Translations under genes and position numbers: made by a program
Notes under the pieces: model-generated
Told to the model about the DNA's origin: nothing
The model's input: only the letters and a program-made list of their open reading frames with translations
Databases searched by the model: none
NCBI GenBank assembly: GCA_007449985.2
Contig: VIIQ02000086.1
Location: 62,001-126,000, forward strand
Reading direction: 5' to 3'
Origin: Desmodesmus armatus
Taxonomy: Eukaryota > Chlorophyta > Chlorophyceae > Sphaeropleales > Scenedesmaceae
Length of the DNA: 64,000 bases
Part shown: positions 1-64,000 of the stretch, one piece after another
Layout: each line of letters starts with the position of its first letter
How positions within the stretch are numbered: position 1 is the first letter of the stretch

Positions 1-1040
1 CAGCAGCTGCCGTATGAGCTGGCGTACAGCACGTGGCTAACAGATTGGGTTCAGCAGCTGGAGCCCAGCCCCTCGGAAGAGCTGCGGATAGTGGCACGGG
101 GGCAGCACGTGGAGCGGTGGAAGTCTCCTCGCTCCTCATACCCCGAGGTGGGTGCGGCATGTTGTCCCTGACACCACCTCTGTGGAGGGGCCTGACAGGC
201 AGCAGGGATGTTGGCTGGAAACGCACCGGCTGGTGTTTGACTCAGTCACAGCTCAGCACTAGCAAGTGGCTGCAACCACCACTGCAGTCATCAATGGCAG
301 CAAGAAACATTAGCAGTCTCTGCACATGCAGAAGGGGATGAGCTTTGTGGGCTAGTGGAGGCATCAGCTGTGCTGTGCTGTGTGTGCTGCAGGGTCGCAC
401 AGGCTACCTGAAGTGGCGTGAGAACTTGAAGTCCAGCCACGCTGCTACAGTGGTGGGGTTGATGGAGGCAGCGGGGTATGATGCAGCAGCCTGTGAAAAG
501 GTGAAGAGATGGATTCTCAAGAAGGACATCAAAACAGACCCTGAGAACCAGGTGGGTCTGCACATATAGCTGCACGCCTGCCAGCACCATGGGCAGTGAC
601 TGACTGTTGGCAAGGGCGACAAGAGTAACGACACCTTGCATCCCATGCACAGCGCAGCAAGCTGGCACTCCTTTCTGTCCCTTGGAAGACCATGAATTCT
701 GCATCTGGCATCCGCTGGTTTGAGTTGCAACATGAGCTTGTGGGTGACAGACCCAGTCATAGGGGACCTGCCGGCAGGTGATGCAGCAGCAGCACCACCC
801 CTTGTGCTGCTTGTGCCTTGTGCTGTGCTGTGCTGTGCACAGGTGGTCGAGGATGCTTTGTGCCTTGTGTTCCTGCAGCACCAGTTTGCTGACCTGCTAG
901 CCAAGGAGGGTGCTGACAAGATGGTGGACGTGGTGAAGAAAACTTGGCGGAAGATGGGGCCAAAGGGCCAGGCTGCAGCGTTGACGCTGGATCTGCCGGC
1001 TGACCAGGCAGACGTTGTCAAGAGGGCACTGGGCGCTTGA
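1..1040 (+). CDS. DUF4202 family protein, 3' part (5' end outside window)
   Basis: Three exons are visible: 1-147, 393-551 and 843-1040 (stop TGA 1038-1040), all in one phase, giving 167 residues of the C-terminal part. Conserved features of the DUF4202 family are present: the stretch ending in VARGQHVERWKSPRSSYPE, then GRTGYLKWRENLK, then EDALCLVFLQHQFADL and KTWRKMGPKGQ near the end. The function of this family is not established; it is found in bacteria, fungi and plants. Both introns end in TGTGC-type repeats directly before the acceptor AG. A TGTAA motif at 1305-1309, 265 bases after the stop, is the likely poly(A) signal. Identification rests on recall of the family pattern and I am fairly sure of it. 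Confidence 0.85.
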
Positions 1041-1515
1041 TGCTTGACAAGCTTGTTTTTTGCTTGTAGTTGTCTGATCATTTCCTTTGCTGATGGCTTC
1101 TTCCGATGATCTGTTTCAATCTGGGTTTCTGTGTGAGGTGTCCTGGGTTGGTGTGATTGTTTGCAAGTTCTATCACTATGAAGCTTTCACTATGCATGGT
1201 TGTTGGGCCCTGTGGCCAGTTGCAACCCAGTTCTTCATGACATATGTCACATTTGACACTTGTGTGGTGCATGACTCATTGACAATGCACCCTAGGAGGA
1301 CCTTTGTAAGTTCCTGAAAGGCAGGCTACACATGCTGTGCTGTGCTGTGGCAGCTCAATAACCGCAGGGATCAAGGGACGACCGCCCAAAAAAGCGCAAA
1401 TCTCCATCATGTTTGATTAAAACTATTTGACGAAAGCTGTTGCGGCTCGTAGTCGCCTTGCTCTCGAAAGCCGTTCGTTGATCACTTCAGATCAGCTGCA
1501 AGTGCTGACAGTCCA
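1041..1515. promoter_or_regulatory. 3' UTR of DUF4202 gene and 5' region of ribokinase gene
   Basis: No exon is supported here. The left part is T/G-rich, as expected for a 3' UTR on the + strand, and holds TGTAA at 1305-1309 plus a short GCTGT repeat around 1330-1350. The right part (about 1360-1515) should contain the promoter and leader of the ribokinase gene; no clear TATA box is seen. Confidence 0.4.
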
Positions 1516-2840
1516 ATGCTGTCCCGCACTGCTATCTCAATGCACAGGGCAAACAACGTTCGTTTGAAAGCTTCAGAATCCTCACCAACAGCACCTCAGA
1601 AGCCGCTTGTGGTTGTGGGCAGCATCAATGCAGGTGAGCACAGTTGATCCTGTGTCAAGCGCTGGATTCAACGCTCTGGGGCCCTTCCACTGACCCTTTC
1701 GAAGCACAGCTTGTTTCACTGCGAGTCCAACTTCCACAACCCTGCAGACTTGGTCTTGAAGGTCGACCGTCTTCCTCAGCCAGGAGAAACCATCGGTGCA
1801 GCAAGCCTAGAGTTCTTCCCAGGTGGCAAAGGTGCCAACCAAGCAGCAGCTGCTGCCAAGTTAGGGTGGCCCACCATTTTGGTAGGGCAGCTGGGCACCG
1901 ACAGCAACGCAGATGCACTGGAGGCGGCGTTGGGTGCAGCTGGTGTCCAGCTGCAGCACGTGCAGCGGGTGCAGGGCCCTTCTGGCACTGCTGTGATACT
2001 GTTGCAGGCCTCAGGTGGGTGGGTGGCATGTCCCGACGCCTGCAGCACACCTGCAGCGGTGTCAGCATTGTCAGCAGCACATGCAATGATTGGGAGTGGC
2101 AGCACACCCAGCAGGCAAGTCAGGTGTGCCGCAGTCAGGTGTGTGTGATCGGCAGCGTCAGTATCTGCTGCCGGCGTATTGGTGCTGTTGCAGGGGAGAA
2201 CAGCATCATTATTGTAGGTGGCGCCAATCAAGCCTGGCCAGACAGCCTGCCTGCAGACACACAAGAGGTGAATGGGGTCAGCTTACAATACAGTGGGATG
2301 CAACAGCTGCAGTCCCATTGCATAACAGTGGCTGGAACACAGACGCAAACTGCTGTGCTCACTGCAGCTGGTAGTACGGCGTGCACACATACTGGTGATT
2401 TGGATCAATGGCTGCCTACACAGCACACCACAGCTCCCTGCATACAAGCAGCCATTAACATCACCACTGAATGGGCCTCAGGCTTGGACGCTACCTTCCA
2501 CTTTCTGCTCTGTCCTCCTTTGACCCGTTCCTGCAGTTGATAGCAGGTGCTGGTGCTGTGCTGCTCCAAAGGGAAATCCCAGAAGCTGTCAACATTCAAG
2601 CAGCACAGGCTGCTGCAGCTGCTGGAGTGCCGGTGTTGCTGGATGCAGGAGGTGTAGACGCACCACTGTCAGATGGCCTGTTGCAGCTCCTCACCACCAT
2701 AAGCCCCAATGAAACAGAGCTGCAGCGGCTTACAGGACAGCGGGCAGACTCAGAAGCTCAGGTGCTGGTGGCAGCCGCTGGCCTGCAGCAGAGGGCTGCT
2801 CAGTTGGCAGCGCAACAGCAGGGTGGTGGTGGTGATCCTG

Positions 2841-2876
<36 letters not shown>

Positions 2877-3429
2877 CCCGGCAGGGCCAAGCTGGGTTGC
2901 TGCGTGTGTTGGTGAAGCGTGGCAGTGCTGGCAGCATGATGGTGGCCCTGGGGGTCAGCAGGAGGCACTACAGCCGGCTATTCCTGCTGCCAAGGTGGTC
3001 GACACAACAGGTGTGTGCAGTAGGTGGCAGGTCAAGGCATGCAAGGTGCAAGGCCGTTTATTATCGGTTTCTGCCTGGAGCAGAGGCAGCCACATGGGTT
3101 GAGCATGCTTCCATCCAGAGGTGTCCCTCTCAGCACTCCCCTTCCCTGCATCCCCTGGTTTATGCTGTGTCAAGTGGGTCAACGGGCACCATGGTGTGTC
3201 AATAGTGCTTTTGCAAGGTTGCGCTGGGCTTCTCCTGCCGCACCTTCCTCCCACAGGTGCTGGTGACTGCTTCACTGCTGCCTGGATGGTCGGCATTTTG
3301 GAGGGCCAGTCACCAGCCCAGGCGATGAGGTTTGCTGCAGCAGCAGCCAGCATCTGTGTCTCTCGGCCAGGGGCAATGACCAGCCTGCCCACACGGCAGG
3401 AGCTGGACCTTTTCCTGCAGTCTCTGTAG
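1516..3429 (+). CDS. RBSK: Ribokinase (PfkB-family carbohydrate kinase)
   Basis: Five exons: 1516-1633, 1748-2014, 2194-2267, 2537-3010 and 3257-3429, about 368 residues, close to the usual ribokinase size plus a short N-terminal extension. It would phosphorylate D-ribose to ribose 5-phosphate. Evidence: N-terminal VVVGSINADLVLKVDRLPQPGET, PfkB signature 1 GGKGANQAAAAAKLG, the conserved ISPNETE, and signature 2 DTTGAGDCFTAAW with the catalytic Asp of GAGD in the last exon. The ATG at 1516 gives a short leader rich in Ser/Arg/Ala that could be an organelle signal. Oddities: an in-frame run of 11 CAG codons (2843-2875) gives a poly-Gln insert. The reading frame breaks at the G4 run 2951-2954; one extra G restores a conserved reading (ALGGQQEALQPA) and makes the whole CDS divisible by three. 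I take it as a sequence error. Confidence 0.9.
2843..2875 (+). repeat. (CAG)11 repeat coding poly-Gln in ribokinase
   Basis: Eleven perfect CAG codons in frame in exon 4 of the ribokinase gene, between the NETE region and the nucleotide-binding region, probably in a surface loop. It is likely to be length-variable between strains. Confidence 0.9.
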
Positions 3430-3905
3430 TGGTAACAGCAGTTGTGCATGCCCATTGGTGCTGGTGTGGCCTTGTTGCCACATGCTGGCAGCTGAGATAG
3501 GCTGTGGGCAGGAAGCACAGACAGCATACATGTTGTCCTGCAGCTCCACGTGTTACGGCTTTTTGCAGTGTCCACACCCTTGACCTGATTGACTTCACCG
3601 TGACTCCGTTGGCAACAAGTGGAGTGTTGAGAGCATTTGCATGCATGCATGCAATCATAAGGTGACTCGACATATTGTTGCAAGCTGCACATGTGTTTGG
3701 CTCCAAGTCTTCAGAGTTCTAAGTCTTTGGTACACATGAAAGCAATAGGGGCATTCAGGATGACAGCAGGTACCTAGGGCCGCCCAATGCCTTGACACAA
3801 TTGGAGCTGGCAGATGCTGGACTCCCTGCAAGTTGCTATGCTGAAAGGGGCGCAAACGGGTGCTATGCTGGAACGAAGGGGCCTTGATGCTGGATGACAC
3901 ACACG
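3430..3905 (+). other. Ribokinase 3' flank, T/G-rich
   Basis: This stretch is T/G-rich on the + strand, matching a 3' UTR of the ribokinase gene, and has no convincing exon. I see no TGTAA on the + strand here. Composition changes sharply at about 3.9 kb, where the opposite strand's 3' flank (NRPS-like gene) begins. Confidence 0.35.
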
Positions 3906-6900
3906 GTATTACAAGACATTCAAAGACACAAACACACTTTCATCTAGTCCGTGCAAAATGTGGCGATATCAGAGTCCAGTTGCCCTTACAATGGCCCATT
4001 CCACAGCCGTGAAGCAGCTGCCTCGTCGGTGATGGAAGGGCTAGTCAAAAAAGGTCCAACAACGCAGCCCACTCATGCAGTTGCTAGTAACCAGCCCATT
4101 TCAAGTGCTGATGCCTGTGATGGCGCCGCCGCCAGCCCCGCCCCTGTGGCCTTAACCTTAGCTAAGTAATACTATGCTAGCACTACAGCAGCACGATAAT
4201 ACGGCAGGCCGGGTGTTACACCGACCACTGCCGCTTGCATGCATTGCTCAAAAGTGTCCGTTGGCTGTGCCTCGTGTGCTGCGCAGCACAAGTTGCTTGG
4301 CCAGCAACGCATGCTAGGGGACGGCCCCCAGCTGCACATCAGCATCAGTTGCCGCAGTGCTGACAGTCCAGACCCACACAGTTGACCCAATCCATCCTCA
4401 GGCTGCCAGTGGCGGAGCAGACTGCTCAGTGCCGACAGCATAGATCAGCGCGGTTTGAGACGGTCTCAAGCAAAGGGATAGATAATGAGTCATGGCAGCC
4501 ATGATGCATCCACCTCTTGCAAGCCAGCATTTGGCCAACCTCCTGAGGGTGTGGCGTGGTGAAGCTGTACCCTGTGCAGCACAACTAAGAGTGAGCACAC
4601 CTGCCAGGCAGTGTGCCACATATGGAACAACACAGATGTCAACGCTGTTGCATTCACGCGTCCATTGGACACCTACAAAACACATGACGTAGCAAAAGAA
4701 CCCAAGGTAGCATGCCAGTATGAGAGGAGCTACACAAGTAGTATTGGCAGAGAGTGCAGGTACCATACACCCTGCAACGCGCCTGTACCCCAAGCATGCA
4801 CCCAGCAGCGGCCACTATACCACGCCAAACAGCGAACCAAGGCGCAACACGGTCAAATACCTGCTGTCATGTCCATCGTGCACTTGCTGATCATTACAAT
4901 TAGAGCATCACTTCCACACTGCTGTCACTTCTGCAGTGCACTCACTGACACAGTCAGAGCATCACCATCCACTTTTCACAGCAGGAACCTGCAGCCACAC
5001 CATGCATGCTGGCCCAAGTGGCAATGATAGGGCGCACCACCAGAGCAACGTGCGCTTGTGATCACAAGCACATGTGCAGCTGCCTCCATCCATGCATCAC
5101 TCCACCATTCATGCTCAACGGCATGTCCATGGCTGGCCAGCTCGACGTTTGTTATTTTATTGGTACTGGGTGGGTTGGTTGTGTGATCCGTCGGCCGTTG
5201 GTTTGTTGCTGCTTGCTGCAGCGCGTGCGGTGACGAACAGGGAAACAAAACATGTCCTGCTTGTGCGCAAGGGGCCCAGGCTCCTCCCGCACAAGCGCAA
5301 CAAAACACGTGGAGCCTGGAAGGTGCCTGTGACACGCATCAATTCACAGGCCAGCAACAACACCCCATCCCATGGCGTTCCACAGGTTTGCGTTGTGATC
5401 GAGCACAAGATGCCCATCACTGTCATGTGTTGCACCTGCAGTGACATCTCATGCGCTCTCAAGGGCCAGGTCAGGCTGCCACTTGAGCTGGAAACGATGC
5501 CGCCAGCACGACAAACTCAGAGAAACACAGGAGCTCCCTGCGCCGGTGCATTGTGACACTGCACAGTCAATCCGTGTGTGCAAAGGTGTACGTGCAGCAC
5601 TGCTTGCAGCCATCCGGATAGGGTAACCAAAGCTGCAACGCCCACCGCCTGCATCCAACGCACACCCTCATTCTGAGAGTATCAATCCGTACAGCACACA
5701 AGATTGCGCACTTGCCAGCACCCCCGTATCCATGCAACATGCAGGCTAGCACAGTATGGGTGTGCGGCCAGCCTTCATAGCACTAAGCCTTCAAGGAGGT
5801 CTCCAGCACAGTTGGCAAACAGTGAGACCGCTCGCGGAGCCTCGATGGCAGTTGCCACCTTCCAGCACTCCCTATGCACACAATACAACTCCCAACTGTG
5901 CAATACTGAACCTGCTAGCCGCACTATTGTGCCCCAAACAAGAAAATGAAAGAAAGACCCCTAGGCTGCTGACACTGGCAACCAAGTGCAGCATGCAAGC
6001 AAGTTGCTTGCTTCAAACAGAGTGGAACCTACCCTTATGGTGCAATCCACCCATGCTGCTCCTTAGGTTCAAGGCCAAAGTTGGCCAATGCAAGCAGCTG
6101 GGCACACCAAATATCAAGAAAAGAAAAGAACTTGACAATGCCATGCGCTGCTGAGGGCACTCTTCAGGTGTGGGCACATGCAACAGGAGAGGATTTCCTC
6201 ACAATCCATCAAACGTTGATTGACATGTCCACTGACATGCATAAATCATGCATTTCAACGTGCCTGCACTGGCCAACAGCCTGTTCCAGCCCTACAATGG
6301 CGACAACAGTGAAACCAGGGAACACTCTTTGAAACCAAAAAAAGCGGGCAGCACAGTGCTGTCAGGTGCAACAGAAGGCAGCCTCACGGGAGGCTTGCCA
6401 ATTAAAAAGACCGCCACACATCAAACTGCAGCCACCGGCAGCACAGGGGTGCCAGGGCAAGGGAAGATCATCACAAAATATCACGTCATGAGCACCAACT
6501 GCTGAAAAATGTCCAAAGCAGCTAGGGCAGCCTGCTGCAACAACCCTACATGGCAAAACCTCAGCAGGAGCCGATCGGGGGTGTAGTATGGTCATCCTGC
6601 AACAACAATGACTGGTGTTGCAGCCAGTGCAGCAAACACACCAGCCACCTAACACGATTAGGAAGCTATGGAGACGAATGCAAGCACCAACCACAGTCGA
6701 CCACAAAACTGTCCTGCCGCCTCTCTGAGACCCTGCCTGCGCAATTGCTCACTCGCCTGTCTGTATGCCTGCCGCCGACACTGAGCACCGCACACGCCGT
6801 ACCAGTGTCAAGATCACGATGGACTGAATGTGATCACTAAAGCCTGCGCACGGGCAGCAGACCCTGAGCTCCAACCTTTGCGGACCACTCAGCACAACAC

Positions 6901-7414
6901 AGCATATCATCTACAGCACATCACAACCCTTGCACCCCAGCAATCACATAGCTGCCACTGGGCAGCTGGTCAGGACAGATCGCTTGTGGGCGGGCTCCAA
7001 GCAAGGAAATGCAAGGCCTTTCAGGTGGCACTACTGACCTGAAGCACTCTAACAGCCTGTGATCCAGCCCAACCACTGCACCACGACTTTCTGCAGTGCA
7101 GCACATCCACTCTGCACCATTGCACACCCAGACGCTACAATCAAGCCAGGTGACACACAGAAGGGCTCCAGCAGCAAGCCATCACCATGCCCACAGTTGC
7201 CACACGTAAACCCATCAACCTAGTACCAGACCGCGCCAAAACCCAACCTGCCCAGTAAAGCATGCATACAGCCAAGTTGACTGTGCAGTGCCATCACCCA
7301 AAAAGAAACCAGTGGCCACTTGGCCGCCTGCCACATTCCAGTGCTGATGTCAGCGGAAGCAAAGTGCTTGCCACTGCACCTACGGCATTCATTTTGCCCG
7401 AGCCTCCACCTGCC
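3906..7414 (-). other. Putative 3.4-3.5-kb 3' UTR of the NRPS-like gene
   Basis: No coding exon can be supported on either strand. The + strand is persistently C/A-rich, that is, the - strand is T/G-rich, from the stop codon of the NRPS-like gene (7415) down to about 3.95 kb. TTACA (TGTAA on the - strand) occurs at 3909-3913 and 3986-3990, exactly where the skew ends, with earlier copies at 4214-4218 and 4894-4898. I infer one long 3' UTR; unrecognised exons or introns inside it are not excluded. Confidence 0.4.
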
Positions 7415-10400
7415 TCATGCATGGTCCATCATTGGCACTGCAGGCACACCCCTCCAAACTGCACCAGCTGGCACAGTCTCGCCCTTCATGACGATCGACA
7501 CATCCTGCAGCATTATAGCAGCACACCATGCACCATGTCAGAACACAGCCCGCACTTGGTGAACACTACCTGCTGCCTACGGTCGCCACATTGCAGTGTG
7601 TGTGCGCTGCAGTCAGGCCCTGACACCTCCCCAAAGACGGCCAGTTTGTAAGCATCAGATGCTGTACACGTGCCAGTAGCTGCTGGCATTCAGGCTGCAA
7701 CCCTAGAGGGTGTATTCAACGGCAACCCTGCAGAGTTGCGGATGACTAATGACTAAGTAACAGTATTACCAGTCAGCATGTCAGTGGCCACCAAGGCTGC
7801 TGACAGCAGAAGGGCTTACCCCAATGACAGCACCGTCTCCAATGGCACAGCCAGGCATCACAGCAGAGCCGCACCCAATGGTCACACGGCTGCCGATGCA
7901 CACATCTGCAGGACAGACGGCAGCAAGCACACAGCAGACACGGACTTAATGGACCAGCTACCTCGAGATGTGAGCTGGACGCATCAAACTCAAGGTTGAT
8001 TGCTGTCAACACAATGTACATTCCAGCGCTGCTTAGATGCCAGCAACCCTCTGCGGACTGCACAAGCATTGGGGTTGAGCAGCAAGGTTGCAGCAGCACC
8101 TGCTGGCCTCCGCTCAACGTGCATGAGCCCTCATCATACTGTCGTCACAGATTCTGTTGAAACATTGGTCAAAGCTCTGGACAGAGCCTTGGGCTGGGAA
8201 CAGGCTGTCCTCAACCTTTTCAAATGGTTGCCAGCTTTCGGCAAGCATTACAGGCAGTTCCAACTTTGGCCAGCTGGGCGCAAGCCTGGCCCATGGAGGG
8301 AACAAACCTCAAGCTGTTGTGTCCTGCTTACCATGGAACTTGACACATCTGTTCTCTGTGGTGTGTGCCATCACAAAGGACAGGTCATCAATCACGGTGC
8401 CGTCACCAATGGTGAGGCAGTCAGGCTCGTTGCTGCACGTGCACACAGTTCACAGCAGCCAATGATGTCAGCCAACCACAATTGGGATACAGCAACCGCT
8501 GCAGCAGTATCCGCAATCAACCAGAGACACACAAAACATATACCACGAGGTTGCATCAAACGTTGACGTTATAGCTCAGCACATGGCCCACCTTGCCAGG
8601 CTGTTGAGCAGCACTCCCTTGCCAATCTTGGCGCCCATGGCCCTGTAGTACCACACTGCCAGCTGACTGCCACTGAGGTACTTGAGCAGGCTGGTCTGAT
8701 GGAAGTAGAACAGGATGCCGGTGATCATCCAGGCTGCAGCGCAACCACCACACAGCACGGCACAGCACACAGGGGGAGCGCGTCAAGCCTTGCGTGTACA
8801 CATGGGATTTTGATGGAACGTAAACGCGGCTTTGTGCATGTGGTCATGTTTGTGCTGACTAGATCTAGAAGTTTCCGATGCAGATGTTGGCCTGGAGAAG
8901 GGAACAGCTGGTGTACCCCAGCCTGCATGACCCAGTGCCTGCCCTCACCTGTATGTGTGTACTGGTAGAAGGGGTTGTTGCCTTGGCAGCGCCTCAGAAG
9001 CACCCTGCAAGATACCACCACATGCAGCGTGTCAGCCATCTGTTGCAGGCTTTCTGCCAGGCTGGAGTCAAGGCACATGCAGCTGCAGCTGTACCGCCAC
9101 TGGCACTGCACCAAAGCTTACCCTGCACCAAACTACAGCAGCTGCTGCTGTCAGAGTAGTACTATTGTCTACCATAGTTCAGCACACGGACCATCCAGCA
9201 ACATGGTGCCTGACAGGGATCATGCCCTGCTGCTTACTTCTTGACAATCATCATCCACAGGAAGTCAGTGCAGAGGTCAATGGCCCAGGACACCGGCATC
9301 AGCAGCACGCCCCACACGATGCCATACTGGAACACCAACACCGTTGTGGCAATGAAGAAGGGCAATGTGGCAAACTGAACGCTGAGCGGCAGCAGCACTG
9401 CCATGATGAGTGTGTACAAGGCGTTGAACTTGAAGTACTGCCAGCTGCTGACTTGGCGGGTGACGCCGGGCTCTGACTGCACAGGGGGGCCGCCGTCTTC
9501 GGGTTCAGGCTTGCCAGGCATCAACACCATGGGTCCCTGCATGATAGAACCAGGGACACAGCAGAAGCGTTGTGAGCTAACAGTGACATGCGCGCGCTTC
9601 TCTAAGTTGTATCTCAAGTTTGGGGCAAGTTGCAGCGGCCATGGCAGCAACAGTGCTGCACAGAGGCTTCTGCATGCCAGCAGAGGATGCCAAACCCAAG
9701 GCATGTGATGGTCAAGGTGTGAAGTGCCATGCGCAGCCGTCATGGCCAACCTGCACGATGGAGTCGCGTGGGAAGGTGCGGCCAGCCTCTGCGTAGGTGA
9801 AAACCCCCAGGCATGCCCCTGGCATGACCTTGACCCCCGGGTACAGGCAGGTCTGGTTGGTGACGTCAGAGCCTCCCTTGATAATGATCTTGGAGGAGCC
9901 CAGGGCTGTTGAAGGCATCAGGGACACCTCACTGCGTCAATCAGACACAACAAAAACGTGTTGTCATGATGCGTCGCAAACACATGACGTGGGTGAAGTC
10001 TGCATATAATTCAACCGTGACCATCAACACATGCAAGAGTACGCTGTGGCACGCTCTTGGGATGCTCCAAGTTGGGGGGAGCTTTGGCACACATTGGCAT
10101 TTTCATTCCACAGCAGTCAAGTACACTGCACCAAAAATCACACAGATGCACTTCCCAGTGACCAGCACATGCAATGTGCCGCAGCCGCTGCAAGCATACC
10201 GCAACCCCAATGCGGCCCCTCACCTGCACACGGAGACTCCATCCCCAATCTCCACAAGGTCGTGCTCAAAGAGCTGCAGGCCCTCACCAATCCAGGCCTG
10301 CTTGCCAACCTTGGTGCCCATGGCCCTCAGCCACGCATTGAACATGGCCGTGCCTGTCCACATGTACAGGCACACCTTCAGCCCAGGGTGGTCCAGCATG

Positions 10401-12350
10401 CACTGCAGCAGGTGGCTGCGGAAGCGCTCGCCCCAGGTCTTGGGGCCGGGGTTGAGGCTCAGGGCGGGGTCGGGCTTGATGCGGCCACGGATTAGCCACT
10501 TGTAGGGGATGACCAGCAGCACCAGCAGCTGACCTGTGTGGTGGCAGAGCAGGCAGAGACACAGACAGCGCAGGGATGTTCGAGGAAAGCAACAGGCAGG
10601 GCCGCAATGACTGCGAATGCACGGCTTGGTGGCAGCTACCACGCAACACACTACTGACTTAATGCAAATCACTGTGCATTTGGCGACATCACTAGGACAC
10701 AGGAAGAACGGCGCCACTACCGGGGCATGATCAGAAGCATCTTTACTGGCTTACCGACAATGAAGATGGCTGTGGGGTACAGCAGCATGGACTTGATGGC
10801 TGCCTGCATCAGGTTGTCACATTTTGCTGCAGCCTGGGCTGACAGGGCCCTGCTGGGCAGCTGGGTGAAGCACTGCAGGGTGTCACCAGCAGCGATGGGC
10901 AGCTCGCCCCAGGTGTAGCCAGAGAGGTAGTTCCAGAACAGCAGCATGCCGACTGTTGGCCATGCAACATAGAGGATCACAGGCAGCAGCAGGTTGGGGC
11001 ACACAAAGTGGTCAAATATTGGCAGTAATGGGTATGCTTGCATGATAATGGAGGGGCAGGAGCGGGGACTAACTAGCAAATTAGACAAGCTTAGCAAACC
11101 GTAGGGTGTGGCTGCAGGCCTTGGCAGATGTCAGACAGCTGGTGACACTTTCCTTATCTATCAACCACTCACCTGTGAAGGGGAAGGTAATGAAGGCCAG
11201 GACAGAGTCAGTGATCACGAGGGCCAGCAGGCCGCTCAGCACTCCCAAGGGCTTGTCCTGAGATTTGGCGGCAGTGATACCATCTGGACCACTCTGAGGC
11301 CAGCGACTGCCCTTCCAGACAGACGGAGGGTTGTTGGACGCAGTGCACGGCTGCACCACTGCGCCATCAGGGACGTCCGCGCACACGACCATTCCGTGTG
11401 CGCCGACGACCGCGCCCTTGCCGACATTGGAGCGCTTGACGATCATCTTGCCGGTGGGGAAGCGATCGGTTGGCTTGCCCGCCTCGAATGTCACTGCCGT
11501 CACGCCGGAGAACATATCGCACACAGCGTCGTCCTTCACGTCGATCAGGTCGTAGCCCAAGAAGTCATCGGTGTCGATGAGCACGTTGGCGCCCACCTTC
11601 ATACCTAGGGCACGGTAGAACCAGTTGACCAGTGTGGTGCGCTTGATCAGTGGAAGGAAGGAGGCGCGGGCACCCTGTAGCAAAGCAAGGCAAGCGGTGC
11701 AGTGCAGGTCAGGACATGCATGCATGTGCTGCTGCCGATGCACTTTGTGCAAGCAGCGGCAGATCCAAGCTGGGTGTCGCATGTATTTTGTGACTAAACA
11801 GACGTCAAGGCCAGAATCAACACCAGGCAAGCGACCCTAGTGCCATGTGCGTGTTCGTGTTAGCTGGCATTGGCGAGACATGCACAACGGCAAGAGCGAG
11901 CAGGGCTCACCCCTAGTTTCTCCCCGGCGCCCGGAGCAAACACATGTATCCAGGCCCCACCAGCTCCCCTGCACTCACCACAACAAACTGGTTGGCCAGC
12001 CAGTGCCTGATGTACTGCCATCCCCATATGGGGTACTCCCCCTCCTTGTAGCGCCCAACAAACACCCACTTGCCCGCGACGGTGATCCCCACGCCCAGCA
12101 GCAGGCTCCCAAAGCTCAGCAGCGGCAGCAGAGCCAGGGCATCATAGCCCCACACCATCAGCAGCCACATCCACCCCAGCATCGGCAGCACCGACAGGGC
12201 GTGCATAGTGCCAGAGATGAGCAGCATGCCGAGGGTCTGCACCAGTGTGCACAGCCACACAGCAGGCTTGACCTGGTCTGTAGACACCCCCTCCTCCCCT
12301 GGCAGCTCCTTCTTGAGTGACACCGGCTTCAGGCCACCCTTGCCGCCTGC
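7415..12350 (-). other. C-terminal membrane/beta-helix half of the NRPS-like protein (exon 11 to 21)
   Basis: Order seen: several hydrophobic segments at the end of exon 11; beta-helix domain 1 in exon 12 ([16 protein letters not shown] and following); hydrophobic segments in exons 12-14; beta-helix domain 2 in exons 14-15 ([23 protein letters not shown]); hydrophobic segments in exon 16; beta-helix domain 3 in exons 18-21 ([27 protein letters not shown], ending [18 protein letters not shown]). The repeated R-A-[ML]-G-x-K-[VI]-G opening of each domain shows that the three are homologous. This is the layout of the terminal domain of bacterial Pls-type proteins (TIGR02353 in my memory). Confidence 0.8.
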
Positions 12351-15300
12351 TGCTGCAGCCCCAAAGCTGAAGCTAGACAGCCCAGGCATGCTCTGGATCT
12401 GCGCATCATACACTGGTATCACACTGCTGCCTGCTGACGAGCCAAAGTACTTGCTGAACAGGCTGCTGCTCATATCACCAGTAGCGGCAGCCTTCTTGCT
12501 GCTGCCATGGTCACTGCCGGTGCTGTCAAGACCCAGGGTGGCCATCACCGTGCTGTATGCTGCAGCGGCGGCAGCATATGCTGCCTTGGAGGCTGCCGCC
12601 ATATTGGCCTCATAAGCGCCCCCGCCTGCTGCTGCGGGGTGGCCGAGTGCAAAGGCTGCTGCAGCAGCATGTGCAGCCGCGTCAGCTGTAGCAGACGCCG
12701 CGCTGTTGGGTGCAGCAAAGCTACACTGCCTGGAGGGGAGGCTGCTGCAGCCGCTGAAGCTTGATGAGCCAGACAGCGTCCTGTTGAGCCCCTGAGCCCC
12801 CGCTGCAATTCTGAAGCTGCTGGCGTTACTGCTGACGAAGCTGCCGGGTGCAATCCTGCTGCTGGTGCCGCTGCAGGTGCTGCCCCCGCAGGGCAGGGAG
12901 GGCCCTGCCTGTGCAACGGCCTCTGTGAACTCGCGCAGGGTGGTGTTCTGGTAGATGAGCATGCCGCTGAGCCCTGGAAGGTTGAGCCCCACACGCAGCC
13001 GACTGTTCATCTTGCCGCACAGCAGGCTGTTGCCACCCAGAGCAAAGAAATCAGTGTCTGCAGCAGCAGCAGCAGAGAAGGAGGGGGGAAAGGAGTACAG
13101 CGCACACATGATGACTTAGTCGGCGGGGGTAGGGGTTGCTGATGAACAAGAAGGTTGCAGTACTAGCGGCTGGCATCATACATACAGTGTCTGCCCAGTT
13201 TCCCTGCCGCCAATCGCACTCACAGTGAACCCCTTGCTTCAGCCAGCCAACCGGGACGTTCCCCATACCTTCTACATGCTTGTGTGCACGAATCATGCAG
13301 TGAAGTACAGTACAGCGCAACCCAGTAAATGCAGACAAAGCCCAAACCCCTGCACTAGCCTGCACGGCAAGGGCCCACCATTCATCCTCATCATCTCTCA
13401 TCCACCAAGCAGTTTTGCAGTTTTGCCCCCCTCCCTGCCTTGCTCACCTGCACCAAGGCTGCTGCGCTCCATGCCCAGGGTCTCCGCCCACGCTGCCGCA
13501 ATAAAGTCAGACAAGGCATCTGCCTCCATGATAGTCCCTCTCAACATGCTGCCCTTGCCGGCCTGAGGGCTGCTGTTGCTGCTGCCGCCGCTGCTGTTAC
13601 CTCCCAGCCCGTATGCGGCCGGCACCATTGCCCCTGTTGCTGCCACTGCCTCTGTGAATGCATCCATGGTAGGGTTCTGGTAGATCAGCATCCCACTCAA
13701 GGACGGCAGGTTGAGGCCAGACCTGAGCCTGCTGTTCATCTTGCCACACAGGAGGCTGTTGCCCCCGAGTGCAAAGAAATCGTCCTCAGGGGCAATCTCC
13801 TCAGCTCGGCAGCCGAGGGCCTCTGCCCAGGCCTCTGCCACATACTGCTGCAGGTCTGACAGCCCACTGCTCGAGGCTCCTGGGGTAGCAACCTCCTCCT
13901 CATCCATACTGCCCACACTGCCTGTGGTTACTGTCATGCTGCCCCAGCCTGCAGGCAGTGCTGCGCCCGCCACTGCCACAGCTTGCGCAAACTCTGCCAG
14001 GGTGGTGTTCTGGTAGATCAGCATCCCGGAGAGGCCCATGAGGTTCATTCCTGTGCGGATGCGGCTGTTCATCTTGCCGCACAGCAGGCTGTTGCCTCCC
14101 AGGGCGAAGAAGTCTGCTGAAGGCCCGATGCTGTCCACACTGACACCCAGCACTTCTGCCCACACCTCTGCAATGTACTGCATGATGGGGTCACCTCTGG
14201 GGCTGATGCTGCTGTGTGGGGAGCTCACGGGGCTACTGCTGCGGCTGCTGTGGGACAGGTCAACGCTGCTGCGGAGGCTGCTGGCGCTGCTGCTGGTGGC
14301 TGTGTCGCCCCTGGCAGGTGCTGATGCTGGTGCTGGCTTGGCGGGAGTCTTCACAGGGGGCCTGACAGCATCTTTGGAGAAGTCAGGTGGAGGCAGGGCC
14401 TTGCGGTTGACTTTCTCTGAGGGCAGCAGGGGCAGCTGGTCCATGCGCACCACCACTGTGGGGATCATGTACCTGCAGGCAACAAGAGAGGGTTGGTAGG
14501 AACGCACAAGAGCGACAGCAGACAGGACCATCAGCAGCAGTGTAGGAGGTCAGCGTTCAGCACCAACCTAACCCAAAACAGCAATAGAAGTACGTACAGA
14601 AAGCTACAGGGCTGAAGGGTGGGTGTGCAAGCAAGCGCTCAAGCAAGACCATCGATGAATATGGATATTATGCACACCCACAGCCACTGGAGTTGGTCGA
14701 GTCCAGTACAGTGCACTCACTCTGGCAGCATGCCGTGCAGCTGCTGCACCAAGTCCTGTGCATCCAGGGCTGCAGGGCTGACCCAGGCCACCAGCTGGTC
14801 CTGGTTGGTTGTGGGGTGCTTGGCCAGGGCTGTGGCCACCTGAGACACGCCAGGGAGGGATCCCAGGGCTGCCTCAATCTCCTGCAGACAAAAATGCGGG
14901 AACTTATTTTGAGTGACAGGTTGATAGAACATGCATGCTGAAGGCAGCAGGCGCATGGGAATAGCTCAATCCTTTCAGCTCGGGCACTGTTTGCACACTC
15001 TGCGCACAACAGCTGCAGTCTGCAATATGCAAGCTGGGGCGCCTTGCTGGCCGAGTGGGATTGTATGGTGACAAAAGACAAGCGCGCCTTGCTCAGACGT
15101 TTCCTGCACACCAGCACCTTGATGCACTGTGCGCCTAAGCTGTCTTGACAGCGCTGTCGCTAGTGGGCGGCTGCGTGCCTGACACGCCCACTGTTCACCA
15201 GCTGCTTACTGCACACCATTCTGGTGTTTTCTGCATGCACCAATGGCTCGTCTCCTGGGGAAAATACAGGCCGCCTTGTTGTGTCCCGCACCTGCAGCTC

Positions 15301-18300
15301 AATGCGGAAGCCCCTGAGCTTGACCTGGTGGTCCACACGCCCAGGAACTCCAGACAGGCATGGCGGCCAGGCAGCCAGCGCACCAGGTCACCTGCCCTAT
15401 ACATGCGGTCGGTGAAGGTTCCAGGGCCCTCGCAGAAGGGATTGGGGACGAAGGTCTTCTCGTTCAAATCTGGGCGGTTGAGGTAGCCCCATGTGACCTG
15501 TGGTGACAGTGTCAGCAGCAGGGGGCCGCGTTGTGAGTACAGGCCTGGCAGGATGGTCTGCAGCATGCTTTGCGTCAACAGTTTTAGCCCATGACTGATG
15601 CACCAGCTGCTATCCCCTTGATACATGCTTTCACCTCTAGAGACACCACCAAAAGGCTTGATGTCTTTCAGCCAATCCTCATCCCGTTGCCTTTGCTATA
15701 AAACCCTGACTGACGTTCAGCAGCGACAAAGAGCTGACTTGGGTCTTGGCTTTGTGCGGAGCCTGCCCTGCTGCAAGAGCCATCAAGCAAAATACCCCCT
15801 GCTGCAGGAACCAGCAGCTGGCTATCCACAACCCACCTGTACGCCGCTGATGTACAGCTCGCCCGGCACTCCAACAGGTACAGGCTTCAGGTCTCCATCC
15901 ACCACATACAGCCGTGAGTTGTAGATGCCACTGCCAATGGGGATTGTTGCGGCGACTGAGGTGCCCTCATCAGTGGCTGGTGGCTCGTACAGCCAGGCAG
16001 TGATGCCTGCAGCAACCAGCAACAGCACAGTACCAGAGTGACACGTGGTCACACGTCAGCAAAAAAGCTTGGGCTGCTGACATCAGCAGTGACAGCCAAT
16101 GCATACGGTGGACTGGTGGTGGTCACTCCCTTGGGTGCGTGTATGTGTGCACTGCAAGCAACGTTCAGAAGTGCTGCCGACACCCTACAATTGCATGCAG
16201 CAGCTTGTCTCGGGCTAGATGGGCGTGTCAATCGACTCAGGTGAGTGCCCATGCACGTACGACTGTTTGCAGTCTAGCGCCACTCCTCTGGCAGCTGAAG
16301 ACGTACTGCCGCAAGCACACTCCCAGTGACCACCGGTAAACCCAACACTCACCGACAGTGGTCTCTGTTGGGCCGTAGGTGTTGAACAGCTTGCAGCGAG
16401 GCATAGCTGCCGTGATGTCCTGTGCCATGGTTGTAGTGAGGGCCTCTCCGCCAGACAGCACTCGCTTCAGGGTGCTGCAGGGTGCCTTGCCAGCTGCTGC
16501 TGCCTCAGGGCCGTGCAGGGACAGCACCTCACGCGCCAGGGCCTGCAGCTGGCTGGGTACCGCTGAGGAGGTGGTCACAGAGTGCCTGAGGTAGCAGCAG
16601 CAGCAGCAGCGGCAGGGAGTGGGAGCACATGGTCAGGGTGTCAAGGCTGGGAGAGCAGTGGATGGTGTGTACACCCTCAACCCATGGTGGTTGAGCGTGA
16701 ATAAGCCTGTTGCCTGGGGGTGTTTGGCATGCAACTTGGTGTGTAAATGTGAGCGCGTGAGATTCTGATACAGCCAAACCACCTCACTTGCCGCAATCAG
16801 GCAAGTACATGCACACAAGACACCCACCCCTCTGTGCCGCGCACAACCTGCTATTGCCCCCACGCCAGGCCCCCATGCCTCCCTCACCTGGCGATCAGCA
16901 TCATCACGCTGTGCACATCCCTGTGGGCCTCTGGTGGCGCCACCACCAGTGGCGCACCCACTGTCAAGCTGGTCCACAGCTCGTCAATGGAGGCGTCAAA
17001 GTTGGTGGGAGTCTTCTGCATAAACACATCCCCAGCTGTGATGCCAAAGAAAGTCCTGAACCAGGACACATATGCTGTGAGGCCCTGGTGCATCACCACC
17101 ACGCCCTTGGGCTTGCCGGTGCTGCCACTGGTGTAGATGATGTAGCAGGTGGTGCCGTCATCCCCCAGTTGACCGTGCTGCCACTGTGGGCTAGATGCTG
17201 CTGCTGCGCCAAAGCTGGCAGCTGGCAGGGCGGCTGGCACCAGGGGCGGGAAGGCAGCTCCAAGTGCTGGCCGGGGTGCTGGCCGGAGTGGCCACCTTGT
17301 GTGGTGTAGGGCACCTCTGGATGCAGCAGGAGTGTGTGAATGGCCAGGCTGGCGAGGGTGGCTGCAGCCGGCAGCTTCACCACCAGGTTTGGCTGCACTA
17401 CCACTGCCTGTACAAGCAGTAGGGGCAAGGAGCAGGTAGGGAAGTGAAGAGAGGAGCAGCAGCAGGGAACGGTAAGTAAGAGCCAAGTTGCACAAGCCTG
17501 CTGCTTGCCAGCAGAAAGCATTATTCTGCCTTGAGTCCTGAGTCTGCCGGTATGTACCTGGCAAGCACTGGCATGTACACACAGTCTCTAACTGCTGTGG
17601 AGCAAAATCTCTGCACAACAGGCAACCCAGGGACCAGCGTGCGTACGCAGGCTATCGACTGTTACTGTCACATGGTCCAAGACGTCCCTGAGCACCCAGT
17701 GAGTATGACACGGTTGCGAACATGGGTACGTCCATGCAGCAGCAGTGAGGTATCCTACCTTGACAGCAGCATCCTCCAGCATGAAGGCAATCCTGCCCTC
17801 TGGGTGGTGGTGGTCCAGCGGGAGGTACCCGGCACCCGCCTTGAGCACTCCCAACAGCGTGGCCACCATGAGGGGGCTGCGCAGCACCAGCACTGCCACA
17901 ATGCTGCCAGGGATCACACCAGCTTCCTCAATCAGGTAGTTGGCGATGCGGTTGGAGGCTGCATCAATCTGAGAAAAGCAGGACAAGCGAGGAAGAAAGG
18001 ACCATGCAGTCCAGCACACTGTCGGCACAGTTTCCTTTTCAAGGGCGGACATGGCAAGCTGCTGTGAAGTATTAACAGAACAGTACCTATCTAGAACAGT
18101 ACATCAACAGTCAGTTCTGCACACAAAAGCTTGGTCTTGGCTGTGAGTTTATGTTGCAGCAGAGTGTACTGGCTTAAATTGGCATCCTCACCTCAGCATA
18201 GGAGAACACATAGTCCTCGTAGATCACACAGGGGGCGTCAGGTGTCTCCCTAGCACGCTGCATGAACTGCCCATGCACGAAGGTCTGCCTGTCGTAGTCC

Positions 18301-19663
18301 AGGTCTGTGTTGTTGAAGCCCTGCAGCACCAGCTGCTGCTCAGCTGCATCCATCAGGGGAGTCTGCAGCAGGGGCTGCTGCCCAGCACCCTGCAGGGCTG
18401 ACCTCAGGTACACCTGCAGGCAGGATCAGGCGAGGTGGGGTCAAAGTGTGGTGAGGTGAGGTGAGACGGGGTGACGGCTGGCCAGCTTGGCCACAATGTG
18501 AGTATGGGCCCCATCATTGGTGCTTGAGCCATTCCCAGCGCAGTCGGCCTACGTGACGCAGTAACTGTTTGTGCAAGCGGCTAAGCATTGCATGCAATGT
18601 TGGACTAGCTCCTCGGCCAATACAGCTGACTCAGCTGCCTTGCTGACCAATGCCCCAGGGTGGTGTGTCTGCTGCTGCGACCGGCCCTGTTGATGTGGGC
18701 TTGATCATCACTGATGATCAGTGGCACTAATCAGGGCAAACCTGACCGCAATACCAGGAGCCAAGCAATGCGCTGGTAGGCTGAGAGGCGCACATCAAGC
18801 ACCTTCATGTGTGGCCTTGCACAAGGCCAATCATAGGTCAAAGCCTTGCAGCTTGCTTGCCACCCACCTGGAAATGGTGAGCCATCAGCTCAGCTCCCTC
18901 CGCTGTGAACAGGCCACTGTTGTACAGCAGCTGGACGGTGTGCTGCTGTTGCTGACCCTGCTGCTGCAGCAGCACCAGCACTAAGTCCAGGCCGGCTGCA
19001 GCCTCTGCTGCTGCAGCAGAGGAGCTGGCCACGGCCACACCAGCCTGGAACAGCGGGTGCTGCATGCTGCTGGCTGGTTGGATGCCAGCTGCTGCACAGA
19101 TCTCCTGCAGCGGCACCTGTGAGTGAGGCAACAGCAGCTGCAGCTGCTCCTGCAGCTGCTGCGCATGACTGCTCAAGCTCGTCTGTGGCCCAACAATGGG
19201 GCAGCACAAGGGCACCAATGGCTGCTGCTGCTCTGAGAGGCTTGATTGGCCCAGCAGCAGAGAGGGTTGCACGCCAAGGGTCACATCCTCCTGAGAGCTG
19301 ATGCGTGAGATGTAGGCCTGGTGACAGCACAAGGGTGACAGGGGTGTTATTGACTGAGCAAGTGTGTTGGCGTCAGTCACGAGACACGGATATGTCTGTG
19401 GATGTTGCTGTCTGCAGACTCCCAAGCTCTCATGCAGTGTGCTGGGGCCGGGCTGGGACCTGGGCCAGCCCTGCCTCATTATAAATGCACTGCGACATGA
19501 CGCCCTCTGCTGGATTACTCACATGGAATGCTGCTAACAGGGTAACAGCGGCTGGCCTGGTGTTGTCCTGCTGCCACAGTTGCTCAGGAAGGTCCAGCAC
19601 TACTTGGCGCCGTGCAGTTAGGGTAGACTCATGTGTGCGTGCCTGTGTTGGCAACAAAAACAT
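7415..19663 (-). CDS. NRPS-like protein of the Pls (poly-lysine synthetase) type: half C - A - T - T - T - alternating membrane segments and three beta-helix domains
   Basis: Twenty-one exons (- strand): 19663-19523, 19317-18868, 18413-18192, 17968-17759, 17407-16888, 16585-16353, 16006-15837, 15497-15292, 14881-14721, 14472-13448, 13057-11979, 11674-11173, 11036-10755, 10533-10224, 9931-9751, 9536-9238, 9004-8949, 8733-8592, 8432-8332, 7905-7820, 7504-7415; about 2155 residues. All phases fit if one base is added in exon 5 (about 17225-17345) and one in exon 8 (C3 run 15340-15342). Residues 1-200 match only the second half of a condensation domain. Residues ~200-800 are an adenylation domain with motifs [54 protein letters not shown] and LPEYMIP. 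Three carrier domains follow with LGGNS serines near 900, 1011 and 1124. After an Ala/Ser-rich linker come membrane segments alternating with three hexapeptide-repeat domains, as in bacterial Pls and its relatives. Product and substrate are unknown. Confidence 0.85.
11979..14472 (-). other. Three tandem carrier (thiolation) domains of the NRPS-like protein (exons 10-11)
   Basis: Each copy repeats the core [17 protein letters not shown] followed by a near-identical tail with LSGMLIYQN. The Ser of LGGNS is the phosphopantetheine attachment site. Copies 1 and 2 sit in exon 10; an intron splits copy 3 just before its TDFFALGG. The linkers between copies are Ser/Gly-rich and differ, while the cores are almost the same, suggesting internal duplication. 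Confidence 0.85.
15837..18413 (-). other. Adenylation domain core of the NRPS-like protein (exons 3-7)
   Basis: These exons carry the ATP-binding and substrate-binding core. The A3 loop [11 protein letters not shown] is intact, the A4 motif FDAS keeps the Asp that in other NRPS adenylation domains binds the substrate alpha-amino group, and A5 (NTYGPTE) and A6 (GELYISG) are canonical. A7 (YRAGDL), A8, A9 and a diverged A10 ([11 protein letters not shown], with the Lys kept) lie in exons 8-10. The preserved Asp argues for an amino-acid substrate; I do not attempt to predict which one. Confidence 0.8.
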
Positions 19664-21171
19664 TCAAATGCCAATGGTTACATCTGGGCATCTCATTCCT
19701 CACCACCACCCTATTATAAGTGTGCAGCAACAGAGTCATCTAGCATCAATACTGGCTGTAGTCGCGCTCATCCTCAAGGAGCGATGATTAAGCAGCAGGT
19801 GGCCCACAAGAACAACAAATGGATTTTGAAGCAAGTATGGTTTGCTAACACAGCATCTGCGGCTCATTTGGTCGTCAACGCACTCTCCCATGGGCCAACT
19901 GCTCTATATGGGCCTGATATATTAGGCCCACCTTGTCGAGAACCAGATCCAAAGATTGACTCGCAGACTGCAGATTCTGCTTCCAAAACAGCGTGCTGCC
20001 CATCACTGCCTACACAGGCCGTCAAACGACCCACGTCTCCAGCTGGCTGACGATCAGAGCTCCAGAGCTACGCCTGACTGTCCACTCAGAAGGCTGCAGA
20101 CGTGCACGCAAAGGAAAATATCCTAAGTGTGATTGACGTTGCCAGCTAGCTAGCTGACGATCAGAGCTCCGAAGCTGTTTCACACCAGCACCATCTAGAG
20201 GCAACACGTACAGCAAGACTGTGTGTGCAGCGATTGCGACGGCAGGCACTGTTATTGGTCGCAAACACAATCTCACTGACACTGTCAAAGTTGTCTTACC
20301 AAACGAGCGAGCAACAGTGTTATCCCGTCAGTTACCGGTTCTGCTTCAACTGGGACGTACGCCAAAAACCTGGCCAACGGATGCTTGACCAGGAACAACT
20401 TGGATGACTTGCCGTTTGTTGCGATCGGCCCATTGATGTGGTCACAGCAAGCTTGCAAGTGATGCGAGTCAACTCAACCGCTGACTCACTGCTATTGTAC
20501 ACACACCATCGGCACTGAGCTAGAGATAAAATGAAATGCAAACAAAATTCTAATGCGCATGTGGTCACGACGAATGCAATATCACATATCACTCCGGTGT
20601 CTGGAGATGTGCAGCCAACCCGCAATGATACCATTTCCACACCACCTAAAACTCTACCAGAAATGATTTTTGATGTGGCGCTTTGGTGGTGTTGGTGTTG
20701 ATCCCACTTCGCGTCCGTGGACACGTTCGTTGGTGTTTGGCGCGTTTACTATTCATCAATCCTTCATCAGAGGCAGAAACGATGACACCGGCTGCCGACG
20801 CACCATGTGCGGCCAAACGTGCGACTTCTAGTCTTTGCAGTCTGCAGCACTCACTACCTACAAGGTTGTAGGTGCTGGTGGGACTTCAAGTGGTCCGAGT
20901 GGGGTGTGAGTGGGCACTCAGATCCTGGTGCTGCGAGAGAAATTGGCATCTGCAACATGATGGTCTGTGTTTGCGACCGGCTGCTGCCCCTTTCAAGAGC
21001 ACAAGATGTGCAAGCGCTCAGTCACTCCCACTGAGTGTTTGCTGGTGTGCTACCCAGTGCAGGAATGCTAGCCGAGTGGTGCTATGATATGCAACTGATT
21101 TGAACTTGGGGTTCAAGCACAAACGCCACACTGAGAACACAAACTATCATTGTGGAGGGCCAGCATTGCCC
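19664..21171. other. Hsp70 3' flank and upstream region of the NRPS-like gene
   Basis: No exon is supported. I searched the - strand for the missing first half of a condensation domain with an HHxxxDG motif and found none. An 18-bp direct repeat (20046-20063 and 20153-20170, core ctgacgatcagagctcc) lies 90-500 bp upstream of the proposed start. The right part should hold the 3' UTR of the Hsp70-type gene. Confidence 0.35.
20046..20170. repeat. Pair of 18-bp direct repeats upstream of the NRPS-like gene
   Basis: gctgacgatcagagctcc occurs at 20046-20063 and again at 20153-20170. Both copies lie in the presumed promoter side of the NRPS-like gene and could be a regulatory or a chance duplication. 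Confidence 0.6.
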
Positions 21172-24100
21172 TCACCGTGGCTCTCCCTGGCCAACACCAC
21201 TGCTGCTGCCGCCACTAGGATCGCCACCATCTGTTGTTTCCACATCGTCACCCGCTTCAGACTCATCCTCATCATCCAGCATATCAAACTTCTGCTCCAC
21301 CTGTGATCGTGTTTCTGGGTTGGTTTTGAGCTGCAGCTGTGCCAGGGCCCGCATGAGGCTCGCCTGCCACTGGTCCATAACCATTAGGCTGTCAACATCA
21401 CCCTGCAGGATACCAGCCTGCAGCACACAGAACATCACATCATTGAGTGAAAGATGCAACGGCTTGCATGCTGCCTTGTTGTCATGCTCGTAGCCGCTGT
21501 GAAAGCCCGCAGAGAGCGTCATCGTGAACCACACTCAGCGCTAGCCACGTTCTGCCTCAGGCACATGGCATGCTTGCACCTGACTGTCCCGAAACCACAA
21601 AAGGGAGAACCTTCTGTCAACCTGGAGCATGTGGCCAGCTGCAAGCACACAACCCCCTCTCAGCATACACCCCAGCAAATAGCGCCGTGCCAAGCATGTG
21701 CTGTGTCAACCCACCTGCACAGCCGCCCCCAGTGCCACAGCCTCATCTGGGTCCACCGCATCATTGTCCTCAGGAGTGAGGCCTGTCATGTTGCTCAGGA
21801 AGCGCTTCACAGCAGGCATGCGTGTTGACCCTCCCACCAGCAGCACCTTGCTCACAGCAGCACGAGCCTTGGGCCGTATTTCCAACTTCAACTGCGCAGG
21901 GCATCACACCGCAAGGGTCGTCAGTGAGTGTACACCCTTGCACCCACTGGAGCAAAGCAATTCAAATCTGCCAGTGCATGCACCCGACGTTTGAAACACC
22001 AGCAGTCTTGTTTCTGCAGGCACAAACATGCTGATGTGCTGGTGCTGACAAGCATGCCGTCAGGGTTGCAGTACTCTCACCAGTTCTCGCTTCCATTTCG
22101 GTACTCCTCTTTTGGCCAGCTCTTCCCGCTTCGCCTGGAACGTCATTTGCAGCTCGTTTAGGTCCACACCTGGCAACACAGTACATATGCCTCAGTGTGC
22201 CTTCAAGGTACATGACCTGTCTGGTTGCGCAAGATTGGCACTGCTCAGTAAGCCCTAGTAGGGCTTAGTAAGCTGACCCCACATGCGCGTTGCTGCAGAA
22301 GTTGAGTTCCAGTGCGGCTGTACATGCGCGTGGTTGGATGTGCAGATGCAGATGCACACTCATGACTGCAGATGCACAACTTGTTGGCAGCGCAGTGCAC
22401 CTGATGACAAGCAAGCTCCTTGCTAGCCCAGGGTCTGTCTTCTGTCTACACACCTGCGGTCCAGCAGGCCTGATCCAGTGGTAGCCGTGCTTGTTGAAAC
22501 AGCTCTGTAGACACTTCATCAAACTGAGCCTGGTCCAGGGTCACCTGCAGGGGCCACCTCCAGGGCCACCCACTGGCATCCTACAGCAGCAGTGACAAGC
22601 CCACAATGTGCAGTCATTCACGTTGACGGTGCAGCCCCAAGATGTGCAAGGAGGGGCTAGAGGTTTTTACACACTGTGCTGCCAACCACGCCAGGCCCCT
22701 GACACCACGGCGGATACATTGTGTCGCACCAGGCTGCTGCACAGCCAGCCCGCTTCCAGCTGCATCACTGTTGCATGTTAAGCCCTGCACATGCGCCTGT
22801 CGGGACACCCAAGAGTCTGCATCACAATTCTTTCCTGCTGCTTGTTGTGTCCTGCACACAGGCCTCACCTCAGCACCACCTGTTCGTTCTCTGACAATGA
22901 TACTTTGGCATACTCAGCGAGCCCCTTGAGCCGCGCTGCCATGGCTGGACTGCTGGTGTCAATGCCTGCGGGCTGCAGGTAATTGCGCTGGAGCCACTGC
23001 ACGATGGCTGCGTCCCAGTCATCCCCGCCTAGGTGCGCATCCCCGCCTGCAGGAGAAACACAGACACAACCAACGGCGGTGTGGTGAGCAAGCTTGTAAA
23101 ATCTGGCAACTGGTTGCTGTAGGCTTGAGAGCAGCCTAGCACGGCGGACTGCGCCACATACTCGCCTCACGATGATGGTATGGCATACTGCGGCAGCAAG
23201 AACACACTGACATACTGTGGCTGCTGCCGTGGCCCAATGATCAGCGCAGCGCCTTTTGATGTCAGTCATGCCGTGCGCTGCTGTTGTCTGTACCAGCATT
23301 GCCACCCTGCTGCTGACCTGTGCTGAGCACCTCAATGGTGCCGTTGCCGACCTCCAGCAGGCTCACATCCAGTGTGCCGCCACCCAGGTCAAACACCAGC
23401 ACCACCTGCGCACCAGCAAACCACATGCCATGTTACCTGATGACACGCGAGCATAGAACCACTCCACAGAGTGTACGCTACTAGCTGCAGCAGACACTTG
23501 CAAAGCTGGCGCAAGCACGTTGTGACCGCACCTGGGGCAACAGGTCGTGCGTGACTTGTGGTTTGGCCCTGTTGCCCAGCCACAATGCCTGGTGTGCAGT
23601 GTTCTGGGTCACTGCTCAACACCTGCCGAGCTTTTCACCACCCCTGCGGTCGCGGCTGGCTCTTACCTGCTCTTCCTCCAAATCCAAGCCATACGCCAGT
23701 GCTGCAGCAACTGGCTCACGTATTAGCCGCACTGTGTCCAACCCAGCTAGCTTGCCTGCAGTCAGGTAGTGAAAAATGAGCACTTGAAATCAGCACCACA
23801 CAGGCACACAAGGCCGCTGCTTGGCGCTGCCAGGCGGCTGTTGCTCAACAACACGTTCAACACGTCAGGCTAGACACACCAGCAAGCCGTGCTTGCAACT
23901 GCCACAAGCCCGATGTTGTGCTGCTCTCTGCTAGGCATGTGCACCAGCAGATAAGCAGCTGCTGTTCATGACGACAATACAGTCATGCAGCTGGGCTGGG
24001 CCATACTATGGCCATACTATGGCCGTATTATGATAGGTCCGGTCGTAGGCCAGTGGACGGGGCTGGGTGGGTGCAACCCTATTTGGGTGACAGTGCTTGT

Positions 24101-24905
24101 GGCGAGTCAGCGCACCTGCTGCTATTGTCGCATCCCGCTGCTCATCATCAAAGTATGCTGGCACAGTTATGACGGCCTTAGTGATCTCAGGGACGTTGGT
24201 GTGCTGTGCTGCATCTTCCAGCAGCTGCTGCACTATGAGTGCTGACACCTCCTCAGGGTAGAGGTAGCCTGGGTCCACGTGTGGGCATGCAAGCACGGTG
24301 TTGCCATCTGAATCCTGGTCTACCTGAGAAGCCAGTGAGCACCGCAAACATTAAGGAGGGGATGAGGAGCTGGCCATGCTTGCAGCTGCTGTGTAGTTGA
24401 TGATGGGACAAATGATGATCCTTTCAGGGGTGCAACTCACAGTGTAAGCCAGACGCTTGGCCTCCTCCTGCACGGCAGGGTCTGACCAGCTGCGCCCGAT
24501 GAGCCTTTTGACCGAGTAGTACGTTGTGCTGGGGTTTCTGCCCTGCGCTTGCTTGGCTGCACGCCCTACAGTGGTGACGCCGTCTGGTTGGAAGGACACT
24601 ATGCTAGGAGTGAGGGTGTCACCCAGAGAGTTGGGGATGCAGACTGGCTGCCCATCCACTATGTAGGCCACCGCTGAGTTGGTGGTTCCCAGGTCTATGC
24701 CAACCACCACTTCTCGATTTGCTGATGGTGACGCGCCCGATGCAGCTGCTGCTGCCCCCACTGCTGCCGCTGATGTAGGAGCCTGCACTGCTCTCCTTTT
24801 GTTGACGACGGGCTGTGAGAAAGGCTGTTGGAAGCCATTGCAGCGTTTGCAACCGATGTGTTGCTGGGCTGGAGTTTTGTGTGGTGTCCCCAGGTAGTGA
24901 CGCAT
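21172..24905 (-). CDS. Hsp70-type protein with ATPase domain but no substrate-binding domain, probably plastid-targeted
   Basis: Nine exons (- strand): 24905-24441, 24323-24116, 23755-23667, 23405-23318, 23046-22869, 22557-22454, 22169-22081, 21891-21715, 21417-21172; 547 residues in one consistent frame. The ATPase domain is clear: [13 protein letters not shown] near residue 69, [51 protein letters not shown] and [14 protein letters not shown]. Exon 8 ends with [13 protein letters not shown] at about residue 466, the normal end of the nucleotide-binding domain. The remaining ~80 residues are not a peptide-binding domain; they start [18 protein letters not shown] and end in an acidic Ser/Gly-rich tail. 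The first ~67 residues are basic and Ala/Ser-rich without acidic residues, like a chloroplast transit peptide. I chose the ATG at 24905. The acceptor of exon 6 (22557) was chosen because the alternative creates a stop. Confidence 0.85.
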
Positions 24906-25553
24906 CACTGCTGAGGGGTGACGGGTAGGGACTGAATCAGGGTGGGTGCTCCAAGCGCGGCTGAGCCAGGTGTACGTTTGTCTCCAACACAGAGTTGCTT
25001 CCTAAGCAAGTCAAGAGTCGGCGGGGCTTATTGGGGAACTGTTACCTTGGAGTGGTTTATGGGGGCAAGGGTTTGGTGTTCGCGGAAGAACGTGAAAGCA
25101 GTCCACAGCTCAAATCATGTTGTTTCATGTTCCCAAAGTCAACGGCGATTAGCAACAGACAAAAACTTGTGTTCAAGTGCAGCCTTCAATTTGGTGCAGC
25201 TTCGACCATCCTTCCAAAAGAGCAGCACAGGCACCGACTGAATCAGGTAGGCCGCATGCAGCTGTTTGGGTGTGCTCTGGGGCCCGGCTGCTTCGCAGTG
25301 CGGTCTCGGGATGTTGCACATGTTCACGGCGCCGTAACCCTGCACGGCTAATGCTTCTTTCTTTTATGTCATTGCATGTCGATCAGGCATGCTCCGTCTG
25401 AGTCCTTGTGGTCGCCCCATGCAGAATACAAATTTTGGATGATTCGTCACGCCTTGCCTGAAAACGTGCTTTGCTCGTGCTTTGCAGGTTTGATCTTTTC
25501 TTCCTTCTTTGTCTTCAGTGGTGACCAGCCACCAGTCCCAGCCGTGCAAGAGC
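24906..25553. promoter_or_regulatory. Divergent promoter region between Hsp70-type gene and kinase gene
   Basis: About 650 bp separate the two start codons, which point away from each other. No exon is supported, although the kinase might have a short upstream exon ending before 25516. I see no convincing heat-shock element; the best candidate, TTCgcgGAAgaacgtGAA near 25079, has irregular spacing. Confidence 0.5.
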
Positions 25554-27402
25554 ATGGCCACTGGGCTTCTGTCTGCCCACTCCCTGCACACACACCACAG
25601 CGACACCCACGCCAGTCACAGGACAGCATCATGCAGTTCATCAGTGCACGGCCACGTGCTGCATGCAGTCCCCAACCCCTGCAAGCAGCTGTTGAGAACA
25701 GTGTGCCGTGCCTCTGATGGCATCTCAGGAGCATCTGCACAGCATCAGCAGGCATGCATCAGCGGCCCGCTGGCATGTGCAGGGCACTTGGGCGTACACC
25801 ACCCACAGCAACAGCAGCAGCACCGTGGCAGCCCCACAGGCGCCGCAGCAGGTGGCAGCTGGGCTCTCGCTGCATGCAGCGCACCTTCTGGCCCAAGTGC
25901 CCTGGGCTGGAACGCTGCCTTCTTCAGCAAGTACAGGCTCGTTGAGAAGATGGGGTCTGGGTCCTTCGGCACCGTCCACAAGGCCGTCAACATGCTGACA
26001 GGCACCAGCTATGCAGTCAAGGTGCTGCAGAAGAGCTGCAACAAGCGTGGCATGCAGCTGGATGCCATACAGCGTGAGGTCGAGACATGGCAGGAGGCTC
26101 AAAACTCCAAGTATGTGGCCAAGCTGGAGGGCCTGTTTGAGGTAGGTGACATTTGTGGTTTTGGTATGGGGGGCATCCTGCTGATTGATATGTAATTTGC
26201 TGGGATGACATGCACATGCTAGGACCAAATTGTTTGCAGGGTGGTGTGCAGCATGGTGCTGTGCTGATGGACATCGCCTGGTCTTGCCAGCACTCCTTTT
26301 GTGGTTTGTCGCAGGCACTCACGTGTTTGTTGCACATGCCATTGCAGGATGAGGATCACGCTTACATCGTGCAGGAGCTGTGCACAGGTGGCAGCCTGCA
26401 TGAGCACCTCACCACCAAGGGCACCTGCAGCGAGCCTGAGGCAGCCAAGATCATGCAGGGTGTGCTGGACCTGCTGGTGGAGTGCCACAGGCGCCACATC
26501 TGCTATGGTGACCTGAAGCCAGCCAACATCATGTTCAGTGACAGCTTGCAGGTCAAGGCCATCGATTTCGGCTGCAGCCGCAGCGCCCGCGGTCGCGCTC
26601 TGACACAGACCTGCGGGTCTCCTGTCTATGCAGCGCCCGAGATTGCGCAGCAGCGCTATGGTGTCAATGTGGACGTCTGGTCTGCAGGCGTGCTGGTGAG
26701 TCCCCAGGCTGAGTGCGGGGTGGATCCTGCATGGTGCATGTCTTGTGCTTTTCGTGTTGTGTCCATAAGGCACCACTGGGTCGTCTGCCTAGCCAGCCAC
26801 GTGCTCCTTGCTCAGCCTTGCAAGAGTTTCAAGAGTTTCGATACGTTGCCTTTCATTTATTTCAGCGTCCCCTGCCACTCTCTGTGCTTGTCGCTCCGCA
26901 GCTGTACCAGATGCTGACGGGGCGCCTCCCCTTCTGGCCTGGCAAGACCATGGAGCAAGTAGCCAAGCTCCCCGGCTACGAGGTGCTGGCTGGCGCGCGG
27001 ACCCACGAGGTGCAGTTTCCCCGCAACCTGTGGGCCGGCATCAGCCCTGAGGCCAAGGACCTGGTGTCCCGCATGCTGGAGCGCAACCCTGTCAACCGCA
27101 TCACCGCTGCAGAGGCCCTGCAGCACCCCTGGCTGTCCACCATGCTGGGCTACACTCCTGTGCCCAGCGGTGACAACTCTCTGGGCACCAGCAACGTGGT
27201 GGAGTTCAAGCCACGCTCCTCCCCGATGCGGCCGGTGCCTGTCTCTGTCAGCCCCGGCAAGGTCAACTCCAGCCCTGGGCCCCTCAGCCCTCAGAAGCCC
27301 AGCCCCCTGCGCTCGATGCTGTCTGGGGAGCTGGCAGCCAGCTTGCTGCTGCCAGACATGCTTCGAAGCCCTATGCCTGCACTGGTCCCAGCGGCCGAGT
27401 GA
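25554..27402 (+). CDS. Ser/Thr protein kinase (calcium-dependent-kinase-like catalytic domain, no EF-hands), non-RD type
   Basis: Three exons: 25554-26141, 26348-26695 and 26902-27402; 478 residues, all junctions in phase 0. Kinase motifs in order: GSGSFG loop near residue 133, YAVKV with the ATP-binding Lys near 154, catalytic loop CYGDLKPANIM near 250, DFG near 270, TCGSPVYAAPE, DVWSAGVLLYQMLTGRLPFW, and RMLERNPVNRITAAEALQHPW. The Arg of the usual HRD is replaced by Gly, so this is a non-RD kinase. The first ~125 residues are rich in Ser, His, Ala and Gln, with little acid, and resemble an organelle-targeting leader. The tail after the kinase domain is Ser/Pro-rich with several SP sites. 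No EF-hand or other regulatory domain is seen. The start is the first ATG in frame; an upstream exon is possible. Confidence 0.85.
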
Positions 27403-30400
27403 AGTCTGTCGAGGGATGGGTGGCGCGTGTGTGTGTGTGTCGACAGAGAGACTGCATGCGTGCACATGCATGTGTGTGTGAGTGCGTATGACGCAAGTTT
27501 TAAGCTGTTGTGAGTGGCGAGCGCGTCTTTGAGCGCAAGCACAGCTTTTGTGGGGTGTTAGGGATGTGCAAGAATTGTGCCACGGCATGTGGCACAGCAC
27601 CAGCACAGGACAGGTGCACCGCCTGTGTGTTGAGTCTGTTGTGATTTGGGGTGTGTCTTGTGGTGTTTCTGGTGGTGCACCAGCGTGCTAAACTGCCCAG
27701 GTTTCAGGTGGTGCTGTGACCACTGTGGCCGCCTGGCTGCATAACAGTGCAGACAGCATTTCTTGGTCTACGTGCTGTTTGCGAAGTGCTGTCTGTCGGG
27801 GTCTGTGCAGCTGCAGCGCATACGCTGTAGTGCCAGTTTGTGTAGGCCGTTGTTGCACAACGGGTTGGTGTCGTCGTAGCTCCCTGCAGGCACGATGCAT
27901 CTGCTTGTTCCACCAAGTCAGCTAGCGCCTGCAGGGATGTTGTGCACAACACATGTGGTGTGCTTGCAACTGTTGCTTTGGTCGCAGCGCGTACGCTGCG
28001 TGGGCGTTGATTGTGGGCGTTGGATGTGGGTGTTTGATACCATCAGCCTGGTGCCGTGACCGTGTTGGGAGGTCTCAATCGCCGACCACTCTGGTTGTGT
28101 GCACCGTGCTGTCATGCCCCCAGCTTGCTAGGACCCTGCACACGTTTCTGTTGACACCAGGGTCCACTCATGATGGGGGCAATGCATCTTGACGCACCTT
28201 GATTGTGCCTGCCTTACTCACAGAGTCTGTCTCTGTCTGTCAACGGAGGCAGATTTTGCCTTGTGGAGGTGTGCAAGGTTATAGCTTATTGCGCACGGCT
28301 TATTTGGCGTCTGCCGTGCATGTTTGTCACTTGGTTTGTCAATGAAGGGCCTGCCCGTGTGCAGTGGCTGTGTGGAGGATGTAAAGCCCCTCTTGAGAGA
28401 CGAGGAGGTTGACTGTGTGAGGGGTGCGAGGGATGTGGGGCAGGTTTGCAAGCTGTGTTTGGTGCCCAAGGCGGGCACATGCATGTGCGTGGATCCAGTG
28501 GTTGCAGCCGGGTTGTTAGTGACTGCACATTGTGTTGCACTGCCTCGGTGGGGTTATTTCGGTTGACTGCAACATGCAGCAGGTAGTAGCAAACACTTGC
28601 TGAGGCTTTCTTTTAGAGCTTATCAGTCAAGTCAGTGTACCTTGTGGTTTGTGCCTTTTGGCACACTGTGGTTGAGCACCATGCGATCACTTTGTGCATG
28701 GCGTGCTGCAGCAAGCACGCAGGCAGTGGCAAGCGACTGAACGGGCTGCTTTCTTGCAGCCCTCCATGCACAGCACCTGCTGCAGCAGGTGTTGTTTGTT
28801 ACCCTGCCTTCAATGTACCCTGCATCTGGGGGTGTTCTGCAGGCGCGTGTGTGCTGTTGCTGTGTCGGCCTTATTGCCAGCAGGGGAGAAGGTTGGGGGA
28901 GGGGGGGGGATGTGGAGCACGTGTCAGCCAAGATCCTGGCTCGCTCAGCAGTCGAGGCGCTGCTGCGCAGGGTGTTGTTAGCAGGACTCTGCTGCAGGCC
29001 CTTGCATGCCAACGCGCATGGGCATATGTTCTTTCTGTCGCTCACGTGGCCCGGCTGTGTGCACTTGGGGCGTCCTTATTTTTTTTGCAAGCCACAAGCC
29101 ACTCATGCTGTATCAAGAAGCAGGGGGCGCATCCCTTGTGTTGCACAGGTTCTGCTCTCAGTGCTACACAAGTTTGGATGTGTCCTACTTGGGATCACCC
29201 AAGCTGCGGTTGTGTCTTGCTGAGATATCGGACACCAGCCACCACATTTGTCCCATCATGTGTTGCCAATTTGTGCCCTTGTAGATGTAGAGAGCCCCTT
29301 GTGTCCTTTGCACACGTGCGTGGAGTGATTGCGGTGTGACACCGATGTCAGCAAGGAGTGCATGTCTGTATTTGTATTGTCCCTTGTGTGCGCCATTGCA
29401 TGCATTCTCCTTGCTTTCAAGGGGCAAGGTCCTGCTGTAGCTGTTTGTACCACTCATTGCTCGCCTCTGAGGTTGCGAAGCTGCTGTTGAGGATACGTTT
29501 GGCGTCATGGAGGGGTGGCGAGCTAAGGTGACATGTGGTGGCTCAAGCAAGTGCAAGCGCGTCACGAACGCAAGCAACTGAGGGAGTGTGCGGGTGACAT
29601 GAGGGTTGGGGTGGCTGGGATGGCTGGGATGGCTGCCTATCTGCGGGTCCCATTTGTGTGTTTCTGTACCATTATGTATGACGCGTACTTGTTTCACTGC
29701 AAGGCAGGTGTCCTGGGTGCCCCAGCTCCAGGTGGTGATTCCACTGTGTCATTGTCACTCTGCACACTGTGGCTGCCCTACACACTCTGGCAAATGCCAC
29801 AACCACATTCACTTGTTTGCACTCGATGTATGGTGGAGGCAGATGCCCTGTGGGGTATGAGGAGATCACTGCATTCAGCCACTCAGTCTGATACGGGGAC
29901 TGTACGCAACTTCACCATGTTGACCCATTTGTGCCGCCCTGTATCAATGCGCTGTTGGTGGCTGGCTTTGGTGGCCTCAAATCAAGCTGCCCCACAACCA
30001 GTGTAGGGTAGTACCTGGCTGTTGGGCTTAAGCGGACTTTGTGCATTTTGTTGTTCTCCCGGTCGCATCCACAACATCAGTAATGTGACGTCATGCTTTG
30101 TTGATGTCGCGCTTGGTGCCCACTCAACCTTTTTGTGTGGTGCATTTTAGTCAGTTAGTGCGAGTGTCAGGATAGGCTGTTCGCATTGCGCAGGAATTTT
30201 GCTGGCCGTATCTAGGCCTAGGTGGCAGTCTGGTCTAGAAGTTTTGCCTTTTTTTTGGGTCGCCGCGATTGTGCTATGTTCTCACACAGTGCGTGCGGCT
30301 AGTCTCTTCTCCTAGCCTGTAGGGACTGTGTCTTTGCTTGCCAGGTGTCCTTGTCCTGCCACGACTTGCATCACACCCTTGCTGTGGTGCTACTTCTCTT

Positions 30401-30900
30401 GGCGTTTTGAGAGGGACACTGGCACCGGGAAGACTGGCTCATTGGAGCCTCACTTGGCACCTGCGTTGGTGGGCCCTGCGTCTGCCTCGGCACCATCACT
30501 CTTTGCCGTGATGCTGCTGCTTGTGAGAGGGTATGCTTTGTTTGCAGAACAGTTGCCATACAGCACTCGGAATCTGTCTGGCGCGTGCTGCCAGCTGAAG
30601 TGTTGAAGGTGTGGACTTGCCATGGCCGTTTTGGTGGGCTTGGCAATGTGCATATTGGAACAGGCAGATGCCAGGACAACAGGCGGCCTATTCGCGGCAC
30701 CATCCCCACATGGCATGTGTTGCATGTGGAAGCGTGCTGTGTCCGGCCAACTGCCGAAGGTGTGCTCGCTTGATGTAGTCAACTTTTGCACCATGTTTCC
30801 TTGTTGCCTGCATGTAATTCTGACCAGGAGATGCGCAGACAGTGTTGCCCACAAAAGCAGGGCTCGGTGCCTGGAGTGTTGACAACACCACTGCCTGGCT
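27403..30900 (+). other. Putative 3.4-kb 3' UTR of the kinase gene
   Basis: No coding exon is supported. The + strand is T/G-rich throughout, starting with a GT microsatellite near 27427-27440, until about 30.9 kb. TGTAA occurs at 28380-28384 and, at the end of the skewed tract, at 30813-30817; a further copy lies at 31023-31027, inside the facing GCP2 3' end. The most economical reading is one very long 3' UTR with alternative ends. Confidence 0.4.
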
Positions 30901-31002
30901 CATGCTGAAACATCCCACCATTGCATGAAATGAAGCAAGCAAGCCACAAGATCCGCATTCACTTTTGCTACCCCTAATCTCCGCAAGAGACAGACTGCCA
31001 AA

Positions 31003-31007
31003 TTACA
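31003..31007 (-). terminator. Likely poly(A) signal (TGTAA) of GCP2
   Basis: TTACA on the + strand, 80 bases beyond the GCP2 stop codon at 31087. A + strand TGTAA at 31023-31027 lies within 25 bases of it, so transcripts of the facing genes may overlap. Confidence 0.5.
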
Positions 31008-31086
31008 ATGTACTTCCCTGGCTGTAATCCACAACGTCAGGGCATTTTTCGTCAGGGCACAGCTTGAACGCCTCTCCCGCTGCGCC

Positions 31087-34000
31087 CTAAAACCTGTTGG
31101 CCGCCATCATCACCTCAAACCCAGGCTCCTCCATCTTCAGCCGCTCAATCAAGTTGTGCAAGCTTGCCAGCTCTCTGCTGCTGTCCCCCACAGCAGCCAC
31201 ACTGCCGCCCCAGCCGCCACCGCCACCACCTGCCAGCAGCCCACCAGCGAAGCTGCCACCAGCTGGTGCCAGGGGGCTTCTTGGCTGAGCTTCTTGTAGT
31301 GCGCCTCAAGGTTAGTCAGCAGCGCCCGCAGCTCAGCTGTCACCTGGCCCTGCAGCGTAGCCAGCTGCTGCTGTGCCTCAGCCCGCCTGCAGAGCTGGGA
31401 CAGCACGGCGAGGTGCGTCTGACGGTTGTCCTGCTCTGGCTTGCGGCTGCCATTGCCAGGCGCACCTGCACAGGACATACACCACGACACAGCGCACAGC
31501 CAGGGCAAAGTAATTTCTTGGCACACAGATCGGCAGGTGGGGCCGCCATGCGACCAACATGTTGACTGCCTGCCTTGTGCCTGCACCTCTTATGTATGTG
31601 CTTGTGGCAGTTCCTACAGGCTTTGAATGACTGGCTGACTGGCTAGCTGCCTCTCACCTGACTGTTCTGTGTCATAGGATCTCACTACGCCGGACAAGTC
31701 CTTGGCCACTTTTAGCAGGTGGTGGATGTTCTTCACCACTGGTGTGAGCAGCAGCAGTGAGCGCTGCAGGGCGGCACTCAGAAAGGCATTGTGCAGCTGG
31801 ATGACCTGTAAGGACAGCAGGAGGTGCAGCAGCAAGGTATCACATCTGTGCTTCTCAAGGTAACATTCTCCACCGAATAGTTACACACACAGCATTCAGG
31901 CCAACCCAACTGCTGTGGGGAAAACAAAAACATGCGGGAGGGGTAGGGGTAGGGCAGAAGGCAAAGCCTCAGCATCGAGATGCGCTCACCCACCACCCCA
32001 CCCCAGGATAACCGTACTGCCCTTTGCATGGACGCTATGTACGTGACGGCTTGCTCACCATGACAATGGTCGTGCGTATAGCACTGGCTTGCACAGCTAG
32101 CTCCCTGCCATGCCCCCAATGCCACTGACTATACACAGGAACACATGCACAGCCGATTCAGAAGCAAGCAAGCAAGCAACCAATGCCTGGTTTGTGCGTA
32201 CCTCGTCCATGTTTCCTGCCTGCACCAGCCGTGCATACATGTCGCACCATAGGGGCTCCAGCACGTCGATGCTGGTGTAGCGCAGCACCTCACCCACCAC
32301 ATGCAGCAGCTGACTGCACAGCAGGTGCCACGGCCTGAAGCGGTCCTGGTCCTCCCTGGGGTGGGTTGGTGCGTGCACAACAGGACACAACAGGACACAT
32401 CAGGTGTGTTGGCAGGCGTAACAGAGCACCAATTCAGCAGATATTCAGCCTGCCTGTCTGGGTGAAGCCACCTGGTGAAGCCCAATTGCCCCCCTCATAC
32501 AAGGTACTTCACCACTGCAACCCTGACTATGTCCTGGTGGGAAGCCAAGGCTGTTGTCATCATGGTCGTTTACACAGACCCATAGGTGGGTGGGTTGGCC
32601 ACTGACATGGTTGCTTAGAGTCCTGACCAGGCCTGACTCCATGCTGGCAACCCAACTGCGATACTTCAGTGTCAAAAGACAGATAGCAGCCCCCGGACAA
32701 ACACATAGCAGCCCAGACCCCTCCTGAACACACAGTGTCGCTATGCAAGAGCCATATCACTTGCACGTGTGTGTGGCCAGCCAGTGGCCGTCCGCCCCCA
32801 GTAACCCACAACACAATACACTCACTTGCCCAGCCGCTTTGTGGCGCGCAGCTCCTGCCAGACGTATCCCAGCTGCTTCTCCGCGTGCTTGAGGCTGAGC
32901 AGCTGCTTGAACAGCACCTGGTAGTGCAGCAGCTGCCGGCGCCCCACCACCAGGTTGATGGGCCAGCTGGTGTTGAGGGCCAGCATCAGGTCCTCCCAGC
33001 CACTGCCACCATCAGCACTACTCAGGGACGACTCCTGCAGGGCGGCAACAGGGCAGCAGCAGTACGGCCAGCACAGCAGGTGCAGCCATTATGATGCACG
33101 CACCACGCAGCAATAGTACTCCTGCTGAGCTTGACGCGGAAGCATCGCAAGCTCAGCCGCGCTTCCTTCACACAGGACAACATGTGAGGTCACCAGCCCA
33201 GCACATTTGTCTGCATGCAGCAGGTGTGTGCCAGCTTGTGCGGAAATTAACTTGGGTTTGAGCACATTACACCCGTTTAATTGATCAGCAGGGGCCTGCT
33301 GCTCTCCCCGCCCCTCTGCAGCCCCAGATATGCACAGCCCCTGGCCCAGGTGCCGGGCACCATCTCCACCCCCCCCCCCCCCACCTGATGCCCCCCCACG
33401 CTGGCCGCCGTGACCAGCTGCATGGTGCTCCTCTTGTCCAGCTTGATAGCCAGGGCCCCATCAGACACCACGTCCACGTGGGGGCTGGCGGCCAGGCTGC
33501 TGCTGCGCAGTGCTGCATCCAACAGGCCCTGCAGCTGGTGGGGAGCCAGGGCACTCAGGGGAGTGGAGGGACCCGACTCGGCTGACTCCAGCAGGTGCAC
33601 CAGGAAGTCACCCTGAAGGCAGGAGAGCACACCGTGTGACAACCAAAACATGCAATTTGGGATACAATTCGGGAAGTTTCAGGTGCATGAAGAGTCAAGC
33701 GCAAAAGCAGGGAAAACTGGAGCAGCAGGCAGTGAGAAACCAGACTCACATACTCTAGCAGGGTGCATTGAAAAGGTCACTTTGCAAGCAGAAGGGCACA
33801 CAGTGCCACATACACGCTGGGTGATGGCCATGCGTGATGGCAGCACCCCATCCGCGCAGCCCATTGCGCCTCCTGCCCCTCCTGCCTCCTCTCCCTCATT
33901 GGCCCCCTGTCCCCGTTGCTCAGGTTGAACCCCAAAATGCAGCAAGGTAGGAAGAGGAGCACGCAGGTCGCTACCCTAACAAGTGTCACGGACACCACCC

Positions 34001-37000
34001 TCCCCCCCCCCCCACACACACACAAGTACCCCCCCCCCCCCCCGGGCCTTGCGCCTCACCTGGTCCAGCAGGTAGAAGTGTTTGAGGCAGTGCAGCCAGG
34101 ACAGCAGGCGGCCCTGGGGCCCAGTCATGTGCGCCAGCAGGGCACCAGCAGCAGCAGACAGGGCGGCCTGGATGCCCGCCAGGAAGGGGGGGCTGCCCCT
34201 CTCGGCTGCTGCTGCGTCATAACGCAGCTGCGCCAGGGTGGAGGATGGGCAGGGGGGCACAGCCTGGCCACAGGCACGGATCACGTTCAGGTATTTGCCT
34301 GGGGGAGAGAGGCACGAGGGGGAGGCAGTGACCGAGTGACTGAGTGAGTCAGTGAGTGAGTAGTGAACAGCTGGATGAGTAAGTGAGTGAGGGAATACAA
34401 TGCTGGAGGTGTGATGTGGTGCAAGGTGGGCAGAAGGGAGGGAGGGCAGGATGGACACAGCAGCCCAAGATAGGACAGTGCAAGAGGAACAGGTGGTGGG
34501 TGTGTTTGAGGGTGTGGCATGCCTCACCCCTACTAGTGGCGCTCGTGTAAATCACGCCATCAACACAGGCCACGTATGCACAACAGCTGTGCCGCTGTGC
34601 AACACCGGCCGTCCATGTGTAAGGCCCTTGTACCCTTGTCTGCTGTTGATGGCCCAGCCGGTCGCACCTGTGACCAGGATTGCGTCCATGCTGCTTGCCA
34701 GGAACACAGGCACGTCGTGCGGCTCTTGGTCAGTCACCCCACCCCGTATGGTGTAGCGCATGCTCCAGTACGCCGCATCACCCTCAGGTGTCAGGCTGTC
34801 ACCACGGACGTTAGCATCCTCCTGCCACAGCAACCAAAACATCAGCAGCAACATAAGCGGTCACAGCGGCAATTGTGAGCACATCAACCTACTAGGACAT
34901 AAATTCATTGTCACTTTGTCGTGCAAGCATGTGGATGTACCATCAGCAGCTTGGCAGCTGTGTCACCTTGTCCTCACCAACACTCCTGCACAGTATCCCT
35001 CTCCCTCACGCCACCCAGTTCTCCTCTGTTCCCCCCCCCTCCCATAAGCTCATGCCCCCCCCCCCCCCCCCCCTGTGCCCCCATTCCCCTCAATCCTACC
35101 TTGACCATGAACTCGCCGTAGGGGTCGTCCAGCACTCCCGAGCACATCCACTGCTGCAGGATGCCAAAGTATGGCTCAGCAGCAGCCTCCAGCAGCTGAC
35201 CAACCAGCTGCTGCCCCGCCCTGTCACCAGCCAGGGAGCGCTGACGGGCCACCAGCAGGTTCAGCAGACCTGCTGACGTCAGCGCAGACTGGGCAGCAGC
35301 GTCACCCTGCACAGGCACCGTTAGCAGAGCAAGCAGAGGAGCAAAGGGTCTTCATTTGTCACACACTTTGCACACTTCAAACAAGCGCAGGAACGAAGCT
35401 CACCAGGCAACGTCTGGTGTCAAGGCCGTCACACTATGCAAGTGGTTCAACCTGACAATTCCAGATTCGCCCGCCTACACCAGAAAAATGAACACCCTGC
35501 CCACCAAGCACCCACCGCAATGTTTGCCAGCAGTGTGAGTGATGCTGCGGGTGCCTGGCAGTAGTAGAGCAGTGCCGCCAGGTTGAGCTGGCCCAGCTTC
35601 ATCTGGTGCTCCAGCTGCACCACCAGCACCCACCACTCCTCCTGCAGCTTGCGCATGGCAGCAGCAAGCGCCTGCACACAGGCACAGGCACACGCGCACA
35701 CAGGGACAGTTGTGTTGAGAGTATCACCAATGGCTGCAGTCAGGCAGCCAGGCTTAGCCACCAACCAGCAACCAGCACAAGTGAATCAGAGCCACTACAC
35801 ACGCAGCTGGGCAGTGGGGCAGGCAGAGCGCCACTGTTGCAGAGCGCCTGGCGTGAGACCACATAACGGCCTATGGGACGCCTGCAGACACAGCAGCCCA
35901 CAGCTGCAGACTTGGAAATACAGGGGCGCAAGGCAACTCCTCCCCCACCCCTGCTGCATTCATAACATACTTCCTTCCACAGCTGCCCTTCCAAACTCCT
36001 GACTGATACTGCCGGGCCACCACATGACCCACCTGTGCCACCATTGGGTACTGAATCTGTGACCGTGTCTCCACAAAGCGCTTGATTACGTGCACACACT
36101 CACACAGCGGCAGCAGACGCTCAACCTACAGAGCCAGGAACACACACCAAGCAGCAGCGCTCAGCAGAAGCTGGTTACCTGTGAGCTACAGCAGGTGGCA
36201 CACATTGGGCCCCCTTTATCTCATGCATAAACAGCTGCATTTGTCGGAAGGTTTGGGTGAGAGCCCATACATCATGTGGCAACACTCATCTCGTGAGCAT
36301 TCGACAGCACATCAACACATGCTCATGCTGCATTGCACCCATGCTTTGCTTCCTTGATAGGTGTGATGCCCTTTGCCCCAGCCCCCTCACCTGCTCCTGC
36401 AGACTTGCGTTGGGTGCTCCCTGCACCCACAGGCCCAGCCGGGGGTACACCTCACCCTCAACCAGCTGCGCCTTGATGTACTGACCAGCCTGCAGCACAT
36501 GACAACACACACGCTTGATGGCTGAAAGGCGGGACTGGGCCTCCTACTAAGTGCTGAAGATGCCACCGACATCTCTGCCAATTATGCCAATTATGTCATC
36601 AGCAGTGTCCTGACAGGAAGTTCCACAGTGTGGCAGGAGATGCATTCTCACTGTCGAGACACGTAGAGGCGCAAATGGCACTGCCAGTGGGACGTGCATG
36701 GCCTGTCACCACCCGTACTTTGCAACCTAACTCCAGCTCCCATTCATCTGCCCCGGATGCTGTACTGCTGACTTTGCTGGATCGGTGTCTCTTGTCCTGC
36801 TGCTGGAGGGCACTGTAACAACCCATGTTGCTTTGTCTGCCTCTCACCTGGCCCATCATCACGGTCAGCAGGTCATCCACCAGCAGGTACTCTGCTGCCT
36901 CAGGGTTTTGGGCCAGGTCCATCATGGGCGGGACCAGCTCCTGGCCCACGCTGCCTCCTGCCTCCTGCAGGAAAGCTGGTGGGCGGGTCATCACCCAGCT

Positions 37001-38005
37001 GCCTGTCAGCCAGGGCCGGGCCTGGTTCCAAACTGGGCTCAGCATTTCCACGGTTTCAGTCACCTTCACCTTGCTGGGCTCCTGCAGCCACACATACAGC
37101 GTGAGGCACCGCAGTATAGGACCTCAATTCCTGGTACACACTGATACTGCAGCCGGACTAGGGTGTTTGTTTGTGACTGAAATTGATTCCCGGCAGCTAT
37201 TTGCCATCATGTAGGTACCTGCGTTACCTCACGCACCCCCTTGCGTTTCATGACCCACCTGTGGTCCCTGGTCGGGCGGGTTGAACAGGTCACCTGTCGT
37301 GCGCAGGTAGTGCTGCGGCTTGGGTGGTTTGAGCGGCACCACCGCGCTGCTGCTGCTACCCTGCTTGACCATGCGCGCTCCCCTGAAGTCTGCACCGTTG
37401 ACTGCTGCTGCAGCTGCAGCTGGCCCTGGTGCTGTTGCTGGCGGGTAGTGTGGAGCTGCATGCTCTGCCGCCTTCTGCTGTGAGAGCTCATCAAGCTGCG
37501 GGCTCAAGGAAGCGCTGTAGGCTCTCGTGTTGACAGATGGGGTAAGGTTTGCAGCCTCATCATTGAACACAGGGTTGGTGGTGAAGCGTGCGCCTGCAGG
37601 GGGCACTGGCGTGTGGGCTTCACCCTTGGGTGTGGCCACTGCCGCTGCAGCAGCTGCACCCGAATGCCTGCTGGACCCAGCATACACGCCTGCTGAAGAG
37701 GCTCCTCCAGCTGCTGCTACTGTGCCTGCTGACAACACTGAGGTGCTGCCAGCTGCTGCGGCAGCTGTCAAGGACGGCCTGCCTGTGAAGCTGCCTGCAG
37801 CAGTGCCTGACGAGGCACGCCCGCCCCGCAGCCCTGCTGCCTGCTGGCTGGTTGCCCCTGTAGCACGTGGAAGGGAGCTGGATACTGTAGAGGATCTGCC
37901 AGCACTGCTGGCCCTTTCTCTCCCCACTGGCTTAGTGTGATCTGATCGGAGTCCAGTGGACACACGCCCAGAGCCTGAGAGGCCGGTTCCATTCTGCTCA
38001 GACAT
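31087..38005 (-). CDS. GCP2: Gamma-tubulin complex component 2
   Basis: Thirteen exons (- strand): 38005-37259, 37081-36848, 36489-36391, 36125-36033, 35671-35516, 35306-35100, 34821-34668, 34298-34060, 33612-33385, 33034-32826, 32355-32202, 31805-31658, 31465-31087; about 1015 residues. The protein nucleates microtubules with gamma-tubulin and GCP3 at the basal body/spindle poles. Typical GCP2 features: EYLLVDDLLTVMMGQ, QLNLAALLYYCQ, PYGEFMVK, GKYLNVIRACG, FYLLDQGDFLVHLLES, the WPINLVV segment and PWHLLCSQLLHVVGEVLRY. The first 249 residues are a low-complexity Ala/Ser/Gly/Pro leader, longer than in animals. The frame breaks in the last exon at the C5/G5 run 31272-31276; adding one base gives the ending ELASLHNLIERLKMEEPGF and makes the CDS divisible by three. 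Without it the protein would stop early at 31149. A sequence error is likely. Confidence 0.9.
35055..35073. repeat. Poly-C tract (poly-G on the sense strand) in GCP2 intron 6
   Basis: Nineteen C in a row just downstream of the exon 6 donor of GCP2. Similar runs occur at 33369-33382, 34002-34013 and 34029-34043 in neighbouring introns, always soon after a donor site on the sense strand. Confidence 0.9.
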
Positions 38006-38479
38006 GCTGCTGGCCCTCAAGCTGTTGACAGCGCAATCTCAATGCTTCGTGATGACTGTAGCCGGCATGTCCATAGACAAATGCTATATGGATCAACAAG
38101 GAGGAGCAGCATGCAGATGGTGGTGGAGTATGTAATTTGCAGAGCTGTGCCGTCACATTCAATGGTCGCACACCAGGAATACTGAGAACACTGAAAAGAT
38201 GAAGAGTGTAGAAGGTCTACAGACACTGTTGCTGCTGCAAAAGGTTTCAATTTCAAACGAGCTTCGTGGCAAAGGTGTCCCAAAACTCGCTCCAAGTCTT
38301 CACGTCTTACGTAGATTTTGTTAAAGGTCCTGCTGCAATCCGCACACGCCGTCCGAGCCGTCGTTCGCTTGTTTTCTGGCAAGCAGATCGTTTGCTGATC
38401 ACCTTCAATCCAAAGCCTCCACCTCACTGCAGAAGCCCGTAGGCACAGCTACAACAGCAAGTCTTACAGTCCGTCGGCC
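38006..38479. promoter_or_regulatory. Divergent promoter region between GCP2 and RFC5
   Basis: The two start codons are 474 bp apart and face outwards. No coding exon is seen. Both genes act in dividing cells (spindle and DNA replication), so a shared cell-cycle-controlled promoter is plausible, but I identify no specific motif. Confidence 0.5.
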
Positions 38480-41363
38480 ATGGCTGAGCCCATGCAGACT
38501 GATGCAGCAGCGGGGCCCTCCACCAGCAGGAAGAAGGGGGACCCCCTGGTGGAGAAGAAGGATGCGCCCTGGGTTGAGAAATACAGGCCAAAGACCCTTG
38601 ACGACGTGGCAGCACATAAGGAGATCATTGAAACGAGTAGGTGTCCTGTCTATGCATGTCGGCCGGTTCACAGCACACCCCGGCATTCAGCACTCCGCCC
38701 AGCCCTCCCTCCCTAGCATGCTGCTCTTTTCTGAGGGCTTTACAGCAGTAGCAACAGCAGGCCAGGACACCTGAACCGAAAGCTTGACTGGCAGTAGCTC
38801 ACTTTCAATATAGCCCAGTGGGGTATCGAAGGCCCTCCACCACCCATCCAGCCGCTGTGCGTGCTGTCCTGCAGTCAAGAAGCTGACAAAAGAGGACCGC
38901 CTGCCACACCTGCTGCTATACGGGCCACCGGGCACTGGCAAGACGTCAACTGTCCTTGCTGTTGCTCGCCAGATGTACGGCAGTGCCATGCAGAACATGA
39001 CGCTGGAGTTGAATGCCTCTGACGACAGAGGCATTGACGTGGTGCGGGAGCAGATCCAGGACTTTGCCAGCACACGCAGTGTCTTCTGGTGAGCTGCAGG
39101 CAGCAGGGCTACAGGCAGCAGATAGACTCCGACTGGCCAAGCAAGTCCACAGAAGCCCAATGCATACACATGGTGCTGCAGGTGCACCAAGTGCTGTGTG
39201 GGCTTGGGGCTTGTGAGATGCATGCTGGTGCAGCAGTTGCTGCATGCCATGTAGGTCCTTATGCAATGTGTCCTGTGGCAAGCTGGTGAGGATGTTGCTG
39301 TGCTGTGCTGTGCTGTGCTGCTTGCAGTAACAAGTTCAAGTTGGTCATTCTGGATGAGTGTGATGCCATGACACGGGATGCTCAGTTCGCGCTACGCAGG
39401 GTGAGTGTCTTCCTCGAACCTGCAATTGCTCGCGGTGCTTGCCAAATCATGCATGCCGAAGTTGGCATTACTGTATGGATGCGGCTATCTGGGACCTGCA
39501 TGTGTGCGCTAGTGCTGGGCAGGCACAGCGCAATGTTCTGACCCTGTGTCCATGTGCTGGCACCATGCTGCTGATGCTGCAGTGATTGAGAAGTACACAC
39601 GCAACACGCGGTTCTGCCTCATCTGCAACTACGTCAGCAAAATCATCCCAGCCCTGCAGTCACGCTGCACGCGCTTCAGGTTCCCACCGCTGGACGAGGC
39701 ACACGTGCGGCAACGCCTGGACCACGTGGTCGCAGCAGAGGGGTGAGGCCGCACACAGCACGCCACAGCACATCATCTATGCTCAACCCCGTTAGTTAGG
39801 CAGTCTCTCTGCCACAGTACGCTGTGTGGGGCTTAGCATCACAGCACAGGACACCACCTGTTTATGTCGTTGCTGTGGCAGCAATCTGCAGCTGTATGTC
39901 ATCAGCAAAGGCCAGCAGATTGCAGCAGCAGCGTGCTGTGCACCTGGGTTCCACATGACGTGCTGCCGTGCAGCGGTAAACAAACATGCAGTGCATGCAA
40001 TCTAAGAATGTTGTGTGTTTGCAGGGTGAACCTTGGTGCTGGTGGCATGGACGCGTTGATACGGCTGGGCTGCGGAGACATGCGGCGCACCCTCAACATA
40101 GTGCAGGTCAGCACGTCCCACAGGGTGAGGTTACAGTTGGGTGCTGCATGATACTGCCTTGGCAATATGATTTGCAGTGTGTTTGTGGTGGGGTGGGGTG
40201 GGGACTACGCAACGTGTGGCATGCAGTGTGCAGCACAATAGTGGCAGCAGCTACAAGTGGTGGCTGGCCGTTTGCAGCAGCTATCAAGAGAGCTCGTGTG
40301 GGTGCCTGATATCAGCTTTGCACTCAGAGCGCTCACAGCAGCTGTTGCATAAGCTGCTGTGGCCAGGGCTCAATCCTCTTTTTGTCCTTGCTTGGCTGCT
40401 GCCTGTGCAGTCCTGCCACATGGCGAATGACGTGGTGGATGAAGCAGCAGTGTACCTCACCACAGGCAACCCACTGCCCTCAGACATCGAGTCTGTCATC
40501 AACTGGCTGCTCAATGAGCCATTTGTGACAGCCTTCCAGAGTGAGTGTGCAGGCCTTGATGGGCTGTCATACTGGGTCAGCTGGCGGCCAAGCAGCTGTA
40601 TGGCCTTGCACACAGGGGCCGCCTCACATGCCTTAGCGGTGATCTCCACAACAACAGGACAGTGCACATCCTCACCAACATCACAGCGGCACAGAAGCAC
40701 TGTTCCTGTCATCGTCCGTCTTTGGCCAATGCATCAGCCCAGTCCAAAGGGGTGTGCCCCCTAGCACACATGCATCAGTGCCTTGTTGTTGGCTAGGTCA
40801 TGTGCACAACGGCATAGGGCTGAGAGAACCGCTTGGTTACCTGTGGCTGTTGCACGTTGCTGTCCTCTTACTGTTCCTGCCGCCAGCCATCACCAAGCTG
40901 CAGCAGGAGCGGGGCGTGGCACTGACAGACATTGTGCGGGAGCTGCACCCGTGAGTGAACCGTGCAAGCTTGGCAGGGTTGGTCCTGACCCATGCCTGTG
41001 CAGTGCCAGGCATGACATATTCAGACATCGAGATGGCAGTAGCGCAGACACTATGAGTGACCGCCATCAAGTTGTCAAATCCTGCGCTGCAGGTGTACAA
41101 ACATAGGTTGGGTTGTGATGCCTTTGTTCAACAGTGGGTCGCGCTTGTAGCTGCCTCACACACTCTTGGTGCTTGGTGTGTGTGTCTGCAGGTGGATGTT
41201 CAACATTGCCGCGTTGCCGCCGCGTGTGCGCATCACACTAGTGGAGAAGCTGGCTGACATTGAGCACAGGCTGGCGTTTGGGTGCAGTGAGGCACTGCAG
41301 CTGGGGGCACTGGTGGCAGCCTTTGCACTGGTGCGGGATGAGGTGGTGGCGGCAGCCCAGTGA
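38480..41363 (+). CDS. RFC5: Replication factor C small subunit (RFC5 of animals; RFC3 in plant/yeast naming)
   Basis: Eight exons: 38480-38636, 38875-39088, 39328-39400, 39583-39742, 40025-40106, 40411-40540, 40887-40950, 41192-41363; about 350 residues, the normal size. It is an AAA+ subunit of the clamp loader that puts PCNA on DNA. Motifs: [13 protein letters not shown] at the start, Walker [29 protein letters not shown], Walker [12 protein letters not shown], sensor/arginine-finger region [13 protein letters not shown], then the helical collar ending with [15 protein letters not shown]. The junction of exons 3 and 4 needs one extra base: conserved [15 protein letters not shown] is obtained only if a G is added after the acceptor at 39581-39582, again consistent with a lost homopolymer base. 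TGTAA occurs at 41903-41907 and 42071-42075. Confidence 0.92.
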
Positions 41364-42227
41364 CCCCTTGCCTATGGGGCCTTGCCCAGTGGGGCAGCAG
41401 TGAGCGGGCACCGTTTGCTGCGTGGACTTTGTGTATGCAACTCAGTCATTTCTGGTGGCTCAGCCACCAGGCAGGCTGCCGACAGGGCTGCATGTGTCTG
41501 TTGAGGGTGTGTGTTGATGTACAGATGTGTGCCTAGCAGGCAGCTCTGCTGATCGGTTGCTACCAACAGTCACCAATTGCCTTGGAGGAAGCCTTTGAAT
41601 AGGGGCAACTGCCACGTGGATGCCAGGCTGGGCCTTCACAAGCAAACTTGGACCATCATGCTCACAGTGTTGCAGTCAAAAGCAGGCCGGTCATTGCATT
41701 GGCACAATGTTCCTGTGCTCCTCTGCCAGTACCCTGGACACTTGCAATACCAGAGGGGCACATACAGTCTCTTGGTGCCCTTTCCAGTGCACTGTGGCTC
41801 TGAAGGGCTTTTCATTGGTTGTCGCTCGCAAACCTTCCGCATGCTGTTGACCCCCTCGACCCAATTTGATGCACACGCAGGTCACCACTAGAGAAGTGAT
41901 CCTGTAAAGAGGGGTACACAAGCAAAGCTGGCAACTTTGTCGGGTTGCTTAAGGCTGTTGGCCCCAGGACGAGTGTCCCTGTCTGCTTTGCTATGCCAGC
42001 TTCCAAGAAGCTGCTTCATTGCAGCACTGCTCTCTCAGAGAGCAGGGGTGTTTACAGAGTACACAGAGTCTGTAAACACCAACTATTGAGCCCTCAGGCG
42101 ACAGCCCAGGACATAAAACTTACCTTGGCCGACTAAGCAAATATGCAATACCTCTAACTTCCAGCAAAGCCCTGGCTTTTCAGGAGGTTGTGTTTGTGCA
42201 TTGATGTTCAGTCACTGAGGGGTCAAT
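41364..42227. other. 3' flanks of RFC5 and the facing small gene
   Basis: No exon is supported. T/G-rich sequence up to about 41.9 kb fits the RFC5 3' UTR with TGTAA at 41903-41907. A perfect 12-bp hairpin at 42047-42080 carries TTACA in its left arm and TGTAA in its right arm. Confidence 0.5.
42047..42080. terminator. Hairpin with TTACA/TGTAA in its arms, possible two-way poly(A) element
   Basis: Arms GGTGTTTACAGA (42047-42058) and TCTGTAAACACC (42069-42080) are perfectly complementary, with a 10-base loop. The right arm provides TGTAA for the + strand gene RFC5, the left arm provides it for the - strand gene whose stop is proposed at 42228. Confidence 0.45.
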
Positions 42228-42601
42228 CTAGGTCTCAGCTTCCTGTAGCAGCTTGAGCGCCAGTCTTGATGTGTCATTGGGGTACATATCGGCTCGAAAA
42301 CGTAATTTTGGTAGAAGGAAGTGCACCTGCGATACACACAGCCTTCCAGCAGGGATCCCTCCTGTCCACCTGGGAGGGAGACAGAAGGAGGAAAGCAGGA
42401 CAGTGTGTGCAGACCTGGCGAGCCTGTCACATGTAACAACGCACACTGAACATGTGAACCATCCTGTTGCTCATACGTCGTGCTTGTTTGCGGTGCCCGA
42501 CCAGTCTGACCACGAGGTCTGACCACGACGTTGAGAAACCGGCAGTTGATCAGCTTTCGTGTCAGACGGTGCCTGTTTGAAGCTATAAGAAACGATTTCA
42601 T
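42228..42601 (-). CDS. Possible small gene of unknown function
   Basis: I do not recognise this protein. The last exon, 42369-42228, has a clean acceptor (ctccctcccag) and reads WTGGIPAGRLCVSQVHFLLP then KLRFRADMYPNDTSRLALKL and LQEAET before TAG, which looks coding. An upstream open stretch 42601-42415 begins with ATG (MKSFLIASNRHRLTRKLINC, a basic organelle-signal-like start) and ends in a good donor. The two join in frame only if one base is added in the first exon, as in other genes of this window. A TTACA poly(A) motif in the hairpin at 42047-42080 lies about 170 bases beyond the stop. It would be transcribed divergently from the SPS gene. It could equally be a chance ORF. Confidence 0.4.
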
Positions 42602-43112
42602 CACCACATACCACTACCATTGAGGCTCATTGACTCTGTGTACCAAGTCAAACGCTTACTATACGTCTACTGAAGAGTGTGGGAGCGCAAAGCGCGCACA
42701 AGGGAGAGTAAGAGGCGCAGTAGCCTTCACAGAACATTCACTGCGATTCTCAAGGGCTTTGACGACGTTTCGAGAAAGCTGCGATTGACTCAGGGCTTCA
42801 AGTCACCTCGGACTTGACGCGCATCCTGCGAAGCTGCTACGTCACAACTTCGGTTCTCTCACACACAAAGAGGAGATGCGCTACCCCATTTACCTTGCGA
42901 CATCGCCTGCTTCTTGCTGAATGGCACAGGCAGACAGACTACTCATAGCGCACGGCAGACTTGCGATCGAGTTTTGTTTTGAGTTGTCCAGCCCACGTAC
43001 CAAGGAAAAGACTCAATAGATCTGCACGCACTGCCCCAAAGGCAAGTAGAAGACAGCAGCGGGCTGACTAGACTAGAATCGTCGACAGGGCCGCGCCAGG
43101 GCCGCAGAAGCC
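42602..43112. promoter_or_regulatory. Upstream region of sucrose-phosphate synthase
   Basis: About 510 bp before the SPS start codon without any supported exon. It would also be the promoter of the possible small - strand gene. No named motif is claimed. Confidence 0.4.
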
Positions 43113-46100
43113 ATGGAGACAGCTAGCATGGCAAACAGGTGGGCATGTTCTGCTAACGGTGGGCTCTGTTGGGCACCCCTGGTAGTCGCACTGCAGTGTC
43201 CTGGGTATCCTCATCGGTTTTGCTGACCAGCCCCCTGCTGCCCTCTCTGGCTGCGCTGACTGTCCCATATGTTTCAGATGGGTGGACAGCTACTTGTCGG
43301 CGCTGCTGGGTGCCGGTCTGTCCACGGAGCACTTCAAAGCAGCTGCAGAGCAGAAGGAGGTTTCCGAGGATGATGCAGATGCAAACATCGCAGCCAAGTA
43401 CTACGTAAATCAGATTCTCAACCTTGACGAGGAGTCCATTCAGCAGGCATGGCTGAAGGTGGGTACAGCACACAGCACGGTCCGCAATGCAGGTTGGATC
43501 GGCATCCGTACAGATGCCTCTTTGGCCATGTACACAACGCAACGTCGTGCATTCTGGTGTTTACAGGTGTCACACAAGTCCAATGTACACCTGGCAGACG
43601 AGCAGGATGCCCGGCTGCAGTACCTCAGCTGGAGGGTGTGGGGCATGAAGCGCAGGAACGCAACTGTGCATCTGGTCAAGGAGGTGGAGCAGGAGCTGGA
43701 GGAGTCAGAGCTCTCGGAAACCCGCTCCGAGGAGCTCACCGGCCCAGTCATTGCAGATGCAGAGGAGGTGGCCAAGCTGGTGCGCTCAGGCCCCACCCCC
43801 TCCCTGCCTCGCCTGTCTGTCCAGGCCCCATCAGCAGCAGCCCCAACAGCAGATGCGGATGTCTATGACAGCGACGACCGTGACAACCTGTTCAGCCCAG
43901 TTGCGCCCGGCAGCCCTGCAGCAGGGGAGCTTGTGGTGCACACCACCCTCACTGCTGATCGCGTGCCCAAGCTGTACTGCGTGCTGATCAGCATGCACGG
44001 CCTGGTGCGCGGGGAGCACATGGAGCTGGGCAAGGACCCTGACACAGGAGGACAGGTGAGGGGGGGGGGTGTATAAGGAGGGAGAGAAGTATATTGAGGG
44101 TGTAGGGTTGCTTGCCCGGGTTTGAAGGGTCCGTGCTACTTCACCAAGTGCAGGGACGACAGCTGGAGCTGACGGGTAGTGGGGAATGCATGTTTGTGCT
44201 TGTTGCAAGCAACAGGGTGATTTAGCAAGAGGCTCCAAATTTGTTGGGTTGTCTGACAGCACATGCATGCACTGGGCACAGCTGGGTGGGTGCATTGGCT
44301 GCGTAGGGTAGGGGAACACATGCAGCTGGGCTAGCACCTTCGAACAGGACAGACAGGGAAGTTGCAGGGGAGAAGCTGTCTATTGTTTGGTGCATCAAAT
44401 AAGAAAATGCTGTTCCAGTGACAGATGCGACAGCTGATGACAATGGCAGCTGATGGGGATTGGAGCAAGCAGCAAGTGAGACTTGCGCACATGCCGTCTC
44501 ACCTGGTCCTGCTGGTGCTGCTGCTCCCCCCCCCCCCCCCCGGGGTTGCAGGTCAAGTATGTTGTTGAGCTGGCCAAGGCCCTGTCCCGCCACCCCGCAG
44601 TGCACCGCGTGGACCTGCTGACCCGCCTCATCCGTGACCCCAAGGTTGCTGCCAGCTATGGGGAGCTGGAGGAGCCACTCACTGAGCGGGAGGGGGAGAT
44701 GGGCGGTGCATACATCGCCCGCATCAAGTGTGGACCCGTGGACAAGTACCTCAGGTGGGACTGGCAGGGGCTGAGGGGAGGGTGGAAGGGGGTACCAGCG
44801 GGGGTGTTTGCCACTGGAAGGAATGCAGCTGGGGGCTCGGGGATGTTAGCAGGGGGTTGGCACTGTTCAGTGACCAGCGGGGCTGCATCAGCTGCAGCAC
44901 CTGTCAGCTGTAGCTTTCAATGCATCGGTGTGTATCTGCAGCTGCTTACAACATGCGTGCGGCAGTTGCCTGCTGGGGCATGCTGACTGTTCGTCACCGC
45001 CATCTTAGCTCTAGCAATTCACTAACAAAACCAACCAATTCAGCCTTCACTGAACTCCCTCTGCCTCTCTCCCTCCCGCCCTCACTCACTTATGTCCCCC
45101 ACAGGAAGGAGGACCTGTGGCCCTACATCCGTGAGTTCTCCGACAATGCCCTCACCCACGTGTGCAAGACCCTGTCCAGGCTGTCAGCCTGTGGGGAGTC
45201 CTGTGAGCTGTACGACATCCACGGCCACTACGCAGACGCGGGAGAGGCTGCTGCCTTGATCAGCTACACCCTGGGTGTGGACATGGTGCTCACGGGACAC
45301 AGCCTGGGCAGGAACAAGCTGGACCACCTGCTCAAGTCAGGTGAGGGGACTGGGGGGTTCAGGCAGGAGGGGCTGAACGACAGGGGGAGTAGAGCTGCCA
45401 GCAGTTGAGACCTTGGGCAGGCATCCACCCTGACTAACTGAATTTTTTGGGTTGTTGCTGGTGCAGCTCATCAGCCCTGAGTGAGATTGTGTATGATCTT
45501 GTGGTGGGGATAGCTGCAGCATGTGCCTATGCTGCATGCATGCAGACTTGGCGCGTCATGCACACACAGGTTTTGTTCCCCCCTTGAAGCATCCTGCATG
45601 TTGCTCATCATGCTGTGGACCGTGCTGTGCTGTGCTGTGCAGGCACCATGACACGTGCTGAGATTGAGGCGGGCTACCAGATCAGTCGCCGCATAGAGGG
45701 TGAAGAGCGTGCGCTGGATGCTGCCCTGCTGGTGTTCACCTCAACACAGCAGGAGGTCAGGGACCAGTGGGGGCTGTACGACGGGTAAGTGAAGCATTGC
45801 CATGGCCTTGGGTGGTGCATGAACATCAGTCTGCGGATAGTCTGGTTGTGAAGGTGGGGCCCTGCTGCTACCGCTACAGCAGTAAAGCCTTGCTTACATA
45901 GTATCAAGGCTGTTTGAGGCTGTGGTATTTAGTTGGGAATGCGGGTGATATAGCTACAGAGTGGTGCGCCGCAGCCACTCAGTGTGCAACCGCCCACAGC
46001 ACATGCATGCATGACATAGTGATGGCTGGTGGCCTACCCCTGCGATATTTGGTATGGCAATCAGCAGTGTATACACCGGCATGTGGTGGGTGCATGTGCC

Positions 46101-49100
46101 TGCCTGCTGATGCGCGCACCGCCTGCTGTCCCTGTGCTGCTGCCCTCAGGTACAATGCTGACCTAGAGCGTGTGGTGCGTCAGCGTGTGCGGCGTGGGCG
46201 CCACTTCCCCATCATGAAGGTCATCCCACCCGGCCTGGACTTCTCCAACCTCAAGATCAGCCCCCCTCCTGACCCACTGGAGGCACTCAACGCAGGATCA
46301 GGTGCGCGGCGGCTGCTGGCGGGGACAGAGCGGTTGTGGCCGGGGCGTGGGCATCCGCAACTGCAGCAGGAGGGCGTGCAAGGCATGCAACGTTCGCAAC
46401 TCCTGAAGAAGCTGGTGTAACCACACAGCCAGTAAGCACTTTGCACTGTATTTTGCGGTGGGACAACTTGATTCTGTTGGAAATACAGTTGCCGAGTTGT
46501 AGGTTGTCTTGACTCTAGGCTGCCTGAGTTTATGCTCGTTATCTCCGTGACCCTTGTGTTCATAGCCCAACGTAGTACCCTCTGCAACCTGCACGCCACT
46601 CTGGTGCTGCGTTAGGTGGGCTCAAGCCCGTCCACAGCAACGGCAAATTGACATGCTTAGGGCGCCGCCGCAGCAGTGCTGGCAGCAATTGGGCCATCGC
46701 CTTGGGCCTGTGTCACAACAGCAACGGTGATCTGATGCAACTGCACTCGCCGGGCTCTCACTCACCCCCTCACAGCACAGGTGGGTATCCTTGCCTGCTG
46801 GTAAGTTGTGCAGCAGCCAAAACCTTACTCAAGCAGATCGCCCTGACATATATGTGCTCATCAACACTGTGTCTTTGTCATGCAGGTTGCACCATGCACA
46901 ATAAGATTGATTGAATTGACTGCTACCTCCCCCACCCACTGTTCATGCCATTATTTGTTTGTCATTGTTGTTGCCTTTGCAATCATTTTGAAAATTCACT
47001 CAGGCAGTACAGTGCCAGCCCTTCATTTTTACATGGCTGATGTCCCATCCTGACCCCCGTTCACCTTCTCCCACCACCTCACACCCACCTTGTTGTTGCT
47101 TGGATATTCTATAAACAGATATGGCGTCAGTGGGCACTGTTGGTGGCTCTCCCCACGGCAACGCCAGCAGCACAGGTGGTGCAGGCTCCCCCAGGACACC
47201 AGCCACCCCTGCTGGTGCTGACACTTTTGCCCGTCCTGTGATGCCCGAGGACCCACCAATCTGGCGCAGGTGAGTCGGGGTCTCTAGGGCTTCTGCTTTG
47301 ATTGTAGCCAACTGTTGAAAGTGATAGTCCGCTTGATCGACTTGGTGCATCTTGCACCCTTGGTCAGTTGTAGTTCTGCTTACACAGCGTGTCCGACCAA
47401 CGGATGTTCAGTGTCCTCACATCCTTGCTACAGGGGTTGCAAGATTGTAACGGTTGATGGTGTGCTGTGCTGTGTTGTGCTGCAGCATCTTCAAGTTCCT
47501 GCGCAACCCCCGCAAGCCCGTCATCCTGGCCATGAGCCGGCCAGATGCCAAGAAGAACATCACCACACTGGTGAAGGCATACGGCAAGAACAAGGCGCTG
47601 AGGGAGATCGCTAACCTGGTGCTGGTCATGGGCAACAGAGAGGTGAGCTGGTGCTGGGCACACAAGGGGCTGATGGGCTGCGCACGGCATAGGTCAGCTT
47701 GCTGCTGGTGCAGCGGTCACACTTGATGCTATTTAAGCAGGATCAGCACGCTGGACTGCCGGACTCGTCTGTGAGCCCTGTGTTCCGGAGCCCCGATATG
47801 TTACATGAACGCTTTTCCACGCCGTTCATGTAACGGCAGCGAACCCAGAATGTTACAAGCAGCACAAGGCATGCAGCGTGTGGCACCCATGCAGATGTGC
47901 AGCAGCGTTGTGTGGTGCAGCAAACAGCTATGCAAGATGTACATGCTAGTGTGGTGCTGATGCTGACTACATCTATCACCTTGCTGTGCTGCTGCTGCAG
48001 GTGATTGACAGCATGGCTCCTGGCAGTGCCAAGGTGCTGGACCAAGTGCTCAAGCTGATAGATGCCTATGACCTGTACGGCAGTGTGGCCTACCCCAAGC
48101 GCCACACACAGGACGACATCAGTGACATATACCTACTGCCAGCAGCCACACGTGGAGTCTTTGTCAACATCGCACTGCAGGTGGGACTGTCCTGATCCAT
48201 ACTGCCAGCACAGCAGCGCAAGGTGCAGTTCAGTCCTGCAGCCTGCCTCTGCTGAACCAGCACATGCAGCTGTACTCATTTTTTCAGCTGCTTGCAAGTG
48301 GTTGCTCAACCAACTGTTGTGTGCTTGTCTCGCACCATGATGGACTGCACTCTGAGAAGTTTTGCTGATGTGCTGTTGTGCTGCCGTCCTTCAACCACCT
48401 GCAGGAGCCCTTTGGCCTGACCCTCATCGAGGCAGCAGCACACGGTGTCCCCATCGTGGCCACCACCAACGGTGGCCCGGTGGACATTGTGAACACCCTG
48501 AGCAACGGCATCCTGGTTGACCCCACCAAGGAGGACAAGGTGTCTGAGGCCCTGCTGGAGCTGCTGACCAACCCCACCACCTGGGAGAAGTACAGCAGCA
48601 GCGGCGTGACCAACATCAATGCCTACAGCTGGAGCAGCCACTGCATGAAGTGCCTGTCGGCTGTGGAGGTGGAGAAGGTGGGTGTGGGTGGGGAGTGTGG
48701 AAGGGGTGTTGGTGAGTGTGGCAGAAGGTGAGGTTGGTGAAATTGGGTGTGATTGGTGGAAATGTTGGTGCGGTTGTGTGTGATTCGTGGAAGGTTGGGT
48801 GCTGGACGGCAAGCAAGCAAGGTGCGGCACTGGCTGATGCTACTGGTTGGGTGTACTAAGTCGGCGAGGGCAAATGGTCGGTGAGTCACTCCATCTCTGT
48901 TTGCTCTTTGCTGCTGCTGACAAATCTCCTAACCCTCACTGGTCTTGCTTGCTGCGCTTGTGCTGGTGGTGGTTGCTGCAGGCCAACTTTGCCAAGCGTG
49001 ACAAGAACGCCCAACTGCGCAGCAACTTCAGCGCCAGCCTGGACGACTTCACATTCAACAGGTTCAGCGGCAGCTTCAGCGATCACAGGGCCAGCAGCAT

Positions 49101-50825
49101 GGCCCCCTCACATGCGCTGCTCAGCCCCCGCAGCACAGCAACGCTGGTCGGCCAGTCCTTCACAACAGACGACATCGGACTGAACAGCTCAGACCTGCAC
49201 CTGTCCCTCAAGGCCAGCAGTGCCAGCAATGGAGGCAGCGGCTCCCCACTCGGCAACCCATTCGGCAACGACGGGGTTCTGTCCCCCAAGTCGGGTGGCG
49301 GCAGGGCAGCGGAGCGTAGCCTGGCTGCGTCCTCAGTCCCCCTGCAGGGTGCATACGGCGGCGATGCCAACACCCCTACCAGTGCCTTCAGCGGCGCAGC
49401 AGCAGCAGCCCCGGAGTCCCAGCAGCTCAGCATGGTGCGCGATAAGTACATGGTGTTCTGCCTTGACAGCAGTGACACCATCGACCGCCTGGGGAAGCTG
49501 CTGGCCCGCAAGGGCAAGGTGCTGATGGGCCTTGCCAAGGCCGGGCACTCAGTCGGGCTGGCAGTAGCATCAGCATTCAACCTGCAGGACACGACAGAGC
49601 TGCTGAAGGCCAAGGGCATCAGCACAGCAGACCTTGACTTTGCAGTCACCAGCTGTGGTGCTGAGGTCTGGTACTGTGGCGAGGCAGCGGCAGCAGGGGT
49701 GAGCAGCAGGGCCTCAGAGGGCTGTGTGCTGGACGATGCCTACGATCTGAAGCTAGACCTCAACTGGGATGCTCTCAGCGTGCGGCGTGTGCTGAACCAG
49801 TGCATGGGGCACATGCTGCGGCAGCTGCCCAGCGTGGCGAAGCAGAACTCCAGCAGCAACGCCAACGCCCTCAGCCGCCGCGCATCGCTGTCCCTGGCTC
49901 TGCCGCGGTACAAGATCCAGGTGGAGCCTTCAGGGGCTGCACACCACCTCCTGGTGACCCTGGATCCCCAGGAGGCGCGTGGGCATGCGCCTGCTGGGGA
50001 TGACAGCGCTGCAGCGGCAGACAACAGCAAGCAGCCACAGCCCGCGCTGTCACCGCAGGATGTGGAGCTGCTGCTGACACGCATCAAGCGCCGCCTGCGC
50101 AGGAGTGGTCTGCGCACACAGGTGGGTTGGCAGGCTGCAGAGCGGGAGGGTGCAGGTAGCCTGGGTGTGCAACAGCAGGTGCAGTGTGTGGTTGCATGCT
50201 TGACTGTGGCTTTGGCAGTGTGAGCCTCCACTAAGGTGGCTTGTCAGTACAACCTGTAGTTGTGCAGCTGGGGCTCTCAGTGACTGTACTCCGGGCACCT
50301 TCGCACTGTAGCACACCACAGTATCCTGCAGTCGCTGCTCGGCTGGTGATATTGCATACGCAACCACATCCTGCACGCGCCTGCCTATCGACCGAGTCAA
50401 CACTGTGCCTATTTGCATGTCCCAGCTGACCACATCCCTGCCCTGTCACCTCCTACCCCTGTTCTCCTCTCTCCACACCCCAGATTCTGGCCCAGATGGA
50501 TGCTGGTGTGGTGAAGCTGCACATCACCCCCCTGCGCGCCTCCCGCGCCCTGGCCCTGCGCCACCTGGCCTACACACACAAGGTGGACATGTCCAGCCTT
50601 GTGCTGGTTGCATGCGCCAAGGACGTCCAGCCTGCAGCAGCCTCAGCACCTGCTGGCCCAGCCAAGTTTGCCTGCAGTGATATGGAGGACCTGCTGGCTG
50701 GGGTGCAGGGCGTGCTGGTGGTGCCGCCTCCTGCTGGTAGGGAGGGCAAGGGTGTGGATGGGTTCAGCGTCGATCTGGGGCTCTACACGCACGATGCTCG
50801 CCTGCAGCTGCTGCCTGGCATCTGA
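43113..50825 (+). CDS. SPS: Sucrose-phosphate synthase (plant type)
   Basis: Thirteen exons: 43113-43138, 43278-43458, 43567-44055, 44552-44754, 45105-45340, 45643-45784, 46150-46301, 47119-47269, 47486-47642, 48001-48180, 48405-48677, 48982-50121, 50484-50825; 1223 residues with every phase correct. The enzyme makes sucrose 6-phosphate from UDP-glucose and fructose 6-phosphate in the cytosol. Features: the plant-SPS-like start ([17 protein letters not shown]), the sucrose-synthase domain with MHGLVRG and [47 protein letters not shown], then the glycosyltransferase domain with [16 protein letters not shown] and the E-x7-E motif [10 protein letters not shown] Ser-rich linker leads to a C-terminal SPP-like domain whose nucleophile motif is degenerate (CLDSSDT), so it is probably not a phosphatase. 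A second in-frame ATG lies at 43128. Confidence 0.93.
44526..44541. repeat. Poly-C tract in SPS intron 3, next to the acceptor
   Basis: Sixteen C in a row ten bases before the acceptor AG of exon 4. The same intron begins with a G run right after its donor (44060-44069), so the two ends could pair. Confidence 0.9.
47787..47837. repeat. 51-bp dispersed hairpin repeat, copy 1 (SPS intron 9)
   Basis: Identical over 51 bases to 56170-56220. Contains a perfect 12-bp inverted repeat, GTTACATGAACG (47800-47811) and CGTTCATGTAAC (47823-47834), with an 11-base loop. Each arm holds TTACA or TGTAA. Confidence 0.9.
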
Positions 50826-53800
50826 AGGGTGTCACAGCTGCGTGGTGAGTGATGTGTGCACGGGCTGTTGGCATGGCTCCTGGAAGGGTGTTGGGCTGGT
50901 GAGCAAGAGGGTGCAGTGACATGGCAACTGTTTGGAGTGAATGCAGGAGTGGGAAGTGGCCTTTGGGTACGTTTGCATACTTGGGCTACCGTCAGTGAGG
51001 GTGCTGCCCTGAGAGTGGCGCCCCAGCACACATCTGGTGGTGCTGCTGTGCTGTGCAGCATGGCTCTGCCTGGCTTGACATTGTCACTGTCTTGTTGGGA
51101 TGCTAGTGGTGATACTGCATAGAGGGGTGGGGTTGAGAGACTGTGGGGTTTGATGTACTTGCGGGCGCTGGTGAGTTGATGTTGACAGTGCAGTTGCTCC
51201 AAGCAAGTTGTTTATGTTTCTGTGAGGCCACACATGTTGAGAGATGATGCATGCTGTGGGAATGTTCGCAGGGTAGTGCAGAGGAAATGAGTTGGATGGT
51301 GTCACCCATCTTGCATGGTGGGTTGAGTCACGCCACAGCGCCGATGTTGTGCTTTGACAGGCCCTTTGACCAGTTGTTGTGTTGCCCTCCTTGCCCCTGT
51401 TGCTTGCCTTAACTCAAGGCCAGAACTGCGGCACTCTGAGACAGAGTGGTTGTCTGCAGGTTTGCTTGCTTCTTGTGAGACCCTAAGCCCTTTGGACGTC
51501 CAGTTTTGCCAGAGTGCCTGACTCGCACTTGCCTCCCTTCCACCCAGGTCTACTTGTTGTGTGTTTGCTAGGTCAGGTTTAGTTGGTTAGTGGTGATTAG
51601 GACGTGCTGCCTACTGCGGCACCGAGCGGGTATTACTTTGCCTTGTGTCTCTTGTTGCTGTCTGTCTTGTTGTTACACAGACGTGTTGCTGCCTTCAGGG
51701 CTGTTGCATGCCTTGTTGTAGGCTAGGGGGGTTGGGCTGGTGGTTGGTAGCATCGCATGGGCAGTGAGACTGAGCAATGCATGCGTGCGTGTTCGTGAAA
51801 CTGGGCCACGGGGTTATGTTGGCGATGGCAGCAGCACACTGCACACTCTTGTACTTTGATGGTAGAGGTGGTGGTGATGTATCAACAGTCAGCTCTGCTG
51901 CCTGCGGCACGTGTCATGGGCAGGCGATGCTGTCTATGTGTGGGAGGTATGTGAGTGGTGGAGGTTTATTGCCGCAGGTGCTGCAGGTTCTGCAGTGTAC
52001 ATCAGCTGACGTGACGGGATGTGTCCTTGGTCGGATGTATGGGCAGAGTGTGTGCTGCACAAGGTGTTGGGTGGTCCCATACTGCCCGCCTCCTTTTCAG
52101 TCTCAAGATGATCGGAGCTGTGTAGTTTATAGGTGCAAGGGTGTGGTGTTTTTCACCATCAGCCGTCATGGGCTGTCCAGCCTGGCAGTTGGCGCTGCTG
52201 TATGCAGGGGTTGGTGTGGGAGGGTTCTGGCTTACTAGGTCTGATAGGTTCTCAAGGCGTGGGTCACTGTATGTGTTCCAAGCACACGGAGTTCATTCTG
52301 GTAGTGTTGCTGTCAGCAGATTGTTCGTCACTGCATCACGCACTGCATGTGACACAACCGCTGCTGTGGAGTGGCGCCAACACAGGCCGGCAAACACAGC
52401 TGGTGGTGGGAGCGGCCAGAAGCCTGCGGTGCATGCCTTGTTGTGGATGCACATCCAGCATGTTGGCTGGTTAGTGGTGCCTAGACCATCCACTCGGAGT
52501 GCTTCCTGCCCTGAGCATATGCTGGAAGTCATGCATGTGCCTCATGCGGTTGTTTGGAGTTGGTTGGTTGTATCATGCTTGGCACACTTTATGTTCTGCT
52601 TGAGGCCTGTCGGGGAGGGGCATGATGGGGTGCAACGGTGGCGTAGCAAAGGTATGCTGGTACACACCACCCCCGTGTCTCATCTTCTTATGTTCAAATG
52701 CAAGAGTTGTGGTCTGGGCAGTAGGCTGGTGTCTGTTCAGCATGTTTGATCACGTTTGTGTCGTCAACAGCGTGTAGCGTTGTTTGCAGGTTGCACAATT
52801 CTGTGGACAAGCATGCAACCACTGGCGAGCTGGCAGAAAAGGCAGCTGGTCTGAAAGGTTGTTGAGCCTAGACAAGGCATTGCCGGCGGGTTGCAAGAGG
52901 GGGTTGGTGGCTATGGCAAGAAGGGACAAGTTGTGTTGTTTGGTGCAGGCATGTACTGCAACGCCGATGATACCGGTCGTGTACAGCCCTCTCTTGTGTG
53001 TGGAGAGATCCTGGGGCTTGGGGAGTTGGCTTCTAAGCTTGTGGCTTGCCACCTGTTTTGCACCAGCTGCCAGCGCGTAAGCAAAGCAGTGTGTGTGCAG
53101 CAGGGTTGCCCATGCTGCGCGCTGTGCCACCTGCCCTGCCTTGTGTACATTGCTGCTCTAAGTTGCCACTGGCCCTCCTCCATGGTCTAGTCAAGAAGTT
53201 TATGTGTGCGGGGGTGAGTGCTAGGCAGAAGAAGTTTGTATTTGTGTGGGTGCGTTGCTGATTGGAGTATGAATGTGAACATTGTGCAGTCGCATGTACA
53301 TGACTGCAGCTGCTGACACTGCAAGGTCGTGGGGGTGTGTTGGATGGTAGGCAGGACTCTTGTGGGGTCGCAGAGTGATGGGGGGTGAATGTTGGATGTG
53401 TGTGCCACACACACCGTGCCAATAGTGGCAGGTCGCCTGTGCCAGTTGCACAGCAACCGTTAGCTTTGCGCGAGTCACTGCACTGCAATCAAGATGCAAG
53501 GGGGCGGGCGCCTGGGTGAGGGGTTGTGCACATATGGTAGTCTTGGTCGCAGCAGTGTGTGGTAGAGTGATTGCGTACATGACAGAGTGTTGGTGGTGAT
53601 TCGCATGTAGAAGGTTTGCTTTTGCTTTGTTGTGGCAGCTGCACCCTTCGACGTGTGGTGTTCCTTTGTGTTTCCAGGCCTCTGCCTCTGCAGTCCACTC
53701 TCAGGTGGGTCCACAAGGCACTTGTACTGCTGTGTCATCCTCGGTTTTGCTGCAACCACAGCCTTGGCCCAAGCACGTGTCTTGTGTGTTGTTATGAGTT

Positions 53801-54450
53801 GTTTGTGTGTGTTGCTAGACGGCTCGCCTGCCTTGCAGCCCCCATGTCGCTTGTGTGTAAGACCCACAATCAAGACCCTAGGTCATATCCATGCTGGCGC
53901 AGCTGTGTGGCTAGGAGTGTTGGTATAGGCACTCTTGGGCTTTGCCGCACCAGCAGTTCACGGTATTTGCATGTGTTGTTGTGCGTAGGGTTCAGGATAC
54001 ATCCAATCTTTGGTAGCACTGTGCTGCTGCGCGATGAGTCTACCTCACTGCCGTGCTTGCCATCACCTGAACTAAGCGTGATGCAGCCAGCACATTGAAA
54101 GGGTTTGGTCTTGTGGCACTGCCTGTGTCTCTAGCTCGATGCTGCCCCCCGCAAGCATTCCGGGAACAACCAGCCTTGTCGCACCCTTGCTTGGGGGTTG
54201 GGCAGCTGACAAGCACACAGCTGCCCCTGCAGTGCAGTGCAAAGGGCAGTTCCCCCAGGCCACATGGGATGTGTTGCTGGTGACACCCCAAGTTATGCGT
54301 TGAAATAAGCTTTGTGATTTTCCTTGTTGTTGCTGCATGCCGTTGATGCCAAGCTTGTGTGGAAGTGGTGGTCAGGAATGTTGACAGTGTTTGCGGTTGG
54401 GTATGAGAGTTGTGAAGTACAAGGGGAGTGGGAAAGCGCTGACTGTGTAA
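50826..54450 (+). other. Putative 3.6-kb 3' UTR of the SPS gene
   Basis: No coding exon is supported. The + strand is strongly T/G-rich from the SPS stop to about 54.45 kb, where a TGTAA lies (54446-54450); an internal TGTAA is near 53856. Open frames on either strand here do not show conserved sequence. Confidence 0.4.
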
Positions 54451-55511
54451 TTCAGGGGTGTCCCTTCAGTAACTCCCGCAATCAAGTCATGTTCAGGATG
54501 CTCTTGCAAGCATCATTAGATATGTGGGATATGTGGCCAGGACCAGACAGTAGCCAGTAGGGAGGATGCAGCAGCAGCGGAACAGCTTGCAGTACTGTGA
54601 CAGGCTGTTGCGTAGACACAGGCACCCCCAATCAGTGTGTTCCTTTACAAACCAACAAGTTGCAGCCATTGCCAGTGCAACTTTTACTTGGGAGAGCATC
54701 ATGTCCTCTGTCGGAGCTGACATGCTGCATATCAGCTTGGTCAAGCCTGGCTTAGTCATCACGATATCGATGCTCATAATCCTACCTGGTTGGACATATG
54801 GACAACCGCCACTTCAACAGGGATGGGCGGACAAACGCTCCATAGAGTGTTTATTGTATGTTTTTGGCACCGCACTGCATCCTCAGACGTCCCGTTTGGC
54901 CGCTCCTTCTGGTCGACCCAAAAATTGGCCCCACAAAAGATGGCACCATCACACAACAGTAGCACCAGAACTTCACCAGGACCGTGATCCAGGGTTCGAA
55001 AATTTGGATGTGGGACATTCTTCCATCACTCACTATGATTCAGTTTTGTTTTAGGGCTGCAGAGCCATGCTGGTTGACTTCCTCAAAACCACCCGAATTT
55101 TGGGCCCCCCACCTGTATGTATATAACATGTTACAAGCTTTGATTATGCTCTCTGGATTCCAAAGAGCAAGCTGCGCTCAGGGCACAGACAGAAGCACAT
55201 GAGACCAGGACCTGGTGAAGCGCTAAGCATGGAGGCAAAACCACTTCCAGGCATCCTGCAGCAACACTCAGCACACCGACGGTGCCCCATGACCCCAGCA
55301 AACAAGCTGCCAGCTGCGCAAGCACCTTTGTCAGAATGACAATCAAGCAACGGACTTCCAGACGGGCAGGTCAAGCCCACGGACTGAAGTCACACAGTGG
55401 CTGCCTCATGACACCTCATCATACAGTGCGAAGTATGTGTGCAAGCAACCAAGCAAAGCGTCCTGTTCAGTGGTCACGTGAGTGCACCGCGCACACCGCA
55501 CTGCGGTGTTT

Positions 55512-55738
55512 GAGGGGCCTGCACGGTGTTATGGGAAGGGTTTTGGCCGCCATAAATAACAAAAAGGTTTTGGCCGCCATAAATAACAAAAAGGCAAAAA
55601 AAGCCATAAATAACCAAAAAAAGCCATAATCAACAAAAAGGCAAAAAAAGCCATAAACAACAAAAAAAACCATAATTAACAAAAGGGTTTGAGAGGCCTG
55701 CACGGTGTTTAAAAAGGGTTTTGGCCGCCATAAATAAG
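55512..55738. repeat. A-rich repeat block with a ~178-bp duplicated unit
   Basis: The segment beginning gaggggcctgcacggtgtt (about 55512) and containing ggttttggccgccataaata recurs about 178 bases later (about 55690). Between them the motif gccataaataac/aaaaagg is repeated with variations. The block is far more A/T-rich than the rest of the window. Confidence 0.75.
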
Positions 55739-55978
55739 CGCGGTGTGCCCCTGAGCCGTGAGGCCGTCAGAATGACCAGAAAAGCAGCCTAAAAGCTCAT
55801 TTCTGCCCCCAAACCAGTCCTTGTCCAAGGGTGCGCGGTCTTGATTTCGCTGGACCCCGTGCACCAAACGGTGCTCCCTGCGGTGTAGTGGCCAAAAACT
55901 TTCGCTACCACTGGTCCTGTTTTTCAGTACAACGACAAAGCAAGCACGATGACAAGGCGCACAGGAAAAAGCACATGC

Positions 55979-56010
55979 GACGTCTCATGAGACGTCTCCT
56001 GGTCGACCAG
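55979..56010. repeat. Two adjacent perfect palindromes
   Basis: GACGTCTCATGAGACGTC (55979-55996) and CTGGTCGACCAG (55999-56010) are each their own reverse complement and are two bases apart, directly before an AAAT microsatellite. Confidence 0.85.
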
Positions 56011-56038
56011 GACCTGGTCAGACTCGACCAAAGCTTCA

Positions 56039-56043
56039 ACAAA

Positions 56044-56086
<43 letters not shown>

Positions 56087-56100
56087 ATAGAATAAATAAA
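56039..56100. repeat. (AAAT)n microsatellite
   Basis: About fifteen tandem AAAT units with one interruption near 56090. Confidence 0.9.
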
Positions 56101-56169
56101 CAAGTGGTCTATGACCATCTCGGCTGTCCCCTCATTACGTGCTCCTCACACCGTCAGTCAACCTGTTTT

Positions 56170-56220
56170 GGAGCCCCGATATGTTACATGAACGCTTTTC
56201 CACGCCGTTCATGTAACGGC
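56170..56220. repeat. 51-bp dispersed hairpin repeat, copy 2 (intergenic)
   Basis: Exact copy of 47787-47837, including the 12-bp inverted repeat with TTACA and TGTAA in its arms. It lies about 95 bases beyond the end of the 146-codon - strand open frame at 56754-56314. Confidence 0.9.
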
Positions 56221-57458
56221 AAAATGCCCAAAATGCTACATGCATATGCCCATATTGGTGTGTTGAAGTTGTGCATTACCGGCACAGCTTGGAAGGCTTC
56301 TCCATAAAATGCGCTAGTCAAAGGTCAGATGGTGACCTGATCTGAATGTTCGTGCTCCCGTCAGTTCCTCAGCAGACATGTCCATGTAGTTCATGTCCAT
56401 CCACGCTGGGCATGGCAGGAATGCCAAGCCATTAGTTCTCCGGGACGGAAAGCGGTTGAAACTTGCACAGTTACAGGCCATGAGAAATAATGATAATGAT
56501 ACGCGTTGTATGCAGCTTGCATGTGTCTTTTCGCTTGCGACAAGCGTTGCAGCAAAGGCTGTCGCACGCTCAAACACACAACGACAAACACTTAATGGGG
56601 CAAATCTAGAGGTTTGAGACGTGTATCGTGTTGACGGAAGTAGCCAGAAGGCCAATGCCTTGCAATCGGTTTCCTTGTACATGCACAGACCGTTGGCAGG
56701 TTGCTGGTGCGTCCATGGCAGCCCTGGTGAGCTGAATCCTAATGATTTGGACATAGCTTTTAGGCTGTGGCATCAGCAGCCACCAAGCGATAGTCACAGC
56801 ACCGAAACTGGATAACTATAGAACGGTGTATCCTCGGTTCTGGACAGGTCGACCTGCGACCGCTATATACTATGCCCTTCGGGCCCAGCCAATAATGCTT
56901 CAGGGCCCCCTCCTAACCCAGTAACGCCATAGGATTACCTCCCATTGGCTTCACGCCCTGTAAGGACGGCGGGGTCTACCCCTCCTGACACACACTCCAA
57001 GCATTATTATCACACGGGGTGACACTTGGTAGAGGCAAAGTGCAGCCGCCAACTCCAAAAGCTACCAACTCGACTGTGCCTGGCCGACCCTCCTGCACAA
57101 ATGTGTCTTCCAAGATCAAGGCACAGACCAGGGCACAGACCAAGGCACTGCCTTGCACTTTTCCCCAGCACACCCATGTAACCATGCATGCAAGTCAAGC
57201 TCCCATGCCCAACGACCACCTGCCTGCAGGCGCGTGTGCAATCAAAGGGCCACACATGTATAACCTATGCTAGCTAAACATGTATTCCCTATGTTCAACA
57301 CACCAAACTCACATCTCCCCACTGTGCAAGCCGGCAAACACAAAAGCTACACGCACGCCACCAACGACCCAACGACCACCCGTCTGCAGGAGGTGTGACT
57401 CACAATTTTCCACTGTGCAAGCCAGCACTGACAAAGTCTGCATGCAATTCATCAAGCC

Positions 57459-57738
57459 GCGCACTCAACACACAGGGATGATGGATTCAAAGTCTACACG
57501 CACCCCACCAAGTTGCGCACTCAACACACAGGGATGATGGATTCAAAGTCTACACGCACCCCACCAAGTTGCGCACTCAACACACAGGGATGATGGGTTC
57601 AAAGTCTACACGCACCCCACCAAGTTGCGCACTCAACACACAGGGATGATGGGTTCAAAGTCTACACGCACCCCACCAAGTTGCGCACTCAACACACACA
57701 AGGTGGATTCAGCACACACGCAGCCGCAATCCCTGAGG
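57459..57738. repeat. 56-bp tandem repeat, about 4-5 copies
   Basis: Copies of gcgcactcaacacaca start at 57459, 57515, 57571, 57627 and 57683, an exact 56-bp period. The first four copies are nearly identical; the last is partial and degenerates after about 35 bases. Confidence 0.92.
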
Positions 57739-58306
57739 GGGTGCATGGCAAACCTGCTCGAGCTCCTCCCTTCCACTCTGGGAAACAGCACTTTCTGGGG
57801 TCGTTCCAGACCTTCCTGACTCCTTCCTGACCCTTGCCTGCAGGCCACAAGGCCCACTAGGAGTGTTGCTGGTGTTCTTGACCAGGTTAAGGAAAGTTGC
57901 ACAGCTGCTCCCATTTGCAAAGGGACTTTGTTCTGTGTATGTTGAATTATATTTCGGACGTTCGTGTCAGCCCATAAGAGGAAAGCAGGTGATGGTAGTG
58001 GCACAGGCAGTAACCAATGTACAGTGGTGTACAACGTGCACAGTCAACAACAACGCCAGGCGACAGCGCCAGACATATAAATGATACTACATATGTGGCA
58101 CGCACTGGTTTGTGCATGGTATACACCAAGCACATATCAAGCAGCAGTTTTGGGGCAGCAGCCCAGGCTTGCTAGTGATCATGAGGAAGGCTTCGAGTTA
58201 CTCTATGCGGCAGTCATTGCTTCAGTAAAAAAACGTGACTATATCTGGTGCATACGCAACTGAGGTGTAAAGAAACGTTCTTGGCATCACACCACAACCT
58301 TGGTCA

Positions 58307-58361
58307 GCCTTGGTCAATTGACCAAGGCCTTCAAGGCCAGTGATTGCCTTGTGGGCAATCA
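58307..58361. repeat. Cluster of palindromes
   Basis: A perfect 22-bp palindrome (58307-58328, centred on TCAATTGA) is followed by a shorter one (GGCCTTcAAGGCC) and by an 8-bp hairpin TGATTGCC (58341-58348) / GGCAATCA (58354-58361). Confidence 0.85.
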
Positions 58362-58828
58362 GCCTTGCCTACGATGGGTGGAATTGATTATATGTATGAC
58401 ATGAGACCGAAGCCGCATACGATCCTCCTCAGCCCTGTAAGGGCACAGCAGGACAACCAGATCATATGACTCATGCATGATCAGGGAGGCCATGAGCTCC
58501 CCTTCTGGGGAAGGCAACGAGTTTTTCGAGCAGTTACCCTGTGAATGGTGCCCACGGCAGAAGAGATACTCTGGAGGCCCTCCTCGATCAGTCAATGGAC
58601 TGGCCTATGAACCCTGCGTGTTTGAACAAGCTGCACAATGAGGTGGCGTGGCAATGCCGAATCATCACTTGCAGTCATAACATGTGCGTTTATCAAAGAG
58701 TAAGGGCACGCTCGTACGTTCTCGGCACCATGCCATGGTGGTGGTTGGTTTCTTCCTGCTCAGCCGTAGCCTGCTCTTGCCCAGTAACGCTGTGATCGTT
58801 TGATATCAAGTTTGTCTGGCGATATCAG

Positions 58829-59698
58829 GACGCAGATGTGCCCACGCTCCCCAGAAACGTTGCTGCAAACGTGCAGCTTGATGGTGATGGACAGGCTGAG
58901 GCACCTGGAGGCAGCGCCTGTGCAAGCTGGCGACTGAAACACCCATGGCATGACGGCACCGAACCGCTGAAGACTGGATGTCGGGCCTCTTCCAGCGTGA
59001 GTGGCAGCCAAGCAACCACTGTGCAACCACCACCCTTGTGCTGTATGTATGCAAGCACCCAAACAGGCCAGCAGCTGGTGCCGCTTTACGTGTGGCAGGA
59101 AACAGCATGGCCTCACTGTGAAGCAGGTGGAAAGTTGCTGGGGGCGGTTACATCTTCGAACAGATGCTCTGCTGCTTGAGATCAACCACCAACTCTTCTG
59201 CCCTTGCTTGTGCAGACGGTGCTGACATGCTGCACCTAAGCAGGCGAGCCAGACAGACTGAAGAAGGCCTTCTGGTCGCGCTTTGATAAGCATGGTGAGC
59301 TCAGATTGCTACCTGCCAGCCTCACGATGGGGCTCCTGGTGCCCAGTGCCAGGGTTGGTGGCTGCTGCAACACTGTGTGCTTGTGGCGTGTGCCATTGCA
59401 AGTGTTGCTCACCTGGGTTACATTTGACAAGCGCAATGTACGAAAGGCTTTCCTGCGGGGACCAGGCGGGACAATTGCTGTAGCAGATGCCAGCAGCCGC
59501 ATTGAGTTGACTGTTTCTCATGTTTGCTGCTGCTCGTGCACATCACAGGTGGTACAAGCACTTTGCGAACTCCTACGCGGGCCATGCAGGCGGTCCCAGG
59601 AGGGCGGGGGTTCAGCAGGAGCGACAAGGGTGCACGAAGCCAGTGAAGCAGCTCCATCAGCTGTTGGCCAGGCTCGTCAGCTCAGTGGCCAGCATGTA
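58829..59698 (+). pseudogene. Possible gene remnant or unrecognised gene end
   Basis: Several exon-like pieces occur on the + strand but I cannot join them into one frame. A stretch from 58829 after a good acceptor reads in more than one frame with stops; a piece at about 59243-59293 reads EPDRLKKAFWSRFDKHG before a GTGAGC donor; and a last piece after the acceptor at 59550 can end at 59647 or, in another frame (WYKHFANSYAGHAGGPRR), at 59698. T/G-rich sequence follows to about 60.25 kb as in 3' UTRs here. No family is recognised. It may be decayed, frameshifted by sequence errors, or not a gene. Confidence 0.25.
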
Positions 59699-60187
59699 GC
59701 AGTGCAGGTCAGCAGCTGTCATATCAAGCTACAGCGCAACCCTGCTTGTATGCACATTGCACTTCCAGTGAGGTGTTGCTGTGGTCCTACGTGCTTGTAT
59801 ACCCATTGCATCATCTCTGTGTTGCCTGTTGCAACTTGCCAGTTGGTACTTGCATGACTGTATGAGCGTTGGCAGCAGTTGAGTGTCTCTCGTGTGGGTC
59901 ATGATGCAGTGAGCTGCTGTGGACCGTACTGTTATGCTGTGGGTTTCGTTGGTGGACGTTTGGTGATGGGACATTGCTGTTGCCACACCTTGTTGGTTGA
60001 TCAAAGGCCACATGTTGTTGGTTGCAGTGCATCCCATGCTGAGCAGCAGCAGTTGAGTGCAGCGGTTTGTGCTCAAGTGCTGCCACAGTTGTGCATGTAT
60101 CAGTGTGACAACGTTGTTGTGACAACAGAGGGCCCGCTGTTGTATCTTGCCAGTTGGCTGTTCCAACTGAGCACTTGTGTGTTGTGA

Positions 60188-60229
60188 CTGCATGCAGGTC
60201 ACTAGTGGCACACAGTGACCTGCATGCAG
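60188..60229. repeat. 15-bp perfect inverted repeat (hairpin)
   Basis: CTGCATGCAGGTCAC (60188-60202) and GTGACCTGCATGCAG (60215-60229) with a 12-base loop. Confidence 0.9.
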
Positions 60230-60309
60230 GGTTCATATGACGTATAAACGTCTCGATGTGCGTTACTTGTGTTCTTTGTAGGCGTAAAGAGGCCTTCGCG
60301 GGACAAGGT

Positions 60310-60500
60310 GAAGGTCGGGAACGGGGCGGGAACAGTCGGGAACGCCAGGAACAAGTCCGGAAAATTAGTCAGGATCGAACAAAGAGTTCGCCTACCTTGA
60401 GTCAGGAACGTTTTACCCAGGAAACAGTTAGGAAAGAGTCAGGAAAAGCCCTTGGAAGGAACAAGTCAGGAATGGTCAGGAACAAGTCAGGAAATGCTGT
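60310..60500. repeat. Degenerate short tandem array, AGTCAGGAA-like units
   Basis: Motifs such as cgggaac, gtcaggaac, agtcaggaa and gtcaggaaa recur about ten times with irregular spacing. A related motif in the other orientation (ttcctgact) is seen near 57810-57830. Confidence 0.6.
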
Positions 60501-60975
60501 TTCTCAGAGTGTTCGCAAAGCGTGCTGTGGTCCCATTGATACAGCATCTGCTGTTGTTCTCACAACATCTTCTTAGCTGGCTCCAGCATCTGCTGTGGCT
60601 CCAGTGGCTGCACCTCCCCTGACTCTGGAGCCAGCAGCCTATCCAACCATGCCCACTCAGGGAAAGGCACGTAACAGCGCTGGAAGTTTGCTGCAGGTGG
60701 AGAATCGGGAGACGAGGACAGCAGGGCGGACGACAAAACGTGCATCAGTTAGGCTGTCCGACAGCTCAAAGAAAGGGCATTGCATGGAGTTCCTGTGCTT
60801 GGAATGGCGCTGACACTGGTGAGAGCGCCGCCGCTGGGGTGATTGCACTGCTGCTGCTGCTACTGCTGCTGCTATGCTGTTGTCTGGTGTGCTGTTTTTG
60901 ACAACAGAGAGGCGGAAGCTACTGGCTGGCCACACGCACAGGCTGTTGCCTGGTGAGGCAGTTGCTGCTGATGCT

Positions 60976-61066
60976 GTGCCCCACCTGCTCAGGGTCCCAC
61001 AGTTGCTGCTGCTGCTGCTGCAATGCTGCTGATGAAGCAGTGCCCCACCTGCTCAGGGTCCCACAG
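60976..61066. repeat. 27-bp direct repeat spanning the desaturase 3' end
   Basis: The 27 bases starting gtgccccacctgctcagggt occur at 60976-61002 and 61040-61066. The right copy codes for LWDPEQVGH of the desaturase; the left copy is read out of frame and supplies the stop codon. Confidence 0.85.
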
Positions 61067-64000
61067 GGACAACACCAGGGCACGGAAGCCATCACGGGCA
61101 GTGAGCTTGCGGATGCCAACAGCCTCCCACAGACCGGGCGGTGCAGACTCCTCACACTCCTGCAGTTCAGCACAGCAGGAGTGGTGTCGACTTTGACTAC
61201 AAAATTCATTATTGCGAGGGCCGACTTGATCAGACTTGGCCTGTTGCTGAAAGCGTGCATTGCCTTGCTGTGGCACAGCAGTACAGAAAAGTGGTGTGGT
61301 GCAACAACAAAAGGTGGGTGACACAGCAACTGAAAGAAGCACATAGAGCCCCTTCCCTCTGCTTGGGTGTGGGGTTTGGGCTGTGGTCGCCCAAACCCCA
61401 CACCCAAGACAATCTGCACCTGTTGGGCAAGCCGTAACCGCGCCCACACACCCGCAACAACCCGCCTATGACACAAGCCTGGGGCCGCTGGGCCTTAGCA
61501 GGGCTGGTGAGCATGCGTGCGCTACAAGTGGCTGGCCTCCCTCCCATAAGGCAGGCAGGCTACGGCAAGCCTCTAGCCAGTAGAGGTCTGACGTCTTTGT
61601 GAAGCAACCCCAACCCTGAGCACTGAAACCCTGTCTGTCTGCACCCACCTTCATTCGATAGCAAGGCACGCGTGCATTCAGGTGGTGGAAGTGGTGATAC
61701 TCCACTCCACAAGCAGCCCACTGCCACCACCAGGGCATAGGCAGGTTGGATGAACCCAGCAGGCCAGCTGCAGTACGGTCAAACTCTGCCTTAGGCACGC
61801 GGTACACTCCCTCAAAGGTGTGCTCCACACAGTACAGCCACATCGCGTAGCTCAGGGCACACTGGTGCACAAACATCTCAGCCTGTGGGCAGCACGTGGA
61901 GACATGACGAGAGCGACATGGAGTGACGTGAAGACACAATGAGAGTGTGAGGAATGAGCAGGACTACCAGGAGTGGTTGACGTTGGTTTAGGGGTAGCGC
62001 CTGGACTACACCTGTCTTGTTGCCTAACCTATTCACATGTTGGTCTGCACATCTCCACTACCTGCCGCCGACACCTGGCAGGATGTGATAGCAGCAAAGG
62101 GGGCATGACATGTTGGAGTCGAGAGCGTCAGACGACAATGGCGCGGATTTGTTAGCACGGTGGAATTGGCTTCTGCTGCAAGTCAATGTGTGCAAACCCA
62201 CGCCACCCTTCCCCTTTGTTCAACACTTCAGCCACTGCCCTGCTCACCAAGAGGTGTTTTGTGGGCATGCCGGCGACCCAAACAACCGCCGCATACAGGC
62301 ACGGGATGAACACCAGCTTGCCCGCAACGTATGCCACCCGCTGCTTGATGGAATGGTGGGCCACCTTATGTGGCCAGGCCACGTTGAAAACCATGATCCA
62401 CACAGGAGAGAAGACTGTGAAGAAGATCAGAGGGTCACAGAGCACCCGGGCTGCTGCCTTGCTGATGCCTCTAGGCCAGGCCTCCCAGTCCTTCGTGGTC
62501 CAGAGCACTGTCAGGTCGGGATCACGATGAGCCTCCTCCTGCAGAACGATAGCAGGCGAGGGGTTTGTTGGTGTGTGTGCTTCACAGTTCTGTTGCGCTT
62601 GAGTTGTGTCGTGGGGTGTTTGTGCTGTAATTGTATGCATGCTGATGCATGCTGGGTGGCTGATGCTTGTGCTCCTACATTTAGGCAGCACTGCAGAGGA
62701 GGTGTGCCGACCGTGCCATGGGGCAAGCTGCAACAGGCACAGACAGGTAGTGTTTGGAGCGACGTGACGCGTGCAGTCATGTATTGAAGCAGAATGCAGT
62801 TGTAAGAGCAGGAATAGGCCTGGTGCGCATGCGAGGTTTGATGTGCATGTTGGGGTGGGTCGGTGGAGCGGCGCCAACACATGTGCAGACGCCTGCAGTT
62901 GCTGCAACAGTGCCGTGACCGGCAGCATATTATGATTGCCATTGGTGAGTGGTTGCGCTGCTGCCCTGTTCGAATCAGGGGAGTATCCTGCACTGTTGCC
63001 TGCAGCTGTTTGTCCCCTCACCTCAATGCCTAGGAGAGCATGGTGCTGGGCGTGAGTCTTCTGATAGTCTGTAGACAGACAGAAACAAGCAAACGGAGTG
63101 GCAGACAACACGATGCAGGTACTCAAGCACAGTGATTGTACACAGGTGCATGTTGGCATCTGCTTGTGCGGGCTAAGGTACTGCAGGCAAGAATTGGCAA
63201 AAAGCCAGGCTGCTGCTGTTGCCTTCTGAAACATCCACCATCATGCCTGCTGCTGCTGCTGCTGCTCCGTCGTACTGGTCCTTGAGCGATGCTAAGACAA
63301 TGGTAGCTGCTGAGCGTCCCTTGGCCACTGGGCATCCCTTGATCACTGGGAGGCCACCTGTCCTACCTGGTGCATCCATGGCATTCATGAGGCCTGTCAG
63401 GTAGCCTGTCCAGTTGTTCATCCAGCGCTTGGTAAAGAGGGCCCCGTGTGTGGCATCGTGCATCATCACGAACGCGCGCACCTGGACACAAGGTGCAAAG
63501 ATGGCAAATGTGAGCAGACAAAGCAGTATGGCGTGCAGAGGCGCACTCCCATCCGACTGGTGTTGTGCGTCTGATTCAACTGGACATCTGCATATGCGAG
63601 TGTGTCCTTCCCAGCTGCATTCCTGCAAGTCTGCCCGCTGCCAGCTCAGACTCAGCTGCACACAAAACAAATTCAAAATAGTATTGAACACATTCCCACA
63701 GCAGTGTAGTTGACTTACGTAGCTTCCAATGCGGATAAAAACCCAGAATGCTGAGCCTGCAAGTCCCCACCAGCTGGTGAGAGGGGCGTGCCTGAACCAC
63801 CACGCTCCCACGTACAGCATCACCACCCAGAGCACAAGAGTGAAGCCAACCGCCCTTGCGCTGCGCCCATTGTCGGGGGCTGCGAAAGTGGCGATGTGCT
63901 CACGAGCGCGCTGCAAGGCAGGAATGTCCAGGTCTGCGGCGCAATCAGCTGCAGCTGAGTCAGACACCTTGCCCTGGCCGGGAAGGGCTGCTGTGTCACT
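60989..64000 (-). CDS. Membrane fatty-acid desaturase (acyl-lipid omega-6/Delta12-like), 5' end outside window
   Basis: Six exons are visible (- strand): 64000-63719 (continues beyond the window), 63481-63367, 63068-63022, 62538-62248, 61882-61649, 61159-60989; 379 residues. All three histidine boxes of membrane di-iron desaturases are present: HDATHG (exon 2), HAQHH (exon 3) and HHFHH in EYHHFHHLNARVPCYRMK (exon 5). Hydrophobic segments flank them (VLWVVMLYVGAWWF, LIFFTVFSPVWIMVFNVAW, YVAGKLVFIPCLYAAVVWVAG). The C-terminal LWEAVGIRKLTARDGFRALV resembles bacterial and cyanobacterial acyl-lipid desaturases; the exact regioselectivity cannot be told. No transit peptide can be judged because the start is missing. 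The protein ends with an Ala-rich tail created by an out-of-frame copy of its own coding sequence. Confidence 0.88.
61362..61408. repeat. 19-bp perfect inverted repeat in the last desaturase intron
   Basis: Arms 61362-61380 (CTTGGGTGTGGGGTTTGGG) and 61390-61408 are perfectly complementary, separated by nine bases. The stem is G/C-rich and would form a strong hairpin in the pre-mRNA. Confidence 0.92.

Follow-up and report, generated by a model that had tools for sequence, protein, structure and literature searches.

An intron-rich gene of Desmodesmus armatus encodes a putative membrane-bound synthetase with a divergent Pls-type module

The green alga Desmodesmus armatus has a nuclear gene that would encode a membrane-anchored single-module NRPS, one of four paralogues in the genome. 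The gene occupies 7416..19663 of the window (the whole stretch of 64,000 nucleotides that was analysed). It lies on the minus strand, as do all the features described below. Its domain order is C'-A-T-T-T-(TM pair + helix domain) x3, with a long linker after the carriers. In our best reading of this sequence, the enzyme would be bound to a membrane and would join a basic amino acid iteratively into oligomers; this has about an even chance of being correct. The gene seems to represent a separate and little-studied branch beside the classical Pls/PosA family, known here from its sequence.

Gene structure and paralogues

The hand-built exon model contains 21 exons. Exons 1-7 are at 19663-19523, 19317-18868, 18413-18192, 17968-17759, 17407-16888, 16585-16353 and 16006-15837. 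Exons 8-14 are at 15497-15292, 14881-14721, 14472-13448, 13057-11979, 11674-11173, 10952-10755 and 10533-10224. Exons 15-21 are at 9931-9751, 9536-9238, 9004-8949, 8733-8592, 8432-8332, 7905-7820 and 7504-7416. The 20 introns measure 159-454 nt, and all of them (20/20) have GT-AG ends. The model has about 2127 codons, which revises the 2155 residues of an earlier sequence-only reading. It presents no in-frame stops once its two frame breaks are read as X.

Three more such genes are present in the genome, including C96, C632a and C632b among the four loci. These loci rest on spliced models, because a TIGR02353 match is not specific by itself: sub-cut-off matches also occur in 13 of 14 control genomes. 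C96 is a clean gene and a close paralogue (52% identity). It has 14 of the 20 intron positions in common with the target, so the introns are of long standing, as the sequence-only reading had proposed. A spliced alignment templated on C96 agrees with both boundaries of 16 exons out of 21, and with the inner boundary of exon 1 and of exon 21. It departs from the hand-made model in exons 5, 10 and 11; the discrepancy in exons 10 and 11 is due to the single carrier domain of C96. Because the target gene had served as the model for C96, this check is only partly independent.

Bacterial contamination of the assembly could be suspected in a family that is mainly bacterial. However, it is excluded in practice by the 20 spliceosomal-type introns and by the gene neighbours, which are HSP70, a protein kinase, a gamma-tubulin complex component, an AAA protein, a glycosyltransferase and a desaturase.

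Exon 8 (15292..15497, motif A8 region) presents a one-base frameshift near 15341, where C96 is in frame. It has no intron solution, and the C96 model needs no frameshift. The frameshift may be either an assembly error or damage. The second frame break has an alternative, a candidate extra 62-nt GT-AG intron inside exon 5 (17234..17295) suggested by the spliced alignment. If the exon 8 frameshift is real, the target might be a decaying or non-functional copy and C96 the working gene. We find this unlikely. The coding sequence runs through its whole length without a stop and with clean introns. Moreover, the models of C632a and C632b have one frame break each, whose position is about the same whichever of three templates is used, and residual assembly indels fit this better than three separate decays. 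The poly(A) signal TGTAA is absent within 1.4 kb downstream of the gene, and Rfam at gathering thresholds gave no match anywhere in the window.

Truncated condensation, adenylation and carrier domains

The protein begins with a truncated condensation domain (18333..19663, exons 1-3 in part), which the sequence-only reading had missed. It aligns with positions 254-453 of the 456 of PF00668, under the cut-off. The match has an E value of 3e-4 in the whole protein; residues 1-238 alone give 3e-7, with 29.8 bits against a cut-off of 30.6. The half that bears the HHxxxDG motif is missing from the gene model, and the gene thus differs from a conventional C-A-T NRPS with an intact C domain. An intact domain was also sought upstream. 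Pfam recognises nothing at E ≤ 1 in four minus-strand ORFs at 19864-20885, past which the HSP70 gene is reached. A condensation-domain search of the genome gave no match at E ≤ 1e-3, a weak negative, as the partial C domain of the target was also missed. The N-terminal 240 residues had no phmmer match in the first 260 residues of 18 long relatives. The profile of the L-aminoadipate reductase Lys2 (TIGR03443) spans target residues 19-762, and the truncated C region with the A domain is therefore Lys2-like. In contrast to Lys2, the target has no reductase domain and scores 285 bits, against a cut-off of 1030.

The adenylation domain covers residues 249-792 (14412..18260, exons 3-10). It is recognised by AMP-binding (PF00501, E 6e-78), AMP-binding_C (PF13193) and TIGR01733 (E 2e-117, NCBIfam). 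PP-binding (PF00550) matches three stretches (E 5e-32), so the carriers noticed earlier are present and their exact number is three. T1, with its serine in LGGNS, comprises residues 870-937 (13977..14180); like those of the A domain, its coordinates are arithmetic from the exon model. T2 (residues about 981-1048, 13644..13847) and T3 (residues about 1094-1161, 12915..13508, split by the intron 13447-13058) were placed by motif positions. For the enzyme that activates carriers (PF01648), the genome has one match above cut-off, containing two in-frame stops.

About 210 residues link T3 to TM1. Such a long linker might suggest that the A and membrane halves are separate neighbouring transcripts. 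This is very improbable, because the end of T3, the linker and TM1-TM2 all lie within a single exon (13057-11979). The other three loci likewise have A-domain pieces upstream of terminal-domain pieces. In addition, P0056, from sequence-archive contigs, is one protein of 1483 aa with A, T and terminal module.

The pocket code of the target A domain is DADSLGTVGK, identical in C96. Code positions follow the GrsA reference as we understand it, and code names not taken from a cited paper carry the same proviso. The code resembles the lysine-type Pls codes DAESIGTVxK, with Asp replacing the conserved Glu. Its position 1 is the Asp of the cationic homopolymer synthetases. At position 3, the target gene (C82) and C96 have Asp, whereas 151 of the 154 motif-bearing sequences (from 173) have Glu. 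Ala at position 2 appears in 57 of these 154, target included, and DAESIGTVx is the commonest Ala pattern. A literature search for DADSLGTVGK and DAESIGSVCK (the latter presumably a lysine code), with variants, returned no match. Among the eight nearest plasmid A domains that were fetched, six have DVWHISL(V/I)DK, which we take to be a serine code. According to PMC10522769, Asp at position 1 and Glu at position 3 are essential in PosA, lysine-activating enzymes have Ala at position 2, and an ornithine-activating domain has Glu at position 4. The type-2 algal genes (DSTELGSVTK) and P0056 (DPLELGTVQK) have an acidic residue at this last position. The prediction that the pocket fits a basic amino acid is supported.

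Membrane half

The Pls/PosA terminal domain (TIGR02353, an NCBIfam equivalog domain) matches three stretches, with E 1e-63 for the whole protein and 3e-65 for the tail. The sequence-only reading had named a match to this profile as one of its tests, and the match is present. The scores (215.7 bits whole, 221 bits tail) do not reach the curated cut-off of 423.1. Two classical members score 806 and 649 bits.

The C-terminal hydropathy peaks, grouped by eye, give six membrane segments, the last two nearly touching. Three further peaks are located in the C' and A regions. TM1-TM2 (residues about 1376-1447, 12057..12272) lie at the start of a conserved stretch (23 protein letters not shown). Exon 12 (11173..11674) encodes the helix-type domain C1, identified by TIGR02353 and its kinship to C3, and TM3. 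Exons 13-16 (9238..10952) encode TM4, C2 and TM5-TM6. Finally, exons 18-21 (7416..8733) encode C3 with hexapeptide repeats (PF00132, Hexapep, a weak match of 27.1 bits in the tail against a cut-off of 27). In two-sequence blastp comparisons, the three domains are mutually related (E 1e-10 for C1/C3, 1e-7 for C2/C3 and 1e-4 for C1/C2). Hydropathy and pairwise similarity thus reproduce the Pls/PosA arrangement, in which three related soluble domains are set among six membrane helices. Taken with the exon model and the Pfam and NCBIfam matches, they bear out the intron-rich gene with A domain, carriers, membrane segments and three homologous domains that had first been described.

To compare residues, we used 58 columns, each at least 95% conserved among 211 classical tails. 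The counts vary with the alignment; W1740, for example, is matched in one and unmatched in another. Twenty-six of the 58 are present in all four algal genes and P0056, including His2059, Glu2062, Arg2064, Lys2067 and Lys2105. These lie in C3, together with the conserved E2107, and the invariant His and Arg of this third helix domain are kept. Another fifteen of the 58 are absent from all five proteins; eight of these fall at 1747-1858, in C2, and three (the T2011, L2060 and D2063 columns) in C3. Much of the classical C2 motif is replaced. From its E, F, A, D, F, G at 1787-1834, only D persists, in one of the five. Elsewhere in C2, N1835 is retained, as are glycines 1779, 1783 and 1852.

The changes in C2 bear on another reading, a single-transfer aminoacyltransferase. 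Here one residue would be passed to a lipid, polysaccharide, polyamine or other acceptor, with no polymer. In favour of this reading, all five proteins depart from the classical residue at five C2 columns, and at four of these they share the same substitute. The tail also has weak sub-cut-off matches to hexapeptide acyltransferase models and to structures of gamma-carbonic anhydrases and acetyltransferases (best E 2e-6). Likewise, the A domain of P0159, an agaric relative, is of the CoA-ligase type, which means that polymerising amino acids is not a necessary task of the terminal module. Nevertheless, C3 retains the classical His, Arg and Lys, and the basic-type pocket marks polymer makers. 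We regard single transfer as possible, and on balance somewhat doubtful.

Phylogeny and related systems

In trees of the C-terminal half, the four algal genes and P0056 form one clade (support 100/100) outside classical Pls/PosA. Nearer to this clade are agaric fungi (P0159 among them, in the wider clade), one pelagophyte alga and one MAG contig. The first tail tree used 221 of 288 sequences, with the tail cut by motif; the later terminal-half trees used 38 of 43 chosen rows, and 32 rows. The A domains do not fall with the Pls type. They group with ordinary NRPS A domains, in a 15-row clade with eight of these, against 20 Pls rows (100/100). The eight are the top plasmid matches of the target A domain, which is near bacterial NRPS A domains; two of them (Embleya, Burkholderia) have no annotated gene at the match. 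Three agaric rows with a very long branch (6.8 in an earlier tree) were removed from the final A-domain tree.

The gene may have come from bacteria, which the sequence-only reading thought probable. The sole bacterial-labelled member of the terminal-domain clade is the MAG contig, of 4.8 kb, among the best 120 of 369 matches listed. Two genome-contig scans and one viral-contig scan for a bacterial source found no close relative; one genome-contig scan gave a weak 27% piece in a Prevotella MAG. These scans are weak negatives because they are based on short peptide patterns. A plasmid DNA search with the terminal region had no match.

The likeness to bacterial Pls first proposed is partial. The algal gene and Pls/PosA, whose named enzymes are themselves absent from the alignments, have in common A-T, six membrane segments, three helix-type domains homologous by TIGR02353, a basic-type pocket, and the C3 His with its neighbours. 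In contrast, the algal protein stays at 216-221 bits, far below 423, belongs to a separate C-terminal clade and has an NRPS-type A domain with Asp for Glu at position 3. It also has three T domains and a truncated C domain, and has lost part of the C2 motif.

A eukaryotic enzyme with the same A-T-TM-C1-C2-C3 order is Epls, the epsilon-polylysine synthetase of Epichloe festucae, described in PMC7179176. Epls is 51% identical to S. albulus Pls (PMC7179176) and thus belongs near the classical family; it is absent from our trees. Conversely, the algal tail is 21-27% identical to family members aligning over at least 87% of it. The closest relative outside the genome is P0056, with 34% identity over the terminal half (among the best 120 of 214 matches) and 40% over its full length to C632b. 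Unlike the target, P0056 has no PF00668 match, one T domain and a different code. Both match lists come from at most about 8000 candidates. The pelagophyte Chrysophaeum taylorii (CTAYLR_006155, P0164) shows that A-T-terminal module proteins exist in another alga. This member of the wider clade has an N-terminal extension before A, without a PF00668 match, about 28% identity to the target and, by alignment, an unlike code. Its tail was cut inside C1 by motif, and the first part is missing in the tail trees and column counts.

Proposed function and significance

In the oligomerising reading, the A domain would adenylate a lysine-like basic amino acid and load it on any of the three carriers. As no complete condensation domain is present, the C-terminal membrane module would transfer the aminoacyl group, repeatedly, to the amino group of an amino acid of the same type or of the growing oligomer. 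The outcome might be a short cationic (iso)peptide at or across the membrane. The sole role of the truncated C domain would be to support the A domain, and three carriers could give higher throughput. The Asp at code position 3, the lost C2 columns and the serine-code plasmid neighbours of the A domain count against this reading.

We tentatively suggest that green algae might possess an ancient, duplicated family of Pls-like membrane synthetases, in which an ordinary NRPS A-T is joined to a divergent Pls-type module. They would make unreported cationic (iso)peptide oligomers without a working condensation domain, and two subfamilies would have different pocket solutions for basic amino acids. 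We would not expect this broader proposal to hold in full.

Algal NRPSs are reported to be rare, and two surveys (PMC4661987, PMC7073580) required a condensation domain before they scored a gene as an NRPS. A gene of this kind would thus not be counted. The class Other(A), separate in PMC7073580, is a possible place for it. If the enzyme works, amino-acid polymerisation without condensation domains would also occur in algae, and cationic polymers that may serve antimicrobial or cell-wall functions could be expected there. As for the terminal module, which is poorly understood, the algal sequences indicate where residues are retained (mainly in C3) and where they are free to change (much of C2).

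Gene model and domain composition of C82

The gene under study, C82, encodes an NRPS-like membrane enzyme at window 19663-7416 on the minus strand. Its model was read from the sequence and checked by script. It has 21 exons, 20 introns of 159-454 nt and 2127 codons. All 20 introns are GT-AG. The intron-rich gene claimed by the sequence-only reading holds. The first ATG stands at 19663, with an in-frame TGA immediately 5' of it. An acceptor-like CAG lies just inside this start, so an additional exon may exist farther upstream.

The reading frame is broken at two sites, in exons 5 and 8. At the first, a one-base shift and a 62-nt GT-AG intron (17295-17234) both fit; spliced alignment with the paralogue on contig C96 as template favours the intron. 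At the second, a one-base shift near 15341, a search for an intron solution found none. The simplest reading would be a residual assembly indel, since the models of the two paralogues on contig C632 also need one frame break each, at roughly the same site whichever of three templates is used.

Pfam places AMP-binding at residues 249-655 (E 6e-78) and also matches AMP-binding_C. The amino-acid adenylation profile TIGR01733 matches as well (E 2e-117). Three carrier stretches are present (E 5e-32), with a mutual identity of 62-68% over the aligned part. A regular-expression count gave four carriers. One of these motifs is linker sequence, so the three of Pfam were retained. The Condensation match spans only positions 254-453 of the 456 in the profile (E 3e-4 with the whole protein). 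Scanned alone, residues 1-238 reach E 3e-7 and 29.8 bits, against a cut-off of 30.6. The half bearing HHxxxDG is missing, and the four ORFs upstream of C82 in which it was sought matched no Pfam family.

In the C-terminal half, hydropathy peaks fall into three pairs of membrane segments, six in all. Three further peaks lie beyond this half and were left out of the count. The terminal domains C1, C2 and C3 are mutually related by sequence comparison. The proposed alternation of membrane segments with three homologous domains is thus borne out. Hexapeptide repeats at the C-terminal end reach 27.1 bits when scored on the tail, against a cut-off of 27. The translated model also matches TIGR02353, the terminal-domain profile of the polylysine-synthetase-type enzymes (Pls/PosA), as had been expected (E 1e-63 with the whole protein, 3e-65 with the tail).

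Paralogues in the genome

A TIGR02353 search of the same genome gave 12 exon-level matches at four loci, none over the cut-off. Besides C82, there is one locus on C96 and a pair on C632. Matches below the cut-off also occurred in 13 of the 14 control genomes of this search. The loci therefore rest on spliced models, built for the paralogues with a purpose-written program, and on co-located A-domain pieces.

The model of the C96 gene (about 84.1-93.8 kb of its contig) is clean; it contains a single carrier motif, and part of it is homologous to the truncated C domain of C82. The two proteins are 52% identical (967/1860 aligned residues). They have 14 of 20 intron positions in common, with equal phase, so most introns are older than the duplication. 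The C632 genes, at about 179-191 kb and about 262-273 kb, are oppositely oriented and separated by some 70 kb. Their products, C632a and C632b, have one carrier motif each and share 68% identity. P0056, a protein from sequence-archive contigs, matches C632b at 40% identity. With the C82 protein as template, no truncated C domain aligned in either, the alignments beginning at residues 211 and 237; the C96 template yields doubtful small exons in this region for C632a. When 3.3 kb of C82 served as DNA query, the gene itself came back at 100%, together with nine short pieces at 75-82%; there was no sign of a second allele. C82 and its paralogues form a genuine algal gene family that has undergone duplication; it is akin to Pls/PosA but lies outside that family.

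Relation to Pls/PosA

Two classical members tested with TIGR02353 scored 806 and 649 bits. C82, C632a, P0056, the Chrysophaeum taylorii (pelagophyte) protein P0164, the agaric P0159 and P0174 reached 179-257 bits, all under the cut-off of 423; C96 and C632b stood outside this comparison. In a maximum likelihood tree of the terminal halves (32 rows), the four algal proteins and P0056 form one group (100/100). It sits with agarics, the pelagophyte and P0174, split from 21 classical rows (100/100). In the A-domain tree (35 rows), the algal and P0056 domains group at 94/87. Together with those of Chrysophaeum and P0174, they fall with eight plasmid NRPS A domains, chosen as top matches of the C82 A domain, against 20 Pls A domains (100/100). 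Six of these eight lie in genes annotated as NRPS. Both placements indicate that the two halves of the algal proteins have a history unlike that of classical Pls. Of the claimed kinship with Pls, the homology stands (E 1e-63). However, the score below the cut-off and the separate clade place C82 apart.

More than 120 residues precede the A domain in 14 of 265 other sequences with an A motif, and the longer N terminus of C82 is not unique. PF00668 matched the N-terminal pieces of P0086, P0174 and, weakly, P0088, and neither P0164 nor P0233 (n=5). By motif count, none of these other sequences has three carriers.

P0174 lies on a 4812-base contig labelled as a Rhodospirillales MAG. It is sister to the pelagophyte protein, and among the matches listed no other member of the divergent clade carries a bacterial label. 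Its contig could be eukaryotic and mis-binned, or P0174 could be a genuine bacterial relative. Pattern scans of limited sensitivity found no close relative of the algal terminal module in the bacterial and archaeal genome collection.

Conservation of the terminal module

Across 211 classical tails, 58 columns reach at least 95% conservation, and these served as reference. Of these, 26 are retained in the four algal proteins and in P0056, and 15 are found in none of the five. At 90% conservation, in a separate alignment, C82 retains 51 of 82. The kept columns include His2059, Glu2062, Arg2064, Lys2067 and Lys2105. His2059 is also present in 8/8 other divergent rows, and P0056 has Asp at the position of Glu2107. 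Eight of the lost columns lie at 1747-1858 (C2), three in C3 (2011, 2060, 2063) and four elsewhere; some C2 columns, such as N1835, are retained. The conserved C3 residues and the lost C2 columns suggest that C3 may be the seat of a shared chemistry, whereas C2 may differ in acceptor or chain handling.

The agaric P0159, of the same wider clade, has a CoA-ligase-type A domain. This warns against assuming amino-acid polymerisation: a Pls-type terminal module need not be amino-acid polymerising. The same junction seems present in P0134, P0156, P0159, P0162 and P0165 (agaric and related fungi), the CoA-ligase match being tested in P0159 only. P0134, P0159 and P0162 have one unusual substrate code in common.

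Substrate pocket and possible mechanism

The ten pocket residues (code) were read by alignment to GrsA anchors, whose positions we assume. C82 and C96 have DADSLGTVGK, C632a and C632b DSTELGSVTK, and P0056 DPLELGTVQK. In 154 aligned sequences, one of them C82, DMEHNGTVT and DMEHNGSVS lead with 19 occurrences each, followed by DAESIGTVI, DAESIGTVV and DAESVGTVV with 17 each. Position 2 is Ala in 57 and position 3 is Glu in 151. DVWHISL(V/I)DK, which we take to be a serine-type code, is present in six of the eight nearest plasmid A domains; the substrate therefore cannot be read from overall similarity.

For PosA, passages of PMC10522769 describe Asp at position 1 and Glu at position 3 as essential, and Ala at position 2 as associated with lysine. 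In another NRPS, the acidic residue sits at position 4. Read by these roles, the algal codes would fit a basic amino acid, the Asp replacing Glu aside. A basic amino acid would then be loaded and transferred iteratively at the membrane. We consider this the best-supported reading, with about an even chance of being right. A single transfer to another acceptor ranks below it and appears rather unlikely.

Searches by term and among the titles listed found no report of a Pls-like enzyme in algae. PMC10522769 lists homologues from fungi, Amoebozoa, Metazoa and Alveolata; its main text has no word beginning with "alga". In PMC7179176, a fungal epsilon-polylysine synthetase is shown to be functional. 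PMC4661987 and PMC7073580 count few algal NRPSs, by criteria that demand a condensation domain.

Genomic setting

Ten neighbouring ORFs were scanned with Pfam. Six were over the cut-off: HSP70, protein kinase, gamma-tubulin complex component, AAA protein, glycosyltransferase family 1 and fatty acid desaturase. One sucrose-synthase match fell below it and three ORFs had no match. These neighbours and the introns of C82 count against contamination, and the gene content points to a green alga.

The HSP70 gene (21172-25001, minus strand; first exon by Pfam, remainder by eye) lies upstream of C82 in the same orientation, apparently ending about 1.5 kb before the C82 start. In the gap before C82, the segment GGAGCTCTGATCGTCAGC occurs in two copies about 107 bases apart (window 20040-20170, minus strand). 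Elsewhere, window 57459-57698 holds a 56-base unit in tandem, with 4.3 copies at 99% match.
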